Of a stretch of 64,000 nucleotides of DNA, positions 1-64,000 are shown piece after piece. The position numbers and the translations under genes were made by a program. Numbering within the stretch: the stretch's first letter is position 1; each line of letters opens with the position of its first letter. Source of the stretch: a bacterium HR21 (GTDB lineage Bacteria > Bacteroidota > Ignavibacteria > Kapaibacteriales > HRBIN21); NCBI GenBank assembly GCA_002898295.1, contig BEHX01000007.1:1-64000 (forward strand), written 5' to 3'. The notes under the pieces were generated by a model. That model saw only the letters and a list, made by a program, of their open reading frames with translations. It was not told the origin of the DNA and did not search any database.

Positions 1-3000
1 CATCGTAGCTGCCCCCATCCCCAATCCCAACCGGATCGACCCGCAACTGCGCCGTCCGCGCCCCGCTGATATTGCCCCCATCTGCCAACGGCTGCCCATT
101 GCGCCGCCACTGATACTCCACCTGCTGCGCCCCACCACCCGCCTGCGCCTCAACCCGCAACACCACCGCCGACCCTGCACAGAACTGCCCACCCTGCGGC
201 TGCTGCACAATCTCCACCGTCGGCGACAACACCGCATACCCGTGCTGCTCTGCCCGCCCACACAACCCGTTGACCTCCACCCAGTAATCGCTGCCAATGT
301 CCCCCGCCTCAACCCCACGAATCACTAACCGCGACGACCGCGCCCCACTGATGCGCCCCCCATCCTGCAACGCCACCGCCCCACGGTACCACTGGTACTG
401 CGCCTGATACGTCGGCGGCGCCCCAATTACCTCCGCCTCCACCTCCAAGACCGCCTCCCCACCAAGCCCCACATACACCGTGTCGGGAGAGGAGGCAAAC
501 CGCACGTCGCCGAGAACAAAGATAGTAGCAGGCTCTGTCGGTAACTGCCCGGTCCCGCATGTCCCGAAGAGCACGCACCGATACCGTCCAGAGGCGGTGT
601 AATCCAAATTACTCAAGCGGAGCTGCCCTTGCGTAGCCCCTGGGATGTTTTGCCAGCCCGAGGGAGTTTCCTTCTGCCACTGGTAGCCGAAGATAGTTCC
701 GTTGGCCAGAACACCCAGGATGACCTCGCCGCCGAGGCAGGCAAACTGGGACTCCGGTTGCTTCACGATCTCGATCGGCGACCATACAATCAGCGTGCTC
801 AGCTTCGAGAGTACAGGTGTGGCGCCGCTGTTGCCCGTCACAAGGCACGCGTAGCTCCCTTCATCAATAGGCTTGGTGTTGAGAATCGTGAGCGTCGGGG
901 TTTGCGTGCCGAAGAAGCGCCCATCGAAGCCCTCGGGAATGGGAGAGCCATTGCGGAGCCACTGGTAGGAGAGGCGAGCGTTGAAGGTAGCCGTCGCCTG
1001 AATCGCCAAGGTCGTTGACCCTCCCATGCAGCCTCGAACCGTGTCGGTAGGCTGCTGCACGATGGTGATGACCGGGATAACCTCATCGGCACCCATGTAC
1101 CACACGCGGCGGCTTTCGCCATCAATGTCAATAGGAACATCGGAATTCTGCGGAACTCCCATGTAGAGCGGGTCGTCGACTTGTGTCAGATGAAGATCTG
1201 TCGCGCTAGCCCACGACACTGCTTTCGAAATCGAGTTCTGATCATACCCGCTGGCGCTCCGCCAGGCAGACAGGTTCGACTGATTGGCTCCTGCCCAGTA
1301 CCCTAGATTTGCCCCGCTGGTGTAGTAGTTGTTCCAGTTGCACGTTGTGGCAAAGGCACCGCTTGCCCAGACAGCGTACCCTGTCCCGCTGTTGAGGAAG
1401 ATGTTGTGCGTCACCCGCAGAGAGCTCCCTCCGCTCACATAGAAGGCGGCAGAGCTTGCGTTCGTGCTCCGAACGTTGAGGCTGTTGTGGACAATGGCAA
1501 CCGCTGGGCGGGAGCGGACGTCGATGCCGCGAGCCAGATTCGCCGTGTTGCCCCCGATCTCGATGAAGTTATTGATCACCCGGGCGGTTGCTGCCGTGGA
1601 GAGGTAGTACGAGTTGAACAGTACCCCGCTCCCCCCGGGCATGCCCCACATCTTGTTCTGCTCCACCTGGATCGCATCGTCGTTGTAGAGGAAGTACAGG
1701 TAGTAGCCGCCTGAGGCGATGGAGCTTGCAGCACCGATGAGCTGGTTCTGGAGGATAACCGGACTGCTCAGGTATACTGCATAGAGGGCTCCCACGTAGA
1801 AGTCCTGGATCGTGTTCCCCTCCACGCGCAGCCCCGTGGTGAGGGGAGACCAGTACGAGCCAACGAAGACGCCGACACTTCCATTGCGAATGAGGTTGTT
1901 GCGGATGGTCAAGTTGTTGTGGTTGTTTTCGTAAGCGTAGATGACCGCATCAGCGGTTGCCGTTGTGGCAGCACTCCGCCCGATGAGCTCACAGCCCTCG
2001 ATGGTCACGTTGTCACACCCGTTGCCGAAGGTTGTGCTCGTCGAGGTCAACCAGATGACTCGCCCGAAGGAAGCCCCGGTGTTTCGAATCGTCAGGTTGC
2101 GCAGTACGACGTACTTGAGCTCGTTGAGCCGCACCACGAAGTTGTCTGTCGAAGAACTCGAACTCCACTGGAGTGTAACATCAGCGGGATTGCCAGACTC
2201 GGACTCAAACGTAATGCGCCGCGTTGCTGTCCCAGCACCCGGAATTCCGCCGGTCACAGTCGGACCGTTCAAATTGAGCTGCTCAGTGTAGGTCCCAGCC
2301 CGTACACGGAAGGTCACCGTATCGAGAACCCCACCAATGTGCAGGTATGCCGCGGCAGAGCTAAAGCTCGGGAAGTCCGGCGCACTGCCACCAATGGTGT
2401 ACACACCCGCAAGTGCCGGTGCCAGCTGCGCGGTGAGAGCATCGTTTGAAGGATCCTCATCAACCTGCCCATTTGGGCTTGAGGTGGAGACTTGGATGGT
2501 TCGGATGGTCTTGGCAGGGAAGTTTACCGTTCCGAGCGTGACAGTTGTGACAGAATTCGGGTTCAATGTTCCTGTCCAGGTATAGGGCGATTGTGGGGTA
2601 CCATCCACCGACCAGTTGATGGTAACACTTGTCAGAACCTGGCGCCCGAAATTCTGCAGTCGGACAGTAATGCCCTGATTGCCAGAGGAGAAAGGCGGTT
2701 GCGGATTCGCAAGCCCGACAATGCCAGCATCGTAGTTCGGGGCTGTCTTCATCTTCGCTGCGAAGCCGGCAGCGTAGCCGTAGCAGTAGTAATTGTCGTT
2801 GTAGAGGTTGATGGTGCCGAAAGTCAGAGGATAGCTGTAGAAATAGCCTGTGACGACGGCTTCCTTACGGGAACGGGAGACGCGGAGATTGTAAACAATA
2901 TCCGAGCTATTGCCCGTTGCTGCAACACCAAAGTCGGGTGTTCCGTCGCTTTTCCAGACCAGGATAAAGACATCCGGGGTCGAGCTGACGGAGATCGTCG

Positions 3001-4201
3001 AACTCCCGAAGGTGAAGGAACCGTAATGGTAACCACCGACGTAGACATTGCCACTGTTGTCTACATCAATGCCGTAGCCGTATGTTGTTATGGTCCCGCC
3101 TGCAGTGCTGCCCCACTGCGCTACGCCGTTTGTATTGAACCTGACTGCGTATAGCTGAGAAGCTGTCGTGGAGCGGCTGATCGTTACTGTCCCGCCTCCG
3201 CTACCGCTGGCAGAGATCGCATAGGCGGGATTCGAAGTTGTGTAGCCAGTTAGGTAGACATTACCTGAGCCGTCGACAGACATATCGTAGAGGATTTCTG
3301 ACCCAGTCCCAGCGATCCCGTTGGCTGCCCACAGAGCGGTTCCACTGGAGTTGAATTTCGCCACGAATACTTCTGGTGTCGTATAGGGTACGCTGAGCGA
3401 AAGAGATGTGCTCCCAACGTAGAGCGGATTGCTGTAGTAATACCCCGCCACATAGACGTTCCCACTATTATCCACTCCGACCCCGTAACCGTATGCCGAT
3501 GTGCTCCCCCCAATCGCTCGTGCCCACTGAAAGACACCGTTCGTATTGTAGACGGCAACGAAGGCTTGCACCCCGCTTCCAACAGCTGTCAGTGTTGTTC
3601 CTGTGGTGGAACCTGCTGAGTAGAAGACCGTCGAGGTGGAGAAATAGCCGGTCAAGTAGCAGTTGCCTGAAGCATCAACGGCAAGCTTGTAAACGATATC
3701 TGTGCTCGTTCCTGCCATCCGAGCAGCCCAGAGGACATTTCCATTCGCGTCATACTTGACCAAGAAGACATCCGGTGTGGTCGCTGTCGCTAGCGACCAG
3801 CTCCCAAAGTAGGCAGGGTTACTGTAGTAGTAGCCCGCAACGTAGACGTTGCCATTTGCATCAACCCCGATGCCGTAGCCGTACTCAGAGCTCGTCCCGC
3901 CTCCTGTGTGGACCCATTGCAGTTGCCCGGCAGCATTGTATTTCGCAACGAACATGTCTACGTTGGCACTGCTGCCGTAGGAGTAAACAGTTGTGGTGCC
4001 GAAGGTGGCGTAGTAGTAGAAGTAGCCTGTGACGTACACATTGCCCTGGTTGTCTGTAGCGATGCGGTAGGGATAGACGTAGTAGTCATAGCATGCACCC
4101 CCCTGCCGTGCTGCCCAGAGCCAGGTTTGGGCAGAGGCGGAAGAGCCTGCCAGCAGCGTGATGAGCGCGAGCACACTCAGCGAGAGGACTCGATGTATCA
4201 T
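1..4201 (-). CDS. Giant secreted protein: beta-propeller repeats, beta-helix and Ig-like domains (3' end outside window)
   Basis: The frame is open from an ATG at 4201 to the window edge, so at least 1,400 residues are present and the C-terminus is missing. The start has a GGGAGG ribosome site and a clear signal peptide (residues 1 to about 25, ending ASAQ). Residues about 26-480 are repeats with the core GNVYVTGYF or GNVYVAGYYYSNP, as in SBBP/beta-propeller proteins, and are very rich in Tyr. Residues about 485-590 resemble a CARDB-type adhesion domain. About 600-1,040 contains VYTIGGSAPDF, FRVRAGTYTEQ and NNHNNLTIRNN, typical of right-handed beta-helix repeats. From about 1,040 on there are Ig-like domains (QQPTDTV...YQWLRNG) at roughly 90-residue spacing. 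This build is typical of T9SS cargo in the FCB group; the sorting domain would lie beyond position 1. The substrate is unknown. It is probably a surface or adhesive protein. Confidence 0.85.
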   Translation of the reverse strand, partial: MIHRVLSLSVLALITLLAGSSASAQTWLWAARQGGACYDYYVYPYRIATDNQGNVYVTGYFYYYATFGTTTVYSYGSSANVDMFVAKYNAAGQLQWVHTGGGTSSEYGYGIGVDANGNVYVAGYYYSNPAYFGSWSLATATTPDVFLVKYDANGNVLWAARMAGTSTDIVYKLAVDASGNCYLTGYFSTSTVFYSAGSTTGTTLTAVGSGVQAFVAVYNTNGVFQWARAIGGSTSAYGYGVGVDNSGNVYVAGYYYSNPLYVGSTSLSLSVPYTTPEVFVAKFNSSGTALWAANGIAGTGSEILYDMSVDGSGNVYLTGYTTSNPAYAISASGSGGGTVTISRSTTASQLYAVRFNTNGVAQWGSTAGGTITTYGYGIDVDNSGNVYVGGYHYGSFTFGSSTISVSSTPDVFILVWKSDGTPDFGVAATGNSSDIVYNLRVSRSRKEAVVTGYFYSYPLTFGTINLYNDNYYCYGYAAGFAAKMKTAPNYDAGIVGLANPQPPFSSGNQGITVRLQNFGRQVLTSVTINWSVDGTPQSPYTWTGTLNPNSVTTVTLGTVNFPAKTIRTIQVSTSSPNGQVDEDPSNDALTAQLAPALAGVYTIGGSAPDFPSFSSAAAYLHIGGVLDTVTFRVRAGTYTEQLNLNGPTVTGGIPGAGTATRRITFESESGNPADVTLQWSSSSSTDNFVVRLNELKYVVLRNLTIRNTGASFGRVIWLTSTSTTFGNGCDNVTIEGCELIGRSAATTATADAVIYAYENNHNNLTIRNNLIRNGSVGVFVGSYWSPLTTGLRVEGNTIQDFYVGALYAVYLSSPVILQNQLIGAASSIASGGYYLYFLYNDDAIQVEQNKMWGMPGGSGVLFNSYYLSTAATARVINNFIEIGGNTANLARGIDVRSRPAVAIVHNSLNVRSTNASSAAFYVSGGSSLRVTHNIFLNSGTGYAVWASGAFATTCNWNNYYTSGANLGYWAGANQSNLSAWRSASGYDQNSISKAVSWASATDLHLTQVDDPLYMGVPQNSDVPIDIDGESRRVWYMGADEVIPVITIVQQPTDTVRGCMGGSTTLAIQATATFNARLSYQWLRNGSPIPEGFDGRFFGTQTPTLTILNTKPIDEGSYACLVTGNSGATPVLSKLSTLIVWSPIEIVKQPESQFACLGGEVILGVLANGTIFGYQWQKETPSGWQNIPGATQGQLRLSNLDYTASGRYRCVLFGTCGTGQLPTEPATIFVLGDVRFASSPDTVYVGLGGEAVLEVEAEVIGAPPTYQAQYQWYRGAVALQDGGRISGARSSRLVIRGVEAGDIGSDYWVEVNGLCGRAEQHGYAVLSPTVEIVQQPQGGQFCAGSAVVLRVEAQAGGGAQQVEYQWRRNGQPLADGGNISGARTAQLRVDPVGIGDGGSYD

Positions 4202-4250
4202 GGTTCCCTCCCACGCGGTTGGATGTGGAACATGTAGCACCATGTGGCAG

Positions 4251-4258
4251 CAAAAATA
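4251..4258 (-). promoter_or_regulatory. TAnnTTTG promoter element of the giant secreted protein gene
   Basis: On the minus strand this reads TATTTTTG and lies 49 bases before the ATG at 4201. It matches the Bacteroidota -7 consensus TAnnTTTG, which recurs before other genes here. No clear -33 TTTG is seen; a TTG lies about 20 bases upstream. Confidence 0.5.
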
Positions 4259-4328
4259 CGTTCTGGAGGGCGAACGAACAACGGTTGCCCCCAGAGGTGG
4301 GATGAGTGTATTTTGGGAGGGCGAGCTG

Positions 4329-4336
4329 TATTTTTG
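4329..4336 (+). promoter_or_regulatory. TAnnTTTG promoter element of the ispF operon
   Basis: TATTTTTG on the plus strand, 25 bases before the ispF ATG, in the divergent gap with the giant secreted protein gene. A TTTG at 4312-4315 is 13 bases upstream, too close for a normal -33 element. Confidence 0.5.
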
Positions 4337-4361
4337 ATGATAGGGTTTTGGGACACCAGTG

Positions 4362-4838
4362 ATGGTTGGCTTTGGGTACGACGTCCACCGCTTTGCTGAA
4401 GGGGGGCGTCTGGTGCTCGGCGGGGTGGAGATTCCCGCTGCTCGAGGAGTATCTGCCCACAGCGATGGCGATGTGCTCTTCCATGCTCTCTGTGATGCTC
4501 TCTTGGGTGCAGCGGGGTTAGGCGACATTGGGGAACACTTCCCCGATACAGACCCTCGCTACCAGGGGGTAGCCAGTCGGGTGTTTGTAGAGCGGGTCGT
4601 TGCGCTCCTTGAGGAGCGTGGGTACCGCATCGTCAATGTGGATGCGACGATTGTGCTGCAGGAGCCGAAGATTGCGCCCTACCGGGAGCAGATCCGGCAG
4701 TCGGTCGCGCGGCTGTGCCGGATTCCGCCTGAGCGGGTTTCCATCAAAGCGACCACACCGGAGCGCTTGGGATTTGTCGGACGCGGAGAAGGAGTGGTAG
4801 CATTCTGCGTGTGCGAGGTACAGCCCTCGGTGCCGTAG
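4362..4838 (+). CDS. ispF: 2-C-methyl-D-erythritol 2,4-cyclodiphosphate synthase
   Basis: This cytoplasmic enzyme makes 2-C-methyl-D-erythritol 2,4-cyclodiphosphate in the non-mevalonate (MEP) isoprenoid pathway. The 158 residues match the normal family length. Visible signatures are GYDVHRF at the N-terminus (zinc ligands Asp and His), then AHSDGDVLFHALCDALLGA, GDIGEHFPDTDP, and the C-terminal GFVGRGEGV loop. A GTG at 4359 sits directly before the ATG; the ATG at 4362 gives the usual MVGFGYDVH start. The 3' end overlaps the histidine kinase gene by 28 bases, so the two are probably translated together, although their functions are unrelated. Confidence 0.95.
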   Translation: MVGFGYDVHRFAEGGRLVLGGVEIPAARGVSAHSDGDVLFHALCDALLGAAGLGDIGEHFPDTDPRYQGVASRVFVERVVALLEERGYRIVNVDATIVLQEPKIAPYREQIRQSVARLCRIPPERVSIKATTPERLGFVGRGEGVVAFCVCEVQPSVP

Positions 4839-6763
4839 TGCTCCTGGCAGGGTGTGTGCTGCCGGAGCAGGAACTGCAGCTGCAGGAGCAGAAAGCTGTC
4901 AGTGGGGAGCTTGCTTTCCTGTGGCAGGGAGCTGGGGTGATATACGCGGAAGTTTACCAAGGCAACCCCAGCTGGGGGATTCCCGCCCGAGTTGTGTTCC
5001 CGGAAAACGGGCGAGTTGTGGAGTTTGCGGGGCGATACCGGGCATTTCTCGAAGCCGATTCACTGCTCTGGCTCCTGGTAGAGGAGCGGGAACGGAGCTT
5101 TTGGGTTGGGATAACTCCGTCGGGACAGCAGCGGGTGGAACCAGCTCTCACAGTGCCGCTTCGGTGGGGATTGCGACCCTGTGGAGTCCTGCGTTCTGGT
5201 CTGTGGGCGTTCCACGGACAGGGGGAGCTCTGGCTCTTTGAGCCTCGTTCCGGGCGGTGGGAACGCCGTGTGGAGCGGCTGCTCTCGGTAGCCTTTGAGC
5301 CCACCCGGAGAGAGCTTGTCTGGCTCGAGTCCCAGGGGGAACGGGTTGTTCTCACTGCGCTGGGTCCGGAAGGGCGCATGCACCGTCGTAGTGTTCTGGA
5401 TTCGTTGCCGGCGTCCCCGGAGAAGGTAGTGCCCTTGATTGATTCCGCTGGGGTAGCGCTCTGCTGGCTTCGGCAAGGGCGGCGGGGATGGGAGCTGTGG
5501 TGGCGCCGTGGGACAGAAGAGCGTCGGGTGCTCGGCTCTGTGGGAAGAGCTGAGCCCTCATTGCAGAGTCTTGGTCGGCAGTGGATCCTTGTGACCAGCG
5601 AGGGGCTGCTGATTGGCGATGGTAGCGGGGTGCGTGCTCGGGGCGATGGAGTGGGGAATTCTGGGCTGCGCGTGCGCCAGCTTGCCACCGGTGAAGTGGT
5701 CGGTACCGATGGGCAGTATCTCTGGCGCTGGAGCCTCCGTCCGGTCCCGTGGTGGCGGTGGGGGCTTGTCGGTGGCATCGGAGTGCTCGGGGTGGCTGCT
5801 CTCGGGATGGGGATCGCGTTTGGAGGAACCCGGCTCTGGCGGAGTATCCAGCGCGCTATGGTTCGCCGTCTCCTCCATTCTGGAGCAACGCCAGGATGGG
5901 TCCTGGACAACAGCCACGCACCGCGTACACTCCCGGCAGAACTCCGAGAGCTCTGGGAGAAGCTCCGCTCCGAGAGAAAACAGAAGCCGCACCTTGTGCG
6001 AGCGCAAGGGAAATGGTGGATTGTGTTGCCGCTTGCTTCCTCCCATTACTGGGTGCAGGAGGTGACGGAAACGGTGGAAGAACAGCAGTTTGAGCTGGCA
6101 CAGAATGTCTCCCACGAGTTCCGGACGGAGCTCAATCGGTTGCGGGAACGGTTGTGCGAGTGGTTTGAAACGGAGCAGAACGCGGGAGCGCGGCTCGGAG
6201 CAAGTACTGCCCTGGATAGCAAGAGCCGGCTGCGGCAGCTGTTGCGACCTCTGGAGAGGCGCTTGGATATCGCTCGACGTCTCGCCGAGCCTCCTCAGCG
6301 AGAGGTGGTTCGTCTCAAAGACCTCTGGGGGTGTCTCTGTGAGGCGTTCCCGGAGCTGGTCACGCGCGGGGTGCTCGTCTGCCAGCCTCTGGTACCGAGC
6401 CAGATGGCGCTCAGAGGCGATAGTAGCTGGCTCTCCGACGCTCTGTTCAATGCCGTTGAGAATGCTTGGCGGGCACTGAGCTCAGGGGGGCAGCTCCGGG
6501 AAGGAGCACAGATTCAAGTACGGGCGTTTCGGGAACTCCGGCGGGAGCCCGGGGGCAGAGTCTCCCGATGGATTGTCATAGAAGTTGTGGACAACGGTCC
6601 CGGGGTACCATCCCAGACGAAGAGCGGATTAGGGATGCGGATTATGAGAAAGGTTGCTCAGGAGTTCGGTGGACAGGTTCGGTGGGATTCGGCTCCCGAG
6701 GGGGGAACGCGAGTTCGGTTTTGGCTTCCGGAAGCACGGGGCGATGGGTGTCGTGACACGTGA
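4811..6763 (+). CDS. Sensor histidine kinase with an N-terminal lipobox-like signal
   Basis: 650 residues from a GTG start inside ispF. The N-terminus GAVVLLAGC reads as a lipoprotein signal with Cys at about residue 15. Residues about 20-305 are rich in Trp and beta strands and look like a propeller-type sensor domain outside the cytoplasm. A membrane segment lies at about 314-338 (LVGGIGVLGVAALGMGIAF). The kinase core follows: H-box NVSHEFRTELNRLRER (His near 434), N-box LSDALFNAVENAWRAL, G1-box VVDNGPGVP, and G2 region SGLGMRIMRKVAQEFGG. The H-box has Glu where most kinases have Pro (HEFRTEL against HELRTPL). No response regulator is adjacent. It overlaps ruvX by 20 bases. The signal sensed is unknown. 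Kinase assignment is firm; membrane anchoring through a lipid is inference. Confidence 0.85.
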   Translation: MRGTALGAVVLLAGCVLPEQELQLQEQKAVSGELAFLWQGAGVIYAEVYQGNPSWGIPARVVFPENGRVVEFAGRYRAFLEADSLLWLLVEERERSFWVGITPSGQQRVEPALTVPLRWGLRPCGVLRSGLWAFHGQGELWLFEPRSGRWERRVERLLSVAFEPTRRELVWLESQGERVVLTALGPEGRMHRRSVLDSLPASPEKVVPLIDSAGVALCWLRQGRRGWELWWRRGTEERRVLGSVGRAEPSLQSLGRQWILVTSEGLLIGDGSGVRARGDGVGNSGLRVRQLATGEVVGTDGQYLWRWSLRPVPWWRWGLVGGIGVLGVAALGMGIAFGGTRLWRSIQRAMVRRLLHSGATPGWVLDNSHAPRTLPAELRELWEKLRSERKQKPHLVRAQGKWWIVLPLASSHYWVQEVTETVEEQQFELAQNVSHEFRTELNRLRERLCEWFETEQNAGARLGASTALDSKSRLRQLLRPLERRLDIARRLAEPPQREVVRLKDLWGCLCEAFPELVTRGVLVCQPLVPSQMALRGDSSWLSDALFNAVENAWRALSSGGQLREGAQIQVRAFRELRREPGGRVSRWIVIEVVDNGPGVPSQTKSGLGMRIMRKVAQEFGGQVRWDSAPEGGTRVRFWLPEARGDGCRDT

Positions 6764-7226
6764 ACAGCTGCAGGGGAAGCGGCTTCTCGGGCTGGACTTC
6801 GGGCTGCGCCGGGTCGGATGGGCGGTCTGCGATGAGCTGCATCTGAGTGTGATGCCGGGGGGAGTGCTCGCCTACGACAGTCCCCGGTTCTGGGAAGAGC
6901 TGCAGGAGGTGGTGCGCGTCGAGCATGTAGAAGGCATCGTCGTTGGGATCCCTGCAGAGAGCGATTCCCCACGGACGGCACCTGTGCTCCAGGCGTTGCG
7001 TCGCTTTGTTGAACAGCTGGAGCAGCGATTCCCCTTTCCGGTCTACCTCTACGACGAGACTGGCTCGACGCGACGGGCACACGAAGCCATGCGCCAGATG
7101 GGGGTCGGGAAAAAGCGCCGGCGCCAGCGCGGGCAGAGCGACCGGATTGCTGCTGCGCTTATTCTCTGGGATTTCCTGCAAGAGCTCCACACGTGGGGTA
7201 AGGTGTACCCGGAGAAGCTCGAATGA
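6744..7226 (+). CDS. ruvX: Holliday junction resolvase-like protein, YqgF/RuvX family
   Basis: 160 residues. The family takes part in 16S pre-rRNA 5'-end processing and/or Holliday-junction resolution, with an RNase H-like fold. The start shows RLLGLDFGLRRVGWAVCDE (first catalytic Asp). The middle has VEGIVVGIPAESD, the third region has VYLYDETGSTRRAHEAMRQ, and the end has QSDRIAAALIL with the last catalytic Asp. The ATG at 6744 lies within the kinase gene; an in-frame GTG at 6753 is possible. Its stop overlaps the start of the next gene (ATGA), so the kinase, ruvX and the GWxTD gene form one transcription unit. Confidence 0.9.
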   Translation: MGVVTREQLQGKRLLGLDFGLRRVGWAVCDELHLSVMPGGVLAYDSPRFWEELQEVVRVEHVEGIVVGIPAESDSPRTAPVLQALRRFVEQLEQRFPFPVYLYDETGSTRRAHEAMRQMGVGKKRRRQRGQSDRIAAALILWDFLQELHTWGKVYPEKLE

Positions 7227-8548
7227 GGAGCTGGGGCTCCGTCCTTGGGCTTGCGCTCTGGTGGGGAATCTGCCTTGCTGCCCTGGGGAGGCAAGAGGCG
7301 TTGCCACCGAGTCGCTACTTCCAAGGCATGGCGGGAGAGCGCTGGTTTGCTGAGCTTTACGCGCTCCCGCTGGGAGATTCGCTGTGGGTCTCAGTGTTGG
7401 TGCGTGTCCCGTATGCCTCGCTGGGATTCGAGCAGGAACCTCTCCGCGGTGGGTTCCGTGCATCGCTCCAGCTGGGGGTGGAGTTTGCCGATAGCCTCGG
7501 CATTGTTCGCCGTCGGCTGGAGCGAGCCGATACAGTGTGGGTGCAGCGCTACGAGGCAACGCTTTCGCGGGATTCTGCCTGGGTTCGGGCATTCGAGGTG
7601 CGGGTGCCTCCGACAGTTGTGCGATGCCGCTTGCGCCTGCTGCTCGGACGGCAGGAGGTGCGGGGGGAGGACTTCCCGCTGACAGACTCGGCTGGGAGGC
7701 TCCGTTGGCGCTCTCCGTTGCTCGCTCTGGCAGCGGAGCAGGCGGAAATTGTTCCGTTCGTGCTCGGTGGGGCTGTTCCCTTCGGTGCCCCGGCAGCGCG
7801 TGTGATGCTCTGGGATGCGCGCATTCGACGGGGTGAGCTCTACACTTACCGCTGTGTGCAGGTGCCGCCGGGACCGGACACGTTCTGGTGGGATAGCACG
7901 CCGGAGCTGCGTGGGACCGTTCGGGCACAGCTGCGTGGACGCCTGCTGCTCCAGCATCCGGAGGTTCCCCGGTATTGGCTGCAGCCCGATACGCTCGGCG
8001 GCTGGGTGGAGTGTCTCCTGCCGACGGCAGAGCTTGTCCCGGGGCGCTACGAGTTCCTGCTCGTGCCCGCTGAGTCAGCGTCTCAGGCAGACACCTTGCG
8101 CTGGAGCTTCCGTATTGTCTGGTCCCAGATGCCGCTTCCGCTGCAGCGGCTCTCGTATGCCATCCGCAGCATGCGCCATATCTTGAGCGACGACGACTGG
8201 GATGAGCTCCGGCGCGGCTCAGAGCACGAGCAGTGGCGCAAACTGTGGCAGTATTGGAAGCAGCGCGATCCGACCCCGGCAACAGCGTACAACGAAGCCA
8301 TGGCAGTATACTTTCGTCGGGTCGAGCATGCGTACTTCGCCTTCCAGTCGGTGAGCGAAAGCGATGGGGCACAGACGGCTCGTGGGACTGTCTACATCCT
8401 CTATGGGGAGCCGACCCGCACAGAGCGGATCTTCCCTCCGGGAGGGCAACCGCAAGAGGTCTGGATCTACGAGCGGCTCCGGAAGCGTTTTCTCTTCGAG
8501 CTTCGCCCCGATGGGCGGTGGCATTTGGTCAATATCGAGCAGTTGTAG
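7223..8548 (+). CDS. GWxTD domain-containing secreted protein
   Basis: 441 residues with an N-terminal signal peptide (about residues 1-22). The C-terminal third follows the GWxTD-domain pattern: KQRDPTPATAYNEAMAVYFRRVEHA, then RGTVYILYGEPTRTERIFPP, EVWIYERLRKRFLFEL and a closing DGRWHLV. The name-giving motif is altered: where GWxTD normally precedes RG, the sequence is GAQTARG. The upstream 300 residues are beta-rich without a recognised fold. Such proteins are widespread in the FCB group, and their function is not known. The start is ATGA-coupled to ruvX, and no other start gives a signal peptide. Confidence 0.8.
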   Translation: MRSWGSVLGLALWWGICLAALGRQEALPPSRYFQGMAGERWFAELYALPLGDSLWVSVLVRVPYASLGFEQEPLRGGFRASLQLGVEFADSLGIVRRRLERADTVWVQRYEATLSRDSAWVRAFEVRVPPTVVRCRLRLLLGRQEVRGEDFPLTDSAGRLRWRSPLLALAAEQAEIVPFVLGGAVPFGAPAARVMLWDARIRRGELYTYRCVQVPPGPDTFWWDSTPELRGTVRAQLRGRLLLQHPEVPRYWLQPDTLGGWVECLLPTAELVPGRYEFLLVPAESASQADTLRWSFRIVWSQMPLPLQRLSYAIRSMRHILSDDDWDELRRGSEHEQWRKLWQYWKQRDPTPATAYNEAMAVYFRRVEHAYFAFQSVSESDGAQTARGTVYILYGEPTRTERIFPPGGQPQEVWIYERLRKRFLFELRPDGRWHLVNIEQL

Positions 8549-8572
8549 CACATCAGACATGGGGATGGGCGG

Positions 8573-9703
8573 ATGGGAGTGGTGGTGCGTCCTCTCTGTG
8601 CAGCGGATGCACGACAGCGGCGTGCCTTTATTCGGCTCCAGTGGCGCTTCTATCGGCATGATCCGCTCTGGGTCCCACCGGTGCGGTCAGAAGTCGACAA
8701 GCTGCTCAATCCGCGCCGGAACCCCTTCTTCGAACATGCCCGCCTTGAGCTCTTCATCGCCGAGCAAGATGGGGAGCCAGTTGGGCGAATCGCTGCTATC
8801 GTCAACCGGCTCCATAACGAAACGCATCACGACACGGTTGGCTTCTTCGGCTTTTTCGAGTCCGTGCCAGAGCACGGGGTAGCTGCAGCACTGGTGGATG
8901 CCGCCGCCGACTGGCTGCGCCGCCAGGGATGTACCGCCATGCGGGGTCCGGTCAATCCTTCGATGAATGACGAGTGCGGACTCCTGGTAGAAGATTTCAC
9001 CCGTCCGCCAGTTGTCATGATGCCGTACAATCCGCCGTACTATGCTGAACTGCTGGAGTCCTGCGGGTTCCAGAAAGCGAAGGATCTCTTGGCATACTGG
9101 CTCACGGAGAGCTTCCTCACCGAAAAGCTCCAGCGCGGGCAGGAATTGGTGCGGCGCCGCCTTGGACTTCAGGTCCGGGGGATGGACTTCCGTAACCGGC
9201 GACTTTTCCAGGAGGACATCGAGCGCATCAAGTCCATCTACAACCGTGCGTGGGAGCCGAACTGGGGCTTTGTCCGCCTGACCGATGCCGAGATGGACTA
9301 CCTGGTTGCAGGACTCAAGCAAGTTGCCGACCCCGATTTGGCTGTTTTTGCCTTTCGCAATGGGGAGGCAATCGGCTTTGCACTGGCTCTGCCCGACATC
9401 AACCAGGTGTTGCGCTATAACCGCTCAGGCAGCCTCCTGGGCGCACTCTGGCACTTCGCGACGAAGCGGAAACGGGTCGATACTATGCGGATCCTCATCC
9501 TCGGCGTCCTGCCTGAGTACCAGCGGCAGGGCGTGGACGCGGTGCTCTACTACGAGCTGGGCACTCGTGGGCTGCAGAAAGGGATCCGCTACGCCGAAGC
9601 CAGCTGGGTTCTGGAGGACAATTGGGTAATGCGGAATCCGCTGGAGAAGTTGCTCAATGCCCAGCTCTACAAGCGCTACCGTATCTACGAAATGCCGCTC
9701 TGA
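8573..9703 (+). CDS. GNAT-superfamily N-acetyltransferase-like protein (YghO type)
   Basis: 376 residues, predicted soluble. The N-terminal part has RAFIRLQWRFYRHDPLWVPP and GRIAAIVNRLHNE, with FFGFFESVPEHGVAAALVDA and RGPVNPSMNDECGLL, a pattern of uncharacterised large GNAT proteins. A second GNAT-like half follows (EAIGFALALPDINQVL, LILGVLPEYQRQGVDAVLYYELG), giving a putative acetyl-CoA loop at QRQGVD. The acceptor substrate is unknown. The last 19 bases overlap the 3' end of the convergent guanine deaminase gene. Confidence 0.8.
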   Translation: MGVVVRPLCAADARQRRAFIRLQWRFYRHDPLWVPPVRSEVDKLLNPRRNPFFEHARLELFIAEQDGEPVGRIAAIVNRLHNETHHDTVGFFGFFESVPEHGVAAALVDAAADWLRRQGCTAMRGPVNPSMNDECGLLVEDFTRPPVVMMPYNPPYYAELLESCGFQKAKDLLAYWLTESFLTEKLQRGQELVRRRLGLQVRGMDFRNRRLFQEDIERIKSIYNRAWEPNWGFVRLTDAEMDYLVAGLKQVADPDLAVFAFRNGEAIGFALALPDINQVLRYNRSGSLLGALWHFATKRKRVDTMRILILGVLPEYQRQGVDAVLYYELGTRGLQKGIRYAEASWVLEDNWVMRNPLEKLLNAQLYKRYRIYEMPL

Positions 9704-11022
9704 GGGGGAGGATTCTGCCGGAAGAGTTCCCGTCCCCGGACGAAAACAGCACGGACTGCCGCAGGGGTTGCCGTGTAGAGGAGCCGTGCCAGAACGTGTG
9801 AGGGCTCCGACCAGAGTGGCTGCGCTGGTTCCAGAGCTGTGATGTCCAGCACGATGAAATCGGCGTCTTTTCCTTCCTCAAGGCTGCCGATTGTGTGCTC
9901 CAGCCCAAGGGCCTGAGCGCCGCCGAGCGTTGCCAGCCAGAGCGCTTCCTCGGGGGAAAGCTCTGTAGGCGCCTCTTCGGGGGACAAGAAGGCACGGAGT
10001 TTTGCCATCTCGCATGCCCAGCGGGCTTCCTCCAGCAGGAAGAGAGAGGTACCTGCGCCAATGTCGGTCCCCAGCCCAATTCGAAAGCCCTCGTGCAGGT
10101 ACTGTCGCAGGGGCATAATGCCGCTGCGCAGGAAGACGTTGGAGCGAGGGCAGTGCACGAGAGCGCAGTTGGCTCTGCGGAGGCGCTCCCGCTCGGAGGA
10201 GGAGAGGTAGATGGCGTGGGCAAACAGGGTCTGGGGGCGCAGCATTCCGGCGGCTTCGTAGACAGCGGTGTAGTCTGCTGCCTCGGGGAAGAGCTGAGCA
10301 ATCCAGCGGAGTTCGCCCGGACTCTCCGCCAGGTGTGTCTGCAGGAGAAGCCCGTGCCGCGTTGCTACCTCGGCGCAGAGCCTCAGGAGCTCCCGGGAAC
10401 AACTGCCGGCAAAGCGTGGGGCGATCGCGTAGGAGAGCCGCCCACCGTCGTAACCATGCCACTCATCGAGGAGCGCCTCCACCGCTTTCAAGGCTTCCTC
10501 GGGGGACGTCCGCAGCGCGTCTGGGACGTGACAGTCCATCAGCGTCTGTCCCATCAGAACACGCAACCCAAGGCGCGCAGCAACCCGGAACGCACGCCGG
10601 GTTGCCTCGGCATACGGAGGACCGAAGACGACAAGCGTCGTCGTTCCACAGCGGAGGGCTGCGCGGAAGAAGAGCTCCGCCTGCTGTTCAGCAAAGTCCG
10701 GGTCAGCGAAGCGGGCTTCGAGGGGAAAGATCAGGTGCTCAAGCCACGAGAGGAGCTCCCCTCGATCAAGAGCGAGTCCCTGGTACTGGGGCAAGTGTGT
10801 GTGGAGGTCTACAAACCCGGGAAGTATGAGGCTGGTCGGACCGAAATCCTGACAAGGGACTGCAGGGTACTGCCGCTGCAGCTCCTCTGCTGTCCCGACG
10901 GCACGGATGCGCCCACGGGCATCGATGAGAAACCCACCCTTGGGGAGAGCCTGAATGCGGCGTCCTGGTACCGGCGAGAAGAGAAGCCCTGCGGTGACAA
11001 GCCGCACCCCGGGCTGCTCCAT
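9685..11022 (-). CDS. guaD: Guanine deaminase (amidohydrolase family)
   Basis: 445 residues. It would hydrolyse guanine to xanthine and ammonia. Metal-binding signatures of the family are present: GFVDLHTHLPQYQ (His74, His76), LLQTHLAESPGE, FAHAIYLS, HCPRSNVFLRSG and GLGTDIGAGTS with the metal/catalytic Asp. The string LSWLEHLIFPLEARFAD is typical of GuaD rather than of other amidohydrolases, where the equivalent is LPWLEKYTFP. It is the last gene of a five-gene minus-strand operon, 10 bases after its neighbour. Another purine or pterin deaminase of the same family cannot be excluded. Confidence 0.85.
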   Translation of the reverse strand: MEQPGVRLVTAGLLFSPVPGRRIQALPKGGFLIDARGRIRAVGTAEELQRQYPAVPCQDFGPTSLILPGFVDLHTHLPQYQGLALDRGELLSWLEHLIFPLEARFADPDFAEQQAELFFRAALRCGTTTLVVFGPPYAEATRRAFRVAARLGLRVLMGQTLMDCHVPDALRTSPEEALKAVEALLDEWHGYDGGRLSYAIAPRFAGSCSRELLRLCAEVATRHGLLLQTHLAESPGELRWIAQLFPEAADYTAVYEAAGMLRPQTLFAHAIYLSSSERERLRRANCALVHCPRSNVFLRSGIMPLRQYLHEGFRIGLGTDIGAGTSLFLLEEARWACEMAKLRAFLSPEEAPTELSPEEALWLATLGGAQALGLEHTIGSLEEGKDADFIVLDITALEPAQPLWSEPSHVLARLLYTATPAAVRAVFVRGRELFRQNPPPQSGIS

Positions 11023-11031
11023 GGCAGCGTT

Positions 11032-11532
11032 TCAGAAGTTGTCGGAGTCGGTGAGCTCCTTTTCCAGTTCATCAGCAACACTGCTGACGTGGTGGATAGC
11101 CGAGCCGAGCGTCTGCCCCTCGGTATCCGCGCTGAGGTGGACACGGAAAACCACGAAGGTAGAGGAACCGGCTTTCTCAACTGACCAGGCACCGAACTTC
11201 AGCCGGGAGTTGCGTTCGAGAAGCTCCCGGGCAAGATGTGCCGGGAGCTCATCTTCAAAGCGTGCGGCGATGCTCCACACCTCGCGGATTTCAATCCCCT
11301 GGTAGAACTCCGTCGAGGAGTTGATGAAGACCTGCTGGGTCCGCTCGTCATCAGTGAATCGAATAGTGACGCGGTAGTCTCCGTCCTCATCCACCAGGTA
11401 CGAGAACCCCGCTGCTTTGAGCTGCTGGGCAACGCGCGGGTCAGCGTGCGCGGTCGAGCTTCTCCCCACTTGGGCAAAGCTTGGGGCGAACCCGAGACAG
11501 AAGAGCAACCAGAGCAGGGCTCGGGATGTCAT
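11032..11532 (-). CDS. Small secreted protein of unknown function, possibly YbjN-like
   Basis: 166 residues from an ATG at 11532 with a strong GGAGG site 5 bases upstream; the longer frame upstream lacks these features. A signal peptide is clear (RALLWLLFCLGFAPSFAQ). The mature part is about 145 residues with alternating strands and helices, including LKAAGFSYLVDEDGDYRVTI and RNSRLKFGAWSVEKAGSSTF, and resembles the YbjN / secretion-chaperone-like fold. That resemblance is weak. It sits between the Cyc2-like gene and guanine deaminase and may be a periplasmic partner of the former. Confidence 0.7.
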   Translation of the reverse strand: MTSRALLWLLFCLGFAPSFAQVGRSSTAHADPRVAQQLKAAGFSYLVDEDGDYRVTIRFTDDERTQQVFINSSTEFYQGIEIREVWSIAARFEDELPAHLARELLERNSRLKFGAWSVEKAGSSTFVVFRVHLSADTEGQTLGSAIHHVSSVADELEKELTDSDNF

Positions 11533-11582
11533 GGTATCCTCCGGGATTGTTCGACAGCCGGAAGTTACGGCGGTTTTCCGCG

Positions 11583-12683
11583 TCAATATGCAAGGTCTAC
11601 CCCAAGAGTCAGCCGGGTCAGAGGTTGGAGGAAGTGCCGTTCCAGCTCCAGTAGCAGTCGGACGTTCCGGTAGGGGTAATAGCTGTAGTAGAGTGCCAGG
11701 GATTGGTGGCGCAGTGGGCGGTAGAAGGATCCCGGAGGTGCAGCGATGAGGTTTGCCAACATGGCGATGGCATGGGGGAAGTCCGTATAGTCCAGCCCAA
11801 GGAAGCCACCGTGGAAGGTATCGGTACGGCTATTGTCGTAGCCGGAGAAGAGCTGGAGGAAGAGCTCTGCATTGTCGAGCAGCATCCAGCGCCAGTCGAA
11901 CCCGAGCCGATAGCCGCGGATGAGCCGACCGGCGGTGTCGGGCATTTCCCCGTAGAGAGCAAAGAGTCCGGCGTTGAAGGGGAGGGAGAGATGTCCGAAG
12001 AAGACTTTTCGGTTGTCTGCATCTGCGTCACCGCTGACGTATTCCCCAATGCCGTTCCCATTGACCACTCCGAGGGAGATGTCCCAGGGCAGGTTCAGGA
12101 TGAGACCGCGCTGGTATGTCAGTGGGAAGCGCCCGATGGTGTAAATCTGGTAATCGCTTCGGGTCAGACGCAGCTCTCGCGGGAACATCAGGTCACAGAT
12201 CTGGAACTGCCCCAGCTGGACACCGAAGCTGTTCCAGGGATGGAGGTTGACCCAGGCGTCCTCGAAGAAAGGAGCTTCGCCCTGTTCGAAGATGATGTAG
12301 GCGTAGAAGTTTGCAACCGGACCGAGAGCACCACCGGTCAGGAGCTTGACTGCCCACGGGGCTTTGAAATCCTGCTTCCACCGGGTTCCTTCGGCACGGA
12401 CCTCCGTCCATTGCTGGAAGCGCAGCGCCAGCGGGACACGCTCAAACAGATTGAGCGCCTCATCGCCCGTATGGGGAACATACGCTTTCTCCTGCATCCC
12501 CTCGAAGATGTAGCCGTGGGCGGAGAACTGCTCCCCGAAGGCGTTCAGCTTCGGATAGGCGGCGTGGCATGTTGCACACGAAAGCCCGTATTGCCGAGCA
12601 AAGGCAGGAATTGCCGGTGCCGACGATGGCAGCGCGCACAGGAGAAGGACAACACTGCTCTGTCGCCAGAGGGAGGAGAGCAT
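11583..12683 (-). CDS. Outer-membrane cytochrome-porin fusion, Cyc2-like
   Basis: 366 residues: a signal peptide (1 to about 24), then PAFARQYGLSCATCH at 26-40 with one c-type heme site (CATCH, 36-40), followed by AAYPKLNAFGEQFSAHGYIF and a long region of alternating amphipathic strands ending in LGVDLAY, as expected for a beta-barrel. This arrangement and the motif around the heme (AFARQ, C..CH, P.LN.FG, GY) are those of the Cyc2 family, in which a single-heme plug is fused to a porin and can take electrons from Fe(II) outside the cell. The protein is shorter than typical Cyc2 (about 400-480 residues), and porins with this N-terminal motif also exist with no known iron role. It lies 21 bases after the PD40-OmpA gene in the same operon. 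Confidence 0.75.
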   Translation of the reverse strand: MLSSLWRQSSVVLLLCALPSSAPAIPAFARQYGLSCATCHAAYPKLNAFGEQFSAHGYIFEGMQEKAYVPHTGDEALNLFERVPLALRFQQWTEVRAEGTRWKQDFKAPWAVKLLTGGALGPVANFYAYIIFEQGEAPFFEDAWVNLHPWNSFGVQLGQFQICDLMFPRELRLTRSDYQIYTIGRFPLTYQRGLILNLPWDISLGVVNGNGIGEYVSGDADADNRKVFFGHLSLPFNAGLFALYGEMPDTAGRLIRGYRLGFDWRWMLLDNAELFLQLFSGYDNSRTDTFHGGFLGLDYTDFPHAIAMLANLIAAPPGSFYRPLRHQSLALYYSYYPYRNVRLLLELERHFLQPLTRLTLGVDLAY

Positions 12684-12704
12684 GGGTGTCTGAGCTTGTT
12701 AGAC

Positions 12705-14186
12705 TTACTGAATGACGATCACCTCGACGCGCCGGTTCTGCGCGCGTGCCTCTTCGGTTGTGCCCTGGACGAGCGGGCGGCGCCGTCCCCAGCCTTTCGT
12801 CTCGATGCGATGGGGGTCTATGCCGTTTTTGACTAGGTATTCCTTGACCGCGTCGGCTCGGCGTTGCGAGAGGCGGTCGTTGTAGGCGTCAGTGCCGACA
12901 TCATCCGTGTGCCCTTCAACGGAGATGCGTACAGAGGGATAGGCTTTGAGGAACTCCACCAGGCGGTCTAGGTCGGGGAGCGACTCCTCCTTGAGCTCGG
13001 CTTTGTCGAAGTCGAAGAAGACCAAAAGCCGCGTGCGACCACGTTCGACCGGGGTGAGCGCGATGTCCTTCGTGACGGTGCTACTGCCCGCATTGCGGGG
13101 GACTTCGAAGCGCTCGCTGTAGAAGAGGTAGCCTTCCCGAGAGGCGGTAATGGAGTACGTTCGTCCTGCAGGGAGAGCAACGTAGTACTCCCCGGTTTCC
13201 TCGTCGCTATAGAGCTCGGCGAGCTTGCGGCGGGTGCGTAGATCGGTGATCGTGATGGTTGCCCCGAGGGGATCGTTGGTATAGGCATCCCGGACGGTTC
13301 CCTGAACCATGAGGATCGGCTCCGGTGGGTTGGGATTCGGCACGACGAGGAAGACATCCAGGTCTCCTGCGGGGGTTGTCCGGCTCAGCAGGGCTGCATT
13401 CTGGTCGGGCAGAGGGAGGTAGTAAAACTCGTCGGCGGGGGTATTGACAGGAGAGGGGAGCTTCTCCGGGCGCCCGAAGGAGCCATCGGGACCCATACGG
13501 CTGACGAAGATATCGAAAGTTCCGTCGCGATTTGAGGCAAAGTAGAGTGTGCGCCCATCGGCTGCTAGGACAGGTGCCATCTCATCGGCAGCGGAGTTCA
13601 GGGCACGGAGCGGGGTGGGAGCAGACCACCGGCTACCCTCACGATGGGAAATCCACAGGTCTGTCCCTCCAGCACTCCCAGGGCGATCGGAGGCGAAGAT
13701 GAGCACGGTCCCATCGGCAGAGATACAGGGCTGGGAGTCCCAGTACGGGGAGTTGATAACCTCCCCGAGGTTTTCTACTTGACGCCACCGTTTGCCTGAC
13801 CGGTGAGCACGGTAGATATCTGTGCGCCCGCTGCCGCCGAGTTCATGCTGGAAAGCAGCGAAGAGCAGGACATTCCCGTCCGCCGTCGAGCTGGCGGCGC
13901 CAACGTGGGTTGCATCGGCGATAGTCCCGCGGATCCGCTCCGGGAAGCCCCACTGAGTGCCTTCCCGGGGAACTCGGTAGAGCCGCTGCCGTCCCCCATC
14001 TCGGCTGGAAGTCAGGAAGACTTCCCGCCCTCCACGGGCAATACCGGTCACGAAATCGTCACCGGAGGAGTTCAGTTCCTCCACCGGGGTGATCTGGATG
14101 GCTGATCCGGTCGGACGTGCCTGGATTTGCGCCCAGGTAAGCACTGTCGCCCCACAGAGGAGAGGTACGACGAGGGAACGCCACAT
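12705..14186 (-). CDS. PD40 propeller / carboxypeptidase-regulatory / OmpA protein (PorE-like)
   Basis: 493 residues with a signal peptide (MWRSLVVPLLCGATVLTWAQ). Residues about 30-290 hold PD40-type repeats (GTVLIFASDRPGSAGGTDL, GRTLYFASNRDGTFDIFVS). About 294-375 is a carboxypeptidase-regulatory-like domain (VQGTVRDAYTNDPLGATITI). About 385-493 is an OmpA C-terminal domain that binds peptidoglycan (VFFDFDKAEL, SVEGHTDDVGTDAYNDRLSQRRA, AQNRRVEVIV). The T9SS component PorE has the same order but with an N-terminal TPR block, which is absent here. It follows an outer-membrane barrel gene by 19 bases. It probably links the outer membrane to the wall; a direct role in T9SS is inference. Confidence 0.85.
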   Translation of the reverse strand: MWRSLVVPLLCGATVLTWAQIQARPTGSAIQITPVEELNSSGDDFVTGIARGGREVFLTSSRDGGRQRLYRVPREGTQWGFPERIRGTIADATHVGAASSTADGNVLLFAAFQHELGGSGRTDIYRAHRSGKRWRQVENLGEVINSPYWDSQPCISADGTVLIFASDRPGSAGGTDLWISHREGSRWSAPTPLRALNSAADEMAPVLAADGRTLYFASNRDGTFDIFVSRMGPDGSFGRPEKLPSPVNTPADEFYYLPLPDQNAALLSRTTPAGDLDVFLVVPNPNPPEPILMVQGTVRDAYTNDPLGATITITDLRTRRKLAELYSDEETGEYYVALPAGRTYSITASREGYLFYSERFEVPRNAGSSTVTKDIALTPVERGRTRLLVFFDFDKAELKEESLPDLDRLVEFLKAYPSVRISVEGHTDDVGTDAYNDRLSQRRADAVKEYLVKNGIDPHRIETKGWGRRRPLVQGTTEEARAQNRRVEVIVIQ

Positions 14187-14205
14187 GATGAGGACCTGCG
14201 CCGTG

Positions 14206-15066
14206 TTACAGACCGAACCACAGTCCCACCAGCAGTCGGAGGGAATGCTGCGAGGGGGATTTCGAAGTGTAGTTGGCTGTGCCCTCCGAGGTTGGTTTCC
14301 ACTGATCGACGGTGGTAACGTCGTCGCGGAAGGTAGAGAGGAGCTGAAACTGCAGTTGCGGTACGAGCCAGAGTGAGCGTCCAAGGGGGACTTTGTACCC
14401 TATGCCGAGTTCGGCACCGATGCGTGTGGTCTTCATCGGAGGAGTATTGAATTCTGTGGTGATCTGCAGCGTGCGGTAGAGCTGCCCATCGTCCGGGTTG
14501 ATGAAGCCGCACTGCTCAGACTGTGACGTGTACGTAGCAGTTTGCTCATTTTTCTGCAAGAAGAGAGCCGTCACTCCGGCGGTGAGCCAGAGCTGGGGGG
14601 TCAGCTCGTAGCGTAGCCCAGCGCCAGCTGTGAGGGAGGACATCGTGAAGGACCATTCGATGGAGACAGGGGTAGTTCCGAGATATGCGCCGGTCAGGGC
14701 GTCGTGGCAGTCTGCCTCTGCTGTCCCAGAGTGTCCGAAGGTTTTCACATCGTAGCCGACTCGGAGCTGCAGTCCGAGCCGCGGCGTAAGCCCAAGATCA
14801 GCGGCGATGGAGGCGAAAGGTGAAAAGCCGGTGCCACTCGAAAATTGTTGGGGCGGGGTGTTCGTGGGGGTAAAGGGGGAGTACTGGAGCGTGGCTGAGG
14901 CGGTGTTCCAGTTGAGCCCACCTTCAATGCCGAGCATCAGGGGAAGTCCGCGTTCTGGAGCGCCGACCTCGAAGATTGGGGCACCGCGCGGGCGCAGAAC
15001 ATCTTCCTGGGCAAGTGCGCTAGAGAGCATCACGGCGAGACCCACGCACACGGCATCGTAACGCAT
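14206..15066 (-). CDS. Outer-membrane beta-barrel protein
   Basis: 286 residues, first gene of the minus-strand operon. The signal peptide is short (VGLAVMLSSALAQ). The rest shows barrel-like alternation: GIEGGLNWNTASATLQYSPF, LGLQLRVGYDVKTFG, YELTPQLWLTAGVTALFLQ, IGAELGIGYKVPLGRSLWL, with a C-terminal aromatic strand ending LWFGL. This resembles the short barrels (PorT/OmpW size class) found next to PD40-OmpA genes in the FCB group. The exact family is not recognised. The start is supported by a TAAATTTG promoter element 35 bases upstream. Confidence 0.75.
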   Translation of the reverse strand: MRYDAVCVGLAVMLSSALAQEDVLRPRGAPIFEVGAPERGLPLMLGIEGGLNWNTASATLQYSPFTPTNTPPQQFSSGTGFSPFASIAADLGLTPRLGLQLRVGYDVKTFGHSGTAEADCHDALTGAYLGTTPVSIEWSFTMSSLTAGAGLRYELTPQLWLTAGVTALFLQKNEQTATYTSQSEQCGFINPDDGQLYRTLQITTEFNTPPMKTTRIGAELGIGYKVPLGRSLWLVPQLQFQLLSTFRDDVTTVDQWKPTSEGTANYTSKSPSQHSLRLLVGLWFGL

Positions 15067-15101
15067 CCGGACACTCTCGCTTAGGGTACATAAAACACCC
15101 G

Positions 15102-15109
15102 CAAATTTA
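15102..15109 (-). promoter_or_regulatory. TAnnTTTG promoter element of the barrel / PD40-OmpA / cytochrome-porin operon
   Basis: Minus-strand TAAATTTG 35 bases before the ATG at 15066. It lies in the 62-base divergent gap with the protease gene and would drive the five genes down to 9685. Confidence 0.5.
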
Positions 15110-15128
15110 CCGCAGAGAGGGTTGCCGC

Positions 15129-17201
15129 ATGCATCCCGTAATTTTGGCGGGCTATTCGAGCAGCAGTGCGATGCGGTATACCTGGCTTCTGGTGCTCCTC
15201 GGTGTTGCTGTGGAAGCGCAACCGGGGGCAGTCCAGACCTGGCGGGTGTTCTTCCGCGACAAAGGTCCAGAGCCTTTCCGACCGGGAAGCCGATTGTACG
15301 AGCAGACCCTGGCGCTCCATTCTCCGCGGGCGCTTGCCCGGCGGGCGAAGGTCCGTCCGCCGGAGGCGCTGCTGACGTTCGCTGATGCCCCGGTCTACCA
15401 GCCGTATCTGGATAGCCTTCGCCGGTGGGGTGAGCTGCGGCTCGTCGTGCGCTGGCGCAATTACGCAGTGCTGCAGATGGATTCCCTGGCGGCAGAAGCT
15501 GTGCGGCAGCTGCCTTTCGTGGCAGCAGTCCAACCCACCGGGCAGGTCCCGCTTCCGGTTGCGCTGCCGCAAGCCTCAGGAGGTATTGCCCAGGGGCTAG
15601 GCTGGCAGGAACATCCGTGCGGACCCTTTGATTACGGGGCGTCGCGGTGGCAGCTGGAGATGCTCAAGATTCCCGCAGTGCACCGAATCGGGGTGACAGG
15701 CGAAGGAGTCCTCCTCGGCTTGCTCGACACGGGCTTCCGCTGGCGTCAGCAGCCCGGGTTTGCGCATCTGCAAGTCCTGGCAGAGTGGGATTTCCTCGGC
15801 AATGATTCTGTCACGGCCAACCAGCCGGGCGATGACCCATTGCAGGACCTCCACGGAACAGCGGTGCTCTCCGTGCTCGGTGCCGTCCTTCCGGGCACGC
15901 TCATCGGTGCTGCTCCAATGGCGACGTATATTCTGGGCAAAACCGAAGAGCTGCCGGCAGAGCGCCACATTGAGGAAGATGCCTATGCGGCAGCGCTCGA
16001 GTGGATGGAAGCACTCGGCGTTGACGTGGTTTCCTCTTCCCTGGGGTACCGGGATTTCGATAGCACGGAGGTGTCCTACACTGCGGCGCAGCTCGATGGT
16101 CGGACGACGATTGTCGCGCAGGCAGTCGAGGAAGCGGCGCGGCGCGGGGTGCTGTGCGTGACGGCAATGGGCAATGACGGCGCACGCGGGCTCAATTCGC
16201 CAGCCGATGCTGATAGTGTCATCGCGGTGGCGGCGGTGGACAGCGCTGGTCAGCGGGTGCATTTCAGCTCGGTGGGCAGGCGGCAGCATGGCATCTTACG
16301 TCCCAGCCTTGCTGCTCCTGGGATTGGCGTCCTGGGGCTCCTCCCGGGACAGGATCAGCCTCGCCCGCTGGCGGGGACGTCAATGGCGACGCCACTGGTT
16401 GCCGGGGCAGTGGCACTCTTGCTGGCAGCGCGTCCGGAGCTGCCCCCGTGGCGTATTCGCCAGGCTCTGCTGGAGACGGCCTCCAATGCGGAGCATCCCG
16501 ATACTCTCCTAGGGTACGGTGTGCCCAACCTTGTACGGGCGCTTCTCCGGCTCGGGGGGGCAGTTGGTCCGCCGGCGCTGGTGGAGTCGGCGCAGTCTCT
16601 CCGGGCAGTGGCTTTCGCCTTTGTGCCCTTCCCGCTCTTTGGGGCGTGGCTCCAGTGGGGGGATCTCCCACGGGAGGAGGCGATCCGGGGCACAATCCCG
16701 CTGCGGTCTCTTGGGACAGACCCCCTAACTCTCTTCGGTGAGCTTCCGCGAGAGCTCCTCAGAACAGATACGGTCTGGGCGCGAGTGCGGTTGGTAGGGA
16801 GCGCCGGAGAAGAACTCCTCGGACGCTGGTACCTCCTTCGATTGCCGCCGTCTGTCCCATGCGGGATGGTCATCCCGCCGGAGGTGCTCGCACTTCCTGC
16901 CGCAGAGCAGGAGGTGCTGCGGATTAGCCCGCAGCCTGTCCCGCTCGGAGAAGTGTGCACGGTGTCCCTGCCGGGGCTCTCGCCTGGAGGGCGGCTGCCG
17001 CTCCGCGCGGTGCAGCTCTGGGATGCAGTCGGACGCCACGTTCGGAGATACACGCTGGCGGAGTCTACCCAGCCGTGGAGCGGGACACGCTGGACGCTGC
17101 GTCTGCCGACGGCAGGACTTGCAGCGGGGGTGTACTGGCTCGAGGCGCTTTACGGGAGCAACGGGGCTGAGCGGCTCTTTGCTCCAATAGTGCTCCGATG
17201 A
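15129..17201 (+). CDS. Secreted subtilisin-like serine protease (S8) with T9SS-like C-terminus
   Basis: 690 residues. The catalytic triad is visible: Asp200 in GLLDTGF, His242 in DLHGTAV, and Ser418 in GTSMATPLVAG. GNDGARGLNSPADADSVIAVAAV is typical of S8 peptidases. Residues about 30-150 form a propeptide-like region. The last 90 residues (ISPQPVPLGE, VQLWDAVGRHV, TAGLAAGVYWLEA) resemble a T9SS type A sorting domain. The ATG at 15129 has a GAGAGG site 8 bases upstream; a start at 15171 (MRYTWLLVLLGVAVEAQ) would give a more usual signal peptide. It is likely exported to degrade external protein, matching the amino-acid catabolism genes nearby. Confidence 0.9.
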   Translation: MHPVILAGYSSSSAMRYTWLLVLLGVAVEAQPGAVQTWRVFFRDKGPEPFRPGSRLYEQTLALHSPRALARRAKVRPPEALLTFADAPVYQPYLDSLRRWGELRLVVRWRNYAVLQMDSLAAEAVRQLPFVAAVQPTGQVPLPVALPQASGGIAQGLGWQEHPCGPFDYGASRWQLEMLKIPAVHRIGVTGEGVLLGLLDTGFRWRQQPGFAHLQVLAEWDFLGNDSVTANQPGDDPLQDLHGTAVLSVLGAVLPGTLIGAAPMATYILGKTEELPAERHIEEDAYAAALEWMEALGVDVVSSSLGYRDFDSTEVSYTAAQLDGRTTIVAQAVEEAARRGVLCVTAMGNDGARGLNSPADADSVIAVAAVDSAGQRVHFSSVGRRQHGILRPSLAAPGIGVLGLLPGQDQPRPLAGTSMATPLVAGAVALLLAARPELPPWRIRQALLETASNAEHPDTLLGYGVPNLVRALLRLGGAVGPPALVESAQSLRAVAFAFVPFPLFGAWLQWGDLPREEAIRGTIPLRSLGTDPLTLFGELPRELLRTDTVWARVRLVGSAGEELLGRWYLLRLPPSVPCGMVIPPEVLALPAAEQEVLRISPQPVPLGEVCTVSLPGLSPGGRLPLRAVQLWDAVGRHVRRYTLAESTQPWSGTRWTLRLPTAGLAAGVYWLEALYGSNGAERLFAPIVLR

Positions 17202-17223
17202 AGTACCACAGAGGGTCTGGAGC

Positions 17224-17922
17224 ATGCCGACAGCACTCATTACCGGTGCCAGCGGCAACAGCGGTCGCGTGGTGACCGCCTACTTCCTCGAACAAGGCTG
17301 GAGTGTCCACGCTCACTGCCACGCTGCCGAAGGTGCCGAGGCGTTGCGGCAGTACCTCCCTGCCGGTCTCCAGCAGCGCTTGAGCGTGAGCGTTGGGGAT
17401 TTGACCCAGCCGGATCAGGTTGCAGAATACACCGGGGCTGCCCCACGCCCGGTCCACGCACTGGTGCATCTGGTTGGGGGCATTCGGGCGGGGATGTCCG
17501 TGGAGGAGACCCCGCCGGAGGTGCTCGAAGAGATGCTTCAGCTCAACGTGCGGACAACCTTCCTGGTGCTCCGGGCAGCAATCCCGCTCCTGCGGGAGAC
17601 AGCTGGAGCAATTGTGACGGTGGCGGCGAAGGCAGCGCTTCGCCCCGAGCAGGGGAAAGCTGCCTACGCGGCAGCGAAAGCAGCCGTCATTGCCCTCACC
17701 CTGACGGCGGCGGAGGAAGGTCGTCCGTACGGTGTGCGGGCAAACGTTGTGGTTCCAAGCATCCTGCGCACCCCAGCGAATCTGCAGTGGGCGCAAGAAG
17801 GCGAAGAGGAACGGTGGCTTCCGGTGGAAGAGTTTGCCGCTGCCATCTTTGCCCTCTGCACGGAAAGCGGGCGCGGCATGAGCGGTGCGGTTATCCCGAT
17901 GTACGGGAAACTCCCAGCCTGA
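17224..17922 (+). CDS. Short-chain dehydrogenase/reductase (SDR) family protein
   Basis: 232 residues with a classical SDR Rossmann fold: the nucleotide-binding start TALITGASGNSGRVV (Gly-rich motif), VHALVHLVGGI in place of NNAG, and the catalytic YAAAK at the end of EQGKAAYAAAKAAV. The Ser usually seen about 13 residues before that Tyr is not obvious (VTVAAKAALRP), so activity may be altered. The end VIPMYGKLPA differs from the usual DGG motif. The substrate is unknown. It lies 9 bases before manC, probably in one transcript. Confidence 0.85.
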   Translation: MPTALITGASGNSGRVVTAYFLEQGWSVHAHCHAAEGAEALRQYLPAGLQQRLSVSVGDLTQPDQVAEYTGAAPRPVHALVHLVGGIRAGMSVEETPPEVLEEMLQLNVRTTFLVLRAAIPLLRETAGAIVTVAAKAALRPEQGKAAYAAAKAAVIALTLTAAEEGRPYGVRANVVVPSILRTPANLQWAQEGEEERWLPVEEFAAAIFALCTESGRGMSGAVIPMYGKLPA

Positions 17923-17931
17923 GAGCAGGCA

Positions 17932-19047
17932 ATGGAGGTCGTTGCCATCATCATGGCAGGAGGAAGTGGCGAGCGGTTCTGGCCGCTGAGCCGGAAGCAG
18001 CGTCCAAAGCAGCTGCTGCGGCTGACCCAATCGGGACGCACGTTGGTGGAGGAGACGGTCGAGCGCCTGGAAGGGATCGTGCCGCTGGAGAACGTATACG
18101 TTCTGACCTCCGTCGGACTTCAAGGGATGGTGCGGCGAATTCTGCCGCAACTGCCCCCGGCAAATGTCATCGCCGAGCCTATGCGGCGCAATACAGCTGC
18201 CTGCCTGGTGCTGGCGGCAGCCGTTGTTATGGAGCGCTTCGGTGGGCACGACGTGCTCATGGCAGCCTTTCCTTCCGACCACTTTGTGGAGCCGGTCGAA
18301 GAGTTCCAGCGCACACTGCAGGCAGCGCTTCGGTGGGCGGCGCAGACCGAGGACTTGGTTACCATTGGGATTCGACCGACCCGACCAGAGACAGGTTACG
18401 GCTACATTGAGCTGGACAAGGAGCTCCAACGGTTCGACGGCATTCCGGTCTATCGTGTCCGCCGGTTCCGGGAAAAACCCAGCCCGGAGGTCGCCGAGGA
18501 GTTCGTGCAGAGCGGCTCCTTCCTGTGGAACAGCGGCATGTTCTTCTGGCGCCTCCATGTGTTCCTGGCGGCACTCCCGGTCTACATGCCTGCTTTCTGG
18601 CAGCACTGGGAGGGACTGCGGCGCGCAGTCCGCGCTGCGCTCGGGCAGCCGGTCGAAGGAGCCTATCCCGGAACGGAGAGGCTCTTTCCCGAGCTGCCGG
18701 ACATTTCCATTGACTACGCCCTTGCCGAGCGGGCAGAACGGATGGCAACGGTGCAGGCAAGCTTCCGCTGGGACGATCTGGGTGCGTGGGATGCGCTCGA
18801 GCGCGTCTTCCCGCCCGATGCCAGTGGGAATGTCGTCAGCGGCGATGTCGTGCTGCTAGACTCCTCGGGGTGTATCGTGGTGGATGCCCGCACGGAGAAG
18901 CGCCCAGTTGTGACTCTGCTGGGCTTGCGGGACTGTGTTGTTGTCCTCACCGATGATGCCGTGCTCTGCTGCGCAAAGGCGCACGTGCAGCAGGTGCGGC
19001 GGATTGTTGCCTATCTCCGAGAGCATGGCTACGAAGCGCTCTTGTGA
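17932..19047 (+). CDS. manC: Mannose-1-phosphate guanylyltransferase
   Basis: 371 residues. It would make GDP-mannose from mannose-1-phosphate and GTP for surface polysaccharides. The nucleotidyltransferase signature MAGGSGERFWPLSRKQRPKQ is intact, with EPMRRNTAACLVLAA, AAFPSDHF, RPETGYGYIE, EKPSPEVAEEF, FLWNSGMFFWR and SIDYALAERAERMATVQASFRWDDLGAWDAL. The length fits the single-domain form, without the phosphomannose isomerase domain. It overlaps hutI at the TGATG junction. A second, divergent copy lies at 32481-33563. Confidence 0.93.
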   Translation: MEVVAIIMAGGSGERFWPLSRKQRPKQLLRLTQSGRTLVEETVERLEGIVPLENVYVLTSVGLQGMVRRILPQLPPANVIAEPMRRNTAACLVLAAAVVMERFGGHDVLMAAFPSDHFVEPVEEFQRTLQAALRWAAQTEDLVTIGIRPTRPETGYGYIELDKELQRFDGIPVYRVRRFREKPSPEVAEEFVQSGSFLWNSGMFFWRLHVFLAALPVYMPAFWQHWEGLRRAVRAALGQPVEGAYPGTERLFPELPDISIDYALAERAERMATVQASFRWDDLGAWDALERVFPPDASGNVVSGDVVLLDSSGCIVVDARTEKRPVVTLLGLRDCVVVLTDDAVLCCAKAHVQQVRRIVAYLREHGYEALL

Positions 19048-20309
19048 TGCTCACCGCACTGGTGCATATCGGGCAACTGGTGACAGTCCGGGCCGATGGG
19101 GCGCGTGTGAAAGCTGGCAGCGCAATGCGGGAGCTGGGGATCCTCGAGGATGGAGCCCTGCTCTTCGATGAGCGCATCCGATGGGTGGGCACAACGGCAG
19201 ACCTCTTCCGGCAGCGGGAAGCCGGAGAGCTCTTCTGGGATGAACTCCTCGAGGCAGGCGGTCGGGTTGTCGTGCCGGGCTTTGTAGACTCGCATACCCA
19301 CGCGGTCTTTGCCGGCTCTCGGGCACATGAATACCGGCTCCGACTGCAAGGGGCAACGTACCAGCAAATTGCTGCGGCTGGCGGGGGAATCTGGGCAACC
19401 GTCCAAGCTGTCCGTCGCGCCAGTGAAGAGGAGCTCCTGGAACAGGCACGCCCGCTCCTCTGGAGCGCTCTCCGGCATGGGACAACCACCATCGAGATCA
19501 AAAGCGGCTACGGACTCAGCCTTGCCGATGAACTGAAGCTCCTGCGAGTCATTCGTCGCCTGGGACAGGAGCTCCCGCTGTGCGTGGTGCCGACGTTCCT
19601 CGGTGCCCATGCCGTCCCGCCCGAGTATCAGCACCGGCGTTCGGCTTACGTCGAGCTCCTCTGCTCGGAGATGATCCCCGCGGTTGCAGCGGAGGGGTTA
19701 GCAGAGTACTGTGACGTCTTCGCCGATGAGGGCTACTTTACCCTGGAGGAAGCCGAACAGATTCTCCGGACGGCGTCCGAGCACGGCTTACGTCCACGAC
19801 TGCATGCTGATGAGCTGGCACCTTTCGGGGCGGCAGAGCTGGCAGCACGGCTGGGCGCCGTCACAGCCGATCACCTGCTGCACATCTCCGACGCTGGGAT
19901 CGTTGCCCTGCGGGAAGCAGGGACGATTGCGACACTGCTGCCCGGGACAGCTTACACGCTACGCCTGCCCTATGCTCCAGCACGCCGGCTCATCGACGCC
20001 GGGGTCCCTGTCGCGCTGGCAACCGATTGCAATCCCGGATCCTGCCTCTGCGAAAACATGCAGATGGTGCTCTCTCTGTCCTGCCAGGAAATGGGGATGC
20101 TCCCGGAGGAAGCCCTCGTTGCCGCCACGCTCAACGGAGCAGCGGCACTGGAACGTTCGCACCAACTGGGGAGCCTCGAAGTGGGCAAACAGGCTGATTT
20201 CCTCCTGCTCGCCGTGCGCGAAGTAACAGAGCTAGTATACCACTTCGGCATCAACCACGTGCATGAGGTCTGGATTGCTGGGCGCCGAGTGTGGCAAGCC
20301 CCGGTGTAA
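19047..20309 (+). CDS. hutI: Imidazolonepropionase
   Basis: 420 residues. It hydrolyses 4-imidazolone-5-propionate to N-formimino-L-glutamate in histidine breakdown. Family signatures are GFVDSHTHAVFAGSRAHEY (metal His pair), GGGIWATVQAVR, GTTTIEIKSGYGL, FLGAHAVPPEY, CDVFADEGYF, LRPRLHADELAPFG, ALATDCNPGSCLCENM and GSLEVGKQADFLLL. The ATG at 19047 overlaps the manC stop by one base; a GTG at 19044 is an alternative. It is separated from hutH (37197-38726) by 17 kb, so the hut genes are not an operon here. Confidence 0.95.
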   Translation: MLTALVHIGQLVTVRADGARVKAGSAMRELGILEDGALLFDERIRWVGTTADLFRQREAGELFWDELLEAGGRVVVPGFVDSHTHAVFAGSRAHEYRLRLQGATYQQIAAAGGGIWATVQAVRRASEEELLEQARPLLWSALRHGTTTIEIKSGYGLSLADELKLLRVIRRLGQELPLCVVPTFLGAHAVPPEYQHRRSAYVELLCSEMIPAVAAEGLAEYCDVFADEGYFTLEEAEQILRTASEHGLRPRLHADELAPFGAAELAARLGAVTADHLLHISDAGIVALREAGTIATLLPGTAYTLRLPYAPARRLIDAGVPVALATDCNPGSCLCENMQMVLSLSCQEMGMLPEEALVAATLNGAAALERSHQLGSLEVGKQADFLLLAVREVTELVYHFGINHVHEVWIAGRRVWQAPV

Positions 20310-20326
20310 CGCAGCGCTGTCGGTGA

Positions 20327-20345
20327 GTGTCTGGTAGACAGACAC
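20327..20345. promoter_or_regulatory. Inverted repeat upstream of the ECF sigma gene
   Basis: Two perfect 7-base arms, GTGTCTG and CAGACAC, around a 5-base GTAGA spacer, 60 bases before the sigma-factor ATG. There is no T-tract, so it looks more like an operator or mRNA hairpin than a terminator of hutI. Confidence 0.35.
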
Positions 20346-20405
20346 GGTGTGGGGGTCGAGCATGGGTGGCGGAGGGTCCATTTCCGTCTGCCGGGGCGGG
20401 CTGCG

Positions 20406-20969
20406 ATGAAGCTCCCGCCGATGCCAAAGGAGCGCTGGCAGGATACGCCGGAGCTGGTCCAGGCATTCCGCGCGGGTGATCCGGAAGCGTTCCAGAAGCT
20501 CTACAACGCGTATGCTCGCGGCGTCTACCGCTTTTGCCTCCGCCTCCTCGGGGACGCAACGGCTGCTGAGGATGCGTTCCAGGATACGTGGCTGCGTGCC
20601 TACGAACATCGGCACGAACTGCGCAGCGATGGCTTCCGGGTATGGCTGTTCCGCATTGCCTACCGGGTTTGTCTCAACTGCCGGCGTCAGCGTCGAGAAT
20701 GCCAGGAGTTCGACGAAGAGCTTGCTCCTGGGAGCCTCGATGTGAACACGGACCCATACCTGCGGGAGCACATCCGGCGGGCACTCGAACGGCTACCGGA
20801 ACGACTCCGGGCGGTTGTCCTGCTGCGTATCTACGAAGAGTGCAGCTACGAGGAAATCGCCGCAATCCTCGGTATCGAGGTCGGAGCAGCCCGAGTCCGC
20901 ATGCACCGGGCCCGTCTCCTCCTGCGTCGGTGGTTAGCAGCCATTGTGCAGGACTACAATGGATTCTGA
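20406..20969 (+). CDS. ECF-type RNA polymerase sigma factor
   Basis: 187 residues with the two conserved regions of extracytoplasmic-function sigma factors. Region 2 has LVQAFRAGDPEAFQKLYNAY, VYRFCLRLLGDATAAEDAFQDTWLRAYEH and FRVWLFRIAYRVCLNCRRQ. Region 4 has ALERLPERLRAVVLLRIYEECSYEEIAAILGIEVGAARVRMHRARLLLRR. The ATG at 20406 is chosen because it gives a normal-length protein; an upstream in-frame start at 20349 would add 19 residues. The 3' end overlaps the next gene by 11 bases, the usual sigma/anti-sigma arrangement. Its regulon is unknown. The T9SS gene block starts just downstream. Confidence 0.93.
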   Translation: MKLPPMPKERWQDTPELVQAFRAGDPEAFQKLYNAYARGVYRFCLRLLGDATAAEDAFQDTWLRAYEHRHELRSDGFRVWLFRIAYRVCLNCRRQRRECQEFDEELAPGSLDVNTDPYLREHIRRALERLPERLRAVVLLRIYEECSYEEIAAILGIEVGAARVRMHRARLLLRRWLAAIVQDYNGF

Positions 20970-22176
20970 ACAGCTCATCTGGCGCTTCCTCGACGGCGAA
21001 CTCTCTGCAGAAGAGGATGCTCGCCTGCGGGAGTTGCTCGCCTGTGACCCGGCAGCCCGCGCCCTTTTCGAGATGCTGCTGACGCTCTACTTGGGGCTCC
21101 GTGCCGATGCTGAGTCCATTGAGGTGCCAAACGAGCTCCGGAGTTGGACGCAGACGCGGGTTCGTGCCCGCATGCAGCAGCATCGGGCATTGTCCCATCG
21201 TCAGACCGTTGCCCGGTTTCTGGTCTTTGCCGGATTCTGGCTCTTGGCACTTGTAATCTCCTTCGGGGATGCGCTGCTGCGAGAAGAGCGGGTTGCTGAG
21301 GCGTCTGGGGGACCGGTGCAGGGCGTGTTTGCCGCAGGGCATGTCCAGGAATTCCACAGGGCGACTATGCGGCGCTATGCCCGTCCGCTTCTTCCTCCCC
21401 GAAGTGAGCGCAAGCGGGTGCCCGGAGGGAGTGGAGAGCCTTCGGCTCCGTCGACGGAGTCCGCGGTAGCCTTAACTGCTCCTGCGGCAGTGAATGCGCG
21501 TTCGGCAACCTCTCCTCCGGCGTCTTCCTCCCAGGTGGATGCCGAGGGGCAGGAGCTGCGGCACGGACAGCAGAGCGGGGTAGCGCCCTCCCCTGCCTCC
21601 TTCGACGTGCCCGATGGGATGAGCTCGACGCCGGTATTTCTGGCAAGCTTTGTTGCGATACCGCTGCTTCAGGCAGCACAGGGAGGTGGTCTAGTGCTGA
21701 GCGGCGTTCTTGTCTACGAGCTCAACCCGGGCGAATGTGTGGGCATCGAGATAGGAAGCTGGCATGGACGTCAGCCGGAGTCGGCACCGTCGGCTACAGC
21801 CTCGAATCCGGCGGAGAAAGCCCACAGAGGAGCTGCGGGGACAGGAGCAGAGAGCATTCCGCCGCCGACCGAAGGGAGCACCGGAGCCGATGTTCTGCCA
21901 GCGCTGGGTCGGTATGCCCCGAGCTCTTCGTGGTGGGGGGCACTCTTCTACGAGCGGCGTCTCTGGTCTATGTCCCCGGTGGAGCTCTCCGGGCGGCTCG
22001 GATGTGGACTCTTGGCGGATAACCTCTTGACCGTAGGCGGGCTCTATCTTGGCTATACTGTGAGCCGCTCCTTGCAGCTCCGCTGTGGCATTGATGGGCG
22101 CTGGTCCCTTCTGGGGAAAACCTCCGCACCAGCTCCCTGGCTGAGCCTGGGGATTGGGGTAGGAGCCAAGTTTTGA
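20959..22176 (+). CDS. Anti-sigma-like membrane protein with long extracytoplasmic region
   Basis: 405 residues from an ATG inside the sigma gene. Residues 1 to about 70 (LIWRFLDGELSAEEDARLRELLACDPAARALFEMLL) match the N-terminal helix pattern of zinc-finger-type anti-sigma factors, but the His-Cys-Cys metal motif is absent. One membrane segment lies at about 82-98 (FLVFAGFWLLALVISF). The remainder is outside the cytoplasm: a Pro/Ser/Ala-rich linker of roughly 150 residues, then a strand-rich C-terminus (GALFYERRLWSM, VGGLYLGYTVSRSLQL, LSLGIGVGAKF) that looks like part of a barrel. It probably holds the sigma factor inactive until a surface signal arrives. The C-terminal part is unusual. Confidence 0.7.
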   Translation: MDSEQLIWRFLDGELSAEEDARLRELLACDPAARALFEMLLTLYLGLRADAESIEVPNELRSWTQTRVRARMQQHRALSHRQTVARFLVFAGFWLLALVISFGDALLREERVAEASGGPVQGVFAAGHVQEFHRATMRRYARPLLPPRSERKRVPGGSGEPSAPSTESAVALTAPAAVNARSATSPPASSSQVDAEGQELRHGQQSGVAPSPASFDVPDGMSSTPVFLASFVAIPLLQAAQGGGLVLSGVLVYELNPGECVGIEIGSWHGRQPESAPSATASNPAEKAHRGAAGTGAESIPPPTEGSTGADVLPALGRYAPSSSWWGALFYERRLWSMSPVELSGRLGCGLLADNLLTVGGLYLGYTVSRSLQLRCGIDGRWSLLGKTSAPAPWLSLGIGVGAKF

Positions 22177-22251
22177 AGTCCGTGCTTCAGAGGGGACTCC
22201 GTATATTAGCAGGCGTCGGTGATGACATTGTTCCACAAACCAGTGGGGTGT

Positions 22252-24153
22252 ATGATGGTTCGTGGAGTGCCGCTGCTGCTTCTCCTCGTGGGGAGTTTAG
22301 TGAGTGCAGGCATGGCGTGGGGAAAGGGAAGTGAGAAGGTCTTTTTCCTCAAGCAGAAGCCTTTCCCGTACCAGCTGCTCCCGGCACCGCACCTGAATCC
22401 GGAGCAGCTCCGGGTGGTCCCGGCGGAGCGATCCAATGGGTGGATCCCTGCTGCTTCCTTGCAGCGTCTCCCTGCTCGGGCACTGCAGACGCCTCCAGGA
22501 GTCAAGATCGCCTCAACATCGTATGACTGGCAGACGAACTTCCTCATCAAGAACCGTATGGTCTGGAGCTCGCAGGAGAAGCTCATGCAGCTTGTCTGGA
22601 TGTCCGGCAGTGGAGATCCCGCTCAGAACTGGGGCGACCGCGGGACCTACTACGCGGCGGTAGACCTTACGGACGCAGCAAACCCATCGGCAGTTCCCAC
22701 CCAGCGCGGCTGGGTGCGGATTGAGCCGATGCGGACGGGCTGGCCTGCAGCAGCTGGATTGCCTGATGGCTCGCTCGCTTTTGTCTCCCATACCCCGCTC
22801 CGCTTCGGACGGAACCAGGGACCACTCGATGAGCAGTGGAGTGTGGATAGCGTCGGTCCTGCCGGGAGCGTCTGGCCCTACCTTGCCAGTACGGCTGATG
22901 GCTCGCTCCACGTAGTGTATACCTATTCCTCCGGAGACAACGCGTTTCAGGTTGGCTACCGACGTTCGACGGATCGAGGGCAGACGTGGTCCGACGAGGT
23001 CTTCCTCTCCGGACCCAACGCCGTCGGTGGGGAGGCGCCCCCCGGGGTAGGTGCTGATGCGTACGTTGTGGAAACCGGTGGGAATACCGTTGCGGTGGCG
23101 TGGTATAGCGATGTGGGTGCGTACGGTCCGATTATCGTCCTGCGGACCTCAACGGATAATGGCGCCAGCTGGAGTGCGCCGCAGGTCTTTCGGGCGTCTG
23201 AGACCGGCTTCTCGAAAGTGTATCTTACTGGGCAAATTCCGCCGGATACTGTTCTCTTCCGAACCGATACAATCCCAGCACTGGATGGCTTCAGCCTCCT
23301 GGTAGACAACACAGGGAAGTGGCACATCGCTGCAGCGCTTGCCCCTGTTTACCGTTCCGGTGTTGGGATACTTCGGGGCGATACCGTTGTTCCTATCAGC
23401 GATACGCTGCATCCTGCTGGGCGATACACGCAAGTCGGTGCGGTCTACTTGGAGCAGGGTGGGCAACCGGTTCTGATGGCGCCTCCGGGGGCTGGGAAGA
23501 AAGTTGGGGAACACTGGTTGACGTGGAGCTCGTTTGTCCAGTGGCTCAAACTCGGGATGGATGATGCGGGGAAGCTCTACGCCGTCTATGTCTCCGACGC
23601 GGAAGGGGATACAACGGAGGGAGGTGTTGCCTGGGGGCATCTCTACCTGACAGTCAAGCAGGATGCCCAGTCGTGGACAACGCCGGTCAATCTAACCCCC
23701 AATGGGATTGACTGCTCCTTCCCGACCGCGACGAAAGGCGGACCGGAAGGGTATGCCGTGATTGCCTACCAGGCAGGAGCAATTCCGGGTTCGTTCGTCC
23801 AAGGTGCTACGTGGGAGGCGGGGAAAGAGGACGAGATTTACGTGCTTTCCTATGCTCTCCCGGTCGGCGTGCGACAGGAGGTTGCTGCATCGGGTGTCCA
23901 GCTCCGGCTTCATCCGAACCCTGTTGCAACCACAGCATATGCGCAGATTGCTGCAGCTGAGGCTGGTCTGGCGCGGCTGGAGCTGTGCAACGCGCTGGGC
24001 ATGACGGTGAAGACACTCTACGAAGGGTGGTTGCCGGCGGAGGGCAAGCTGATCCCGGTTCATACCTCAGGACTCTCCTCCGGGGTCTACTACCTCAAGC
24101 TGCACGTCAACAACGGCGGCTCAACCGTGCAGCAAATGGTGGTGGTGCGCTAA
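22252..24153 (+). CDS. Secreted BNR/sialidase-like protein with T9SS sorting domain
   Basis: 633 residues. The start at 22252 gives a normal signal peptide (VRGVPLLLLLVGSLVSAGMAWG); a GTG at 22219 is possible. The body carries BNR-type Asp-box repeats: RRSTDRGQTWSDEVFL and LRTSTDNGASWSAPQVF, as in sialidase-fold propellers. No sialidase catalytic set is evident, so a hydrolase function is not claimed. Residues about 545-633 form a T9SS type A sorting domain: LRLHPNPVATTAYAQI, LELCNALGMTVKTLYEG and SGLSSGVYYLKL. It is a likely exported surface protein. A hairpin at 24174-24205 separates it from the TonB-dependent receptor gene. Confidence 0.85.
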   Translation: MMVRGVPLLLLLVGSLVSAGMAWGKGSEKVFFLKQKPFPYQLLPAPHLNPEQLRVVPAERSNGWIPAASLQRLPARALQTPPGVKIASTSYDWQTNFLIKNRMVWSSQEKLMQLVWMSGSGDPAQNWGDRGTYYAAVDLTDAANPSAVPTQRGWVRIEPMRTGWPAAAGLPDGSLAFVSHTPLRFGRNQGPLDEQWSVDSVGPAGSVWPYLASTADGSLHVVYTYSSGDNAFQVGYRRSTDRGQTWSDEVFLSGPNAVGGEAPPGVGADAYVVETGGNTVAVAWYSDVGAYGPIIVLRTSTDNGASWSAPQVFRASETGFSKVYLTGQIPPDTVLFRTDTIPALDGFSLLVDNTGKWHIAAALAPVYRSGVGILRGDTVVPISDTLHPAGRYTQVGAVYLEQGGQPVLMAPPGAGKKVGEHWLTWSSFVQWLKLGMDDAGKLYAVYVSDAEGDTTEGGVAWGHLYLTVKQDAQSWTTPVNLTPNGIDCSFPTATKGGPEGYAVIAYQAGAIPGSFVQGATWEAGKEDEIYVLSYALPVGVRQEVAASGVQLRLHPNPVATTAYAQIAAAEAGLARLELCNALGMTVKTLYEGWLPAEGKLIPVHTSGLSSGVYYLKLHVNNGGSTVQQMVVVR

Positions 24154-24173
24154 CGGTTGTGCCGCAGGTGGCG

Positions 24174-24205
24174 GGAGCCTCGTGCTGAGGCGGGCACGGG
24201 GCTCC
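24174..24205 (+). terminator. Strong hairpin without T-tract between T9SS protein and TonB receptor genes
   Basis: GGAGCC pairs with GGCTCC, and inside it CGTGC pairs with GCACG around an 8-base loop, with one mismatch between the stems. No run of T follows, so it may stop or slow transcription or protect an mRNA end. Confidence 0.4.
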
Positions 24206-24259
24206 TGTGCCGCTATCTTCTGCGTGTAGGAAAGTTCCATAGAGTGAGGGAACCGAACC

Positions 24260-27200
24260 ATGCGTCGGGTGGCACTCCTGTCGGGGGTTCTTCTGGCGGC
24301 GCTTTCTGTATCGGTGCTGGCGGGTATCTATGGGATTCTGGCAGGACGGATAACGGATAAGGAGGGGAAGCCGATCCCTGGGGCAACAGTCCGGATTGAG
24401 GGGACAACCTTGGGAGGCTTCGCCCGCCCCGATGGACGCTTCAGCATTGTCAACGTGCCGGCGGGGACGTACACCGTTGTCGTCCGGGCGGTGGGGTACC
24501 GCGAGGTCCGCGTACAGGTGAAGATTTCAGCAGATCAGACCACCGAGATCGCTGTCCAGCTGGAGCCCGAAGCGGTTCGGGTGCAAGAGGTTACCGTCGA
24601 GGCTAAAGCGCCGCTGGTGGAGAAGTACGCCATCGGGACACTCCGGAATGTTAGCTCGGAGGAAATCCGGAACATTCCCCGGCAGACAGTCCAGCAGGTG
24701 GCGCTGCTGACACCGGGGGTACTCGCTGCCAACAATGGCTTCATCGTGCGGGGAAGCCGGGCTATCGAGACCCAGATCCGGCTCGATGGGCTCGATATCG
24801 CTGATCAGTTCGTAGGCGCCTTCGGCAACGGCGGGTTCCGGTATTTCCCCACGGTGACAAACCTGGCAGTAGAGGAAGTTCAGGTGCTGACCGGGAACTT
24901 CGCTGCCGAGTACGGCAATGCGCTTGGGGGAGTGGTCAACACGGTGACGAAGACAGGGCGCACAGACCGCTACGAAGCAACCTTGCGCTTCTACACCGAT
25001 GACGTTGGCTTCCTCTACGGCAAGGCAGGCAATGGGTTGCAGCGCCTTCCCCGGAAGGAGTATAACTACGAGCTAGCCCTTGGCGGACCACTCCCGCTGC
25101 TGGACGGCTCGACCTTCTACCTGAGTGCACAGTACCTGACCAATACTCACCGCAACGCGGGCTTGGAGGTATATGACCCCTGGGGGAACAACCTGGGACA
25201 GCTCCCGCAGGACCATACGTGGATGCGCTCGATGAGTGCCCGCCTGAAGTTCGCCCTCACGAAAGATCTCAGCCTCCTGGTCGGCGGAATGTTCGGGCTG
25301 ACCGATTACGAGCGCCCTTCGATTGGATGGATGTACGCCCGCGATGAAGGTGTCGTAGATGGCGTCACCAACGGGGTGCAGGAGTACTACGCTAAGCGCG
25401 CCGTCATTGACCAGTTCGTGGGTAATGTCCTTGCCCGTATCACGCACACGCTGAGCCAGTCTACCTACTACGAGCTGACCTTCTCCAGCACGTGGAATGT
25501 CAACGAAGTTTCCCGGCGGTACCTTGCCTATGAACCTGGGCGGGGCTGGGTGAAGGGGAATTTCGATCGCCCAGACTTCTTCAAGGGCTTTGACTTGTGG
25601 TATCCGCAAGATGAGTACGTCATCGAAGGGAACCAGCTCCTGGCCAAGAGTCTGCGGGGCGGTGTCGGTGATAAGGTCATCGACCACTACAGCCTCTTGA
25701 CCGGAGTCACCGTCAGTGAAGATGGATATCTCATCGGTGTGCGTCCCATCCGGCATCCGTGGACGGGGTACGTTGAGGGTGGAGTCAATACCACGAGCAC
25801 CCGGAATCCCTATGGTTTGCAGGGCTTCTTTGCAGCCAGTGGCAACGAGCGGGCGTTTGAGTTCCGCTACTCGCAGTACTTCCAAGTGGATGGGTACATA
25901 ACCAGCCGCGTTGAGGTGGGGGACATCGTCCATCTGCTCAAAGGCGGCTTTGAAGCTCGGTTCTTGACCCTCCACCACCATTACAACAGTCTGCCCTGGG
26001 ATGGGAACGCCTTCTTCGATGTCTATACCGACCGCTGGGGTGGCAACATCTATGCGGAGAACCAGCAAGTCTGGGAGCTGACAAGCAAGCCGTACAAGCC
26101 GTATACAATTGCCGCTTACATCCAGGATCAGTTCGCATACCGGGGTATCATTCTCAATCTCGGACTGCGCTTCGATTACTTCCAGCCGAACGCGAAGTAC
26201 CGGACCGAGAGCCAGCGCTTCATTCCAATTCAGGACCAGCAGTACTTTGCCCCAGCAACGGCGAAGTTCCTCCTGAGCCCCCGGATTTCGATCAACTATC
26301 CTATCACGGAACGTTCTACCTTTTCGGTTGCCTACGGAACCTTCCAGCAAGTTCCGCAGCCGAGCTTCCTCTACGATGCACTCAATACCTTCCGCTTGCG
26401 GGGGAACCAGATTCTGGGCAATCCCAACCTGAATGCCCAACGGAGCAATCAGTATCAGGTGTCCTACGCCCACGCACTGACGGAGGACTTCGCCGTAGAT
26501 GTGACGGCGTTCTACAAGGACATCTACAACCAGGTTGGCTTGCGGTACGTGCCGACGCTTCCGGACCCCTACTCGGAATACACCGTTGCCGAGTACGGGA
26601 ATGTCCGAGGCTTAGAGTTCCGCTTGCGGCGGCGTCCCGTGGGGAACTTCGGCTTCGATATCAACTACACGCTCTCCTACGCTCGCGGGACGGCCTCGGG
26701 ACCAACGACGCAGTACCAGCAGACGATCCTGGCAGGCGAGGACCCGTATACGGGGGTCAAGACCTTCCCGCTGACCGAGTACTTCCTCGACTATGACCGG
26801 CGGCACGTGGTCAACTTCACGCTCTCCTTCTTCCTCAACGAGGGTGAAGGTCCTGCCATTGCAGGACTGCGCCCGCTGGAGAACACGACGCTCAACCTGA
26901 CGGGCTTTTTCCAGACCGGAACGCCGTATACCAAGCGCGATCGCCAGGGCAATCAGGTCGGGGAATACAACGGAGCGCGCCAGCCATCGGATTGGTCTGT
27001 GGACATGCGTCTGCAGCGGGCTTTCTCCTTAGGGGTGCTCGGGGAAGCATTCCGCAAGGTCACACTGGAGTTCTACATTGATGTCTTCAACCTGCTCAAT
27101 AACGTCAAGCCTGTTGCGGTCTACGAGCGGACTGGCAGCCCCGACTACGATGGGGTAGACCTCAACCGTCAGATTGGCGACTTCAGCGCCACGAACTGGT

Positions 27201-27424
27201 ATCGGGACCCGGACCCGAACCGTCCGGAGACTGTCAGCCCGGCACAGTACGACAGCTACGGGCGCCGCCTCTACTCGTCGAGTGCTGACTTCAACCGGGA
27301 TGGGGTGGTTACCCAGGAGGAGAAGTACCAAGGCTACTTGCGGTGGGTGCAGGACACAATCAACCGGCGGGTCAATTACCGGCTGCCACGCTCGGTCAAC
27401 ATCGGCTTCCTGCTTCGCTTCTGA
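24260..27424 (+). CDS. TonB-dependent outer-membrane receptor with carboxypeptidase-regulatory-like domain
   Basis: 1,054 residues. A signal peptide (LLSGVLLAALSVSVLAG) is followed by a carboxypeptidase-regulatory-like domain at about 25-105 (GRITDKEGKPIPGATVRIEG, GYREVRVQVKI), a plug domain at about 110-235 (VNTVTKTG at its end, VRGSRAIETQIRLDGLDI) and a large strand-rich barrel ending in NIGFLLRF with the C-terminal Phe typical of outer-membrane barrels. No convincing TonB box was found. The ligand is unknown. The gene leads a block with a giant secreted protein and a PorV-family barrel. A GTGAGGG site lies 9-10 bases before the ATG. Confidence 0.9.
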   Translation: MRRVALLSGVLLAALSVSVLAGIYGILAGRITDKEGKPIPGATVRIEGTTLGGFARPDGRFSIVNVPAGTYTVVVRAVGYREVRVQVKISADQTTEIAVQLEPEAVRVQEVTVEAKAPLVEKYAIGTLRNVSSEEIRNIPRQTVQQVALLTPGVLAANNGFIVRGSRAIETQIRLDGLDIADQFVGAFGNGGFRYFPTVTNLAVEEVQVLTGNFAAEYGNALGGVVNTVTKTGRTDRYEATLRFYTDDVGFLYGKAGNGLQRLPRKEYNYELALGGPLPLLDGSTFYLSAQYLTNTHRNAGLEVYDPWGNNLGQLPQDHTWMRSMSARLKFALTKDLSLLVGGMFGLTDYERPSIGWMYARDEGVVDGVTNGVQEYYAKRAVIDQFVGNVLARITHTLSQSTYYELTFSSTWNVNEVSRRYLAYEPGRGWVKGNFDRPDFFKGFDLWYPQDEYVIEGNQLLAKSLRGGVGDKVIDHYSLLTGVTVSEDGYLIGVRPIRHPWTGYVEGGVNTTSTRNPYGLQGFFAASGNERAFEFRYSQYFQVDGYITSRVEVGDIVHLLKGGFEARFLTLHHHYNSLPWDGNAFFDVYTDRWGGNIYAENQQVWELTSKPYKPYTIAAYIQDQFAYRGIILNLGLRFDYFQPNAKYRTESQRFIPIQDQQYFAPATAKFLLSPRISINYPITERSTFSVAYGTFQQVPQPSFLYDALNTFRLRGNQILGNPNLNAQRSNQYQVSYAHALTEDFAVDVTAFYKDIYNQVGLRYVPTLPDPYSEYTVAEYGNVRGLEFRLRRRPVGNFGFDINYTLSYARGTASGPTTQYQQTILAGEDPYTGVKTFPLTEYFLDYDRRHVVNFTLSFFLNEGEGPAIAGLRPLENTTLNLTGFFQTGTPYTKRDRQGNQVGEYNGARQPSDWSVDMRLQRAFSLGVLGEAFRKVTLEFYIDVFNLLNNVKPVAVYERTGSPDYDGVDLNRQIGDFSATNWYRDPDPNRPETVSPAQYDSYGRRLYSSSADFNRDGVVTQEEKYQGYLRWVQDTINRRVNYRLPRSVNIGFLLRF

Positions 27425-27489
27425 ATGTAACAGAGCTGGCAGCCCCCGTGTCTGATGAGCTAAGCTCGGTAAAGGTGTGCCACTAGCCT

Positions 27490-30400
27490 ATGAGGCAGTG
27501 CGTCATGCGACGAGAGTGGATTGCCGCTGTGGTGCTCGCTGCTCTCGTATTCCCGGTCAGTGGGCGGACTGCTCGGGAGACAGAGCCGCGCAAGGATGGG
27601 GAAACCCCGCAGCCCCTGCGGCTGGCAACGGGAACGTTTGAGGTGCGGAAAAACCGCGTCAGCCGCATTGAGTTCTACACGAGCAACTACGGTATCTTCG
27701 GGCTCAACGTCGCTGCCAATCGCGGGGGCGGCTTCTGGCCGCGTGGCTCGCAGAACCAGTACATCTTCGGTGGGGGTATCTGGTTCGGTGCCCAGAAGCT
27801 GGTCCGGGGTGAAAAGCGCAAGCTCGTCATCCTCTCCTACAACCCGAATTCCGGGGCTTCGTGGATGGTTCCCGGACGGATTGCCGATGGCGATGAATAC
27901 AGCGACGACCTCAAGGATAAGTACCAGCTCTACTTCTCAACCGACTACGCGCCCGATGGAACGCCCCTGCCAGAGAAGGCAGGCGAGCGCCCGCAGGGAC
28001 CCAATTGGCCGCTGTGGATCACCTCGGAGACGGAAACTCTCAAAGTCAACCGGTACTTCGGCGACTACGTGGACGACCTGGGCAGCCGGAATGTCCAGAC
28101 CTACCCGCGCGGACCGGCGTTCATTTCGCAGGAAGACATCTGGTGTGTCTTCAAAGACACGGACTTGCGTCGCTACGAAGGTGGCGTCGCAGTGCGCCGG
28201 TCGCAGGGATACCCACTTCGGGTTGAAATTGAGCAGACCATTTACTCCTGGGGCTTTGGAGATTACGGGGACTTCATCTTTTTGAAATACCTCATCATCA
28301 ACCGCTCGCAGGACACACTCTGGGATTGTTGGATGGCGCCGGCGATGGATTTCGACATCGGTCCGGCGAATAACCCTGTCGGTATTGCGGGCAACGATCG
28401 CGTTCGCTTCTACGAGGAAGACACCACGCTCAACCTGGCAATCCAGTGGAGCAATTCCGACCAAGGGGAAGCGGGGAGGGGATTCGGTTACCTGGGGATG
28501 ACCTTCCTTGAGAGCCCGGCGGTTGACTCGATGGGCTTTATCCGCAAGGACAAGCGCTTCTACTCCCTGCAGGAACAGCTGGGACTGCGTACCTTCCGCA
28601 ACTGGGTCATTCAGAACGACCCCTCGGGGGACGAGGAGCGCTACGACTTTATGGCTCAGAGGGTGCGGGAAGGGGATACCGGACCTGGCGATAAGCGCTT
28701 CCTGATGGCGACCGGTCCCTTCAACATGGCGCCTGGCGACACAGCACGGGTTGTTGTAGGGCTTGTCCTGGCTGCGACCTCTACGGGGCGAGACCCGACG
28801 GGCTTTGGTGATCTCGACGAGCTGGTTCGGAAAGTCCGCTTCGCCCAGGCAGTCTACGATGGTGGCTTCAAAGCACCGGTGCCGCCCGATCGCCCGAATG
28901 TGAGCTGGACACCACTCAATGGCGGCGTCCTCATTCGCTGGGATTCTACCGCCGAGTATAGCTACGATGACAGCGAGCGAGGGCTGGACTTCCTCGGCTA
29001 TCGGCTCTATCGGGCACGGCGGTTGGACCTGGATTCCTTCGACGTCGATACCCGTCCTTCGGTCTCCCGTGGTCCCTTCGGCTGGAAGGAAATTGCCCGC
29101 TGGGAGGTACCGAATCCGTTCGTCAAGAAGAGCGACCGTCCTCTGCTGCCGGGAGTAAGCCCGTACCCGCTCATTGACTCTCTGATTTTCATCGCACAGC
29201 CTGATAGCTTGACTGTCCAAGTCGGTCGTGCAGGTTACGGCGGAGAACCCTGGGGCAGCTTCTGGCAGAGCCTGGATGCAGCGACGCGGAATTACTACCT
29301 CCGCGGTACTGTCCGTATCAGCGCGGCGCTGACCGCGGGGCGTGGACTGAAACGCACGGATTTCTCTACGGTGGAGGACTTCCTCAACGCCCTCTACGAC
29401 TACATCCAGCAAGGGAAAGCCTCGGTTGAGTTCCCGGATCTCGATGAGGACCCGCAAATCCGGCAGCGTGTCCGGCAGACAATTGCCCAGTACATAGCCA
29501 GGATCACGAACAATCGGACATTCGTCGATGTCGGAGATGATGACCGGAGCGGGACAATTGACGACAACCCTGACCCAACACGGACAGAGCGGCTCTTCAA
29601 CAACGTGGATTACTACTACCGCCTCCTTGCCTACGACGAGGGCGATCTCATCCAGCGCACACCGAGCAAGCTCAACATTGGCGTGCCAGGCGTCAACATC
29701 TTGCAAGCCTTCCCACGTCCGGCACCGGTCAGCGAACCGGCAACCGTCAGCATTGTCTCGGAGGACCGCGAGAAGCTCGGGGGTATCTATAACTTCCGCT
29801 TCCTCGTTCAGGACCAGCAGCGCTTGCAGCAGCTCTTCGCTGGGCATGAGCTTGAGGTCGAGTTTCAGCCCCTCTGGTTAGGCACCAGTTTCCTGGCACC
29901 CTCCGGGTCGGTCAATGGGATTTACGCTCGGGAAGTGATCTTCCGCGACGTGACAGCCGGGACAGAGCTAGGGCGCTATCGGGCACTTTTTGAGCCGACT
30001 CAGTGCCAGAGCACCGTTCTGGGCTTGCTCAGTGAGTTTGCGGGTGTCTCTACCGGGGATACAACGCAGGGCATTGGGCGTCTGGATACAGTTGCCTTTA
30101 TTCAACGGACTGGCACGTTCCGGACAGACGCTGTGTGCAACGCCCCGAATCAGTACATATACGGGACACTCGGCTTCGCTTTCGACTACGCCGTCCAGCA
30201 GTGGGCCGGGCAGTATCGCGCACTGCGAGCTGAGAAGCGGGCGCAATCCGGAGCCGACGTCCCGGTCTATAGTGACCCGAGCCAGGCACAGCTGACGCAG
30301 GCGGATCCTGCAACGGGACGCTTTGTGAGCTTCAACAATGGTCCGGCGCGCTACCTGATTGTGCTTGAGCCCGGCGGGGTAGAAACGGTCACAGTAACGT

Positions 30401-31323
30401 GGAATGCGGGGCGGAATAGCAAGCAGGTGCAGGTGCCTTACTACAACGTGCGGGTATACAACGCTATCAGCTTTGAGCGCATTGACCCGGAAACAGGGCA
30501 GCCTGTTCAAGTAAGCTATCCGGGCGAACTCCAGCGGGTTGACCTCACGCTTACCCGTGGAGGGGGACCGGATGCACGGCAAGTGCCCATTGGGGCTTAT
30601 GGCTTTGCTGCTGTCCCGTGGGTCAACGGGCGGAGCGCCGATGGCATCACGCAGCGTCGGACACAACTGGGCGATTGGATGCCGCAGCAAGGGCGGTACT
30701 ACCTCTCGGTCATCGATGGGGCAGATACTATTGACTTCGTCCACGCTTTCGTTGCGTCGGGCTTCCGCTTCGTCATCGATTTCGCCAACAAGCGCGGCTG
30801 GGGTATCTCGCCCTTGCCTGGAATAGAGAAAGCCCCGACACAACCGCAGCGGGACTTCCAGCCCGGCGACACAATCGTGTTTGAGACAACAGGTGGAGCT
30901 TTAGGCTTGCCATTACCGGGGGCGAAGATCCGGGCTCGGGTCAGTGCCCCCACTCCGGCAGAGCAGGTTACCGATGCTCTCCTGGAGCAGCAGGTCAAGA
31001 TCGTCCCCAATCCGTACTACGTGACACACCAGGCGCAGCGGTCGCAGTACGATGCGAAGATCTTCTTCACCCGCTTGCCTGAGCGGTGTACCATTCGCAT
31101 CTATACCTTGAGCGGCGAGCTGGTCCGAACCCTGGAGTACGATGCTCGGACAGCCCAGGAAGCAGGACGCCTGGGCGTAGCTGTCTGGGATTTGCTTTCG
31201 GACAATCTGCAGCGGGTTGCCAGCCAGGCATTCGTGGCGCATATCGAGACGCCGCACGGTGCCAAAGCTGTGCTCCCCTTCAGCGTTGTTGTCGGTGGGA
31301 TCCGGCAAGTGCCAGAAGAGTAA
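27490..31323 (+). CDS. Giant secreted protein with T9SS/FlgD-like C-terminal domain
   Basis: 1,277 residues with a signal peptide (MRREWIAAVVLAALVFPVSG if read from the ATG at 27505; the 27490 start adds five residues). The N-terminal half has beta-rich blocks such as FYTSNYGIFGLNVAANRGGG and YIFGGGIWFGAQ. Fibronectin-like stretches follow (VSWTPLNGGVLIRWDS, then LDFLGYRLYRARRLD). A possible Ca-binding loop is DVGDDDRSGTIDDN. The C-terminus has KIVPNPYYV, FFTRLPERCTIRIYTLSGELV and GVAVWDLLSDNLQRVA, a sorting-type Ig fold. I do not recognise a characterised family. The 14-base gap to the PorV gene suggests co-expression. Confidence 0.85.
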   Translation: MRQCVMRREWIAAVVLAALVFPVSGRTARETEPRKDGETPQPLRLATGTFEVRKNRVSRIEFYTSNYGIFGLNVAANRGGGFWPRGSQNQYIFGGGIWFGAQKLVRGEKRKLVILSYNPNSGASWMVPGRIADGDEYSDDLKDKYQLYFSTDYAPDGTPLPEKAGERPQGPNWPLWITSETETLKVNRYFGDYVDDLGSRNVQTYPRGPAFISQEDIWCVFKDTDLRRYEGGVAVRRSQGYPLRVEIEQTIYSWGFGDYGDFIFLKYLIINRSQDTLWDCWMAPAMDFDIGPANNPVGIAGNDRVRFYEEDTTLNLAIQWSNSDQGEAGRGFGYLGMTFLESPAVDSMGFIRKDKRFYSLQEQLGLRTFRNWVIQNDPSGDEERYDFMAQRVREGDTGPGDKRFLMATGPFNMAPGDTARVVVGLVLAATSTGRDPTGFGDLDELVRKVRFAQAVYDGGFKAPVPPDRPNVSWTPLNGGVLIRWDSTAEYSYDDSERGLDFLGYRLYRARRLDLDSFDVDTRPSVSRGPFGWKEIARWEVPNPFVKKSDRPLLPGVSPYPLIDSLIFIAQPDSLTVQVGRAGYGGEPWGSFWQSLDAATRNYYLRGTVRISAALTAGRGLKRTDFSTVEDFLNALYDYIQQGKASVEFPDLDEDPQIRQRVRQTIAQYIARITNNRTFVDVGDDDRSGTIDDNPDPTRTERLFNNVDYYYRLLAYDEGDLIQRTPSKLNIGVPGVNILQAFPRPAPVSEPATVSIVSEDREKLGGIYNFRFLVQDQQRLQQLFAGHELEVEFQPLWLGTSFLAPSGSVNGIYAREVIFRDVTAGTELGRYRALFEPTQCQSTVLGLLSEFAGVSTGDTTQGIGRLDTVAFIQRTGTFRTDAVCNAPNQYIYGTLGFAFDYAVQQWAGQYRALRAEKRAQSGADVPVYSDPSQAQLTQADPATGRFVSFNNGPARYLIVLEPGGVETVTVTWNAGRNSKQVQVPYYNVRVYNAISFERIDPETGQPVQVSYPGELQRVDLTLTRGGGPDARQVPIGAYGFAAVPWVNGRSADGITQRRTQLGDWMPQQGRYYLSVIDGADTIDFVHAFVASGFRFVIDFANKRGWGISPLPGIEKAPTQPQRDFQPGDTIVFETTGGALGLPLPGAKIRARVSAPTPAEQVTDALLEQQVKIVPNPYYVTHQAQRSQYDAKIFFTRLPERCTIRIYTLSGELVRTLEYDARTAQEAGRLGVAVWDLLSDNLQRVASQAFVAHIETPHGAKAVLPFSVVVGGIRQVPEE

Positions 31324-31337
31324 GCGGAGGAACTCCT

Positions 31338-32408
31338 ATGGCAGCCAGTGTGTATCGCTATAGCCTGCTGTTCTTGGTTCTCGGTGCCGTGCACCTTGCC
31401 GCGCAGCTCTATGCGCCGTCAGCTGGGCAGTTCAAGAAGGTGGGAGCTGCTGGTTCGCAGTTCCTCAAAGTCCCGGTTGGTGCCCGCATGGTGGGGCTTG
31501 GCGGGAGCGGAGCCGCGGTCAATGACTTGACCGCCATTTATTGGAATCCCGCCGGGCTTGCCGATATCGGCAGCCTCAGCGGACACTTCTCCTATACGCA
31601 GTGGTTCGGTGGGTTTTCGCACAACTTCGCCGCCGTTGCCGTCCCGCTGGGCGAGAACTACCGGATTGCTGCCAGCCTGGTCAGTTTTACCAGTGGCGAT
31701 ATCCCAGTCACGACGCTAGAGCAACCGGAAGGGACTGGTGCCACGTATACGATCTCCGACCTGGCGCTGGGGGTGACATTCAGCGGGCGCGTTACCGAGC
31801 AGTTCTCCTTCGGCATAACGGGGCGCTTCGTGCAGAATAGCCTTCTGGATGTCTCCAGTACGGGTCTGACCTTCGATGTTGGGACGCTCTACCAGACGGA
31901 TTTCTACGGACTGCGCCTTGCCTTCTCCATTCACAACCTCGGTCCAGATATGCAGTACTCCGGGCAGGGGTTGTACCTCCAGCGCAGGCTGCTCGAGGCG
32001 CTCAATGCTGACCCGACAGCGCTGAGCATTGTGACCAATCCCTACGCTATCCCGCTGATGTTCCGGGCTGGGGTTGCCTTTGACCTGCTCAGTGTCATCC
32101 AGGGGCGTATGCAGACGGCGAAGCTTTACAACGAGGAACGCCAGGAACACCGGCTCATTGCGGCAGCGGATTTCGAGACATACTCCGACGTCCCTGAGCA
32201 GTTTGCCCTCGGGCTGGAGTACACGTGGAATGAGCTCCTCTCGCTGCGGGCGGGCTACCGCTTTGGGAACGACCAAATGTGGCTCACCGGAGGAGTGGGA
32301 GTGCGCTACATTGGGAGCGGTTTTCGCGGACAGGTTGACTACGCGCTGACCCCCACGCGGATGCTCGGGTTGGTCAATCGGTTGAGCCTGACGCTCTGGC
32401 TCGAATAG
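31338..32408 (+). CDS. porV: PorV/PorQ-family outer-membrane protein of the type IX secretion pathway
   Basis: 356 residues. The ATG at 31338 has a GGAGG site 7 bases upstream. The signal peptide ends VHLAAQ. The family pattern is clear: KKVGAAGSQFLKVPVGARMVGLGGSGAAVNDLTAIYWNPAGLADIG, then a barrel with QWFGGFSHNFAAVAVPL, GLEYTWNELLSLRAGYRFGN and a closing LGLVNRLSLTLWLE. PorV shuttles T9SS cargo to the attachment complex. PorQ-like relatives share the fold, so the exact paralogue is not certain. It is the last gene of the surface block and is followed by a strong terminator. Confidence 0.88.
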   Translation: MAASVYRYSLLFLVLGAVHLAAQLYAPSAGQFKKVGAAGSQFLKVPVGARMVGLGGSGAAVNDLTAIYWNPAGLADIGSLSGHFSYTQWFGGFSHNFAAVAVPLGENYRIAASLVSFTSGDIPVTTLEQPEGTGATYTISDLALGVTFSGRVTEQFSFGITGRFVQNSLLDVSSTGLTFDVGTLYQTDFYGLRLAFSIHNLGPDMQYSGQGLYLQRRLLEALNADPTALSIVTNPYAIPLMFRAGVAFDLLSVIQGRMQTAKLYNEERQEHRLIAAADFETYSDVPEQFALGLEYTWNELLSLRAGYRFGNDQMWLTGGVGVRYIGSGFRGQVDYALTPTRMLGLVNRLSLTLWLE

Positions 32409-32446
32409 CAACCCCTGTGTGTGGTTGGTGGACATACTCCCGTGCG

Positions 32447-32482
32447 GCATGCCCGCTTCGGCTGAGGCGGGCATGCTTTTTT
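32447..32482. terminator. Rho-independent terminator after porV
   Basis: A 10-base perfect stem (GCATGCCCGC with GCGGGCATGC), a 10-base loop, then TTTTTT at 32477-32482. The convergent manC-like gene stops inside the T-run. Confidence 0.85.
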
Positions 32483-33563
32483 AGAGGAGGCGGCGGATTT
32501 TCCGGCGGCGGAGGTACCGCACAAGTTCGGCGACCCGTTCGGATGCCCCGCGCGGGCAGATCAGCAGTGCCTGTTCGGCATCCACGACGATGAGGTCGCT
32601 GACGCCGATGAGTGCAATAGGCTTCCCGCCGAGAGCGTTGACGAAGCAGCCGGTGATGTCCATGGCGATGACGTCGCCGTGGAGCACGTTGCCTCGGGGA
32701 TCTTTCAGCGCGCGGCGGTACAGCTCGTCCCAGGTGCCTACGTCACTCCAGTCAAAGGTGCACCGCAGAGCAAGCATTTCCCGAGCAGCAACTTCCAAAA
32801 TTCCCTGCTCAAGCGAGAGGGGGCGCAACCGCCGGTAGATGTGTTCGATCACGGCAGGGTCGAGCGATCCTGTGTGCCGCAACGGGGCGAAGAGGGCATA
32901 GTGTTCGGGGAGGTAGCGTTCCAGCAGTTCCCAAACCTTCCAGAGCGGCAGGAGCAGGACACCACTGTTCCAGAGAAAATCGCCCGATTCCAGGAAGCGG
33001 CGTGCCGTTTCACGATCGGGCTTCTCGGCGAAGGTGCGGACGCGGAAGAGCCCTTCCTGGGCGAGCCCCGGTTCAGTGGAAGGCTCAACTTGAATGTAGC
33101 CGAAACGGGTCTCCGGACGCTGCGGAGGTAATCCCAGCACGACCGGGCATTGGTGCTGAGAGGCGGTTCGGATAGCAAGTTCCAAGCTGTGGTGGTATTC
33201 CCCCACGTGGGCAATCGAATGGTCCGCGGGCAAGAGGATCAGCACCGTCTGCGGCGGGCACCGCTGCTCCCACCAGAGGGCACTCAGGGCAAGACATGCT
33301 GCTGTCCCGCGGGCCAGAGGCTCGATAATGAGCTGCTCGGCGGGGAAATCTGGCAGGTGCTTGTGGAGCAGTGGGGTTAGCGCTGCCGTTGTCGCAATCG
33401 AGGTGCTATGAGGAGGCAGGATAGGCTGGAGATGCCGGAGCGTGCTCTGCAGCATGGAGCCATCTGGCTCCAGGGGCAGGAAAAACTTCGGAAACTTCTC
33501 CCGGCTCAAGGGCCAAAGATAGGCATCCACGCCACCTGCCAAGATGGTTGCTACCGCATCCAT
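32481..33563 (-). CDS. Divergent mannose-1-phosphate guanylyltransferase paralogue
   Basis: 360 residues. Family features are IEPLARGTAACLALSA, LLPADHSIA, RPETRFGYIQVEP, EKPDRETARRF, FLWNSGVLLLP and RCTFDWSDVGTWDELY. The nucleotide-binding signature is degraded: ILAGGVDAYLWPLSREKFPKFF replaces the usual AGGSGERFWPLSRKQRPKQ, losing the Gly-Ser-Gly loop and the Arg that contacts the nucleotide. So it may use another sugar nucleotide, or be regulatory or inactive. The intact copy is at 17932-19047. It has its own TATTTTTG promoter element 30 bases upstream. Confidence 0.82.
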   Translation of the reverse strand: MDAVATILAGGVDAYLWPLSREKFPKFFLPLEPDGSMLQSTLRHLQPILPPHSTSIATTAALTPLLHKHLPDFPAEQLIIEPLARGTAACLALSALWWEQRCPPQTVLILLPADHSIAHVGEYHHSLELAIRTASQHQCPVVLGLPPQRPETRFGYIQVEPSTEPGLAQEGLFRVRTFAEKPDRETARRFLESGDFLWNSGVLLLPLWKVWELLERYLPEHYALFAPLRHTGSLDPAVIEHIYRRLRPLSLEQGILEVAAREMLALRCTFDWSDVGTWDELYRRALKDPRGNVLHGDVIAMDITGCFVNALGGKPIALIGVSDLIVVDAEQALLICPRGASERVAELVRYLRRRKIRRLL

Positions 33564-33593
33564 TGACCGAGCGGGCTGGTCCTAACGACGCTG

Positions 33594-33601
33594 CAAAAAT
33601 A
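33594..33601 (-). promoter_or_regulatory. TAnnTTTG promoter element of the manC paralogue
   Basis: Minus-strand TATTTTTG, 30 bases before the ATG at 33563. It follows directly on the hairpin downstream of acnA and could also act as the T-tract of that hairpin. Confidence 0.45.
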
Positions 33602-33639
33602 GGGGAGCTTCTCTGGGAGCACAGCTCCGGTGACCGGAG
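33602..33639 (-). terminator. Possible terminator of acnA: paired alternative hairpins plus T-tract
   Basis: GGAGCT (33604-33609) pairs with AGCTCC (33623-33628), and CTCCGG (33625-33630) pairs with CCGGAG (33634-33639); the two are mutually exclusive. In the minus-strand transcript the first is followed by TATTTTT. Confidence 0.45.
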
Positions 33640-33645
33640 GCACGT

Positions 33646-36414
33646 TTACGACCCGGTGATGCCGGCTTGATGCAAGAGGCGCCGGAAGACGTAGTGGAGG
33701 ACCCCACCGTGCCGGTAGTACTGCACTTCGATAGGCACATCCAGCCGGGCAATGACCTCGAACTCGCGGACGCTTCCATCGGCTTTGGTCACGCGGACTC
33801 GAAGGCGCTTCTGCGGCTCCAGCCCTTCAGCGATGCCGAGGATATCGTAGAGCTCGCTCCCGTCCAGTCCGAGGCTGCGGGCGGAGTCGCCCGGTAGGAA
33901 TTGCAGCGGCAAAATGCCCATGCCGACGAGGTTGCTCCGGTGGATGCGCTCGAAACTCTCTGCCAGGACGGCGCGGATGCCTAAAAGTGCCGGACCCTTC
34001 GCTGCCCAGTCACGGGAAGAGCCACTGCCGTACTCCTTCCCCGCGATGACAATAACCGGGGTACCTTCCGCCTGGTAACGCATTGCCGCCTCGTAGACGG
34101 TCATTTCCTCCCCACTGGGGAAGTAGCGGGTCCAGCCTCCTTCGCGGCTGGCCAGTGCATTCCGCAGACGGATGTTCGCAAAGGTCCCGCGCATCATCAC
34201 CTCGTGATTGCCGCGGCGGGAGCCGTAGGAATTGAAATCGACAGGGTCCACCCCGTGTTCGATGAGCCAGCGTCCGGCAGGAGAAAACGGCGAGATAGAG
34301 CCGGCAGGGGAGATGTGGTCAGTAGTGACGGAATCACCTAGCAGCAGCAGCACACGGGCGCCGCGGATGTCGCTCGGTTCCTTGGGCTGGAGGGGAAAGT
34401 TCTGGAAAAAGGGTGCTTCCCGGATGTACGTTGACTCAGGGTCCCAGTGGAAGAGAGCGCCGGTCGGGGCTGCCAGTTCCTGCCAGTAGCGGTCACCGGC
34501 ATAGGCACGGGCGTACACCTGGCGGAAATCTTCCGGATAGAGGACCTGCCGCATGAGAGAGTGGATTTCATCGGGACTGGGCCAGAGCTCGTGCAGGAAG
34601 ACGGGCACACCGTTGGGGTCTCTTCCTAGCGGCTCTGTTGCCAGATCGATGTCCATCCGTCCTGCGAGGGCGTAGGCGACAACCAGAGGCGGGGAAGCCA
34701 AGAAGTTGAGCCGTACCTGGGGATGGATGCGAGCTTCGAAGTTCCGATTGCCGGAAAGGACAGCGGCAACCACCAGATCGTTGTCGGCAATTGCCTGGGA
34801 AACTGGCTCAGGCAGCTCGCCACTGTTGCCGATGCAGGTTGTGCAGCCGTAGCCAACGACGTGGAACCCGAGCGCTTCGAGCGAAGAAAGCAGACCGGAA
34901 CGCTCCAAGTATTGGGTCACCACGCGCGAGCCTGGTGCCAGAGATGTCTTCACCCAGGGCTTGGGGCGTAGACCGCGCCGGACAGCATTGCGTGCCAGAA
35001 GCCCTGCCCCGAGCATGACCGTGGGGTTGGAGGTGTTCGTACAGCTGGTGATAGCGGCGATGACAACGGCGCCATCGCTGAGGAGGAACTCCAGCCCATC
35101 GGTGCGGATGGGGACTGAGCGCAGGTACGTACGCGTGGCAACGGCTGTGCTCCTCTCCCCGAGGGGCTCGGAGTGATGTTCTCCAAGGCGCTCCCAGCGC
35201 TCTTCCGGCGGTATGTACTGCCGTCCGTAGGTGCTCTCCAGGACCTTGATGACGGTTGCCTTGGCCTGTCGGAGCGGTAGCCGGTCGTGCGGGCGGCGGG
35301 GACCAGCCAGGGTGGGCTCAACGGTGCTGAGATCCAGCGTCAGCACATGTGTGTAGCAGATCTTTTCCTCGCCTTCGCGCCAGAGCAAGTTCTCCTTGCA
35401 GTAGCGCTCGACGCGCTCGATGAGCTCCGGTGGACGAGCGGTCAGGCGCAGGTAGTCAAGCGTCTGCGCATCAACGGGGAAGTACGTCACCGTGCAGCCG
35501 AATTCTGGCGACATATTGGCAATTGTTGCCCGGTCAGGGACGGTGAGCGTGTCCAGACCCGGACCGAAGACCTCGACGAATTTCCCCACAACGCCGTAGG
35601 AGCGCAGCAGCTCCGTGATGGTTAGCACCAGATCCGTCGCGGTGGAACCCGGTGGCAAAGCTCCGGTGAGCTTCAGTCCGATAACTTCCGGCAGTAACAG
35701 GAAGAGGGGCTGTCCCAGCATGGCAGCCTCTGCTTCGATGCCGCCCACCCCCCAGCCCAGCACTCCAATGCCGTTGACCATTGGGGTATGGGAGTCTGTG
35801 CCGACGAGGGTGTCCGGGCAGGCAACCCCCTCGCGGACGGTGACCACCTGTGCCAGGTACTCCAGGTTCACCTGGTGACAAATACCCATTCCGGGAGGCA
35901 GCACCGTCATGTTGGAGAAGGCTTGTTGCGCCCACTTCAGGAGACTGTAGCGCTCCCGGTTGCGTTGGTATTCCCGTTCGACGTTCCGCTCGTATGCCCA
36001 GACTGTGCCGAAGTAATCTACCTGCACGGAATGGTCAATGACCAGGTCAATGGGCACCAATGGGTTGATGCGCTCTGGTGGGAGCCCTTTGCGGGCTGCC
36101 TCTGCACGGAGCGATGCCAGGTCCACAATGGCAGGAACCCCGGTGAAGTCCTGCATGAGCACGCGCACCGGCATGAAGGGAACTTCCCGTTCTGCCGGCT
36201 GAGGTTGCCAGGAGAGGAGATTCTGGACGTGTTCCTCTGTGACCAGCGAGCCGTCCTCTCGGCGGAGCACGTTTTCCAGGAGGATCCGTAGGGAGAAGGG
36301 CAGGTGGCTGACGCGGTAGCCCTGCCGTTCGAGTTCAGCGAGGCTATAGTAGAGGAGGCTTTCGGAGGAGGTGCGCAGCTGCCGCACAATGCCGAACCGG
36401 TCCCGACGTGCCAT
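33646..36414 (-). CDS. acnA: Aconitate hydratase A
   Basis: 922 residues, normal for AcnA. It interconverts citrate and isocitrate in the TCA cycle and may hydrate 2-methylaconitate in the methylcitrate cycle. The iron-sulfur Cys residues are in ITSCTNTSNP and GYGCTTCIGNSGEL. Other signatures are GTDSHTPMVNGIGVLGWGVGG, the swivel-domain AGKEYGSGSSRDWAAKGP, and GMGILPLQFLPG. The ATG at 36414 (MARRDRFG) lies 10 bases after the fsa stop, with AAGGTGA upstream; a TTG at 36438 is less likely. Confidence 0.95.
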   Translation of the reverse strand: MARRDRFGIVRQLRTSSESLLYYSLAELERQGYRVSHLPFSLRILLENVLRREDGSLVTEEHVQNLLSWQPQPAEREVPFMPVRVLMQDFTGVPAIVDLASLRAEAARKGLPPERINPLVPIDLVIDHSVQVDYFGTVWAYERNVEREYQRNRERYSLLKWAQQAFSNMTVLPPGMGICHQVNLEYLAQVVTVREGVACPDTLVGTDSHTPMVNGIGVLGWGVGGIEAEAAMLGQPLFLLLPEVIGLKLTGALPPGSTATDLVLTITELLRSYGVVGKFVEVFGPGLDTLTVPDRATIANMSPEFGCTVTYFPVDAQTLDYLRLTARPPELIERVERYCKENLLWREGEEKICYTHVLTLDLSTVEPTLAGPRRPHDRLPLRQAKATVIKVLESTYGRQYIPPEERWERLGEHHSEPLGERSTAVATRTYLRSVPIRTDGLEFLLSDGAVVIAAITSCTNTSNPTVMLGAGLLARNAVRRGLRPKPWVKTSLAPGSRVVTQYLERSGLLSSLEALGFHVVGYGCTTCIGNSGELPEPVSQAIADNDLVVAAVLSGNRNFEARIHPQVRLNFLASPPLVVAYALAGRMDIDLATEPLGRDPNGVPVFLHELWPSPDEIHSLMRQVLYPEDFRQVYARAYAGDRYWQELAAPTGALFHWDPESTYIREAPFFQNFPLQPKEPSDIRGARVLLLLGDSVTTDHISPAGSISPFSPAGRWLIEHGVDPVDFNSYGSRRGNHEVMMRGTFANIRLRNALASREGGWTRYFPSGEEMTVYEAAMRYQAEGTPVIVIAGKEYGSGSSRDWAAKGPALLGIRAVLAESFERIHRSNLVGMGILPLQFLPGDSARSLGLDGSELYDILGIAEGLEPQKRLRVRVTKADGSVREFEVIARLDVPIEVQYYRHGGVLHYVFRRLLHQAGITGS

Positions 36415-36424
36415 GGGATGCTCT

Positions 36425-37123
36425 TCACCTTGAGGCAACTTCCGTTAGGGAGAGTTGGCGTCGGCGTGCCTGCTCTTCCTGCAGGCGCCGGTAGTCCTCC
36501 AGAAATGCTTGCAGTCCGAGGTCAGTCAGCGGGTGTTTCATTGCTTGGTGGAGGACACGGAAGGGAGCTGTAGCGATGTCGGCGCCCAGGCGCGCAGCTT
36601 CAACCAGGTGCATCGGGTGGCGCAGCGAGGCAGCAATGATTTCGACATCGAATCCCTGGCGGTCCCAGATGTCGCAGACGGTCTCCAGAACGCGGAGCCC
36701 ATCGCTGCCGACATCATCCAGGCGTCCGAGGAAGATGCTGACGAAGCTTGCGCCTGCGTTGGCAGCCAGCAGAGCCTGGGCGGGCGAGAAGATAAGGGTG
36801 ACGTTTGTGGGGATATTCTCGCGGGTCAGCTCCCGCACCGCAGCCATTCCCTCCGGGGTCATCGGGATTTTGATGACGGCTTCGGAAATGTGGGAGACAA
36901 TCTCGTATGCTTCACGGACCATCCCGGAGGTGTCCGTTGCGGTGACCTCTACAGAGATGTGCCCGCCGACCAGGCGGTGGATTTCCCGCAGGTGTTCCCA
37001 GGGGTCCAGTGTCGGGTCTTCCTTTGCCAGGAGTGTGGGGTTGGTGGTCACCCCGCTGAGGATGCCCCAGGATGCTGCTGTCCGGATTTCCTCCAGGTTT
37101 GCCGAGTCAATGAAGAGGCGCAT
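36425..37123 (-). CDS. fsa: Transaldolase / fructose-6-phosphate aldolase-like protein
   Basis: 232 residues, the short TalC/FSA class. Signatures are MRLFIDSANLEEIRTAASWG, GVTTNPTLLAKE, the Schiff-base Lys in AVIKIPMTPEGMAAVREL, NVTLIFSPAQALLAANAGASFVSIFLGRLDDVG and HPMHLVEAARLGADIATAPF. The family acts either as transaldolase in the pentose phosphate pathway or as an aldolase on fructose-6-phosphate; sequence alone does not decide. It lies 10 bases upstream of acnA, probably co-transcribed. Confidence 0.9.
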   Translation of the reverse strand: MRLFIDSANLEEIRTAASWGILSGVTTNPTLLAKEDPTLDPWEHLREIHRLVGGHISVEVTATDTSGMVREAYEIVSHISEAVIKIPMTPEGMAAVRELTRENIPTNVTLIFSPAQALLAANAGASFVSIFLGRLDDVGSDGLRVLETVCDIWDRQGFDVEIIAASLRHPMHLVEAARLGADIATAPFRVLHQAMKHPLTDLGLQAFLEDYRRLQEEQARRRQLSLTEVASR

Positions 37124-37196
37124 GGTCTACTCGGAATGCGGTGTTCGACTTCCCTGCAGCAGGGGTGACGTCTCCAGAGCAGGTTTTATTGCGCGG

Positions 37197-38726
37197 CTAC
37201 GCCGACATCTCCTCGGGGAAAGCAGCCTGCAAGAGCGCTTCCGAGTCGAGGAGGCGACGCACCGTCTGAATATCGGCGTAGAGGGGGCGATCTTCCTCCA
37301 GCGGGGGGATGTGGTCGCGGATGCAGGCAACAACCCGCTCCAGTGCAGGGCTACTCCGAGCAGGGCGGAGGAACTCCAGCGCCTGTGCGGCGCAGAGGAG
37401 CTCAATGGAGACAACGGTTTGCAGATTCTCCACCACCTGCCACGCTTTCTGGGCAGCCAGGCTTGCCATGGAGTTGTGGTCTTCCTGTCCAGCAGAGGTT
37501 GGGATGGAGTCCACGCTGGCGGGGTGGCATAGGACCTTGTTCTCCGCGACGAGAGAGGCTGCCGTGTACTGCGCAATCATCAGCCCGGAGTGGAGCCCTG
37601 GTTTTCGGGCCAGGAAGGGCGGCAGACCGCTACTGCGGGGGTTGAGCAAGCGGTCGATGCGGCGTTCGGAAACGCTGGCAAGCTCGGCACAGGCCAAGGC
37701 GAGGAAATCCAGCGCCAATGCCAGAGGTTGCCCGTGGAAGTTCCCTCCCTCGAGGTGGTCGCCTGTCTCGGGGTCGATGATGGGGTTATCGGTCACGGCG
37801 TTGAGCTCTGTTTCCAGAGTATTCCAGACGTAGCCGATGGCATCGTGCGAGGCGCCGTGGATTTGCGGGATGCAGCGCAAGCTGTAGGCGTCCTGCGGCA
37901 GCTGATGAGGTGGAGGGAGGCTGCTGAGGCTGCTGCCGGCGCGTAAGGTGCGCAGCCGCGCAGCTGTCTGGAGCTGCCCCGGGAAGGGGCGCAGCCGGTG
38001 GAGGCGTTCGTCGTAGGCAGTAAGACGGGCACGGAGGACATCCGCAGTCAGAGCGGCTGCAACATCGGCCAGCACTGCGTAGCGCCGGGCACGGTAGACG
38101 GAGAGTGCCCCATAGGCCAGTGCCATCTGCGTTCCATTGATCAGCGCTAATCCCTCTTTGGCTTCCAGCCGCAGAGGGGAAAGTCCGTGGCGCTGGAAGA
38201 CGGCGGGAGCGGGCTCTATCCCGTGCTCAGTCTGGAAGAAGCCCTCCCCGGTGAGAGCTAGGGCAAGGTGGGCGAGCTGGACCAGGTCTCCGCTGGCGCC
38301 AACAGAGCCCTGGCGCGGAATGGCGGGCAGAAGCCCGCGGTTGAAGAGCTCCAGGAGCGCCTCAACCACCACGGGGCGGACACCGGAGAAGCCTCGTGCC
38401 AAAACGTGCGCCCGCAGCACGAGCATAGCGCGGACGATCTCTGGCGGAAGCCACTCCCCAGCACCAGCACTGTGAGAGCGCACCAGCCAGTGCTGGAGTG
38501 CAGCCGCTTCCTCCGGGGGGATGCGGACAGAGGCAAGTTCCCCAAAGCCTGTCGTGACGCCATAGACCCGTTCGCCTTCCTGTAGCCACCGCTCGACCCA
38601 CGCGCGGGAGCGTTCCATGCGCGCCCGCGCCTCGGGTGCCAGTTCAATGCGCCAGCCCGGTTCGGTTACGGTGCGCCACAGATCTTCCAGCCGGAGCGAA
38701 GTCCCATCCAGGTAGAGAACAGGCAT
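37197..38726 (-). CDS. hutH: Histidine ammonia-lyase
   Basis: 509 residues. It converts L-histidine to urocanate and ammonia. The MIO cofactor forms from Ala-Ser-Gly in RQGSVGASGDLVQLAHLAL; YGVTTGFGELASV and AGQEDHNSMASLAAQKAW are also diagnostic. The ATG at 38726 (MPVLYLDG) is preferred over a GTG at 38753, because a TAGTTTTG promoter element at 38755-38762 would sit only two bases before the latter. The next step, urocanase, is not in the window; hutI is at 19047-20309. Confidence 0.95.
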   Translation of the reverse strand: MPVLYLDGTSLRLEDLWRTVTEPGWRIELAPEARARMERSRAWVERWLQEGERVYGVTTGFGELASVRIPPEEAAALQHWLVRSHSAGAGEWLPPEIVRAMLVLRAHVLARGFSGVRPVVVEALLELFNRGLLPAIPRQGSVGASGDLVQLAHLALALTGEGFFQTEHGIEPAPAVFQRHGLSPLRLEAKEGLALINGTQMALAYGALSVYRARRYAVLADVAAALTADVLRARLTAYDERLHRLRPFPGQLQTAARLRTLRAGSSLSSLPPPHQLPQDAYSLRCIPQIHGASHDAIGYVWNTLETELNAVTDNPIIDPETGDHLEGGNFHGQPLALALDFLALACAELASVSERRIDRLLNPRSSGLPPFLARKPGLHSGLMIAQYTAASLVAENKVLCHPASVDSIPTSAGQEDHNSMASLAAQKAWQVVENLQTVVSIELLCAAQALEFLRPARSSPALERVVACIRDHIPPLEEDRPLYADIQTVRRLLDSEALLQAAFPEEMSA

Positions 38727-38754
38727 ACGAGAACGCGTACCGTGAGACGGCACG

Positions 38755-38762
38755 CAAAACTA
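38755..38762 (-). promoter_or_regulatory. TAnnTTTG promoter element of hutH
   Basis: Minus-strand TAGTTTTG, 28 bases before the hutH ATG at 38726. It helps to fix that start. Confidence 0.5.
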
Positions 38763-38794
38763 CGCCGTCCCTGCCGCGGAGCCGGCACGGAAGG

Positions 38795-39067
38795 TTACCG
38801 CTTCGAAGTCAGCTCTCCGAGCAGACGCTCGGCAACGCGGTGGAGAACTTCAGGGCGGGAATAGAAGCCGGAGTGGAGGCGTTGGCGTATGCGCTCGAGC
38901 TGCTCGCGATGCTGTGCCTCTTGCAGCTGGCGGGCTTCCTGGGAGAGCTCAACAGCATCGGTCTCACCCGCCGTCTGCTGCGGGGTTTTCTCCGGAGCGG
39001 TCGGCTTCTCGGTTCGGGAAGGTGCCGGAGAAGGAGTGCTGCCGTGTCGAATCGGTTCAATCCCCAT
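38795..39067 (-). CDS. flgM: FlgM-like anti-sigma-28 factor
   Basis: 90 residues. The start is set by an AGGAG site just before the ATG at 39067. A disordered, Pro/Thr-rich N-terminus leads to the FlgM-type C-terminal helices: DAVELSQEARQLQEAQ, then ERIRQRLHSGFYSRPEVLHRVAERLLGEL. FlgM binds and inhibits the flagellar sigma factor FliA until it is secreted through the finished hook-basal body. It is the last gene of the flagellar operon, which is driven by a sigma-28-type promoter, closing a negative feedback loop. The start overlaps the preceding gene by 11 bases. Confidence 0.8.
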   Translation of the reverse strand: MGIEPIRHGSTPSPAPSRTEKPTAPEKTPQQTAGETDAVELSQEARQLQEAQHREQLERIRQRLHSGFYSRPEVLHRVAERLLGELTSKR

Positions 39068-39413
39068 GGTACTCCTGTGCCTCATATCGGACAAGATAGC
39101 GCTGCAGGAGAGCAGTGCGGAGGCGTTGTTCGGAGCGCTCTACCAGGGCATGGAGACGTTCCATCTGCCGTGTTGAGCGTTCCAGGAGCTGCTGAATCAT
39201 ATCAAGCCATTTCCGTGCCTGTTCGGGCGACCAGTCCGTAGCTTCGTCCCACCATTGCCGAAGGCGCTCTAGGAGATGCTGCCGCTGGTGGTAGAGCTGC
39301 TCTACTTGCAGCAGCTCCTCCAGCCCGAGGTCGGAAGAGGCAAGCCATCTGTCGAGGTGCTCGGTCAGCTCCAGACATCTGGACAGCAGATCCCAGCCGT
39401 CAAGCGCGGACAT
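39057..39413 (-). CDS. FliT/FlgN-like flagellar chaperone candidate
   Basis: 118 residues, almost entirely helical. Examples are LELTEHLDRWLASSDLGLEELLQVEQLYHQRQHLLERLRQ and WLDMIQQLLERSTRQMERLHALVER. Its size, helical nature and place directly after fliD and flaG fit FliT (chaperone of FliD) or FlgN. No family motif is decisive. The ATG at 39413 overlaps flaG by 14 bases and its stop overlaps flgM, so translation is coupled along the operon. Confidence 0.65.
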   Translation of the reverse strand: MSALDGWDLLSRCLELTEHLDRWLASSDLGLEELLQVEQLYHQRQHLLERLRQWWDEATDWSPEQARKWLDMIQQLLERSTRQMERLHALVERSEQRLRTALLQRYLVRYEAQEYHGD

Positions 39414-39819
39414 CGGCAATGCCTCCTCCGTTACGCTGGAGTAGTTCCATGACGAAGCGGGCAATCCGGAGCGCGATCTCCGGCGGGATTTGTTGCAGGA
39501 CTTGTTTTGTCTCAGCATCGAGGACACGGAGAACCAGCTTCTGGGTGGCTTCATCTACGACAAATTCCAGCTCTACCTGTTCCTGCTCAACGACTGAGTG
39601 CAGGGCAGTCAGAAGGGCGGAGAAATCAAGCCCGCGTGGTTCGCTTTCGTTTTCGGTGCCCTTCTGTGGCTGGAGGGAAGCTGTAGGCTGGGTTGGGGGA
39701 TACGACGGTGGGCGTCCGTATCCGCCCTCGCCTTCCGTTGCGATGCGCTCCGGTTCGGTAACCACCGGCGGTGGTGTCAGTGGCGGGGTTGACTGAATTG
39801 GCGGGATTGGGTTGACCAT
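39400..39819 (-). CDS. flaG: FlaG family flagellar protein
   Basis: 139 residues. The N-terminal 75 are Pro/Thr-rich and probably disordered. The C-terminal half is the FlaG domain: LEFVVDEATQKLVLRVLDAETKQVLQQIPPEIALRIARFVMELL, matching the family pattern of a strand pair followed by a QIPPE motif. FlaG affects filament length in other bacteria. It lies 11 bases after fliD and overlaps the next gene. Confidence 0.88.
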   Translation of the reverse strand: MVNPIPPIQSTPPLTPPPVVTEPERIATEGEGGYGRPPSYPPTQPTASLQPQKGTENESEPRGLDFSALLTALHSVVEQEQVELEFVVDEATQKLVLRVLDAETKQVLQQIPPEIALRIARFVMELLQRNGGGIADVRA

Positions 39820-39830
39820 TGGGTGCCCTC

Positions 39831-41261
39831 TTACCCGTTGAACATCCCGGGCGGGAGCAGTGCAAAGTTACTGAGTATTCCCATCTGCGCTGTTGCCATC
39901 GAGTAGAGTTGCTGGAGTTTGAGGTATTCCTTGCGGTACTGTTCAACTTGCTGCTCAATGCGGCTTTCCAGCTGCCGAATCCGTCCGGTGAGGTTCTGGA
40001 TCCGTTGGGAGACCAGCTGCCACTGGGTACGCAGGGTCCCGCTGGAGCCGATCACATCCTGGAGGAGCGCTGCGACGCGCTCACCGAATCCTCCCGGCGA
40101 AGTGAAGAGAGCCGCAACCCGTTCGCTCCCGGCAATGAGCTCCCGTTCGAGCCGCGAGCGGTCACTCAGCTTCAGGGTGCCATCTTGCTCGATTGTGATG
40201 CCAATATCACGCAGTACCTGGAGGGGACCAGTGCCGAGCTGCTGGCTGACAAGGGTGCGCAGTTCCCGCAGGAGCTGGCGCACCGCCGGGTACGATTTGA
40301 GCGCCCCTTTCGTGGCAGAGTTCAGCTCTTTGAGTGCCGAGTTATACCGGTCGAGGATGGTCTGGAGGAAGGAGGCAGCCGTATCCACGTCGACGGTTGT
40401 CGTCAGCGTTACATCGGGATCGGTGGGCTGCTGGGCACGGAGGAGCGTGAGCGTCATGCCGGGCAGGGCATCTGTAATGGTGTTGGACTCCCGGATGAGG
40501 GAGATCCCATTGATGCGCAGTTGGGCATTCAGTTCGGAGGCGCGTCCGAGCTGATAGCCTGCACTGGTCTCGGTCATGACAGTGCGATTTTCTGGATCGG
40601 CAAACATCCCGGCGGACCATCCCAGAGCTGCCAGCAGCCCGTCAGTGTCGGTGAAGCGGATGGCGGCGGATGTGCCGGTTTGTTTCGCTGTCAATGTCAG
40701 CCGTACCGTCGTTGGAGTGTCGGTGATAACCGTTGCAACCACGCCGATAGTTGGCGTGGTGTTGATGGCGGTGGCAATTTTGCGCAATGCGGTCTCTGTA
40801 TCTTCCGTTCCGTCCAGCGTTACGGCGACAAGTGCCGTGGTACCGGCGGCGGTGAGCTCAAAGTGGTAGAGCCCGCTGAGTCCGAAAGGATCCGTTCGGG
40901 TCAGGCGATGAGAGACGAGCGTATCATTGCGGGCCAGGCGGTCAACGTGGACAAAGCTGCTTCCCAACACGGCATCCTTCTGCGCCGTGGCAGTGATGGT
41001 GTCAGGGGCAGAGCTCTGCGTCTTGCGAGTCACGAAGTTCCCTTCAGCCCCTGGCAACGTCAAGGATTGGGCGGAAAAGAAGAGCGCCTCCAGCGTGGTC
41101 CGGAGAGAAGCCAGGAGTTTCTGCTGCTCCTGGAGCTGTTGCTGACGCTGCTTGAGGGTATCCAGCGGACGGCTCAGTTGCGTCCGATATGCAGCCAGGA
41201 GCTGCTCCAGAGGTGGACTCTGCTGAGAGGAGGCAAGCAGGGATGTCACATCCAGAGCCAT
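39831..41261 (-). CDS. fliD: Flagellar hook-associated protein 2 (filament cap)
   Basis: 476 residues. FliD caps the filament and guides flagellin polymerisation. Typical parts are the N-terminal helix (LEQLLAAYRTQLSRPLDTLKQRQQQLQEQQ), the central FITATAQKDAV-like region with VHVDRLARNDTLVS, LTLTAKQTGTSAAI, RINGISLIRESNTITDALPGMTLTLL, and the C-terminal domain YNSALKELN ... LRDIGITIEQDGTLKLSDRSRLE ending with a coiled coil (LESRIEQQVEQYRKEYLKLQQLYSMATAQ). It lies 14 bases after fliS. Confidence 0.93.
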   Translation of the reverse strand: MALDVTSLLASSQQSPPLEQLLAAYRTQLSRPLDTLKQRQQQLQEQQKLLASLRTTLEALFFSAQSLTLPGAEGNFVTRKTQSSAPDTITATAQKDAVLGSSFVHVDRLARNDTLVSHRLTRTDPFGLSGLYHFELTAAGTTALVAVTLDGTEDTETALRKIATAINTTPTIGVVATVITDTPTTVRLTLTAKQTGTSAAIRFTDTDGLLAALGWSAGMFADPENRTVMTETSAGYQLGRASELNAQLRINGISLIRESNTITDALPGMTLTLLRAQQPTDPDVTLTTTVDVDTAASFLQTILDRYNSALKELNSATKGALKSYPAVRQLLRELRTLVSQQLGTGPLQVLRDIGITIEQDGTLKLSDRSRLERELIAGSERVAALFTSPGGFGERVAALLQDVIGSSGTLRTQWQLVSQRIQNLTGRIRQLESRIEQQVEQYRKEYLKLQQLYSMATAQMGILSNFALLPPGMFNG

Positions 41262-41275
41262 TGCTACGTTCTCGT

Positions 41276-41602
41276 TCAGTCAAACCCGAATGCTTGCGCC
41301 CAGGCAGAGCGGAGCTCTTGGATAATGGCAGCGGCTTCCTCAGCGCGGCGGTTCCACAGACACCGCTGGCAGTACTCGTAGAGTCGATAGAGACGGACAG
41401 CGATCTCACCTGCCTCGAAGTTGAGAGCATCCATTAGCTGGGTCAATGCCCGGTTCATTAGCCCGATATCATTGCGCCGGTAAGCTGCCAGGAAGACGTC
41501 GTAGGTTTTCAGCACGAGCTGTTCCGGACTCCAGCCTAAGACTTCCTGCTCGACGTAGGGGCTTATCGTCTTAGCCGTTGCTTCCATGGGAAGGGGTACC
41601 AT
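41276..41602 (-). CDS. fliS: Flagellin export chaperone
   Basis: 108 residues, near the usual FliS length (about 120-130). The family pattern is YVEQEVLGWSPEQLVLKTYDVFLAAYRRNDIGLMNRALTQLM followed by helices with AVRLYRLYEYCQRCLWNRRAEEA. FliS holds flagellin unpolymerised in the cytoplasm. The start at 41602 has GGTGAAG upstream; ATG at 41587 is an alternative. It lies between fliC and fliD behind an unusual G-tract hairpin. Confidence 0.88.
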   Translation of the reverse strand: MVPLPMEATAKTISPYVEQEVLGWSPEQLVLKTYDVFLAAYRRNDIGLMNRALTQLMDALNFEAGEIAVRLYRLYEYCQRCLWNRRAEEAAAIIQELRSAWAQAFGFD

Positions 41603-41627
41603 GGTGGAACTTCACCGCGAAGGGGAA

Positions 41628-41651
41628 GGGGGTGGGGGAACCCCCACCCCC
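41628..41651. repeat. Perfect G/C-tract inverted repeat between fliC and fliS
   Basis: GGGGGTGGGGG and CCCCCACCCCC are perfect arms with only AA between them. Outside, GCGAAG (41617-41622) and CTTCGC (41659-41664) could pair as an outer stem. No T-tract follows in either direction. It may set fliC mRNA level relative to fliS and fliD by processing or partial termination. Confidence 0.6.
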
Positions 41652-41684
41652 ACTCTCGCTTCGCCACGCCCGCTGCGCTGCTGC

Positions 41685-42620
41685 TTATCGGAAGAGCTGC
41701 AGGAAGACCTGCGGTTGCTGGTTCGCTTGTGCCAGCGAGATCAGCGAGGTCTGCTGCAGGAACTGAGCGCGGATCAGCTCCAACTGTTCCTTTGCTACGT
41801 CGGCGTCTTCGATGCGCGAGATGGCGGCATTGTAGTTCGTTATCTGCGATTTCAACAAGTCCTCCTGCGAGGACAGTCGGTTGATAATGCCGCCCAGGTA
41901 CGAGGCAACCTTGTTGACATTCTGCAGCGCCATATCCAGGCTCTGCAGGGTCGTCGTGATCGTACCGCTGTCGAAGATGCCGAGACTAGAGGAGCTCACG
42001 TTGTTGAGCTCTTCCAGGTCGAGTCCGGTGACACCGGCGAAGTTGGTGTTGCTCGTTACCGTTAGCCAGAAGCTGCTGGAGTCAACGTTGAAGTCTGTCA
42101 CGTTCGCGCTGGTTAGATCAATGCTCAGCGTGATGAGGGAGTTGTCCGCCATGTAGCCGATGACGAACTCAGCGGAGAACGACCCATCGATGAGCTGCCG
42201 TCCACCGAAGGTTGTGGAGTCGACTACACTCTGGATCTGCTGTGCCAGGCGATAGGCAGCCCGTGCTAGCGAGACTTTCTCGTCTGTCCCCAGCGCTCCG
42301 GACGATGCCTGGGAGGCTGCCTCTTTGATCTGGGCAATCAGGTTTTGGATGTTGTCCAGGGCATCTTGAGCAATGGCAGATAGGCTCCCCGCGTCGCCGA
42401 CGGCGTTCAGCGCTGTCCGAATGCCCATGACGCGGGCATTGAGTGCGCGGACAGTAATGTAGCCGGCAACGTCATCGGCAGCGGAGTTGATGCGCTTCCC
42501 CGTAGACAGTCGCAGCTGGCGGAGCGCAATAGCGCGGTTGGCTGCATCGAGAGCATTGTACGCATTCTCCGCCGGGGTGTTAGTGCGGATCCGTGCGCCG
42601 TTCGTGATGGCGTATGGCAT
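41685..42620 (-). CDS. fliC: Flagellin
   Basis: 311 residues. The conserved helical ends are clear. The N-terminus has NAYNALDAANRAIALRQLRLSTGKRINSAADDVAGYITV; the C-terminus has LQNVNKVASYLGGIINRLSSQEDLLKSQITNYNAAISRIEDADVAKEQLELIRAQFLQQTSL. The first residues (MPYAITNGARIRTNTPAENAY) differ from the common MRINTN start. The variable middle is short (about 70-80 residues), so the filament should have a small outer domain. It is the first gene of the operon and has a sigma-28 promoter. Confidence 0.95.
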   Translation of the reverse strand: MPYAITNGARIRTNTPAENAYNALDAANRAIALRQLRLSTGKRINSAADDVAGYITVRALNARVMGIRTALNAVGDAGSLSAIAQDALDNIQNLIAQIKEAASQASSGALGTDEKVSLARAAYRLAQQIQSVVDSTTFGGRQLIDGSFSAEFVIGYMADNSLITLSIDLTSANVTDFNVDSSSFWLTVTSNTNFAGVTGLDLEELNNVSSSSLGIFDSGTITTTLQSLDMALQNVNKVASYLGGIINRLSSQEDLLKSQITNYNAAISRIEDADVAKEQLELIRAQFLQQTSLISLAQANQQPQVFLQLFR

Positions 42621-42688
42621 GGTACCCTCAAACCAAGCGGTTCAACTCTCTGGGGCGTCCTGCCACAGAGATCCGTCCTCAGCGAGGA

Positions 42689-42715
42689 TTTTCGGCATAC
42701 GGTGGCGAAACTTTA
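42689..42715 (-). promoter_or_regulatory. Sigma-28 (FliA) promoter of the flagellin operon
   Basis: On the minus strand TAAAGTTT, an 11-base spacer, then GCCGAAAA. The FliA consensus is TAAAGTTT-N11-GCCGATAA, so the -35 is perfect and the -10 differs at one base. The -10 ends 68 bases before the fliC ATG. Confidence 0.88.
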
Positions 42716-43138
42716 GCCCTGTCCTGCCGGTACGCCAACGCCGAACTTGTAGACCAGTTTGCCGCCCAAAAAAGCGGTGGACAGGAGCAGCACAGTGCCG
42801 AGCAGGTGAACAGCTGCCAACACACGGCGCTCTCGGCTGCCGGTGGAGCGCAGCCAGCGGATTTCCCAGAGACTTACTCCACCATACCACAGCAGCGTCG
42901 CAAAGCCCAGCTGCTGATGCAGTGTCAGTGTTGCCCGTGCCGCTTCGGGAATCCAGTTCGGCATCCCCCCTTGTCCGGAGAGAACGGCAGCAGCCAGCGC
43001 AATGGTGCCTGCCCAGAGACAGAGCCGTGCCGCAGGTTCCATCCAATCGCGGGGAAGAAGCGCCATCCACAGGCGGAGTACCGCTGCCAAGCTCAGCAGT
43101 GCAATGGGGAAATGCACAATAGCGGGATGGAGAGGCAT
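42713..43138 (-). CDS. DUF2231-type four-helix membrane protein
   Basis: 141 residues with four likely membrane helices: VHFPIALLSLAAVLRLWMAL, LWAGTIALAAAVLSG, LGFATLLWYGGVSLW and LLGTVLLLSTAFLGGKLVY. The start MPLHPAIVHFPIALL is the hallmark of the DUF2231 family (HP..VHFPIA), for which a redox or heme-linked role has been suggested but not shown. It follows the DUF1624-type gene by 17 bases, and its 3' end overlaps the -35 box of the flagellin promoter. Confidence 0.8.
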   Translation of the reverse strand: MPLHPAIVHFPIALLSLAAVLRLWMALLPRDWMEPAARLCLWAGTIALAAAVLSGQGGMPNWIPEAARATLTLHQQLGFATLLWYGGVSLWEIRWLRSTGSRERRVLAAVHLLGTVLLLSTAFLGGKLVYKFGVGVPAGQG

Positions 43139-43155
43139 CAGGACACACCCTGGGA

Positions 43156-44295
43156 TTACCGCGGCGCCAGCATGAGGTAAACAACAGCAGCAACTGCTCC
43201 TGCCCGCAGCAGAAACCATGCCGGGTGGAAACGCCGGCGTAAAGCCTCGATGAACAGAACACTCCCCAGGCAGACCGCAATAACAGCCAGCACCGCAATA
43301 CCTCCCTCCGCAAGCGAGAGCGCTTTCGGATAGAGCCGGGCGATACTGTGAAACCAGGGAGTGCCATACAGCAACACCAGATGCCCGACGAAGAGAAAGA
43401 GCGCATACCGCCCAAAGAGGGCGTATCGCGGTCCCCAGCGGGGTGTCAGCTCTGCAAGCCAAGCGACAGCACCGATGAAGAGGAGTGCCAGTCCGAAACG
43501 GAGCAGAATAAACCCGGGGTTGGCGTGGTACGGATTCGCTTGGGGTGGAACGATCCATTCGAAGCCGGAAGCCAGGAATGGCACCAAACTCAGCAGGAGC
43601 AGCCCTCCGAGCGGGAGGTGGACCCGGAGAGCTCTCGTCCGCTGCTCTGCCGGAATACTCTTGAGCCAGCTCCCAAGGGGAAGTCCCAGGAAGAGGTACG
43701 CAGCAAAGGGAACGATCGGGAAAAGGGAGCCCCGATCCGTGCTCATGTAGGCAGCCAGGGGTTCGGGCAGGAGCCGATACCAGTCAACCCAGGCGGTAGC
43801 AGGAGCCAGGGCTACAATGACACTCCCCATGAGAGCTCCCGCAATGCCCAATTGGCGTTCCGTGCGAGTCAGGAGCATGAGTCCGAGAACCCCCAGGAGG
43901 GTGACCCCAATGAGTTGCAGAATGTGAACGCGGAAGAAAGCCGTCCATTGCTCCGGTGGCACGTGTCCTAGATGCCAGAGGCGCTGTGCGGGAAACATCA
44001 TCAAGTAGCCGATCCCTACCAGCGTCAGTGCCCAGCGCAGACGGCGCCAGACCAGTGCTTCCGGGAGCTTCCCCTCAGGGGTCCTGTGAGTGGCGAAGAC
44101 ATGGACAATTCCGGAAACCACCAGGAAGATAGGAGCTGTCAAGCCCCGCAGGAAGTGCCAGATGTTCCACGGGAAAGACGCAATGTCGAGCTCTCTGGGC
44201 GATACCAGGGCATCCAGCGTATGCCCTTGGATCATCAACAGCATTGCCATAAAGCGGGCGGCATCCAGAGCGTAGAGTCGTTCCGACCGCGACAT
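43156..44295 (-). CDS. Heparan-alpha-glucosaminide N-acetyltransferase-like membrane protein (DUF1624)
   Basis: 379 residues with about ten membrane segments. The N-terminal RLYALDAARFMAMLLMIQGHTLDALV matches the catalytic-domain start of the HGSNAT/DUF1624 family (R..LD..R...M..MI..H), and FLRGLTAPIFLVVSGIVHVF is also typical. Such proteins are thought to move acyl groups across the membrane to sugars or other acceptors; the substrate here is unknown. A near-match to the promoter element, CAACTTTG, lies at 44327-44334. Confidence 0.8.
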   Translation of the reverse strand: MSRSERLYALDAARFMAMLLMIQGHTLDALVSPRELDIASFPWNIWHFLRGLTAPIFLVVSGIVHVFATHRTPEGKLPEALVWRRLRWALTLVGIGYLMMFPAQRLWHLGHVPPEQWTAFFRVHILQLIGVTLLGVLGLMLLTRTERQLGIAGALMGSVIVALAPATAWVDWYRLLPEPLAAYMSTDRGSLFPIVPFAAYLFLGLPLGSWLKSIPAEQRTRALRVHLPLGGLLLLSLVPFLASGFEWIVPPQANPYHANPGFILLRFGLALLFIGAVAWLAELTPRWGPRYALFGRYALFLFVGHLVLLYGTPWFHSIARLYPKALSLAEGGIAVLAVIAVCLGSVLFIEALRRRFHPAWFLLRAGAVAAVVYLMLAPR

Positions 44296-44483
44296 TCGGT
44301 CGTGCAGCTGGTGCTAGTGGTCTCTGCAAAGTTGTGAAGTTGAGCGGTGAGAGGAACGAAACACGCATTCATCAGGAATTCAGCCACTATTCACAGAGGG
44401 CTCTGAACTGCCGAGAGGACAGGCACGAGAGTGCTAGCGGTGCTGTGTGCCGGGGTCCGTGCTGCCGAGGTTCCCGAAGCACG
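44296..44483. other. 188-base intergenic region between gdhA and the DUF1624 gene
   Basis: No gene or tRNA is seen. It holds a possible gdhA-trailing hairpin (CGTGCT 44458-44463 with AGCACG 44478-44483, no T-tract) and the weak promoter-like CAACTTTG on the minus strand at 44327-44334. Confidence 0.5.
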
Positions 44484-45965
44484 CTAGGGGAAGATACCCA
44501 GCTGGAAGTAGGCTTTTGCAATCTTATCGATGGCGCAGACGAAAGCAGCCGTTCGCAGGTCCTGGACGCCTTTGCGCGTTTTGTAGATGTCATAGATTTC
44601 ATTGAACGCTGCGATCATAGTATCCTCCAGTCCCGAGCGGACCAGGCTCACTTCATCGGGACCCCGCAGGAGCTGTCGCTCGGTTGCCGACAGGGATTTC
44701 CCGGTGAGGCGTTCGACGAGTTCGACCAGTTGTTGGTTGGTGCGTTCCTCGAAGCGCTTCTCCAGTCGTCCGAAGCGGACGTGTGCGATGTTTTTGAGCC
44801 ATTCGAAGTACGAGACGACCACGCCGCCGGCATTGAGGAAAATATCGGGCAGCACGAGGATGCCCCGTTGGAGTAAGATATCCTCTCCGGCAGCAGTTGT
44901 GGGACCATTTGCGGCTTCGGCGACGATTTTTGCCTTGATGCGTGGAGCGTTGTGGCGATGGATCTGCGACTCCAGCGCTGCTGGCAGCAGGATGTCGCAG
45001 TCGTACTCCAGGACGCTATCGCGCTCCTCCATCGGGATGGTTTTCGCTTTGGGATAGTAGAGGATAGAGCCTGTCTCTCGGCGGTGCTGGTGGAGTTCTT
45101 CCACGTCAATGCCGTTGGGATTGTAGACAGCTCCATCCCACTCAATGACTGCCGTAATGACGGCGCCTCCCTCTTGCAGGAACTTAGCGGCGTGGTAGCC
45201 CACATTGCCGAATCCTTGGATGATAACGCGCTTGCCCTCCAGTCCGGGTTCTAAGCCCAGAGGGCGCACCAGCTCTGGGAGGGAGAGAGCTTCCCGTAAT
45301 CCGAAGTAGACTCCTAAGCCGGTGGCTTCCGTTCGCCCGCGGACACCGCCTTGCTCGACCGGCTTACCGGTCACGCAGCCTAAGGCGTTGATGTCGTCGG
45401 GGCGGAATGCCATGTAGGTATCGGCAATCCAGGCCATTTCGCGGGGACCGGTGCCGTAGTCTGGCGCGGGAACATCGAGCGAGGGACCGATGAAGTTCTT
45501 CTGAATCAGCTCCGTTGTGTAGCGGCGGGTGATGCGCTCGAGCTCCTCTTCGGTGTAGTTCCGAGGGTTGATCTTGACGCCTCCCTTAGCTCCGCCGAAG
45601 GGAACATTGACCACGGCGCACTTGAACGTCATCAGGGCTGCGAGCGCCATGATCTCTTCCTGCCCCACTGTCTCTGAGTAGCGGATGCCACCTTTGCAGG
45701 GCAGCCGGTGGTGGCTATGTTCGGCGCGCCAGCCTTCGATGACCTGGATTTCCCCGCGGATGCGCACCGGGAACTGGACGTAGTAGACGCGGCGGCAGAC
45801 TCGGATCTGCTCCAAAAGCCCGCGGGGATAGTCCAGCAACGCTGCGGCTTTGGCAAAGTTGCGGTTGACAGACTCAAAAAACGGCATTGTATCCCGCTCG
45901 AGTGCCGGAGGAGCTGCTACAGCTGCTTCCGCTGCCATCGCCTTGGCGGAGATGGAGTGAGACAT
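44484..45965 (-). CDS. gdhA: Glutamate dehydrogenase (Glu/Leu/Phe/Val dehydrogenase family)
   Basis: 493 residues. It converts glutamate to 2-oxoglutarate and ammonia. Motifs are LPCKGGIRYSETV (substrate Lys), MTFKCAVVNVPFGGAKGGVKINP (catalytic Lys), VPAPDYGTGPREMAWIADTY (catalytic Asp), VIIQGFGNVGYHAAKFL (nucleotide fold) and VAEAANGPTT. The GWRAEHS-containing N-terminus is longer than usual. It lies 40 bases after hppD, probably co-transcribed, so tyrosine and glutamate breakdown may be linked. Confidence 0.93.
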   Translation of the reverse strand: MSHSISAKAMAAEAAVAAPPALERDTMPFFESVNRNFAKAAALLDYPRGLLEQIRVCRRVYYVQFPVRIRGEIQVIEGWRAEHSHHRLPCKGGIRYSETVGQEEIMALAALMTFKCAVVNVPFGGAKGGVKINPRNYTEEELERITRRYTTELIQKNFIGPSLDVPAPDYGTGPREMAWIADTYMAFRPDDINALGCVTGKPVEQGGVRGRTEATGLGVYFGLREALSLPELVRPLGLEPGLEGKRVIIQGFGNVGYHAAKFLQEGGAVITAVIEWDGAVYNPNGIDVEELHQHRRETGSILYYPKAKTIPMEERDSVLEYDCDILLPAALESQIHRHNAPRIKAKIVAEAANGPTTAAGEDILLQRGILVLPDIFLNAGGVVVSYFEWLKNIAHVRFGRLEKRFEERTNQQLVELVERLTGKSLSATERQLLRGPDEVSLVRSGLEDTMIAAFNEIYDIYKTRKGVQDLRTAAFVCAIDKIAKAYFQLGIFP

Positions 45966-46004
45966 GACAAAAATGGGCAGGGGATATCCCTGCCCGACGA
46001 GCTA

Positions 46005-47132
46005 TTACAGGTTGCCCCGCAGGGCTTGTTCTCGCTCGATAGCCTCGAAGAGCGCCTTGAAGTTCCCTTTCCCGAAGGATTCCGCGCCCTTGCGCTGAAT
46101 CAGCTCGTAGAAGAGCGTCGGACGGTCCTGGACCGGCTTTGTAAAGATCTGAAGCATGTAGCCTTTGTCATCCCGGTCCACCAGGATGTTGAGCTCCCGC
46201 AAGGAATCCACGTCCTCGTCAATTTTGCCGACTCGTGCTTCGAGCATATCGTAGTAGGTCGTCGGTGTGGCGAGGAACTCCACCCCGTTGGCTTTCAGCT
46301 GACGCACGGTGTGGACGATGTTCTCGCATTCGAGGGCGATATGCTGTACTCCCGGACCGTTGTTGTAGAGGATGAACTCCTCAATCTGCGAACGCCGGCG
46401 CCCTTCGGCAGGCTCGTTGATGGGGAACTTGATCCACTTGTTCTCGTTTGCTACCACCGTGGAGCGCAGCGCTGAGTACTCCGTGGAGATATCCTTGTCG
46501 TCGAAGGAGACGAAGCGCTGAAAGCCAAAGACGCGGTTATAGAAGGCGACAAACTCGTTCATCTGGTTCCAGCCGACGTTGCCTACGACGTGGTCAATGT
46601 GCTTGAAGCCGACCGGCTGCGCCAGCTCATCCTTCGGTGTCGGCTTATACGGTGGCAAGAAAATGCCCGCATAACTTTCCCGCTGGATGAAGGAGTGGAT
46701 GACGTCCCCGTACGTGGCAATGGCAGCGATGATGACTTTCCCGTGCTCATCCTCCAGCACCGTGGGTTCTTTGACGCCACGGGCACCGCGCTCGAGGGCT
46801 TTCCGGTAGCAGAATTCCGCGTCCTCGACCTCGAAGGCAACATCTCGGACCCCGTCGCCGTGTTTGGCAAGCCATTCTGTTGCCGGGTGGTCGGAAAAGA
46901 CCGGCGCGGTCACGACCAGGGTGACCTTGTTTTGCCGCAGCACGTACGATGCTGTCTCCCGTACCCCTGTCTCTGGTCCGGCAAAGCCAATGAGCTCGAA
47001 GCCGAAGGCACGGCGGTAGAAGTACGAAGCTTGCTTCGCGTTGCCAACATAGAGCTCCACGTGGTGGATGCGCCGGATGGGCAGGGGTTCGACTCGTTCC
47101 AGTTCGGAAAGCTGCTCGCTGTAGACCTGCAT
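46005..47132 (-). CDS. hppD: 4-Hydroxyphenylpyruvate dioxygenase
   Basis: 375 residues. It turns 4-hydroxyphenylpyruvate into homogentisate in tyrosine catabolism. The Fe(II) ligands are visible: His in GFKHIDHVVGNV, His in GPGVQHIALECENI and Glu in LFYELIQRKGAESFGKGNF. The start at 47132 (MQVYSEQL) has a GGAGG site 6 bases upstream and is preferred over a longer frame. A near-match promoter TAAATTCG lies 38 bases upstream. Homogentisate dioxygenase is not in the window. Confidence 0.95.
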   Translation of the reverse strand: MQVYSEQLSELERVEPLPIRRIHHVELYVGNAKQASYFYRRAFGFELIGFAGPETGVRETASYVLRQNKVTLVVTAPVFSDHPATEWLAKHGDGVRDVAFEVEDAEFCYRKALERGARGVKEPTVLEDEHGKVIIAAIATYGDVIHSFIQRESYAGIFLPPYKPTPKDELAQPVGFKHIDHVVGNVGWNQMNEFVAFYNRVFGFQRFVSFDDKDISTEYSALRSTVVANENKWIKFPINEPAEGRRRSQIEEFILYNNGPGVQHIALECENIVHTVRQLKANGVEFLATPTTYYDMLEARVGKIDEDVDSLRELNILVDRDDKGYMLQIFTKPVQDRPTLFYELIQRKGAESFGKGNFKALFEAIEREQALRGNL

Positions 47133-47189
47133 GGTGGTCCTCCAACACAAGTGAGACACAGGAAGCCGCACGAATTTAGCGAATACCGC

Positions 47190-48734
47190 CTACTCGACTC
47201 TCAGGCGGAGGCGGATGCATAAGGTGTCAGGGGATTGCTCTTCGGCGGGCAACACTCTCCAGCGGAGCTCGGGAGCAGGAGGAAGGCGAGAACGGAGCTG
47301 GACAAGGAGGTCAGCTGCCGCCACGATGCGACGCTCTTCTGCAGAGGGTGGTGTGCTGGCAAGCACAATCTCAGCAGCTCGCCGATTCAGCTCCTCGCGG
47401 GAGGGAGGAAGCCCGGGGAGGAGAAGTTCAACGTCGAGCTGAGCAAGGCACTCCTGCTGTTCGAGCCAGCGGAAGAGGAAGCGGACAAGGCTGTCCAGAA
47501 ATGCTTCCGTTGCCTGTACCTCGGGTGTTTGCCATGGAGGCAGTGCACTCGATGCCAGAGGAGTAGGGCGCAGCCGAAAGCTTGCCAGCAATGCCTGGCT
47601 CCATGCATGTTCGGCCGTTGGAGCTTGGGCAACGGAGAGGGGAAAGCAGCGCTGCTCGGAAAGCGGACTGGGAGGAGGAAGGGCAAGGCGGTAGAGAATC
47701 GTGCGCGAGAAATCGCACGGAGTGTTCAGTACGACCTCTGTCGGCGGAGAGCATGGAAGTGTATACCGGAGAAGGAGCCGACGGAATGCCCGTGTGGTAA
47801 AGGTTGTATCGGCAAGCGCTGGAAAGGCGAGCACAGGAGTTTCCCCGTCGTACACGGTGAGCTGTCCAGGGAGGCGCTTGGGGAAATGCAGGTCAACCCT
47901 GACCGGTCCGCAGAGTGGGAAAGCGTAAAGGTCATAACCGCCGCGTCCGCCCGGGCGGTTCGATGCCAGCAGGAGCGTATCTCCCAGCACAAGCGGGGTG
48001 AGATCATCGCTCTCAGAGTTGAGAGGCGGGGGGAGCACGACTTCGCGTTCCCAACTCCCGGCACCGTTGCGGGAAGCGACGACGAGTTTCCAGCGGGGAG
48101 GTGCGGTGTAGCCGCGGGAGGCAAAGAGGAGGCGTCCATCAGGGAGAAACCAAGGCATGCCCTCATCGGCAGCCGTGTTGACAGAGGGACCAAGGTTCTC
48201 TGGACTGCTCCAGCTGCCATCAGACATGCGCCGACAAATGTAGAGGTCCAGCCCACCCCACCCACCTACGCGGTCGGAGGCGAAAATGAGCCACTGCCTA
48301 TCGGGCGACAGCGCAGGCTGTCCATCCCAGCCGGCAGAGTTGACCCCTGGGAGAACTTCCGGTGCGCTCCATCGGCTGCCATCCCACCGACGCAGCGCCA
48401 GTTCGGCAGAGCGGCTTGCCGAGTGCGTGATGCCAATGACCACGGACGGGGCAAACGGGATCGTTGCCCGAGGGATGAAGGTTGTGTCGGTCAGAAGGGC
48501 TGCGAGCTGCTGTTCCGTCCAGGCAGACTGGGCAGAGAGGCGCAGTGCGCGCGGACAGCGCTGGTCCGAGCAAGCAACGAGTACTACCGAGCGCTCGAGC
48601 ACCCCGAGCAAGTACTCGTCACCCCGGGAATTCTCCTGGCGGAGGAGCTCGGCGATGGATTGTTGGGCTCCTTCCGCAGCCATTGCCCCAACGAGGCTCA
48701 ACAGGAGGGAGAATCGGAGGAGCGCGCAGATCAT
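47190..48734 (-). CDS. Secreted PD40-repeat protein
   Basis: 514 residues from an ATG at 48734 with a signal peptide (LRFSLLLSLVGAMAAEGAQQ). The middle holds PD40 repeats: DGQPALSPDRQWLIFASDRVGGWGGLDLYI, EGMPWFLPDGRLLFASRG and LVLGDTLLLASNRPGGRGGYDLYAF. The C-terminal 130 residues (QLDVELLLPG, REELNRRAAEIVLA, LCIRLRLRVE) are faintly like a degenerate OmpA domain, without HTD. The family is not recognised beyond the propeller. The start is supported by a TATTTTTG element 29 bases upstream; an earlier start at residue [11 protein letters not shown] would place that element inside the gene. Confidence 0.8.
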   Translation of the reverse strand: MICALLRFSLLLSLVGAMAAEGAQQSIAELLRQENSRGDEYLLGVLERSVVLVACSDQRCPRALRLSAQSAWTEQQLAALLTDTTFIPRATIPFAPSVVIGITHSASRSAELALRRWDGSRWSAPEVLPGVNSAGWDGQPALSPDRQWLIFASDRVGGWGGLDLYICRRMSDGSWSSPENLGPSVNTAADEGMPWFLPDGRLLFASRGYTAPPRWKLVVASRNGAGSWEREVVLPPPLNSESDDLTPLVLGDTLLLASNRPGGRGGYDLYAFPLCGPVRVDLHFPKRLPGQLTVYDGETPVLAFPALADTTFTTRAFRRLLLRYTLPCSPPTEVVLNTPCDFSRTILYRLALPPPSPLSEQRCFPLSVAQAPTAEHAWSQALLASFRLRPTPLASSALPPWQTPEVQATEAFLDSLVRFLFRWLEQQECLAQLDVELLLPGLPPSREELNRRAAEIVLASTPPSAEERRIVAAADLLVQLRSRLPPAPELRWRVLPAEEQSPDTLCIRLRLRVE

Positions 48735-48763
48735 CCCGACCCAAACCAGCTCGGAGCGACGGA

Positions 48764-48771
48764 CAAAAATA
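48764..48771 (-). promoter_or_regulatory. TAnnTTTG promoter element of the PD40 protein gene
   Basis: Minus-strand TATTTTTG, 29 bases before the ATG at 48734. Confidence 0.5.
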
Positions 48772-48776
48772 GTGTC

Positions 48777-48794
48777 GGACAGCGCATACTGTCC
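48777..48794. promoter_or_regulatory. Operator-like palindrome next to the PD40 promoter
   Basis: GGACAG and CTGTCC, separated by 6 bases, begin 5 bases upstream of the -7 element, where a repressor or activator could bind. Confidence 0.3.
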
Positions 48795-48947
48795 TGCAGA
48801 GCGCATGCCTCTGCGCACGGGCGGATGCTGCCCGGAGGCTGTCCACAGCTGAGGTTTCTCCCAGGTGTGCTGTGGGCACTCATACTTTCCCGACCGCCTC
48901 GTGCGTCTTTGCATTGTGCGTTGCAGAGCAGGCGAAAGAGGCTGGTG

Positions 48948-49352
48948 GTGCTCCGTCTCTATCTTGCCGTTCTTGCTCTGGTGGCTCTCGGGGCAATGGG
49001 GATGACCGAGGGGCATGTGCGCCTGCGCATCGCACTGGGGATGGTCTTCGTGGGTGGGCAAGCGGTGGTGATCCGGCGTCTGTGGCAGCGCTTCCGCCGG
49101 AGTTCTCAGGTACTCTGGATGCTCACTGTGGTGCTCCTCACATGGCTTTGGTCTCGGTGGGCATGGGAGCTCGGGCACGGAGGGGAGACGGCAGGGGCTC
49201 TGTTACTCGTTGCGGCACTGCTTGCGACGATTGGTCTCACGGTATTCTGGATAAGGCAATGGTGGCGAGCTCAGAGGCAGCAGTCCATGGGACCACTGTC
49301 ATCGGGGTCCTCCGCGACGGAAAAGCCGCCATGGGAGCCGATGGACAGGTGA
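48948..49352 (+). CDS. Possible small membrane protein upstream of hslV
   Basis: 134 residues from the GTG at 48948 (AAAGAGG lies just before it; another GTG at 48945). Four strongly hydrophobic stretches are seen: [49 protein letters not shown] and [20 protein letters not shown], with a basic linker ([12 protein letters not shown]). The charge and hydrophobic pattern suggests a real membrane protein, but its last 94 bases overlap the hslV reading frame. No family was recognised. Confidence 0.5.
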
Positions 49353-49807
49353 CTTTCGGCTCAACAGTTCTCAAGCACGGGGCGCGGAAGGTGCGTCGGC
49401 TCTACAATGACCGGGTTCTTGCCGGATTCTCCGGGGCAACGGCCGATGCGCTGACGCTCTTGCAGCGCTTTGAGGAGAAGCTGGAGAACAACCATGGACA
49501 TCTGCTGCGGGCTGCCATTGAGTTAGCAAAGGAGTGGCGCACAGACCGCTACCTCCGCCATTTGGAAGCGATGCTCTTGGTGATGGACACGGCGCACCTC
49601 CTGCTCATCAGTGGGACAGGTGATGTTGTCGAGCCTGACGACCGTGTTGCCGCCATTGGTTCCGGCGGAGCGTTTGCACTGGCGGCTGCGCGAGCCTTGT
49701 TGCAGCATACCCAGCTTTCGGCGCGCCAGATTGTGGAGGAAGCGCTCCGCATCGCCAGCGGGATTTGCATCTACACGAACGACACACTCACGGTTGAGGA
49801 ACTCTGA
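49259..49807 (+). CDS. hslV: ATP-dependent protease subunit HslV
   Basis: 182 residues. HslV is the proteolytic core of the HslUV (ClpQY) complex. The catalytic Thr is T12 after an 11-residue propeptide ([11 protein letters not shown]), followed by [40 protein letters not shown] and [34 protein letters not shown] and [14 protein letters not shown] close the family pattern. The ATG at 49259 lies inside the preceding membrane-protein frame. It lies 2 bases before hslU, so the two are made together. Confidence 0.93.
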
Positions 49808-49809
49808 CC

Positions 49810-51204
49810 ATGACGGCTGTCCACGACACCGAGCAGCTTCTCGAACGCGTACGGGCGCTGACCCCGCGGCAGATTGTCCAGGAGCTGGACAAGTACATCA
49901 TCGGGCAGCACGAAGCGAAGCGTGCTGTGGCTATCGCCTTGCGGAATCGCTGGCGGCGCCAGCGCGTTCAGGGACAGCTCCGGGAGGAAATCACCCCGAA
50001 CAACATCATCCTCATCGGACCGACGGGAGTGGGGAAGACCGAACTCGCCCGACGGCTGGCAAAGCTTACGGGAGCACCGTTTGTCAAGGTCGAGGCGACA
50101 CGGTTTACCGAGGTCGGCTACGTCGGGCGGGATGTGGAATCCATGGTGCGAGACCTGGTTGATGCTGCCGTTGCCATGGTGCGGGCAGAGAAGATGGTCG
50201 AGGTCCAGCGGCAAGCACGCCAGCATGCCGAAGAGCGGCTCTTGGACGTGCTGGTGCCCCCACTGCGTCATCCCGGGCTTGCCTTCGATGCGCTTACCCC
50301 GGAGGAGGTCGAACGGCACCACGTTGCGCGGGAACGCCTCCGGCAGCAGCTCCGGAGTGGGGAACTGGACACCCAGATTGTCGAACTCGAGCTGCCGTCA
50401 GAAACCCCGCCGATGTTTCAGTTCGTCGGTCCGGTCCAGCTCGACGAACTGGGGATCAACCTGCGGGAGCTCTTCCGCCAGTTCATGCCCCGGCAGACAC
50501 GCAAGCGGAAGGTTACCATTGCCGAAGCGCGCGCGATTCTGGAGCAGGAGGAGGCAAGCAAGCTCATCGATATGGACGCTGTGATCCGGGAGGCACTCTT
50601 CCGGGCTGAGAACTTGGGCATCATCTTCATTGACGAGATTGACAAAATCGCTACCCCGGGCGGGGCACGCCTGGGACCGGATGTCTCCCGCGAAGGTGTC
50701 CAGCGAGACCTACTCCCGATTGTCGAAGGGGCAACGGTGATGACCAAGTACGGGCCTGTCCGCACCGACCACATCCTCTTCATCGCCTCCGGTGCGTTCC
50801 ATGTCTCGAAACCCTCGGACCTCATCCCAGAGCTACAGGGGCGCTTCCCCATCCGGGTGGAGCTGCACAGCCTGACGGAGGAAGACTTCGTCAAGATTTT
50901 GACCCTGCCGGAGAATGCGCTCATCAAGCAGTACCAAGCGCTGCTGGCAACTGAAGGCATCCAGCTGGAGTTCACCGAGGAGGCTATTCGCGAGATTGCT
51001 GCAACGGCAGCCCGGGTCAACGAAGAGGTTGCCAACATCGGGGCTCGGCGGCTCCACACAATCCTCTCCACCGTCTTGGAGGATGTGCTTTTCGATGCAC
51101 CCGATGCGCTCTCCCCTGGGGTTGTGCGGATTGATGCCGACTACGTGCGTTCGCGCCTGAGCGCGATTGTCCGCAACGTGGATTTGAGTCGCTTTATCCT
51201 CTGA
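49810..51204 (+). CDS. hslU: ATP-dependent protease ATPase subunit HslU
   Basis: 464 residues. AAA+ unfoldase that feeds substrates to HslV. Signatures: [25 protein letters not shown], Walker [16 protein letters not shown] (about 70-76), [22 protein letters not shown], Walker [12 protein letters not shown] (about 274), [15 protein letters not shown], and the HslV-docking tail VDLSRFIL. The inserted I-domain is a little shorter than usual. It begins right after hslV, and its stop is 8 bases before the next gene. Confidence 0.96.
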
Positions 51205-51211
51205 GGGTGCC

Positions 51212-52480
51212 ATGGAGGTACAGGTAGGCAAAGCAGAGGTAGAGCGTCTCTTGCAGGCGCTGCAGCAGTATTGCGGGCTAACCGACGGGAGAGCGTTGGC
51301 GCGGCGGCTTGGGGTGCCGTTGGGAGAGCTTCAGCGCTGGCGTCGCTCGGGAGTGGTGCCGCTGGGACAGCTCGTTGCCCGCTGCCCGGAGCTGCCGTGG
51401 CAGCACATGCTCGGGGAAGAACTTCTCCGCCTGCTGGTGCCACGGGTTCTGCCGCCGGGATGGCGTCCGACTCCGGAGCTCCCCGAGGAAGATGCCCCAG
51501 TCCCGCCCATCCGAACTTCAGCGGCACTGACCGATACGGAGCGGGTGCAGTTGCTCGAATGGATGCTCTGGGCACGGGAGTTCGACTGGACGCTCATCCG
51601 CCTCTACCGCCAAGGACGCGCCGTGGGCAGTGTCTTTGCCCAACTCGGCAACGAGGCAGTGGCTGTCGGGACTGCCTTCGCACTGCGCCCGACCGATGCG
51701 GTCTTCCCCATGCATCGAGACTTGGGGGTCCACTTCGTGCGGGGACAGGACCTCCATGCACTCCTGGCAACCCATCTGGCGCGGGAAGGGAGCCTCACCC
51801 GCGGGACGGATGGGACAGTGCACTACGCCGATCCCGCACGGCGCATCTTCGGGAACATTTCCCACCTGGGGGCAATGCTCCCGGTTGCTGTGGGCTACGC
51901 CCTGGCAGCCCGCCTGAAAGGAGAGGATACGGTCGTGCTCACGTTCATCGGCGATGGAGGGGCGCAAACAGGGGAGTTCCACGAGGCGGTCAACTTCGCT
52001 GCTGTCCACAAGCTGCCAGTGGTTATCGTCATCGAGAACAACCAGTATGCGTATTCGACCCCGAATCGGCTCCAGTACGCCTGCACGTTCCAGGCAGACA
52101 GAGCCATTGGATACGGCTGTTTTGGTGAGGTCGTCGATGGCACAGACGTCGAGCTGGTCTACGATGCGTGCCGCCGGGCTGTGGAGCGTGCCCGCCGAGG
52201 GGAAGGTCCCACCCTGCTGGAGACCCTGACTTTCCGCCAGCGTGGGCATGCCGAGCACGATGACGCGTCCTACGTCCCGGAGGCAATTCGCCGGTACTGG
52301 GCTGCACGCGATCCTGTAGACCGCTACAGTGCCTTTCTGCTCGAACGTGGACTTCTGAGCCCAGCGCAGCTGGAGGAGCTGCGCGAGCAAATTCGGCAAC
52401 GGCTCAAGCAGGCGCTCGACGAGGTTCTCCAGCGTCCCTTCCCTGCTCCTGAGGAAGCCTTCCGAGGCGTCTTCCTCTGA
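51212..52480 (+). CDS. Thiamine-dependent 2-oxoacid dehydrogenase E1 alpha subunit with repressor-like N-terminal domain
   Basis: 422 residues. From about 100 on it is an E1-alpha: GNEAVAVGTAFAL, DAVFPMHRDLGVHFVRGQD, TDGTVHYADPARRIFGNIS, the thiamine motif GDGGAQTGEFHEAVNFAA...ENNQYAYST, and RGHAEHDDASYVPE. Such subunits act in pyruvate, branched-chain or acetoin dehydrogenase complexes; no E1-beta is adjacent. Residues about 9-70 (GLTDGRALARRLGVPLGELQRWRRSGVVPLGQLV) look like a helix-turn-helix of the phage CI repressor type, unusual for this family. ATG at 51212 follows GAGGG closely. A terminator overlaps the 3' end. Confidence 0.85.
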   Translation: MEVQVGKAEVERLLQALQQYCGLTDGRALARRLGVPLGELQRWRRSGVVPLGQLVARCPELPWQHMLGEELLRLLVPRVLPPGWRPTPELPEEDAPVPPIRTSAALTDTERVQLLEWMLWAREFDWTLIRLYRQGRAVGSVFAQLGNEAVAVGTAFALRPTDAVFPMHRDLGVHFVRGQDLHALLATHLAREGSLTRGTDGTVHYADPARRIFGNISHLGAMLPVAVGYALAARLKGEDTVVLTFIGDGGAQTGEFHEAVNFAAVHKLPVVIVIENNQYAYSTPNRLQYACTFQADRAIGYGCFGEVVDGTDVELVYDACRRAVERARRGEGPTLLETLTFRQRGHAEHDDASYVPEAIRRYWAARDPVDRYSAFLLERGLLSPAQLEELREQIRQRLKQALDEVLQRPFPAPEEAFRGVFL

Positions 52481-52509
52481 GGCATAAGGGCGGAGCGGAA
52501 GGCTTTTTT
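52457..52509 (+). terminator. Rho-independent terminator overlapping the end of the E1-alpha gene
   Basis: GCCTTCCG (52457-52464, inside the coding region) pairs with CGGAAGGC (52496-52503), followed by TTTTTT at 52504-52509. The loop is 31 bases and contains the stop codon. Confidence 0.65.
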
Positions 52510-52568
52510 GTAGCTTCGCGCCAGTGCGCGGAATCCAAATCTGTCTCACCTGCAGTGGGAAAGCGCTG

Positions 52569-53684
52569 ATGGCAGAAGAGCAGCACTATAGCCCAGGGCT
52601 GGAAGGGGTGATTGCTGCACAGACGCGGATTTCCTTCCTGGACTTGGAGCGCGAAGAGATTGTCGTCCGAGGCTACAATTTGCTCGAACTCATCCAGCGG
52701 GCGAGCTACGTTGAGGTCGTTGGACTCCTTTTAGAGGAACGTCTGCCCGATGCACACCGTCGCCAGGTGCTGGAGACACAGATGGTGACGGCGGCAGTCC
52801 CGGAGCTTGTCTTCCATATCGTGGCACAGCTGCCGGCGAGCATGCATGCAATGGATCGGCTGCGGACGGCGGTGTCGGCGCTGGCAGCGGCTGATCCCGA
52901 TGCCAATACAGCTGACCCGGACGCCGAGCAGGCGAAAGCTCCGCGCCTGATCGGGCAGATTGCCCAGATTGTGGCAAATCTGACACGCCTGACCCAGGGG
53001 GAGAAGCCGCTCCACTTCGAGCAAGGACGCAGCTTTGCGGAGAACTTCCTGCGTACCCTCGTTGCCCGCGAGGTCACACCGGCGGAGGTCCGTGCCTTCG
53101 AACAGAGCTTGATTGCCTACAGTGAGCACGAACTGCCGAATTCCACCTTTGCTGCTCGCGTTGTTGCCTCCACGCTCGCTGATGCCTACGGAGCACTGAC
53201 CGCTGCCGTTGCGTCCCTGAAGGGACCCCTCCACGGCGGGGCAAACGAAGCGGTCATGGAAATGCTCCTGGAGGCACAGACCGCCGAAGGGTTAGAGGCA
53301 CTCATCCGGCAGAAGCTGGCACGCAAGGAACGCATTATGGGCTTCGGGCACCGCGTGTACATGCGCCGTATGGACCCGCGCGCGGCGATGCTCAAGGAGA
53401 CCCTGCGGGAGCTCATCGGAGCAAAGGGTACTGGCTCAGAGCTGCTCGCCATGTGCCAGCGGGGTGAGGACATCATGCGGGAAGAGAAGGGGCTTTACCC
53501 GAACCTGGATTACTACGCTGCGCCGGTCTACTACCTGCTTGGCATCCCGATAGAGCTCTACACCCCGATTTTCTTCGCTGCCCGCAGTGCTGGACTGCTG
53601 GCGCATATCATTGAGCAACACCGCGAAAACCGCCTCTATCGCCCGCGGGTGCTCTACCGTGGTCCTCGGGGCTTGAAGCTCTAA
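52569..53684 (+). CDS. prpC: 2-Methylcitrate synthase / citrate synthase
   Basis: 371 residues. It condenses propionyl-CoA with oxaloacetate. Citrate-synthase catalytic residues are seen: His in HELPNSTFAARVVAST, His in GPLHGGANEAVMEML, His in MGFGHRVYMRRMDPRA and Asp in YPNLDYYAAPVYYLLGIP. The ATG at 52569 (MAEEQHYS) has GGGAAAG upstream; an earlier start would add 15 residues. The methylcitrate assignment rests on the adjoining prpD and prpB; use as a general citrate synthase is possible. Confidence 0.92.
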   Translation: MAEEQHYSPGLEGVIAAQTRISFLDLEREEIVVRGYNLLELIQRASYVEVVGLLLEERLPDAHRRQVLETQMVTAAVPELVFHIVAQLPASMHAMDRLRTAVSALAAADPDANTADPDAEQAKAPRLIGQIAQIVANLTRLTQGEKPLHFEQGRSFAENFLRTLVAREVTPAEVRAFEQSLIAYSEHELPNSTFAARVVASTLADAYGALTAAVASLKGPLHGGANEAVMEMLLEAQTAEGLEALIRQKLARKERIMGFGHRVYMRRMDPRAAMLKETLRELIGAKGTGSELLAMCQRGEDIMREEKGLYPNLDYYAAPVYYLLGIPIELYTPIFFAARSAGLLAHIIEQHRENRLYRPRVLYRGPRGLKL

Positions 53685-53696
53685 GAGAGGGAGACG

Positions 53697-55124
53697 ATGG
53701 CGTACGACGCTGTTCTGGAGGAAATTGCCACCTACGTGGTGAGCACGCCAATTCAGAGCGCGGAGGCGTACCAGACGGCGCGCATTGCCTTGATGGATTC
53801 GCTATCCTGCGCTTTGCTGGCGTTGCAGAAACCCGAGTGTACGAAGCTCATCGGTCCGATTGTGCCCGGGACGTATGTCCCCGATGGGGTTCGGGTGCCG
53901 GGTACGCTGCACGTCCTCGATCCGGTCCAGGGTGCCTTCGCCCTGACTGCCCTGATTCGATGGCTGGACTACAATGACACATGGCTGGCGCGGGAGTGGG
54001 GGCATCCATCGGACAATTTCGGGGCGATTTTGGCGGTGGCGGACTTCGTCAGCCAGCGTCGGCGGCGCCGAGGAGAGGAACCGTACCGCCTCCAGCAGGT
54101 GCTGACAGCGGCTATCAAAGCGTATGAGATCCAGGGTGTGCTTGCCCTTGGGGTGAGCCTCAATCGGCACGGATTCGACCACGTGCACTTCGTCAAGGTA
54201 GCTTCTGCCGCTGTTGCCGCCTGGCTCCTCGGAGGGGGACGGGAGGAGGTGCTCAGTGCCCTCTCCAACGCTTTCCTCGATGGGGTCGCGCTGCGGACCT
54301 ACCGGCATTTCCCCAACACGGGACCGCGTAAATCCTGGGCAGCGGCCGATGCGGCAAGCCGCGCTGTGCGCTTAGCGTTGTTTGCCTGGATGGGTGAGCC
54401 AGGGTATCCGACTGCCTTGACAGCGCCGACATGGGGCTTTGAGCAGGTGGTCTTGAAAGGTGAGCCAGTCCGCCTGGAGCGCCCGCTGGGAAGCTACGTC
54501 ATGGAGCATGTGCTCTTCAAGGTCGCCTATCCTGCGGAGTTCCACGGGCAGACGGCGGTTGAGGCAGCATTGCGTCTGCACCCGCTCGTCCGCGAGCGGC
54601 TCGCCGAGATTGAGCGTATCGTCATTGAGACACAGGAGTCTGCCATTCGCATCATTGACAAACCCGGTCCGTTTCGCAATCCAGCGGATCGGGACCACTC
54701 GCTGCAGTACATGACGGCAGTGGCGCTCCTGTACGGTGAGCTGACCTACGCTCACTACGAGGAGCCGATCGCCTCTGACCCGCGGATCCCGGAGCTGATT
54801 GCCCGCATGGAGGTTCGGGAAAACCCTGACTTCAGCCGGGATTATCTCGACCCGGAGAAGCGCTCGATTGCTAACGCGGTGCAAGTGTTCTTCCGCGATG
54901 GGACGGCAAGTGAGCGTGTGCTGGTGGAGTATCCTCTCGGGCATCGCCGGCGGCGGGCGGAGGCACTGCCGCTGCTGCAGGAGAAGTTCCGGGCAGCTCT
55001 CCAGGCAGTGTATCCGGAGCGGCAGGCAGAGCAGCTCTTCCACCTGGTGGTAGAAGCACCGGAGCTGCCGGAGCTGCCGGTGGATCGTTTCATGGCGGCG
55101 TTCGTCCATCCGGCAGGGATATGA
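53697..55124 (+). CDS. prpD: 2-Methylcitrate dehydratase (MmgE/PrpD family)
   Basis: 475 residues. It dehydrates 2-methylcitrate to 2-methylaconitate without an iron-sulfur cluster. Family motifs are [90 protein letters not shown], and [21 protein letters not shown]. It lies 12 bases after prpC and 1 base before prpB, so prpC-prpD-prpB form an operon. AcnA at 33646 could do the following hydration. Confidence 0.95.
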
Positions 55125-55125
55125 C

Positions 55126-56043
55126 ATGGGATGGCTTCTCCAGTCCTTCCCCACGCAAGCTGAGCTGGCGGAGCGTTTCCGGCAGCGTGTGCACCAGGGA
55201 CGGCTCATCCTGGTGGGGGCTCACGATCCGCTGGCAGGGCTTCTGGCGCGAAAAGCAGGTTTCGATGCGCTGTATCTGTCCGGGGCTGCCTTTTCTGCCA
55301 GCATGGGGCTGCCTGACGTCGGGGTGCTGACCCTTGAAGAGGTTGTTGCTCGGGCTCGTGCCCTGGTCCGAGCGACCGGACTCCCGGTGCTGGTGGATGC
55401 CGATACCGGCTTCGGGGAGCTCTTCAACGTCGTACGTCTCGGGCGGGAGCTGGTCGAGGCAGGGGTAGCTGCCGTGCAGCTGGAAGACCAAGAAATGCCG
55501 AAGCGTTGCGGGCACCTTTCGGGCAAGCGCCTGGTGCCTCCTGCGGTGATGGTGCAGAAGGTTCGGGCACTCAAGCAGTGTTTCCCGAGCCTGGTCCTTG
55601 TGGCGCGCACCGATGCGCGTGAGAGCGAAGGGGTTGACGGAGTCATTGCCCGGGCACGGCTCTATGTGGAGGCTGGTGCCGATATCATCTTCCCCGAAGC
55701 TCTCCAGAGCCGGGAGGAATTCCAGCAGGTGCGACATGCACTTCCTGTCCCGCTCCTGGCAAATCTGACAGAATTTGGCAAGACACCCCCGCTGAGCGCT
55801 GATGACCTCTTCACCCTCGGCTATGAGATCGTCCTCTTCCCGGTCTCAGCGCTCCGGGTTGCGGCAAAGGCGATGGAAGAGTTCTATGCCCATCTCCGGC
55901 AGCAGGGGTCGACTCGGGAGTACCTCGGGCGGATGCAAACGCGGGCAGAGCTGTATGAGCTGATTGGCTACGCTGCGTATGAGGAATTCGACCATCTGCT
56001 TGCTCGCTCCTCAGGCGAGCAGCTGGTAGGGCACAGTGAATAG
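55126..56043 (+). CDS. prpB: 2-Methylisocitrate lyase
   Basis: 305 residues, isocitrate-lyase superfamily. It splits 2-methylisocitrate to pyruvate and succinate, ending the methylcitrate cycle. The catalytic loop is EMPKRCGHLSGKRL (Cys). Metal-binding residues lie in VLVDADTGFGE and VQLEDQE. AFSASMGLPDVGVLTLEEVVARA and ARTDARESEGVDGVIARARLY are typical. It starts one base after the prpD stop. No propionyl-CoA synthetase gene is in the window, so propionyl-CoA probably comes from amino acids or fatty acids. Confidence 0.95.
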   Translation: MGWLLQSFPTQAELAERFRQRVHQGRLILVGAHDPLAGLLARKAGFDALYLSGAAFSASMGLPDVGVLTLEEVVARARALVRATGLPVLVDADTGFGELFNVVRLGRELVEAGVAAVQLEDQEMPKRCGHLSGKRLVPPAVMVQKVRALKQCFPSLVLVARTDARESEGVDGVIARARLYVEAGADIIFPEALQSREEFQQVRHALPVPLLANLTEFGKTPPLSADDLFTLGYEIVLFPVSALRVAAKAMEEFYAHLRQQGSTREYLGRMQTRAELYELIGYAAYEEFDHLLARSSGEQLVGHSE

Positions 56044-56053
56044 CAGGTTTCGT

Positions 56054-56061
56054 TACTTTTG
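56054..56061 (+). promoter_or_regulatory. TAnnTTTG promoter element of the BNR protein gene
   Basis: TACTTTTG, 26 bases before the ATG at 56088, separating this gene from the prp operon. Confidence 0.5.
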
Positions 56062-56087
56062 TACGCCGTCGATGGAAGATCGCAGGG

Positions 56088-57431
56088 ATGTGGTGGCGTA
56101 GGTGGCTTGTGTGGTGGGCAAGTAGCGTTGCGCTCGGGGCGCAGACGTGGTATCCGGTTGAGGGTGTTGAGCCGTTCGTGCACCGCATTCTCTGTCCACC
56201 GGAGATGCCGCAGATGGTGGTGGTTTGTGCCGATTCGGTGCCTCCGGTTGCCGAAATCTGGCGCAGCAACATTCGCTTTTTCGGTGGTAACGGCTTTCGG
56301 ATCAGCACCGATAGTGGGAAGAGCTTCAGCGAGCCGCGTCTGACGGGATTCTCGGTTCGGGACATTCTGATACTGCCTGAGGCTCCGCAGACGTGGCTGG
56401 CCGCCGTCATTGGGGATGTGACCGGCGGCGTTGTGCTGTCTCAGGACGGGGGACGGTCGTGGCTGTGGACGGAAAGCCCGCGATGCCCGGCACACGTGGT
56501 GCGACTGCAATTGCAGCGAGGAACGGAGCCGGTCTTCTACGCCGCGGTGGTGAACACCAATCAGGGCTTCCGTGTCTCCCGCGATACGTTCGCTACCTGC
56601 CAGGGCGATTTGTCCTTCCCCGTGCAGAGCCGGGACATTGCCGTTCGGGAGACAACACTCTACCTGGCAGCTGATGGCTATCTGGCTGGCGGTGTCTGGC
56701 GTTCGACCGATCGAGGGCAGACATGGGTCAAGGACTCGCTCGGATTGGGTGCTCTGCGCGTGTGGTGTGTAGTGCCCTCGCGTCACCAGCCGAATGTGAT
56801 ACTGTGCGGAGCAGACTCGCTCCTATCGGAGACACAGAGTGTTGGACGCGGCATCTACCGCTCGGAAGATGGTGGCAAGACGTGGCGGCTGGTCGGAGCA
56901 CCGGGCGTCCGCATTACGGCACTTGCCGAGCACCCGTACGATCCCCGCTACTGGGTAGCGGCTGGGGATACCACCGGGGTTTGGGTCAGCGGCTCTTACG
57001 GTGATGCCTGGGAACGGCACTCTGAGGGGCTGCCGACCGGGATTCCGGTGCGTACGGTTGCATTGCCGGCGTGGGATACCCGAGAAGGGGTTATTGCCTT
57101 TGCGGGACTCAGTGGGGGTGGGCTGTACCGTTCGCGCCCGATTGTGACTACCGTCCGTGGCCACCATCGCTCCGTGGTGGGGCTCAGCGTAGAGGTACGC
57201 GCCCGGGATGAGCTTGCCATCCGCTATTCGCTGCCCGAAGGGAGCTCGCTCTACTGGGAACTGCGCGATGTCCTCGGGAGAGTGGTAGCGCAGCGCTCAC
57301 TAGGGTGGCAGGGGGCCGGAGAACACGTGTTCCGGTGGGTCTTGCCCGAGCCGCTGCCTGCGGGCTGGTACGCTCTGCGCCTCTCGGCAAACTCAGGGCA
57401 GCGCTCGGTTGCTGTGCTCCTCGTGCCGTGA
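56088..57431 (+). CDS. Secreted BNR-repeat protein with T9SS-like C-terminal domain
   Basis: 447 residues. A signal peptide (WRRWLVWWASSVALGAQ) is followed by Asp-box-like repeats: NGFRISTDSGKSFSEP, GVVLSQDGGRSWLWT, GVWRSTDRGQTWVKD and GIYRSEDGGKTWRLV, as in photosystem-stability-factor- or sialidase-type propellers. The last 75 residues (ELAIRYSLPEGSSLYWELRDVLGRVVAQ, PLPAGWYALRL) fit a T9SS type A sorting domain. It probably sits on the surface or is released. No enzyme activity is evident. Its own promoter element separates it from the prp operon. Confidence 0.85.
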   Translation: MWWRRWLVWWASSVALGAQTWYPVEGVEPFVHRILCPPEMPQMVVVCADSVPPVAEIWRSNIRFFGGNGFRISTDSGKSFSEPRLTGFSVRDILILPEAPQTWLAAVIGDVTGGVVLSQDGGRSWLWTESPRCPAHVVRLQLQRGTEPVFYAAVVNTNQGFRVSRDTFATCQGDLSFPVQSRDIAVRETTLYLAADGYLAGGVWRSTDRGQTWVKDSLGLGALRVWCVVPSRHQPNVILCGADSLLSETQSVGRGIYRSEDGGKTWRLVGAPGVRITALAEHPYDPRYWVAAGDTTGVWVSGSYGDAWERHSEGLPTGIPVRTVALPAWDTREGVIAFAGLSGGGLYRSRPIVTTVRGHHRSVVGLSVEVRARDELAIRYSLPEGSSLYWELRDVLGRVVAQRSLGWQGAGEHVFRWVLPEPLPAGWYALRLSANSGQRSVAVLLVP

Positions 57432-57487
57432 GAGAGCAGGAGCCCCGCTCGGTGCGGGACCCCTCAGGGTATGTACCATAAGCCTCG

Positions 57488-58180
57488 ATGGGGTCAGCCA
57501 TGACGATGCCACAGGTACCGCCGGAACGGCCGATGCAGCCAGTGGAGTCCGTGCCTGATGTCCTCGAGTTCGGGGACCTTCTCGGTTACGCCTTCCGCTG
57601 GGGATTTGGGCAGTACTTCAATATCCTGCTGATGCTCCTGCTCTGGGTCCTGACCATCTGGATTCCTTACGTCAACATCGGGACCACGATCGCCGTCACG
57701 ACGGGCGCTCCGATCCTCTTGAGCCGCCAGCAACGCATTAGCCCAACCTTCATCTTCAACCGGGAGTACCGCACAGTGATGGCGGACTGGCTGCTCCTGC
57801 TGGGATTGATGGTGGGGGCGGTGCTGTTCGCGCTGGTCTTTGTCCTGGTTCCGGCGCTGGTGCTCTCGTTTGGGTGGTTGTTAGCACCTCTGCTCCTGGT
57901 TGATCGTGGCATGGGCGTGCTGGAATCGCTCCGCCGGAGCTGGCAAGCAACGCTGGGGGAGAAGTGGACGCTTTTCTTCGGGCTGCTCGCCGTGTATTTC
58001 CTCTACCTCCTCCCAGCGGGGCTGATTTTGTGGCTGCTGTGGATTGTGCTGCCAAAAGGGGAGAGCACGACTACGGTCATCATGAGGCTCTACACCCTCC
58101 TGGCGTACGCCGGTTTGGCAGCTGTGGACATGGGCTTTACGGGCTACGTGTACGCCGTGCTCGGTAAGCGCGTCAGCTGA
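57488..58180 (+). CDS. Uncharacterised multi-pass membrane protein
   Basis: 230 residues. A Pro-rich cytoplasmic start (PQVPPERPMQPVESVPD) leads to several hydrophobic helices: YFNILLMLLLWVLTIWIP, LLLLGLMVGAVLFALVFVLVPALVLSFGWLLAPLLLV, FFGLLAVYFLYLLPAGLILWLLWIV and LLAYAGLAAVDMGFTGYVYAVL. The string VDRGMGVLESLRRSWQATLG is typical of small DUF975-like membrane proteins of unknown role. The start is uncertain; M5 at 57500 is an alternative. It is followed by a strong terminator. Confidence 0.75.
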   Translation: MGSAMTMPQVPPERPMQPVESVPDVLEFGDLLGYAFRWGFGQYFNILLMLLLWVLTIWIPYVNIGTTIAVTTGAPILLSRQQRISPTFIFNREYRTVMADWLLLLGLMVGAVLFALVFVLVPALVLSFGWLLAPLLLVDRGMGVLESLRRSWQATLGEKWTLFFGLLAVYFLYLLPAGLILWLLWIVLPKGESTTTVIMRLYTLLAYAGLAAVDMGFTGYVYAVLGKRVS

Positions 58181-58197
58181 GTGTGTTGTTCTCGGGT

Positions 58198-58244
58198 CCT
58201 CCTCGGTGGGGCAGGAGAGACTGCCCCTGGGGAGGGCTTTTTTT
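58198..58244 (+). terminator. Rho-independent terminator before glgA
   Basis: An inner 7-base stem (GGGGCAG with CTGCCCC, loop GAGAGA) stands on an outer 5-base stem (CCTCC with GGAGG), followed by seven T at 58238-58244. Confidence 0.85.
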
Positions 58245-58246
58245 GC

Positions 58247-58254
58247 TAATTTTG
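58247..58254 (+). promoter_or_regulatory. TAnnTTTG promoter element of glgA
   Basis: TAATTTTG, 50 bases before the glgA ATG, directly after the terminator of the previous gene. Confidence 0.5.
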
Positions 58255-58304
58255 TAGCGCATTCTGAGGTGCCTCGCGCACGGAACTAGTGAAGGCGTAA
58301 CCGA

Positions 58305-59816
58305 ATGGCACGACCGCTCAACGTTCTTTTCGTAGCTGCTGAGGTTTACCCGTTTGCGAAGACAGGGGGGCTTGCTGACGTTGCCTATGGTCTGGTAATG
58401 GCACTGCGGGAGCTCGGGGTAGATATCCGTGTCATGCTCCCGCGCTACGGCTGCGTGAGCGAGCGGAAAAATCACATTCACGAGATTCGCCGCTTGCGGT
58501 TGCTGGAAATCCCCCTTGCCGGACGGCTGGAGCCAGCTTCGATCAAGTCTTCGATGTTGCAGAATCCCCGGGTCCGCGCGCAAGTGTACGTGACTACGAA
58601 CCACACGTACTTCGGCGGGCGCAAAGGGCTCTATGCCGATCCGCAGACGGGGAAGCCGTACGAGGACAACGACGAGCGCTTCCTCTTCTTCTGCCGGTCG
58701 GTGGTCGAGATGTGCCACTTCCTGCGCTGGTTTCCGGACGTCATCCACTACAACGACTGGCAGACCGGGATGATCGGGGCATACGTGCGGCTGCTCTACC
58801 CGGCGGAATTCCGTCGGACGCGGTTGCTCTACACCCTCCACTCGCTCGCCGAGCAGGGCATTTTCCCGCCAGGGACGTTTGCCAAAACGGGCTTGCCGGA
58901 GACAGCGGCAGAGCACGTCTTCCACCGCGGGATGGTCAACTTCGTCAAAGCAGGTATTGAGTTTGCTGATTTCGTCACGACGGTCAGTCCGAGCTACGCG
59001 GAGGAAATTCTCTCCGGTGTGGTGGACTCCGGTGGACTCGACGAAGTCCTGCGTCGCCGTCACCCGGAGAGTTTCCTGGGCATTCTCAACGGGGTGGATT
59101 CCACGGTGTGGAATCCGCTGACAGATCCCTACTTGCACCACCACTACGACGCCGAGACAGTCTGGGACGTCAAGCCGCTCAACAAGCGGCAGCTGCTGGA
59201 GCGTTTTGAGTTGCGCTACGACCCGAAAATCCCGGTCATCGGCATGATTACGCGTCTGCATCCGGTCAAGGGCATCGAGCTCTTCCTGGAGGCGGCGCCG
59301 GTGCTTCTGGCGCGGCGCGATCTGCAGCTGATTGTGCTCGGTGATGGAGTGCCCGAGTATCGCTCGGCACTCCAGAAACTGCAGCGGCAGTTCTCCCGCC
59401 GCTTTGGTCTGCATATCGGCTTCGATGAGGCACTGGCTCACCTGATTGAAGCCGGCAGCGATATGTTCCTGATGCCCTCGCTGCAGGAGCCTTGTGGGCA
59501 GAACCAGATGTACTCGATGCTCTACGGGACGGTCCCCATCGTGCGGGCAACCGGTGGGCTGCGTGATACGGTACAGGACTTCAATCCGGAGACGGGGCAG
59601 GGGACGGGGATTGTGTTCCAGGAGCCGACCGCGGAAGCATTGCTGGCTGCTGTTGAACGGGCACTGCAGCTGTACCGACAGCCGGAGCTGTGGCGCAGAC
59701 TGGTTGCCAATGGTATGGCGCAGGATTTCTCCTGGCGCCAAGCTGCCCAGCAGTATGTCGAGCTCTACCGGACGCTGGTCAAGGGAAAGGAGGTTCCCGC
59801 GCGGGCAGCGTTGTGA
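58305..59816 (+). CDS. glgA: Glycogen/starch synthase
   Basis: 503 residues, GT5 family. It extends alpha-1,4-glucan chains from ADP-glucose (or UDP-glucose). Signatures: VAAEVYPFAKTGGLADVAYGL with the nucleotide-sugar loop at Lys19, DVIHYNDWQTGMIGAYV, LYTLHSLAEQGIFPP, GILNGVDSTVWNPLTD, IGMITRLHPVKGIEL, and the C-terminal SLQEPCGQNQMYSMLYGTVPIVRATGGLRDTVQDF. No other glycogen gene is adjacent. It has its own promoter element and a terminator before it. Confidence 0.95.
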   Translation: MARPLNVLFVAAEVYPFAKTGGLADVAYGLVMALRELGVDIRVMLPRYGCVSERKNHIHEIRRLRLLEIPLAGRLEPASIKSSMLQNPRVRAQVYVTTNHTYFGGRKGLYADPQTGKPYEDNDERFLFFCRSVVEMCHFLRWFPDVIHYNDWQTGMIGAYVRLLYPAEFRRTRLLYTLHSLAEQGIFPPGTFAKTGLPETAAEHVFHRGMVNFVKAGIEFADFVTTVSPSYAEEILSGVVDSGGLDEVLRRRHPESFLGILNGVDSTVWNPLTDPYLHHHYDAETVWDVKPLNKRQLLERFELRYDPKIPVIGMITRLHPVKGIELFLEAAPVLLARRDLQLIVLGDGVPEYRSALQKLQRQFSRRFGLHIGFDEALAHLIEAGSDMFLMPSLQEPCGQNQMYSMLYGTVPIVRATGGLRDTVQDFNPETGQGTGIVFQEPTAEALLAAVERALQLYRQPELWRRLVANGMAQDFSWRQAAQQYVELYRTLVKGKEVPARAAL

Positions 59817-59867
59817 GCGAATTTCCCGGGGCAGACGTCCTGATGCGCTGTGCTTGAAAGGGGAACG

Positions 59868-61079
59868 ATGGCTGTTGACTGGACCCACATCCAGCAGCTG
59901 CTCTGCCGTGCGGGGATTCCAGCATGGCTGCTCTATGACTTCCGCGGCTCGAACCCATTCGCTGCTCGGCTCCTGGGGCTGCCCGCAGAACTCCACGCAA
60001 CGCGCCGCTGGGCAGTGCTCATCCCTGCCGAAGGGACGCCGCAGAAACTCGTCCATCGCATCGAACCGCACGTCCTCCGCGGGATTGCTGCCGAAGAGCG
60101 GCTCTACAGCACCTATGCCGAATGGCGGGCAGTGCTTGCTGAATGGTGCCAGCGCTACCGACGGCTGGCGCTCGAATACTCCCCTGAAGCAGCCTTGCCA
60201 ATGGTCTCGGTGGTAGATGCCGGGACAGCAGAGCTGCTGCGCCTATTCGGGGCTGAGCTGGTCTCTTCGGCAGACTTGCTCCAAGAGCTCGTTGCTGTTG
60301 CCACCCCCGAACAGCTTGAGCAGCAAGCACAGACGGCACAGCTCCTGCTGCTTCTCCTCTGGCGGGCATTTGCCTGGTTGCGGCAGCAGCTGCAGCGCGG
60401 AGAAACCCCGCACGAGTACGCCGTCCAGCAATTCCTCCAAGAGCAGCTGGCGGCGATGCAGTTGCAGACAGATCATCCCCCAATTGTTGCCCGCACTGAG
60501 CGTGCAGCCAATCCGCACTATAGCCCGACGGTCGACGACTCTGCTCCGATCCGCCCTGGCGACCTGGTGCTCATTGACCTCTGGGCAAAGCCTCCCCAGC
60601 CCTCGGCGCTCTACGCGGACATTACCTGGATGGCATATGCCGGCGAGGAGGTTCCCGACGCCTTCGCTCAGCCGTTCGCCGTCCTCTGCCGTGCTCGTGA
60701 CAGTGCCCTGGTGCTGCTTCAGGATGCTCTCCAACAGCACCGCCCAATTGCTGGCTACGAGGTTGATCGCCACGTCCGGTCGGTGCTCGAAGCGGCTGGA
60801 TACGGCGCGGAATTCCTCCATCGAACCGGGCATAGTCTGGGGACCGAGGTCCACGGGCCGGGCGCTAACTTGGATGACTACGAAACCCACGATACACGGC
60901 GTCTTCTGCAGGGATGTGCCTTTACAATCGAGCCGGGCATTTACCGGAAAGGAGCCTTCGGGATGCGGACCGAGGTGGACGTGCAGCTCCGGCACGATGG
61001 CACACTGCGCATCTGCCCCGAGCCGCGGCAGCAGCGGATCGTTCCACTCCTCCATCCAGATTGGGAAAGGCTCCCATGA
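59868..61079 (+). CDS. M24-family metallopeptidase (Xaa-Pro aminopeptidase-like)
   Basis: 403 residues. The pita-bread domain has the five metal ligands: Asp in VLIDLWAKP, Asp in LYADITWMAY, His in HRTGHSLGTEVHGPG, Glu in TIEPGIYRKG and Glu in RTEVDVQL. The N-terminal domain (about 1-190) is the creatinase-like part. The ATG at 59868 has GGGGA 5 bases upstream. It could act as Xaa-Pro dipeptidase or aminopeptidase; it fits the peptide-using metabolism of this organism. Its stop overlaps the TPR gene start (ATGA). Confidence 0.9.
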   Translation: MAVDWTHIQQLLCRAGIPAWLLYDFRGSNPFAARLLGLPAELHATRRWAVLIPAEGTPQKLVHRIEPHVLRGIAAEERLYSTYAEWRAVLAEWCQRYRRLALEYSPEAALPMVSVVDAGTAELLRLFGAELVSSADLLQELVAVATPEQLEQQAQTAQLLLLLLWRAFAWLRQQLQRGETPHEYAVQQFLQEQLAAMQLQTDHPPIVARTERAANPHYSPTVDDSAPIRPGDLVLIDLWAKPPQPSALYADITWMAYAGEEVPDAFAQPFAVLCRARDSALVLLQDALQQHRPIAGYEVDRHVRSVLEAAGYGAEFLHRTGHSLGTEVHGPGANLDDYETHDTRRLLQGCAFTIEPGIYRKGAFGMRTEVDVQLRHDGTLRICPEPRQQRIVPLLHPDWERLP

Positions 61080-62941
61080 GATGGCTCTGGGTCTCTGTTG
61101 GGGTGTGCGCTATCGGGATGTGCTGGGCGCAGAGTGTCTACCAGCAGCCGGAAGAGCGGCTCCGCATGGCGCAAACGCTGGAATCCATTGGAGATTACGC
61201 CGGTGCAGCCCGGCTCTACGAACAGCTCTTCCGGTTGTATCCGGATTCCGTGTCGTACCTGCTCGGCTGGAGCCGAGCGCTCATCAAGCTCCGGCGTTTT
61301 CCAGAGGCGCTGTCCGAAGTTGCGGGATTTCTCCACCGTCGATCGGTGCCTCAGCTCTGGGCAGTGCTCGGAGAGCTGTACTGGAGTATGGGCAGACAAG
61401 ATTCTGCCCGCTGGGCATGGCAGAGAGCGCTCGCCCAGGAACCCCGAACGCCCGAGGTATACCGCGCGGTTGCCCGCTCCCAGTATGAGCTGCAGCTCGT
61501 CGACGATGCCATCACGACATTGCTGCAGGGGCGGCAACAGTTACGCTCTGATACGCTCTTTGCCGAGGAGCTGAGCTCGTGGTACGTGCGTCTGGGTAAT
61601 GTAGAGCGAGGCGTGCAGGAGACAATCCTCCTGCTGCGGCAGAGACAGGATATCCGTGCGGCGTATTCCCGCTTAGTTCTCTACCTGGCGCTTCCTCAAG
61701 CGGCAGAGCGGATTCGCCCGGAGCTGGAGCGGGCACTGCAGCAGTACCCGCGCGATCTTCTCCTGCGACGACTTCTCGTCTGGTTTTTCCAGGAAATTGG
61801 GCAGAGCCGGACAGCGCTGGAACATGTCCGCCGACTCGATGAGTTGCAGGGTAATACGGGGATGGAGGTGTTGCAGTTTGCCGAAGCTGCCCGGCAGAAT
61901 GGAGATCTCTCGCTCGCACTCGATGTCTATGCAGAACTGCTCGACCGTCGCCCAGTGCGGGAAATCCGACTCAAAGCCCTCTACGGCTACCTCCAGACTG
62001 CTGAGGCGATCCTGCGCCAAGGCGGGCGGTCGATTCCTTGGCAGCAGGTGCGGCGGGAGTACGACGAGCTGGTGCGCCAAGCCGATACCCTTGCTATGGG
62101 AGCTGAAGCTCTCTACTCACTGGGACGCTTCCTGCAGGATGTTGCACACGATGGGAAAGCTGCCGAGGAGACCTTCCAGCGTCTTGTGCGGCAGTTTCCT
62201 CAGACCCGCTGGGCGATGCTCTCCTTGGTAGAGCTGGGGCGGCTGGCGCTCCGTCGTGGGGAGCTGTCGCAAGCGGAGCAGTATCTCCAGCGTGCCGCAG
62301 GAGCAGATTCTCTTGCTCCAGAGGCTGTGCAATGGGCACGGTTCTGGCAAGCAGAGCTGGAGTTCTTCCGGGGTAATCTCGACAGTGCCCGGGCAGGCTA
62401 TGCTGCCGTTGCGCTGCAGACAGCAAGTCCAGCCGCGAACGATGCGCTCCAGCGGCTGGTCCTGCTGGAAAACGTTGCTCATACTGAGCAGCTCCACCGA
62501 TTTGCCGCGGCAGAGCTGCTGTTCCTTCAGGGGCGCTGGGAACAGGCACAGCGTGAGTACCTCCGCATCGCAGAGCAGGCAGGGGATGATGAAGTACTGG
62601 TGGAACTGTCGCTGCTACGTGCGGCAGAGGCTGCCCTTGCCCACGAGGATCTCACCACAGCACAGCAGCTGCTCACACGCCTCCTTGCCGAACACGAGGA
62701 TATCCTGTACGGCGATAGGGCTCTGCTGCTCCTCGGTGAAACCCTCGAGCGCCAGGGCAGGCGGGCGGAGGCGCTTGCCGTCTACCAGCAGTTCTTCCTG
62801 CGTTTCCCGAACTCCATCTACCAGGAAGAAGTGCGCCGGCGTATTCAGCGGCTCCGGGAAGGAGCCTCGCGGAGGCGTTCAACGAGCATATGGAACATCT
62901 GGGCATCCCGCGGCGCCGATCCGGCGGTGTTGTTGAAGTAA
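61076..62941 (+). CDS. Secreted TPR-repeat protein
   Basis: 621 residues. The signal peptide is clear (WLWVSVGVCAIGMCWAQ). The rest is a long series of tetratricopeptide repeats: YAGAARLYEQLFRLYPDS, GDLSLALDVYAELLDRRP, GRFLQDVAHDGKAAEETFQRLVRQFPQTR, RRGELSQAEQYLQRAAGAD and GRRAEALAVYQQFFLRFPNS. It resembles periplasmic TPR lipoproteins such as BamD or YbgF in build but is much longer. The C-terminal 30 residues (RRRSTSIWNIWASRG) lie within a convergent gene and are less typical. It probably takes part in envelope protein assembly. Confidence 0.8.
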   Translation: MRWLWVSVGVCAIGMCWAQSVYQQPEERLRMAQTLESIGDYAGAARLYEQLFRLYPDSVSYLLGWSRALIKLRRFPEALSEVAGFLHRRSVPQLWAVLGELYWSMGRQDSARWAWQRALAQEPRTPEVYRAVARSQYELQLVDDAITTLLQGRQQLRSDTLFAEELSSWYVRLGNVERGVQETILLLRQRQDIRAAYSRLVLYLALPQAAERIRPELERALQQYPRDLLLRRLLVWFFQEIGQSRTALEHVRRLDELQGNTGMEVLQFAEAARQNGDLSLALDVYAELLDRRPVREIRLKALYGYLQTAEAILRQGGRSIPWQQVRREYDELVRQADTLAMGAEALYSLGRFLQDVAHDGKAAEETFQRLVRQFPQTRWAMLSLVELGRLALRRGELSQAEQYLQRAAGADSLAPEAVQWARFWQAELEFFRGNLDSARAGYAAVALQTASPAANDALQRLVLLENVAHTEQLHRFAAAELLFLQGRWEQAQREYLRIAEQAGDDEVLVELSLLRAAEAALAHEDLTTAQQLLTRLLAEHEDILYGDRALLLLGETLERQGRRAEALAVYQQFFLRFPNSIYQEEVRRRIQRLREGASRRRSTSIWNIWASRGADPAVLLK

Positions 62942-63636
62942 GCATACACCCGACACCCCTGCCTCAGAGCACTGGCTACCTGTTCTGCCCACGGCAGAAG
63001 CTCGTGCTCGGTGTACCGATGGGTATAGCCACCGCGCAGCCCGTGGAAGCGGAGATAGAGGAAAGGGGCTGTCTGGACACGGAAAAGCGGGTAGCGTAAC
63101 GAGCTGCTCCAGACAAGGGCAATTCCGGCATCCTGCAGCAGCTCCCATACAGCCGGGATATCCCATGAGGGATGGCGCAGCTCAAAGGCATGCTCGAACA
63201 AGCGGGGAAGAGCGGCAACGACTCTGCGGAGGGTATCCAGGTCACAAGGAAAGCTCGGGGGAAATTGCCACAAGAGGACTCTACCCTGAGCGCCCAGGAG
63301 GGAAACTCGCTCGAAAAACTCGTGCAGAAGGGGCTCGTCCGAAAGAGGGGGACGGGCATGGGTGAGGGCTCGTGGAGCTTTGACGGCAAAGCAGAATTCT
63401 GCCGGCACACTCGCCGCCCAGCGCCGAAACACCTCCGGCGGAGGAAGCCGGTAGAAGGTGCTATTGAGCTCGACAGTACAGAAGTGCTGAGCATAGAAGC
63501 GGAGCCACTCACGCTGCGCGAGCTTTTCCGGATACCACCACGAGCGCCACTCCCGGTATGCCCATCCACTGGTTCCCACGCGGAAGAGGGGATCCCTGCA
63601 CCCTTGGGATCCCCTCTCCGGGCTTGGAGCTTGCAT
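62845..63636 (-). CDS. DUF72-family protein (YecE-like)
   Basis: 263 residues. Family signatures are FRVGTSGWAYREWRSWWYPEKLAQREWLRFYAQHFCTVELNSTFYRLPP, FCFAVKAPRALTHARP, GRVLLWQFPPSF, FEHAFELRHPSW, YLRFHGLRGGYTHRYTEHEL and VYAYFNNTAGSAPRDAQMF. The fold is TIM-barrel-like; its function is unknown. The ATG at 63636 adds about 18 residues over the usual start; a GTG at 63579 (VGTSGW) would match the family, and a strong palindrome lies between. The 3' end overlaps the convergent TPR gene by 97 bases. Confidence 0.85.
   Translation of the reverse strand: MQAPSPERGSQGCRDPLFRVGTSGWAYREWRSWWYPEKLAQREWLRFYAQHFCTVELNSTFYRLPPPEVFRRWAASVPAEFCFAVKAPRALTHARPPLSDEPLLHEFFERVSLLGAQGRVLLWQFPPSFPCDLDTLRRVVAALPRLFEHAFELRHPSWDIPAVWELLQDAGIALVWSSSLRYPLFRVQTAPFLYLRFHGLRGGYTHRYTEHELLPWAEQVASALRQGCRVYAYFNNTAGSAPRDAQMFHMLVERLREAPSRSR
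63585..63617. terminator. Long perfect inverted repeat after the OmpA gene
   Basis: AGAGGGGATCCC and GGGATCCCCTCT form 12 perfect pairs around 9 bases, starting 21 bases after the OmpA stop. It lacks a T-tract but is the obvious candidate for ending that transcript. It lies inside the DUF72 frame if translation starts at 63636. Confidence 0.5.
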
Positions 63637-63637
63637 C

Positions 63638-64000
63638 CTACGGCGTCGTCTCGCCTGCTTCGATCGGAGTGCTGATCAGGATCTGGACCGTTCGGTTGTA
63701 GAAGCGCCCTTCGGGCAGTTCGTTCGTGTAGAGCGGATCATCTTCGCCAACGCCGCGGGCAGTCAGGCTCTGGTAGCGTCCTTTGGCATAGGCTTCGATC
63801 GCCCGCATGACCGTTCGTGCACGGTTCTCAGAGAGCTTCTTGTTGTGGTCGTAGAGCCCAACGACGTCCGTGTGTCCGACGATCTCAATTGTCGAGTTCG
63901 GGAACACTCGCGGGAAGACATACTCCCGCAGAATTCGCTCGTTGAGAGGTCCGGCATCGTAGCGGTCGAAGGGGAAGAGGATGAGGTTATAGCGTTCCAG
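63638..64000 (-). CDS. OmpA-family protein, C-terminal part (5' end outside window)
   Basis: The frame is open to the window edge, with 120 residues visible. They form an OmpA C-terminal domain: LILFPFDRYDAGPLNERILRE, STIEIVGHTDVVGLYDHNKKLSENRARTVMRAIEAYAKG, and VQILISTP near the end. The usual NRRV is replaced by NRTV. The domain binds peptidoglycan and anchors an outer-membrane or periplasmic protein. The rest of the protein and its partners lie beyond 64000. Confidence 0.88.
   Translation of the reverse strand: MERYNLILFPFDRYDAGPLNERILREYVFPRVFPNSTIEIVGHTDVVGLYDHNKKLSENRARTVMRAIEAYAKGRYQSLTARGVGEDDPLYTNELPEGRFYNRTVQILISTPIEAGETTP

Follow-up and report, generated by a model that had tools for sequence, protein, structure and literature searches.

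A Cyc2-like cytochrome-porin on a branch of its own, with a pentaheme-paired sister clade, in a hot-spring lineage of the Ignavibacteria

The analysed stretch of DNA, 64,000 nucleotides long and called the window here, encodes a protein that, judged by its sequence, joins a single-heme cytochrome domain to a porin. The protein is Cyc2-like, not a proven Cyc2, and falls on a separate branch. Our favoured reading, which we hold to be somewhat better than evenly supported, is that it is an orphaned outer-membrane protein through which electrons enter or leave the cell by way of one heme, working like Cyc2. The gene and the parts of its product are as follows.

11583..12683, minus strand: coding sequence of the Cyc2-like cytochrome-porin (heme-porin), 366 aa, ATG start, stop codon included in the coordinates
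12612..12683, minus strand: signal peptide, aa 1-24, by inspection, cleavage between ...SAPA and IPAF
12588..12614, minus strand: AIPAFARQY, aa 24-32, corresponding to the motif AXPXFAR[Q/K][T/Y] (sequence compared with PMC8406198)
12564..12578, minus strand: CATCH heme c attachment site, aa 36-40, by sequence, Cys and His invariant in the alignment
12546..12554, minus strand: PKL, aa 44-46, corresponding to the PXL motif four residues past CXXCH (sequence compared with PMC8406198)
11586..12440, minus strand: predicted porin-like barrel, about aa 82-366, C-terminus ...GVDLAY, from a low-confidence model

The reading frame runs from 12683 down to 11583 on the minus strand, and its length of 366 aa presumes the assigned start codon. 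The signal peptide is evident by eye (MLSSLWRQSSVVLLLCALPSSAPA, cut before IPAF), CXXCH occurs exactly once (CATCH, 12578..12564), and downstream of it come AAYPKL, PKLNAFG and then GY. The signal peptide, the single CATCH and the P.LN.FG / GY continuation on which the original prediction was built are all present. The codon pattern of this CATCH has its sole perfect match in the 1.83-Mb genome in this gene. No Pfam or NCBIfam model matched the protein, and PDB sequence searches returned no relative.

The published signature of Cyc2 consists of AXPXFAR[Q/K][T/Y], CXXCH, PXL four residues downstream and a porin, and FeGenie sets a length of at least 365 residues (PMC8406198). All the sequence motifs are found exactly in the heme-porin (AIPAFARQY-GLS-CATCH-AAYPKL), which at 366 aa is longer than the length threshold by a single residue. 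With the Cyc2 proteins of Mariprofundus PV-1, Acidithiobacillus and Chlorobium (PMC8406198) it shares a signal peptide as judged by eye, these motifs around a lone CXXCH, and a cytochrome and predicted porin in one chain ending in an aromatic residue. It differs from them in a diverged barrel sequence, a tree branch of its own, a length barely above the cut-off and a locus with no cyc1, HiPIP or oxidase neighbours.

We compared it with four Cyc2 references, L025, L097 (Methylocystis plasmid), L098 (Caballeronia plasmid) and L108 (family f37, probably Chlorobiaceae), the last of which we presume to be a Chlorobium-type Cyc2. The surroundings of L098 include HiPIP and cytochromes of the c type, while L108 adjoins a small monoheme cytochrome. 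Profile-profile comparisons with these references, at 99% probability, gave E 8.5e-18 for a match spanning the heme domain plus the next ~100 residues; a profile built from the genus only gave E 1.8e-15, with the match confined to the heme domain. In a tree of 62 sequences, 51 of which carry the strict AXPXFAR[Q/K][T/Y] motif, the window's genus was monophyletic (100/100) and grouped with a clade of ~390-aa heme-porins paired with a pentaheme cytochrome, and a 99/99 branch separated both from the four references and from a third group, 'B'. Long branches were flagged, that of the genus measuring 2.24, and the tree was built without cluster 3 (Leptospirillum Cyt572), so it argues against membership of Cyc2 without closing the matter. 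Of the Cyc2 identity first proposed, the motifs and the homology are supported; in this tree the protein does not group with the Cyc2 references.

The strongest competing explanation, which we consider unlikely, is a true Cyc2-type Fe(II) oxidase: dissolved Fe2+ would enter the barrel and reduce the heme, and the electrons would pass to oxygen. The motifs and the length agree with it, the genome has genes for oxidases and alternative complex III, and iron oxidation genes, in that study dominantly Cyc2, were attributed to Ignavibacteriales in a FeGenie survey (PMC8478452). Against it, besides the position outside the four references, the segment 'NNNPTVQD.W.T..WG.PYASS' common to L025, L097 and L098 is absent from the heme-porin, the gene is not flanked by cyc1, a HiPIP or a small monoheme cytochrome, unlike in L097, L098 and L108, and function in distant Cyc2 clusters has been called uncertain (PMC8406198). 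Judging from sequence, Fe(II) is a possible substrate. An electron entry or exit protein working like Cyc2, as we prefer to read it, could draw on the same respiratory chain: the genome contains cytochrome c maturation genes, alternative complex III genes (by inspection) and three COX1 matches, and its CXXCH codon patterns are in excess (215 versus 106 for the reversed-pattern control). A respiratory sink for electrons exists.

The barrel itself is likely porin-like, on the evidence of sequence and low-confidence models. The C-terminal residue is aromatic (F or Y) in all 62 compared homologs, as is expected for an outer-membrane barrel. An AlphaFold model from a six-sequence alignment reached pLDDT 48 and pTM 0.42; it is helical at first and shows strands from residue ~112 onward. 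A second model from five sequences was poorer (pLDDT 39). With the former low-confidence model (pLDDT 48), nearly all of the 50 Foldseek matches listed were outer-membrane porins, 16-strand ones included; the best E was 4.0e-6, TM-scores to general porins were ~0.3 and OprP ranked 17th. One of 24 members of the heme-porin family matched the barrel family BBP2. The following beta-barrel of the original prediction is supported by the porin-like matches and the aromatic C-terminus; at pLDDT values of 48 and 39 and TM-scores of ~0.3, the closed barrel of 16 strands with the heme plug inside remains a prediction. The Cyc2 barrel has been modelled on OprO/OprP (PMC8406198). Profile-profile comparison with Porin_O_P members gave no significant match (13% probability, and 0.3% for the genus alone). 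The two heme Cys, the heme His and the residues P-F-A-R-Y are invariant in 24 aligned homologs. Among the compared homologs there is no invariant His or Met outside CXXCH to act as the second heme ligand, so a redox role of the heme is not certain.

The wider family offers the best clue to function. When 391 genomes of the class were searched with a profile, 83 of them by our count had full-length homologs (E < 1e-50), a few being fragments; weaker matches to longer heme-porins were numerous and lay mainly in the N-terminal part. A scan of viral contigs added no homologs. In the full-length clade, widespread in the class (loci L024, L060-L079 and L111-L125), the heme-porin gene lies directly downstream, on the same strand, of one for a ~445-aa multiheme cytochrome, mostly with a gap of 7-18 bp. 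Pairing was scored at 44 loci, of which 39 were paired, one (L071) was unpaired and four were at contig ends (39/40 scorable); L074 and L075, which carry an AYAR variant of the motif and lie beyond these 44, are also paired, and in the Gemmatimonadetes relative L020 the contig end was too close for scoring. This clade is sister to the window's genus in the tree and resembles the window protein over its full length (~30-36% identity), having the heme domain and the conserved charged residues of the barrel in common with it.

The partner cytochrome has four CXXCH and usually a CX3CH, replaced by a canonical CXXCH in L067, so that it probably binds five hemes. Among NCBIfam models it scores best with ExtKL, at 42-49 bits far under the 250-bit cut-off, and its profile matched the cytochrome c552 structure 5ZE8 (E 1.2e-8), in our reading the pentaheme c552 of Thermochromatium. 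Together with related pentaheme cytochromes, ExtKL forms one family, similar to that c552, and it is proposed to act in extracellular electron transport (PMC11976967); this family holds the sequence relatives of the partner. In Geobacter, ExtKL and the porin ExtI are encoded near each other (PMC5877670), a system that differs from the one described here in that ExtI is reported without a heme site and the window locus is without an ExtKL-type gene. Because the heme-porins of the sister clade almost always adjoin a five-heme cytochrome, the arrangement suggests an electron-carrying pair. We found no description of this pair in the open-access literature, which is weak evidence, subscription journals being largely outside the scope of the search.

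Some further heme-porins were seen in passing. L109 (G460) has two tandem group-B heme-porins followed by Rieske-like, cytochrome b-like and seven-CXXCH reading frames. Genomes of family f37 (L106 and L107 among them) often have one to five heme-porin matches; the two whose full sequence was inspected belong to the longer group-B type (AFARKYHTACSTCH) and differ from the Cyc2-like L108 of the same family. L108 also has a 428-aa reading frame with 16 CXXCH (L108:2449-3732), located ~1.2 kb downstream from its Cyc2-like gene.

At the locus of the window's genus the pentaheme cytochrome is absent upstream of the heme-porin, in the window and in its relatives, and a PD40-OmpA gene stands there instead. 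The closest match to the partner in the window's genus, and the only one found elsewhere in the genome, is a distant, lipoprotein-like pentaheme paralog at another locus (E 1.7e-22; L089:8630-10072, G000:C6), which carries five CXXCH and is matched in each of the genus's six genomes. The neighbours of the heme-porin are listed below.

14206..15066, minus strand: outer-membrane barrel protein, which throughout the order occurs in relatives as a pair with PD40-OmpA
12705..14186, minus strand: PD40-OmpA protein (PorE-like), upstream of the heme-porin with a 21-bp gap, kept in the order without the heme-porin
11032..11532, minus strand: secreted YbjN-domain protein, 50-bp gap (PF10722, 28.1 bits against a cut-off of 22)
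9685..11022, minus strand: amidohydrolase-like gene at the downstream end, by inspection, position conserved in the genus

The PD40-OmpA protein is called PorE-like only, because its best NCBIfam match, PorE, scores 220 bits against a cut-off of 600. The order barrel, PD40-OmpA, heme-porin, amidohydrolase is kept in the genus wherever the contigs extend far enough, and the YbjN gene occurs in three of six genomes. Outside the genus, all 18 examined relatives have the barrel/PD40-OmpA pair with no adjoining heme-porin and with unrelated, non-heme genes downstream, which makes the pair independent of the heme-porin. The co-directional barrel, PD40-OmpA and small secreted proteins described originally are all there, on the same strand; their interpretation as an envelope operon was rejected as a functional unit, given the 18/18 pairs without the heme-porin and the inconsistent YbjN gene, and the grouping is probably incidental. 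A subtilase-like protein is encoded on the plus strand at 15129-17201 of the window; judged by eye, its C-terminal end looks similar to a type IX sorting domain.

These neighbours bear on a second alternative, in which the protein would be a porin with a structural, sensory or peroxidatic heme, serving envelope physiology with the OmpA and barrel proteins and not respiration. Its place 21 bp behind PD40-OmpA, kept in the genus, speaks for this, and a heme without an invariant distal His or Met would be compatible with five-coordination. We regard it as improbable, however, since the OmpA-barrel pair is stable without the heme-porin in 18 of 18 relatives and the sister clade pairs the heme-porin with a multiheme electron carrier.

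The heme-porin gene was present in all six sampled genomes of the genus, whose named members are metagenome-assembled records labelled Bacteroidota or Candidatus Kapabacteria and whose sample codes we read as hot springs. Two copies are incomplete: that of G005 ends at a contig end, and the ortholog in G004 (L022:6841-7943) is interrupted by frame breaks that could be a pseudogene or an assembly error. Intact copies are 67-74% identical to the window protein, the heme site is invariant across the genus, and the gene is under purifying selection, dN/dS among the four intact copies being ~0.07-0.20, a rough figure with dS near saturation. That the gene is a relic of the pentaheme/heme-porin module, in decay and retained only through recent descent, could be argued from the broken G004 copy and the partner missing at the locus, but is very improbable in view of the low dN/dS, the invariant heme site and the chance that the G004 breaks are assembly errors.

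We infer that the orphaned electron entry or exit protein would operate as follows. A closed porin-like barrel in the outer membrane would carry one covalent heme c in its short N-terminal domain, placed at the periplasmic mouth as a plug. A small redox substrate would enter the lumen and exchange electrons with the heme, which would in turn pass them to, or receive them from, a c-type cytochrome of the periplasm with a link to the respiratory chain (alternative complex III and heme-copper oxidases); the direction of flow and the substrate belong to the same conjecture. In the window's genus the pentaheme partner is absent from the locus, and the heme-porin gene follows an envelope pair unrelated to it. 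A gene for a dedicated electron acceptor is lacking beside the heme-porin in the genus, and its function may have shifted, since the genus branch is long. The caution expressed at the outset that the protein might have another role was justified.

We tentatively propose, at rather less than even confidence, that the pentaheme cytochrome and the heme-porin together constitute a new minimal conduit of about six hemes and two genes, widespread in the class and with a barrel that itself bears heme, and that the window's genus has kept the heme-porin and re-wired it to another periplasmic cytochrome. One published neighbourhood screen requires at least 15 hemes (PMC11475568), so a six-heme pair would escape it.

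Cyc2-like genes in Ignavibacteriales or Ignavibacteriaceae have already been reported in surveys, one of which (PMC8478452) credits Ignavibacteriales with iron oxidation on the strength of Cyc2 matches, which serve as markers of that process in metagenomes. If the heme-porin branch is a different conduit, some of these iron-oxidation calls would be mistaken. The pair of genes, being conserved, is also a concrete candidate, open to testing, for electron transfer at the outer membrane of a group in which little is known of it.
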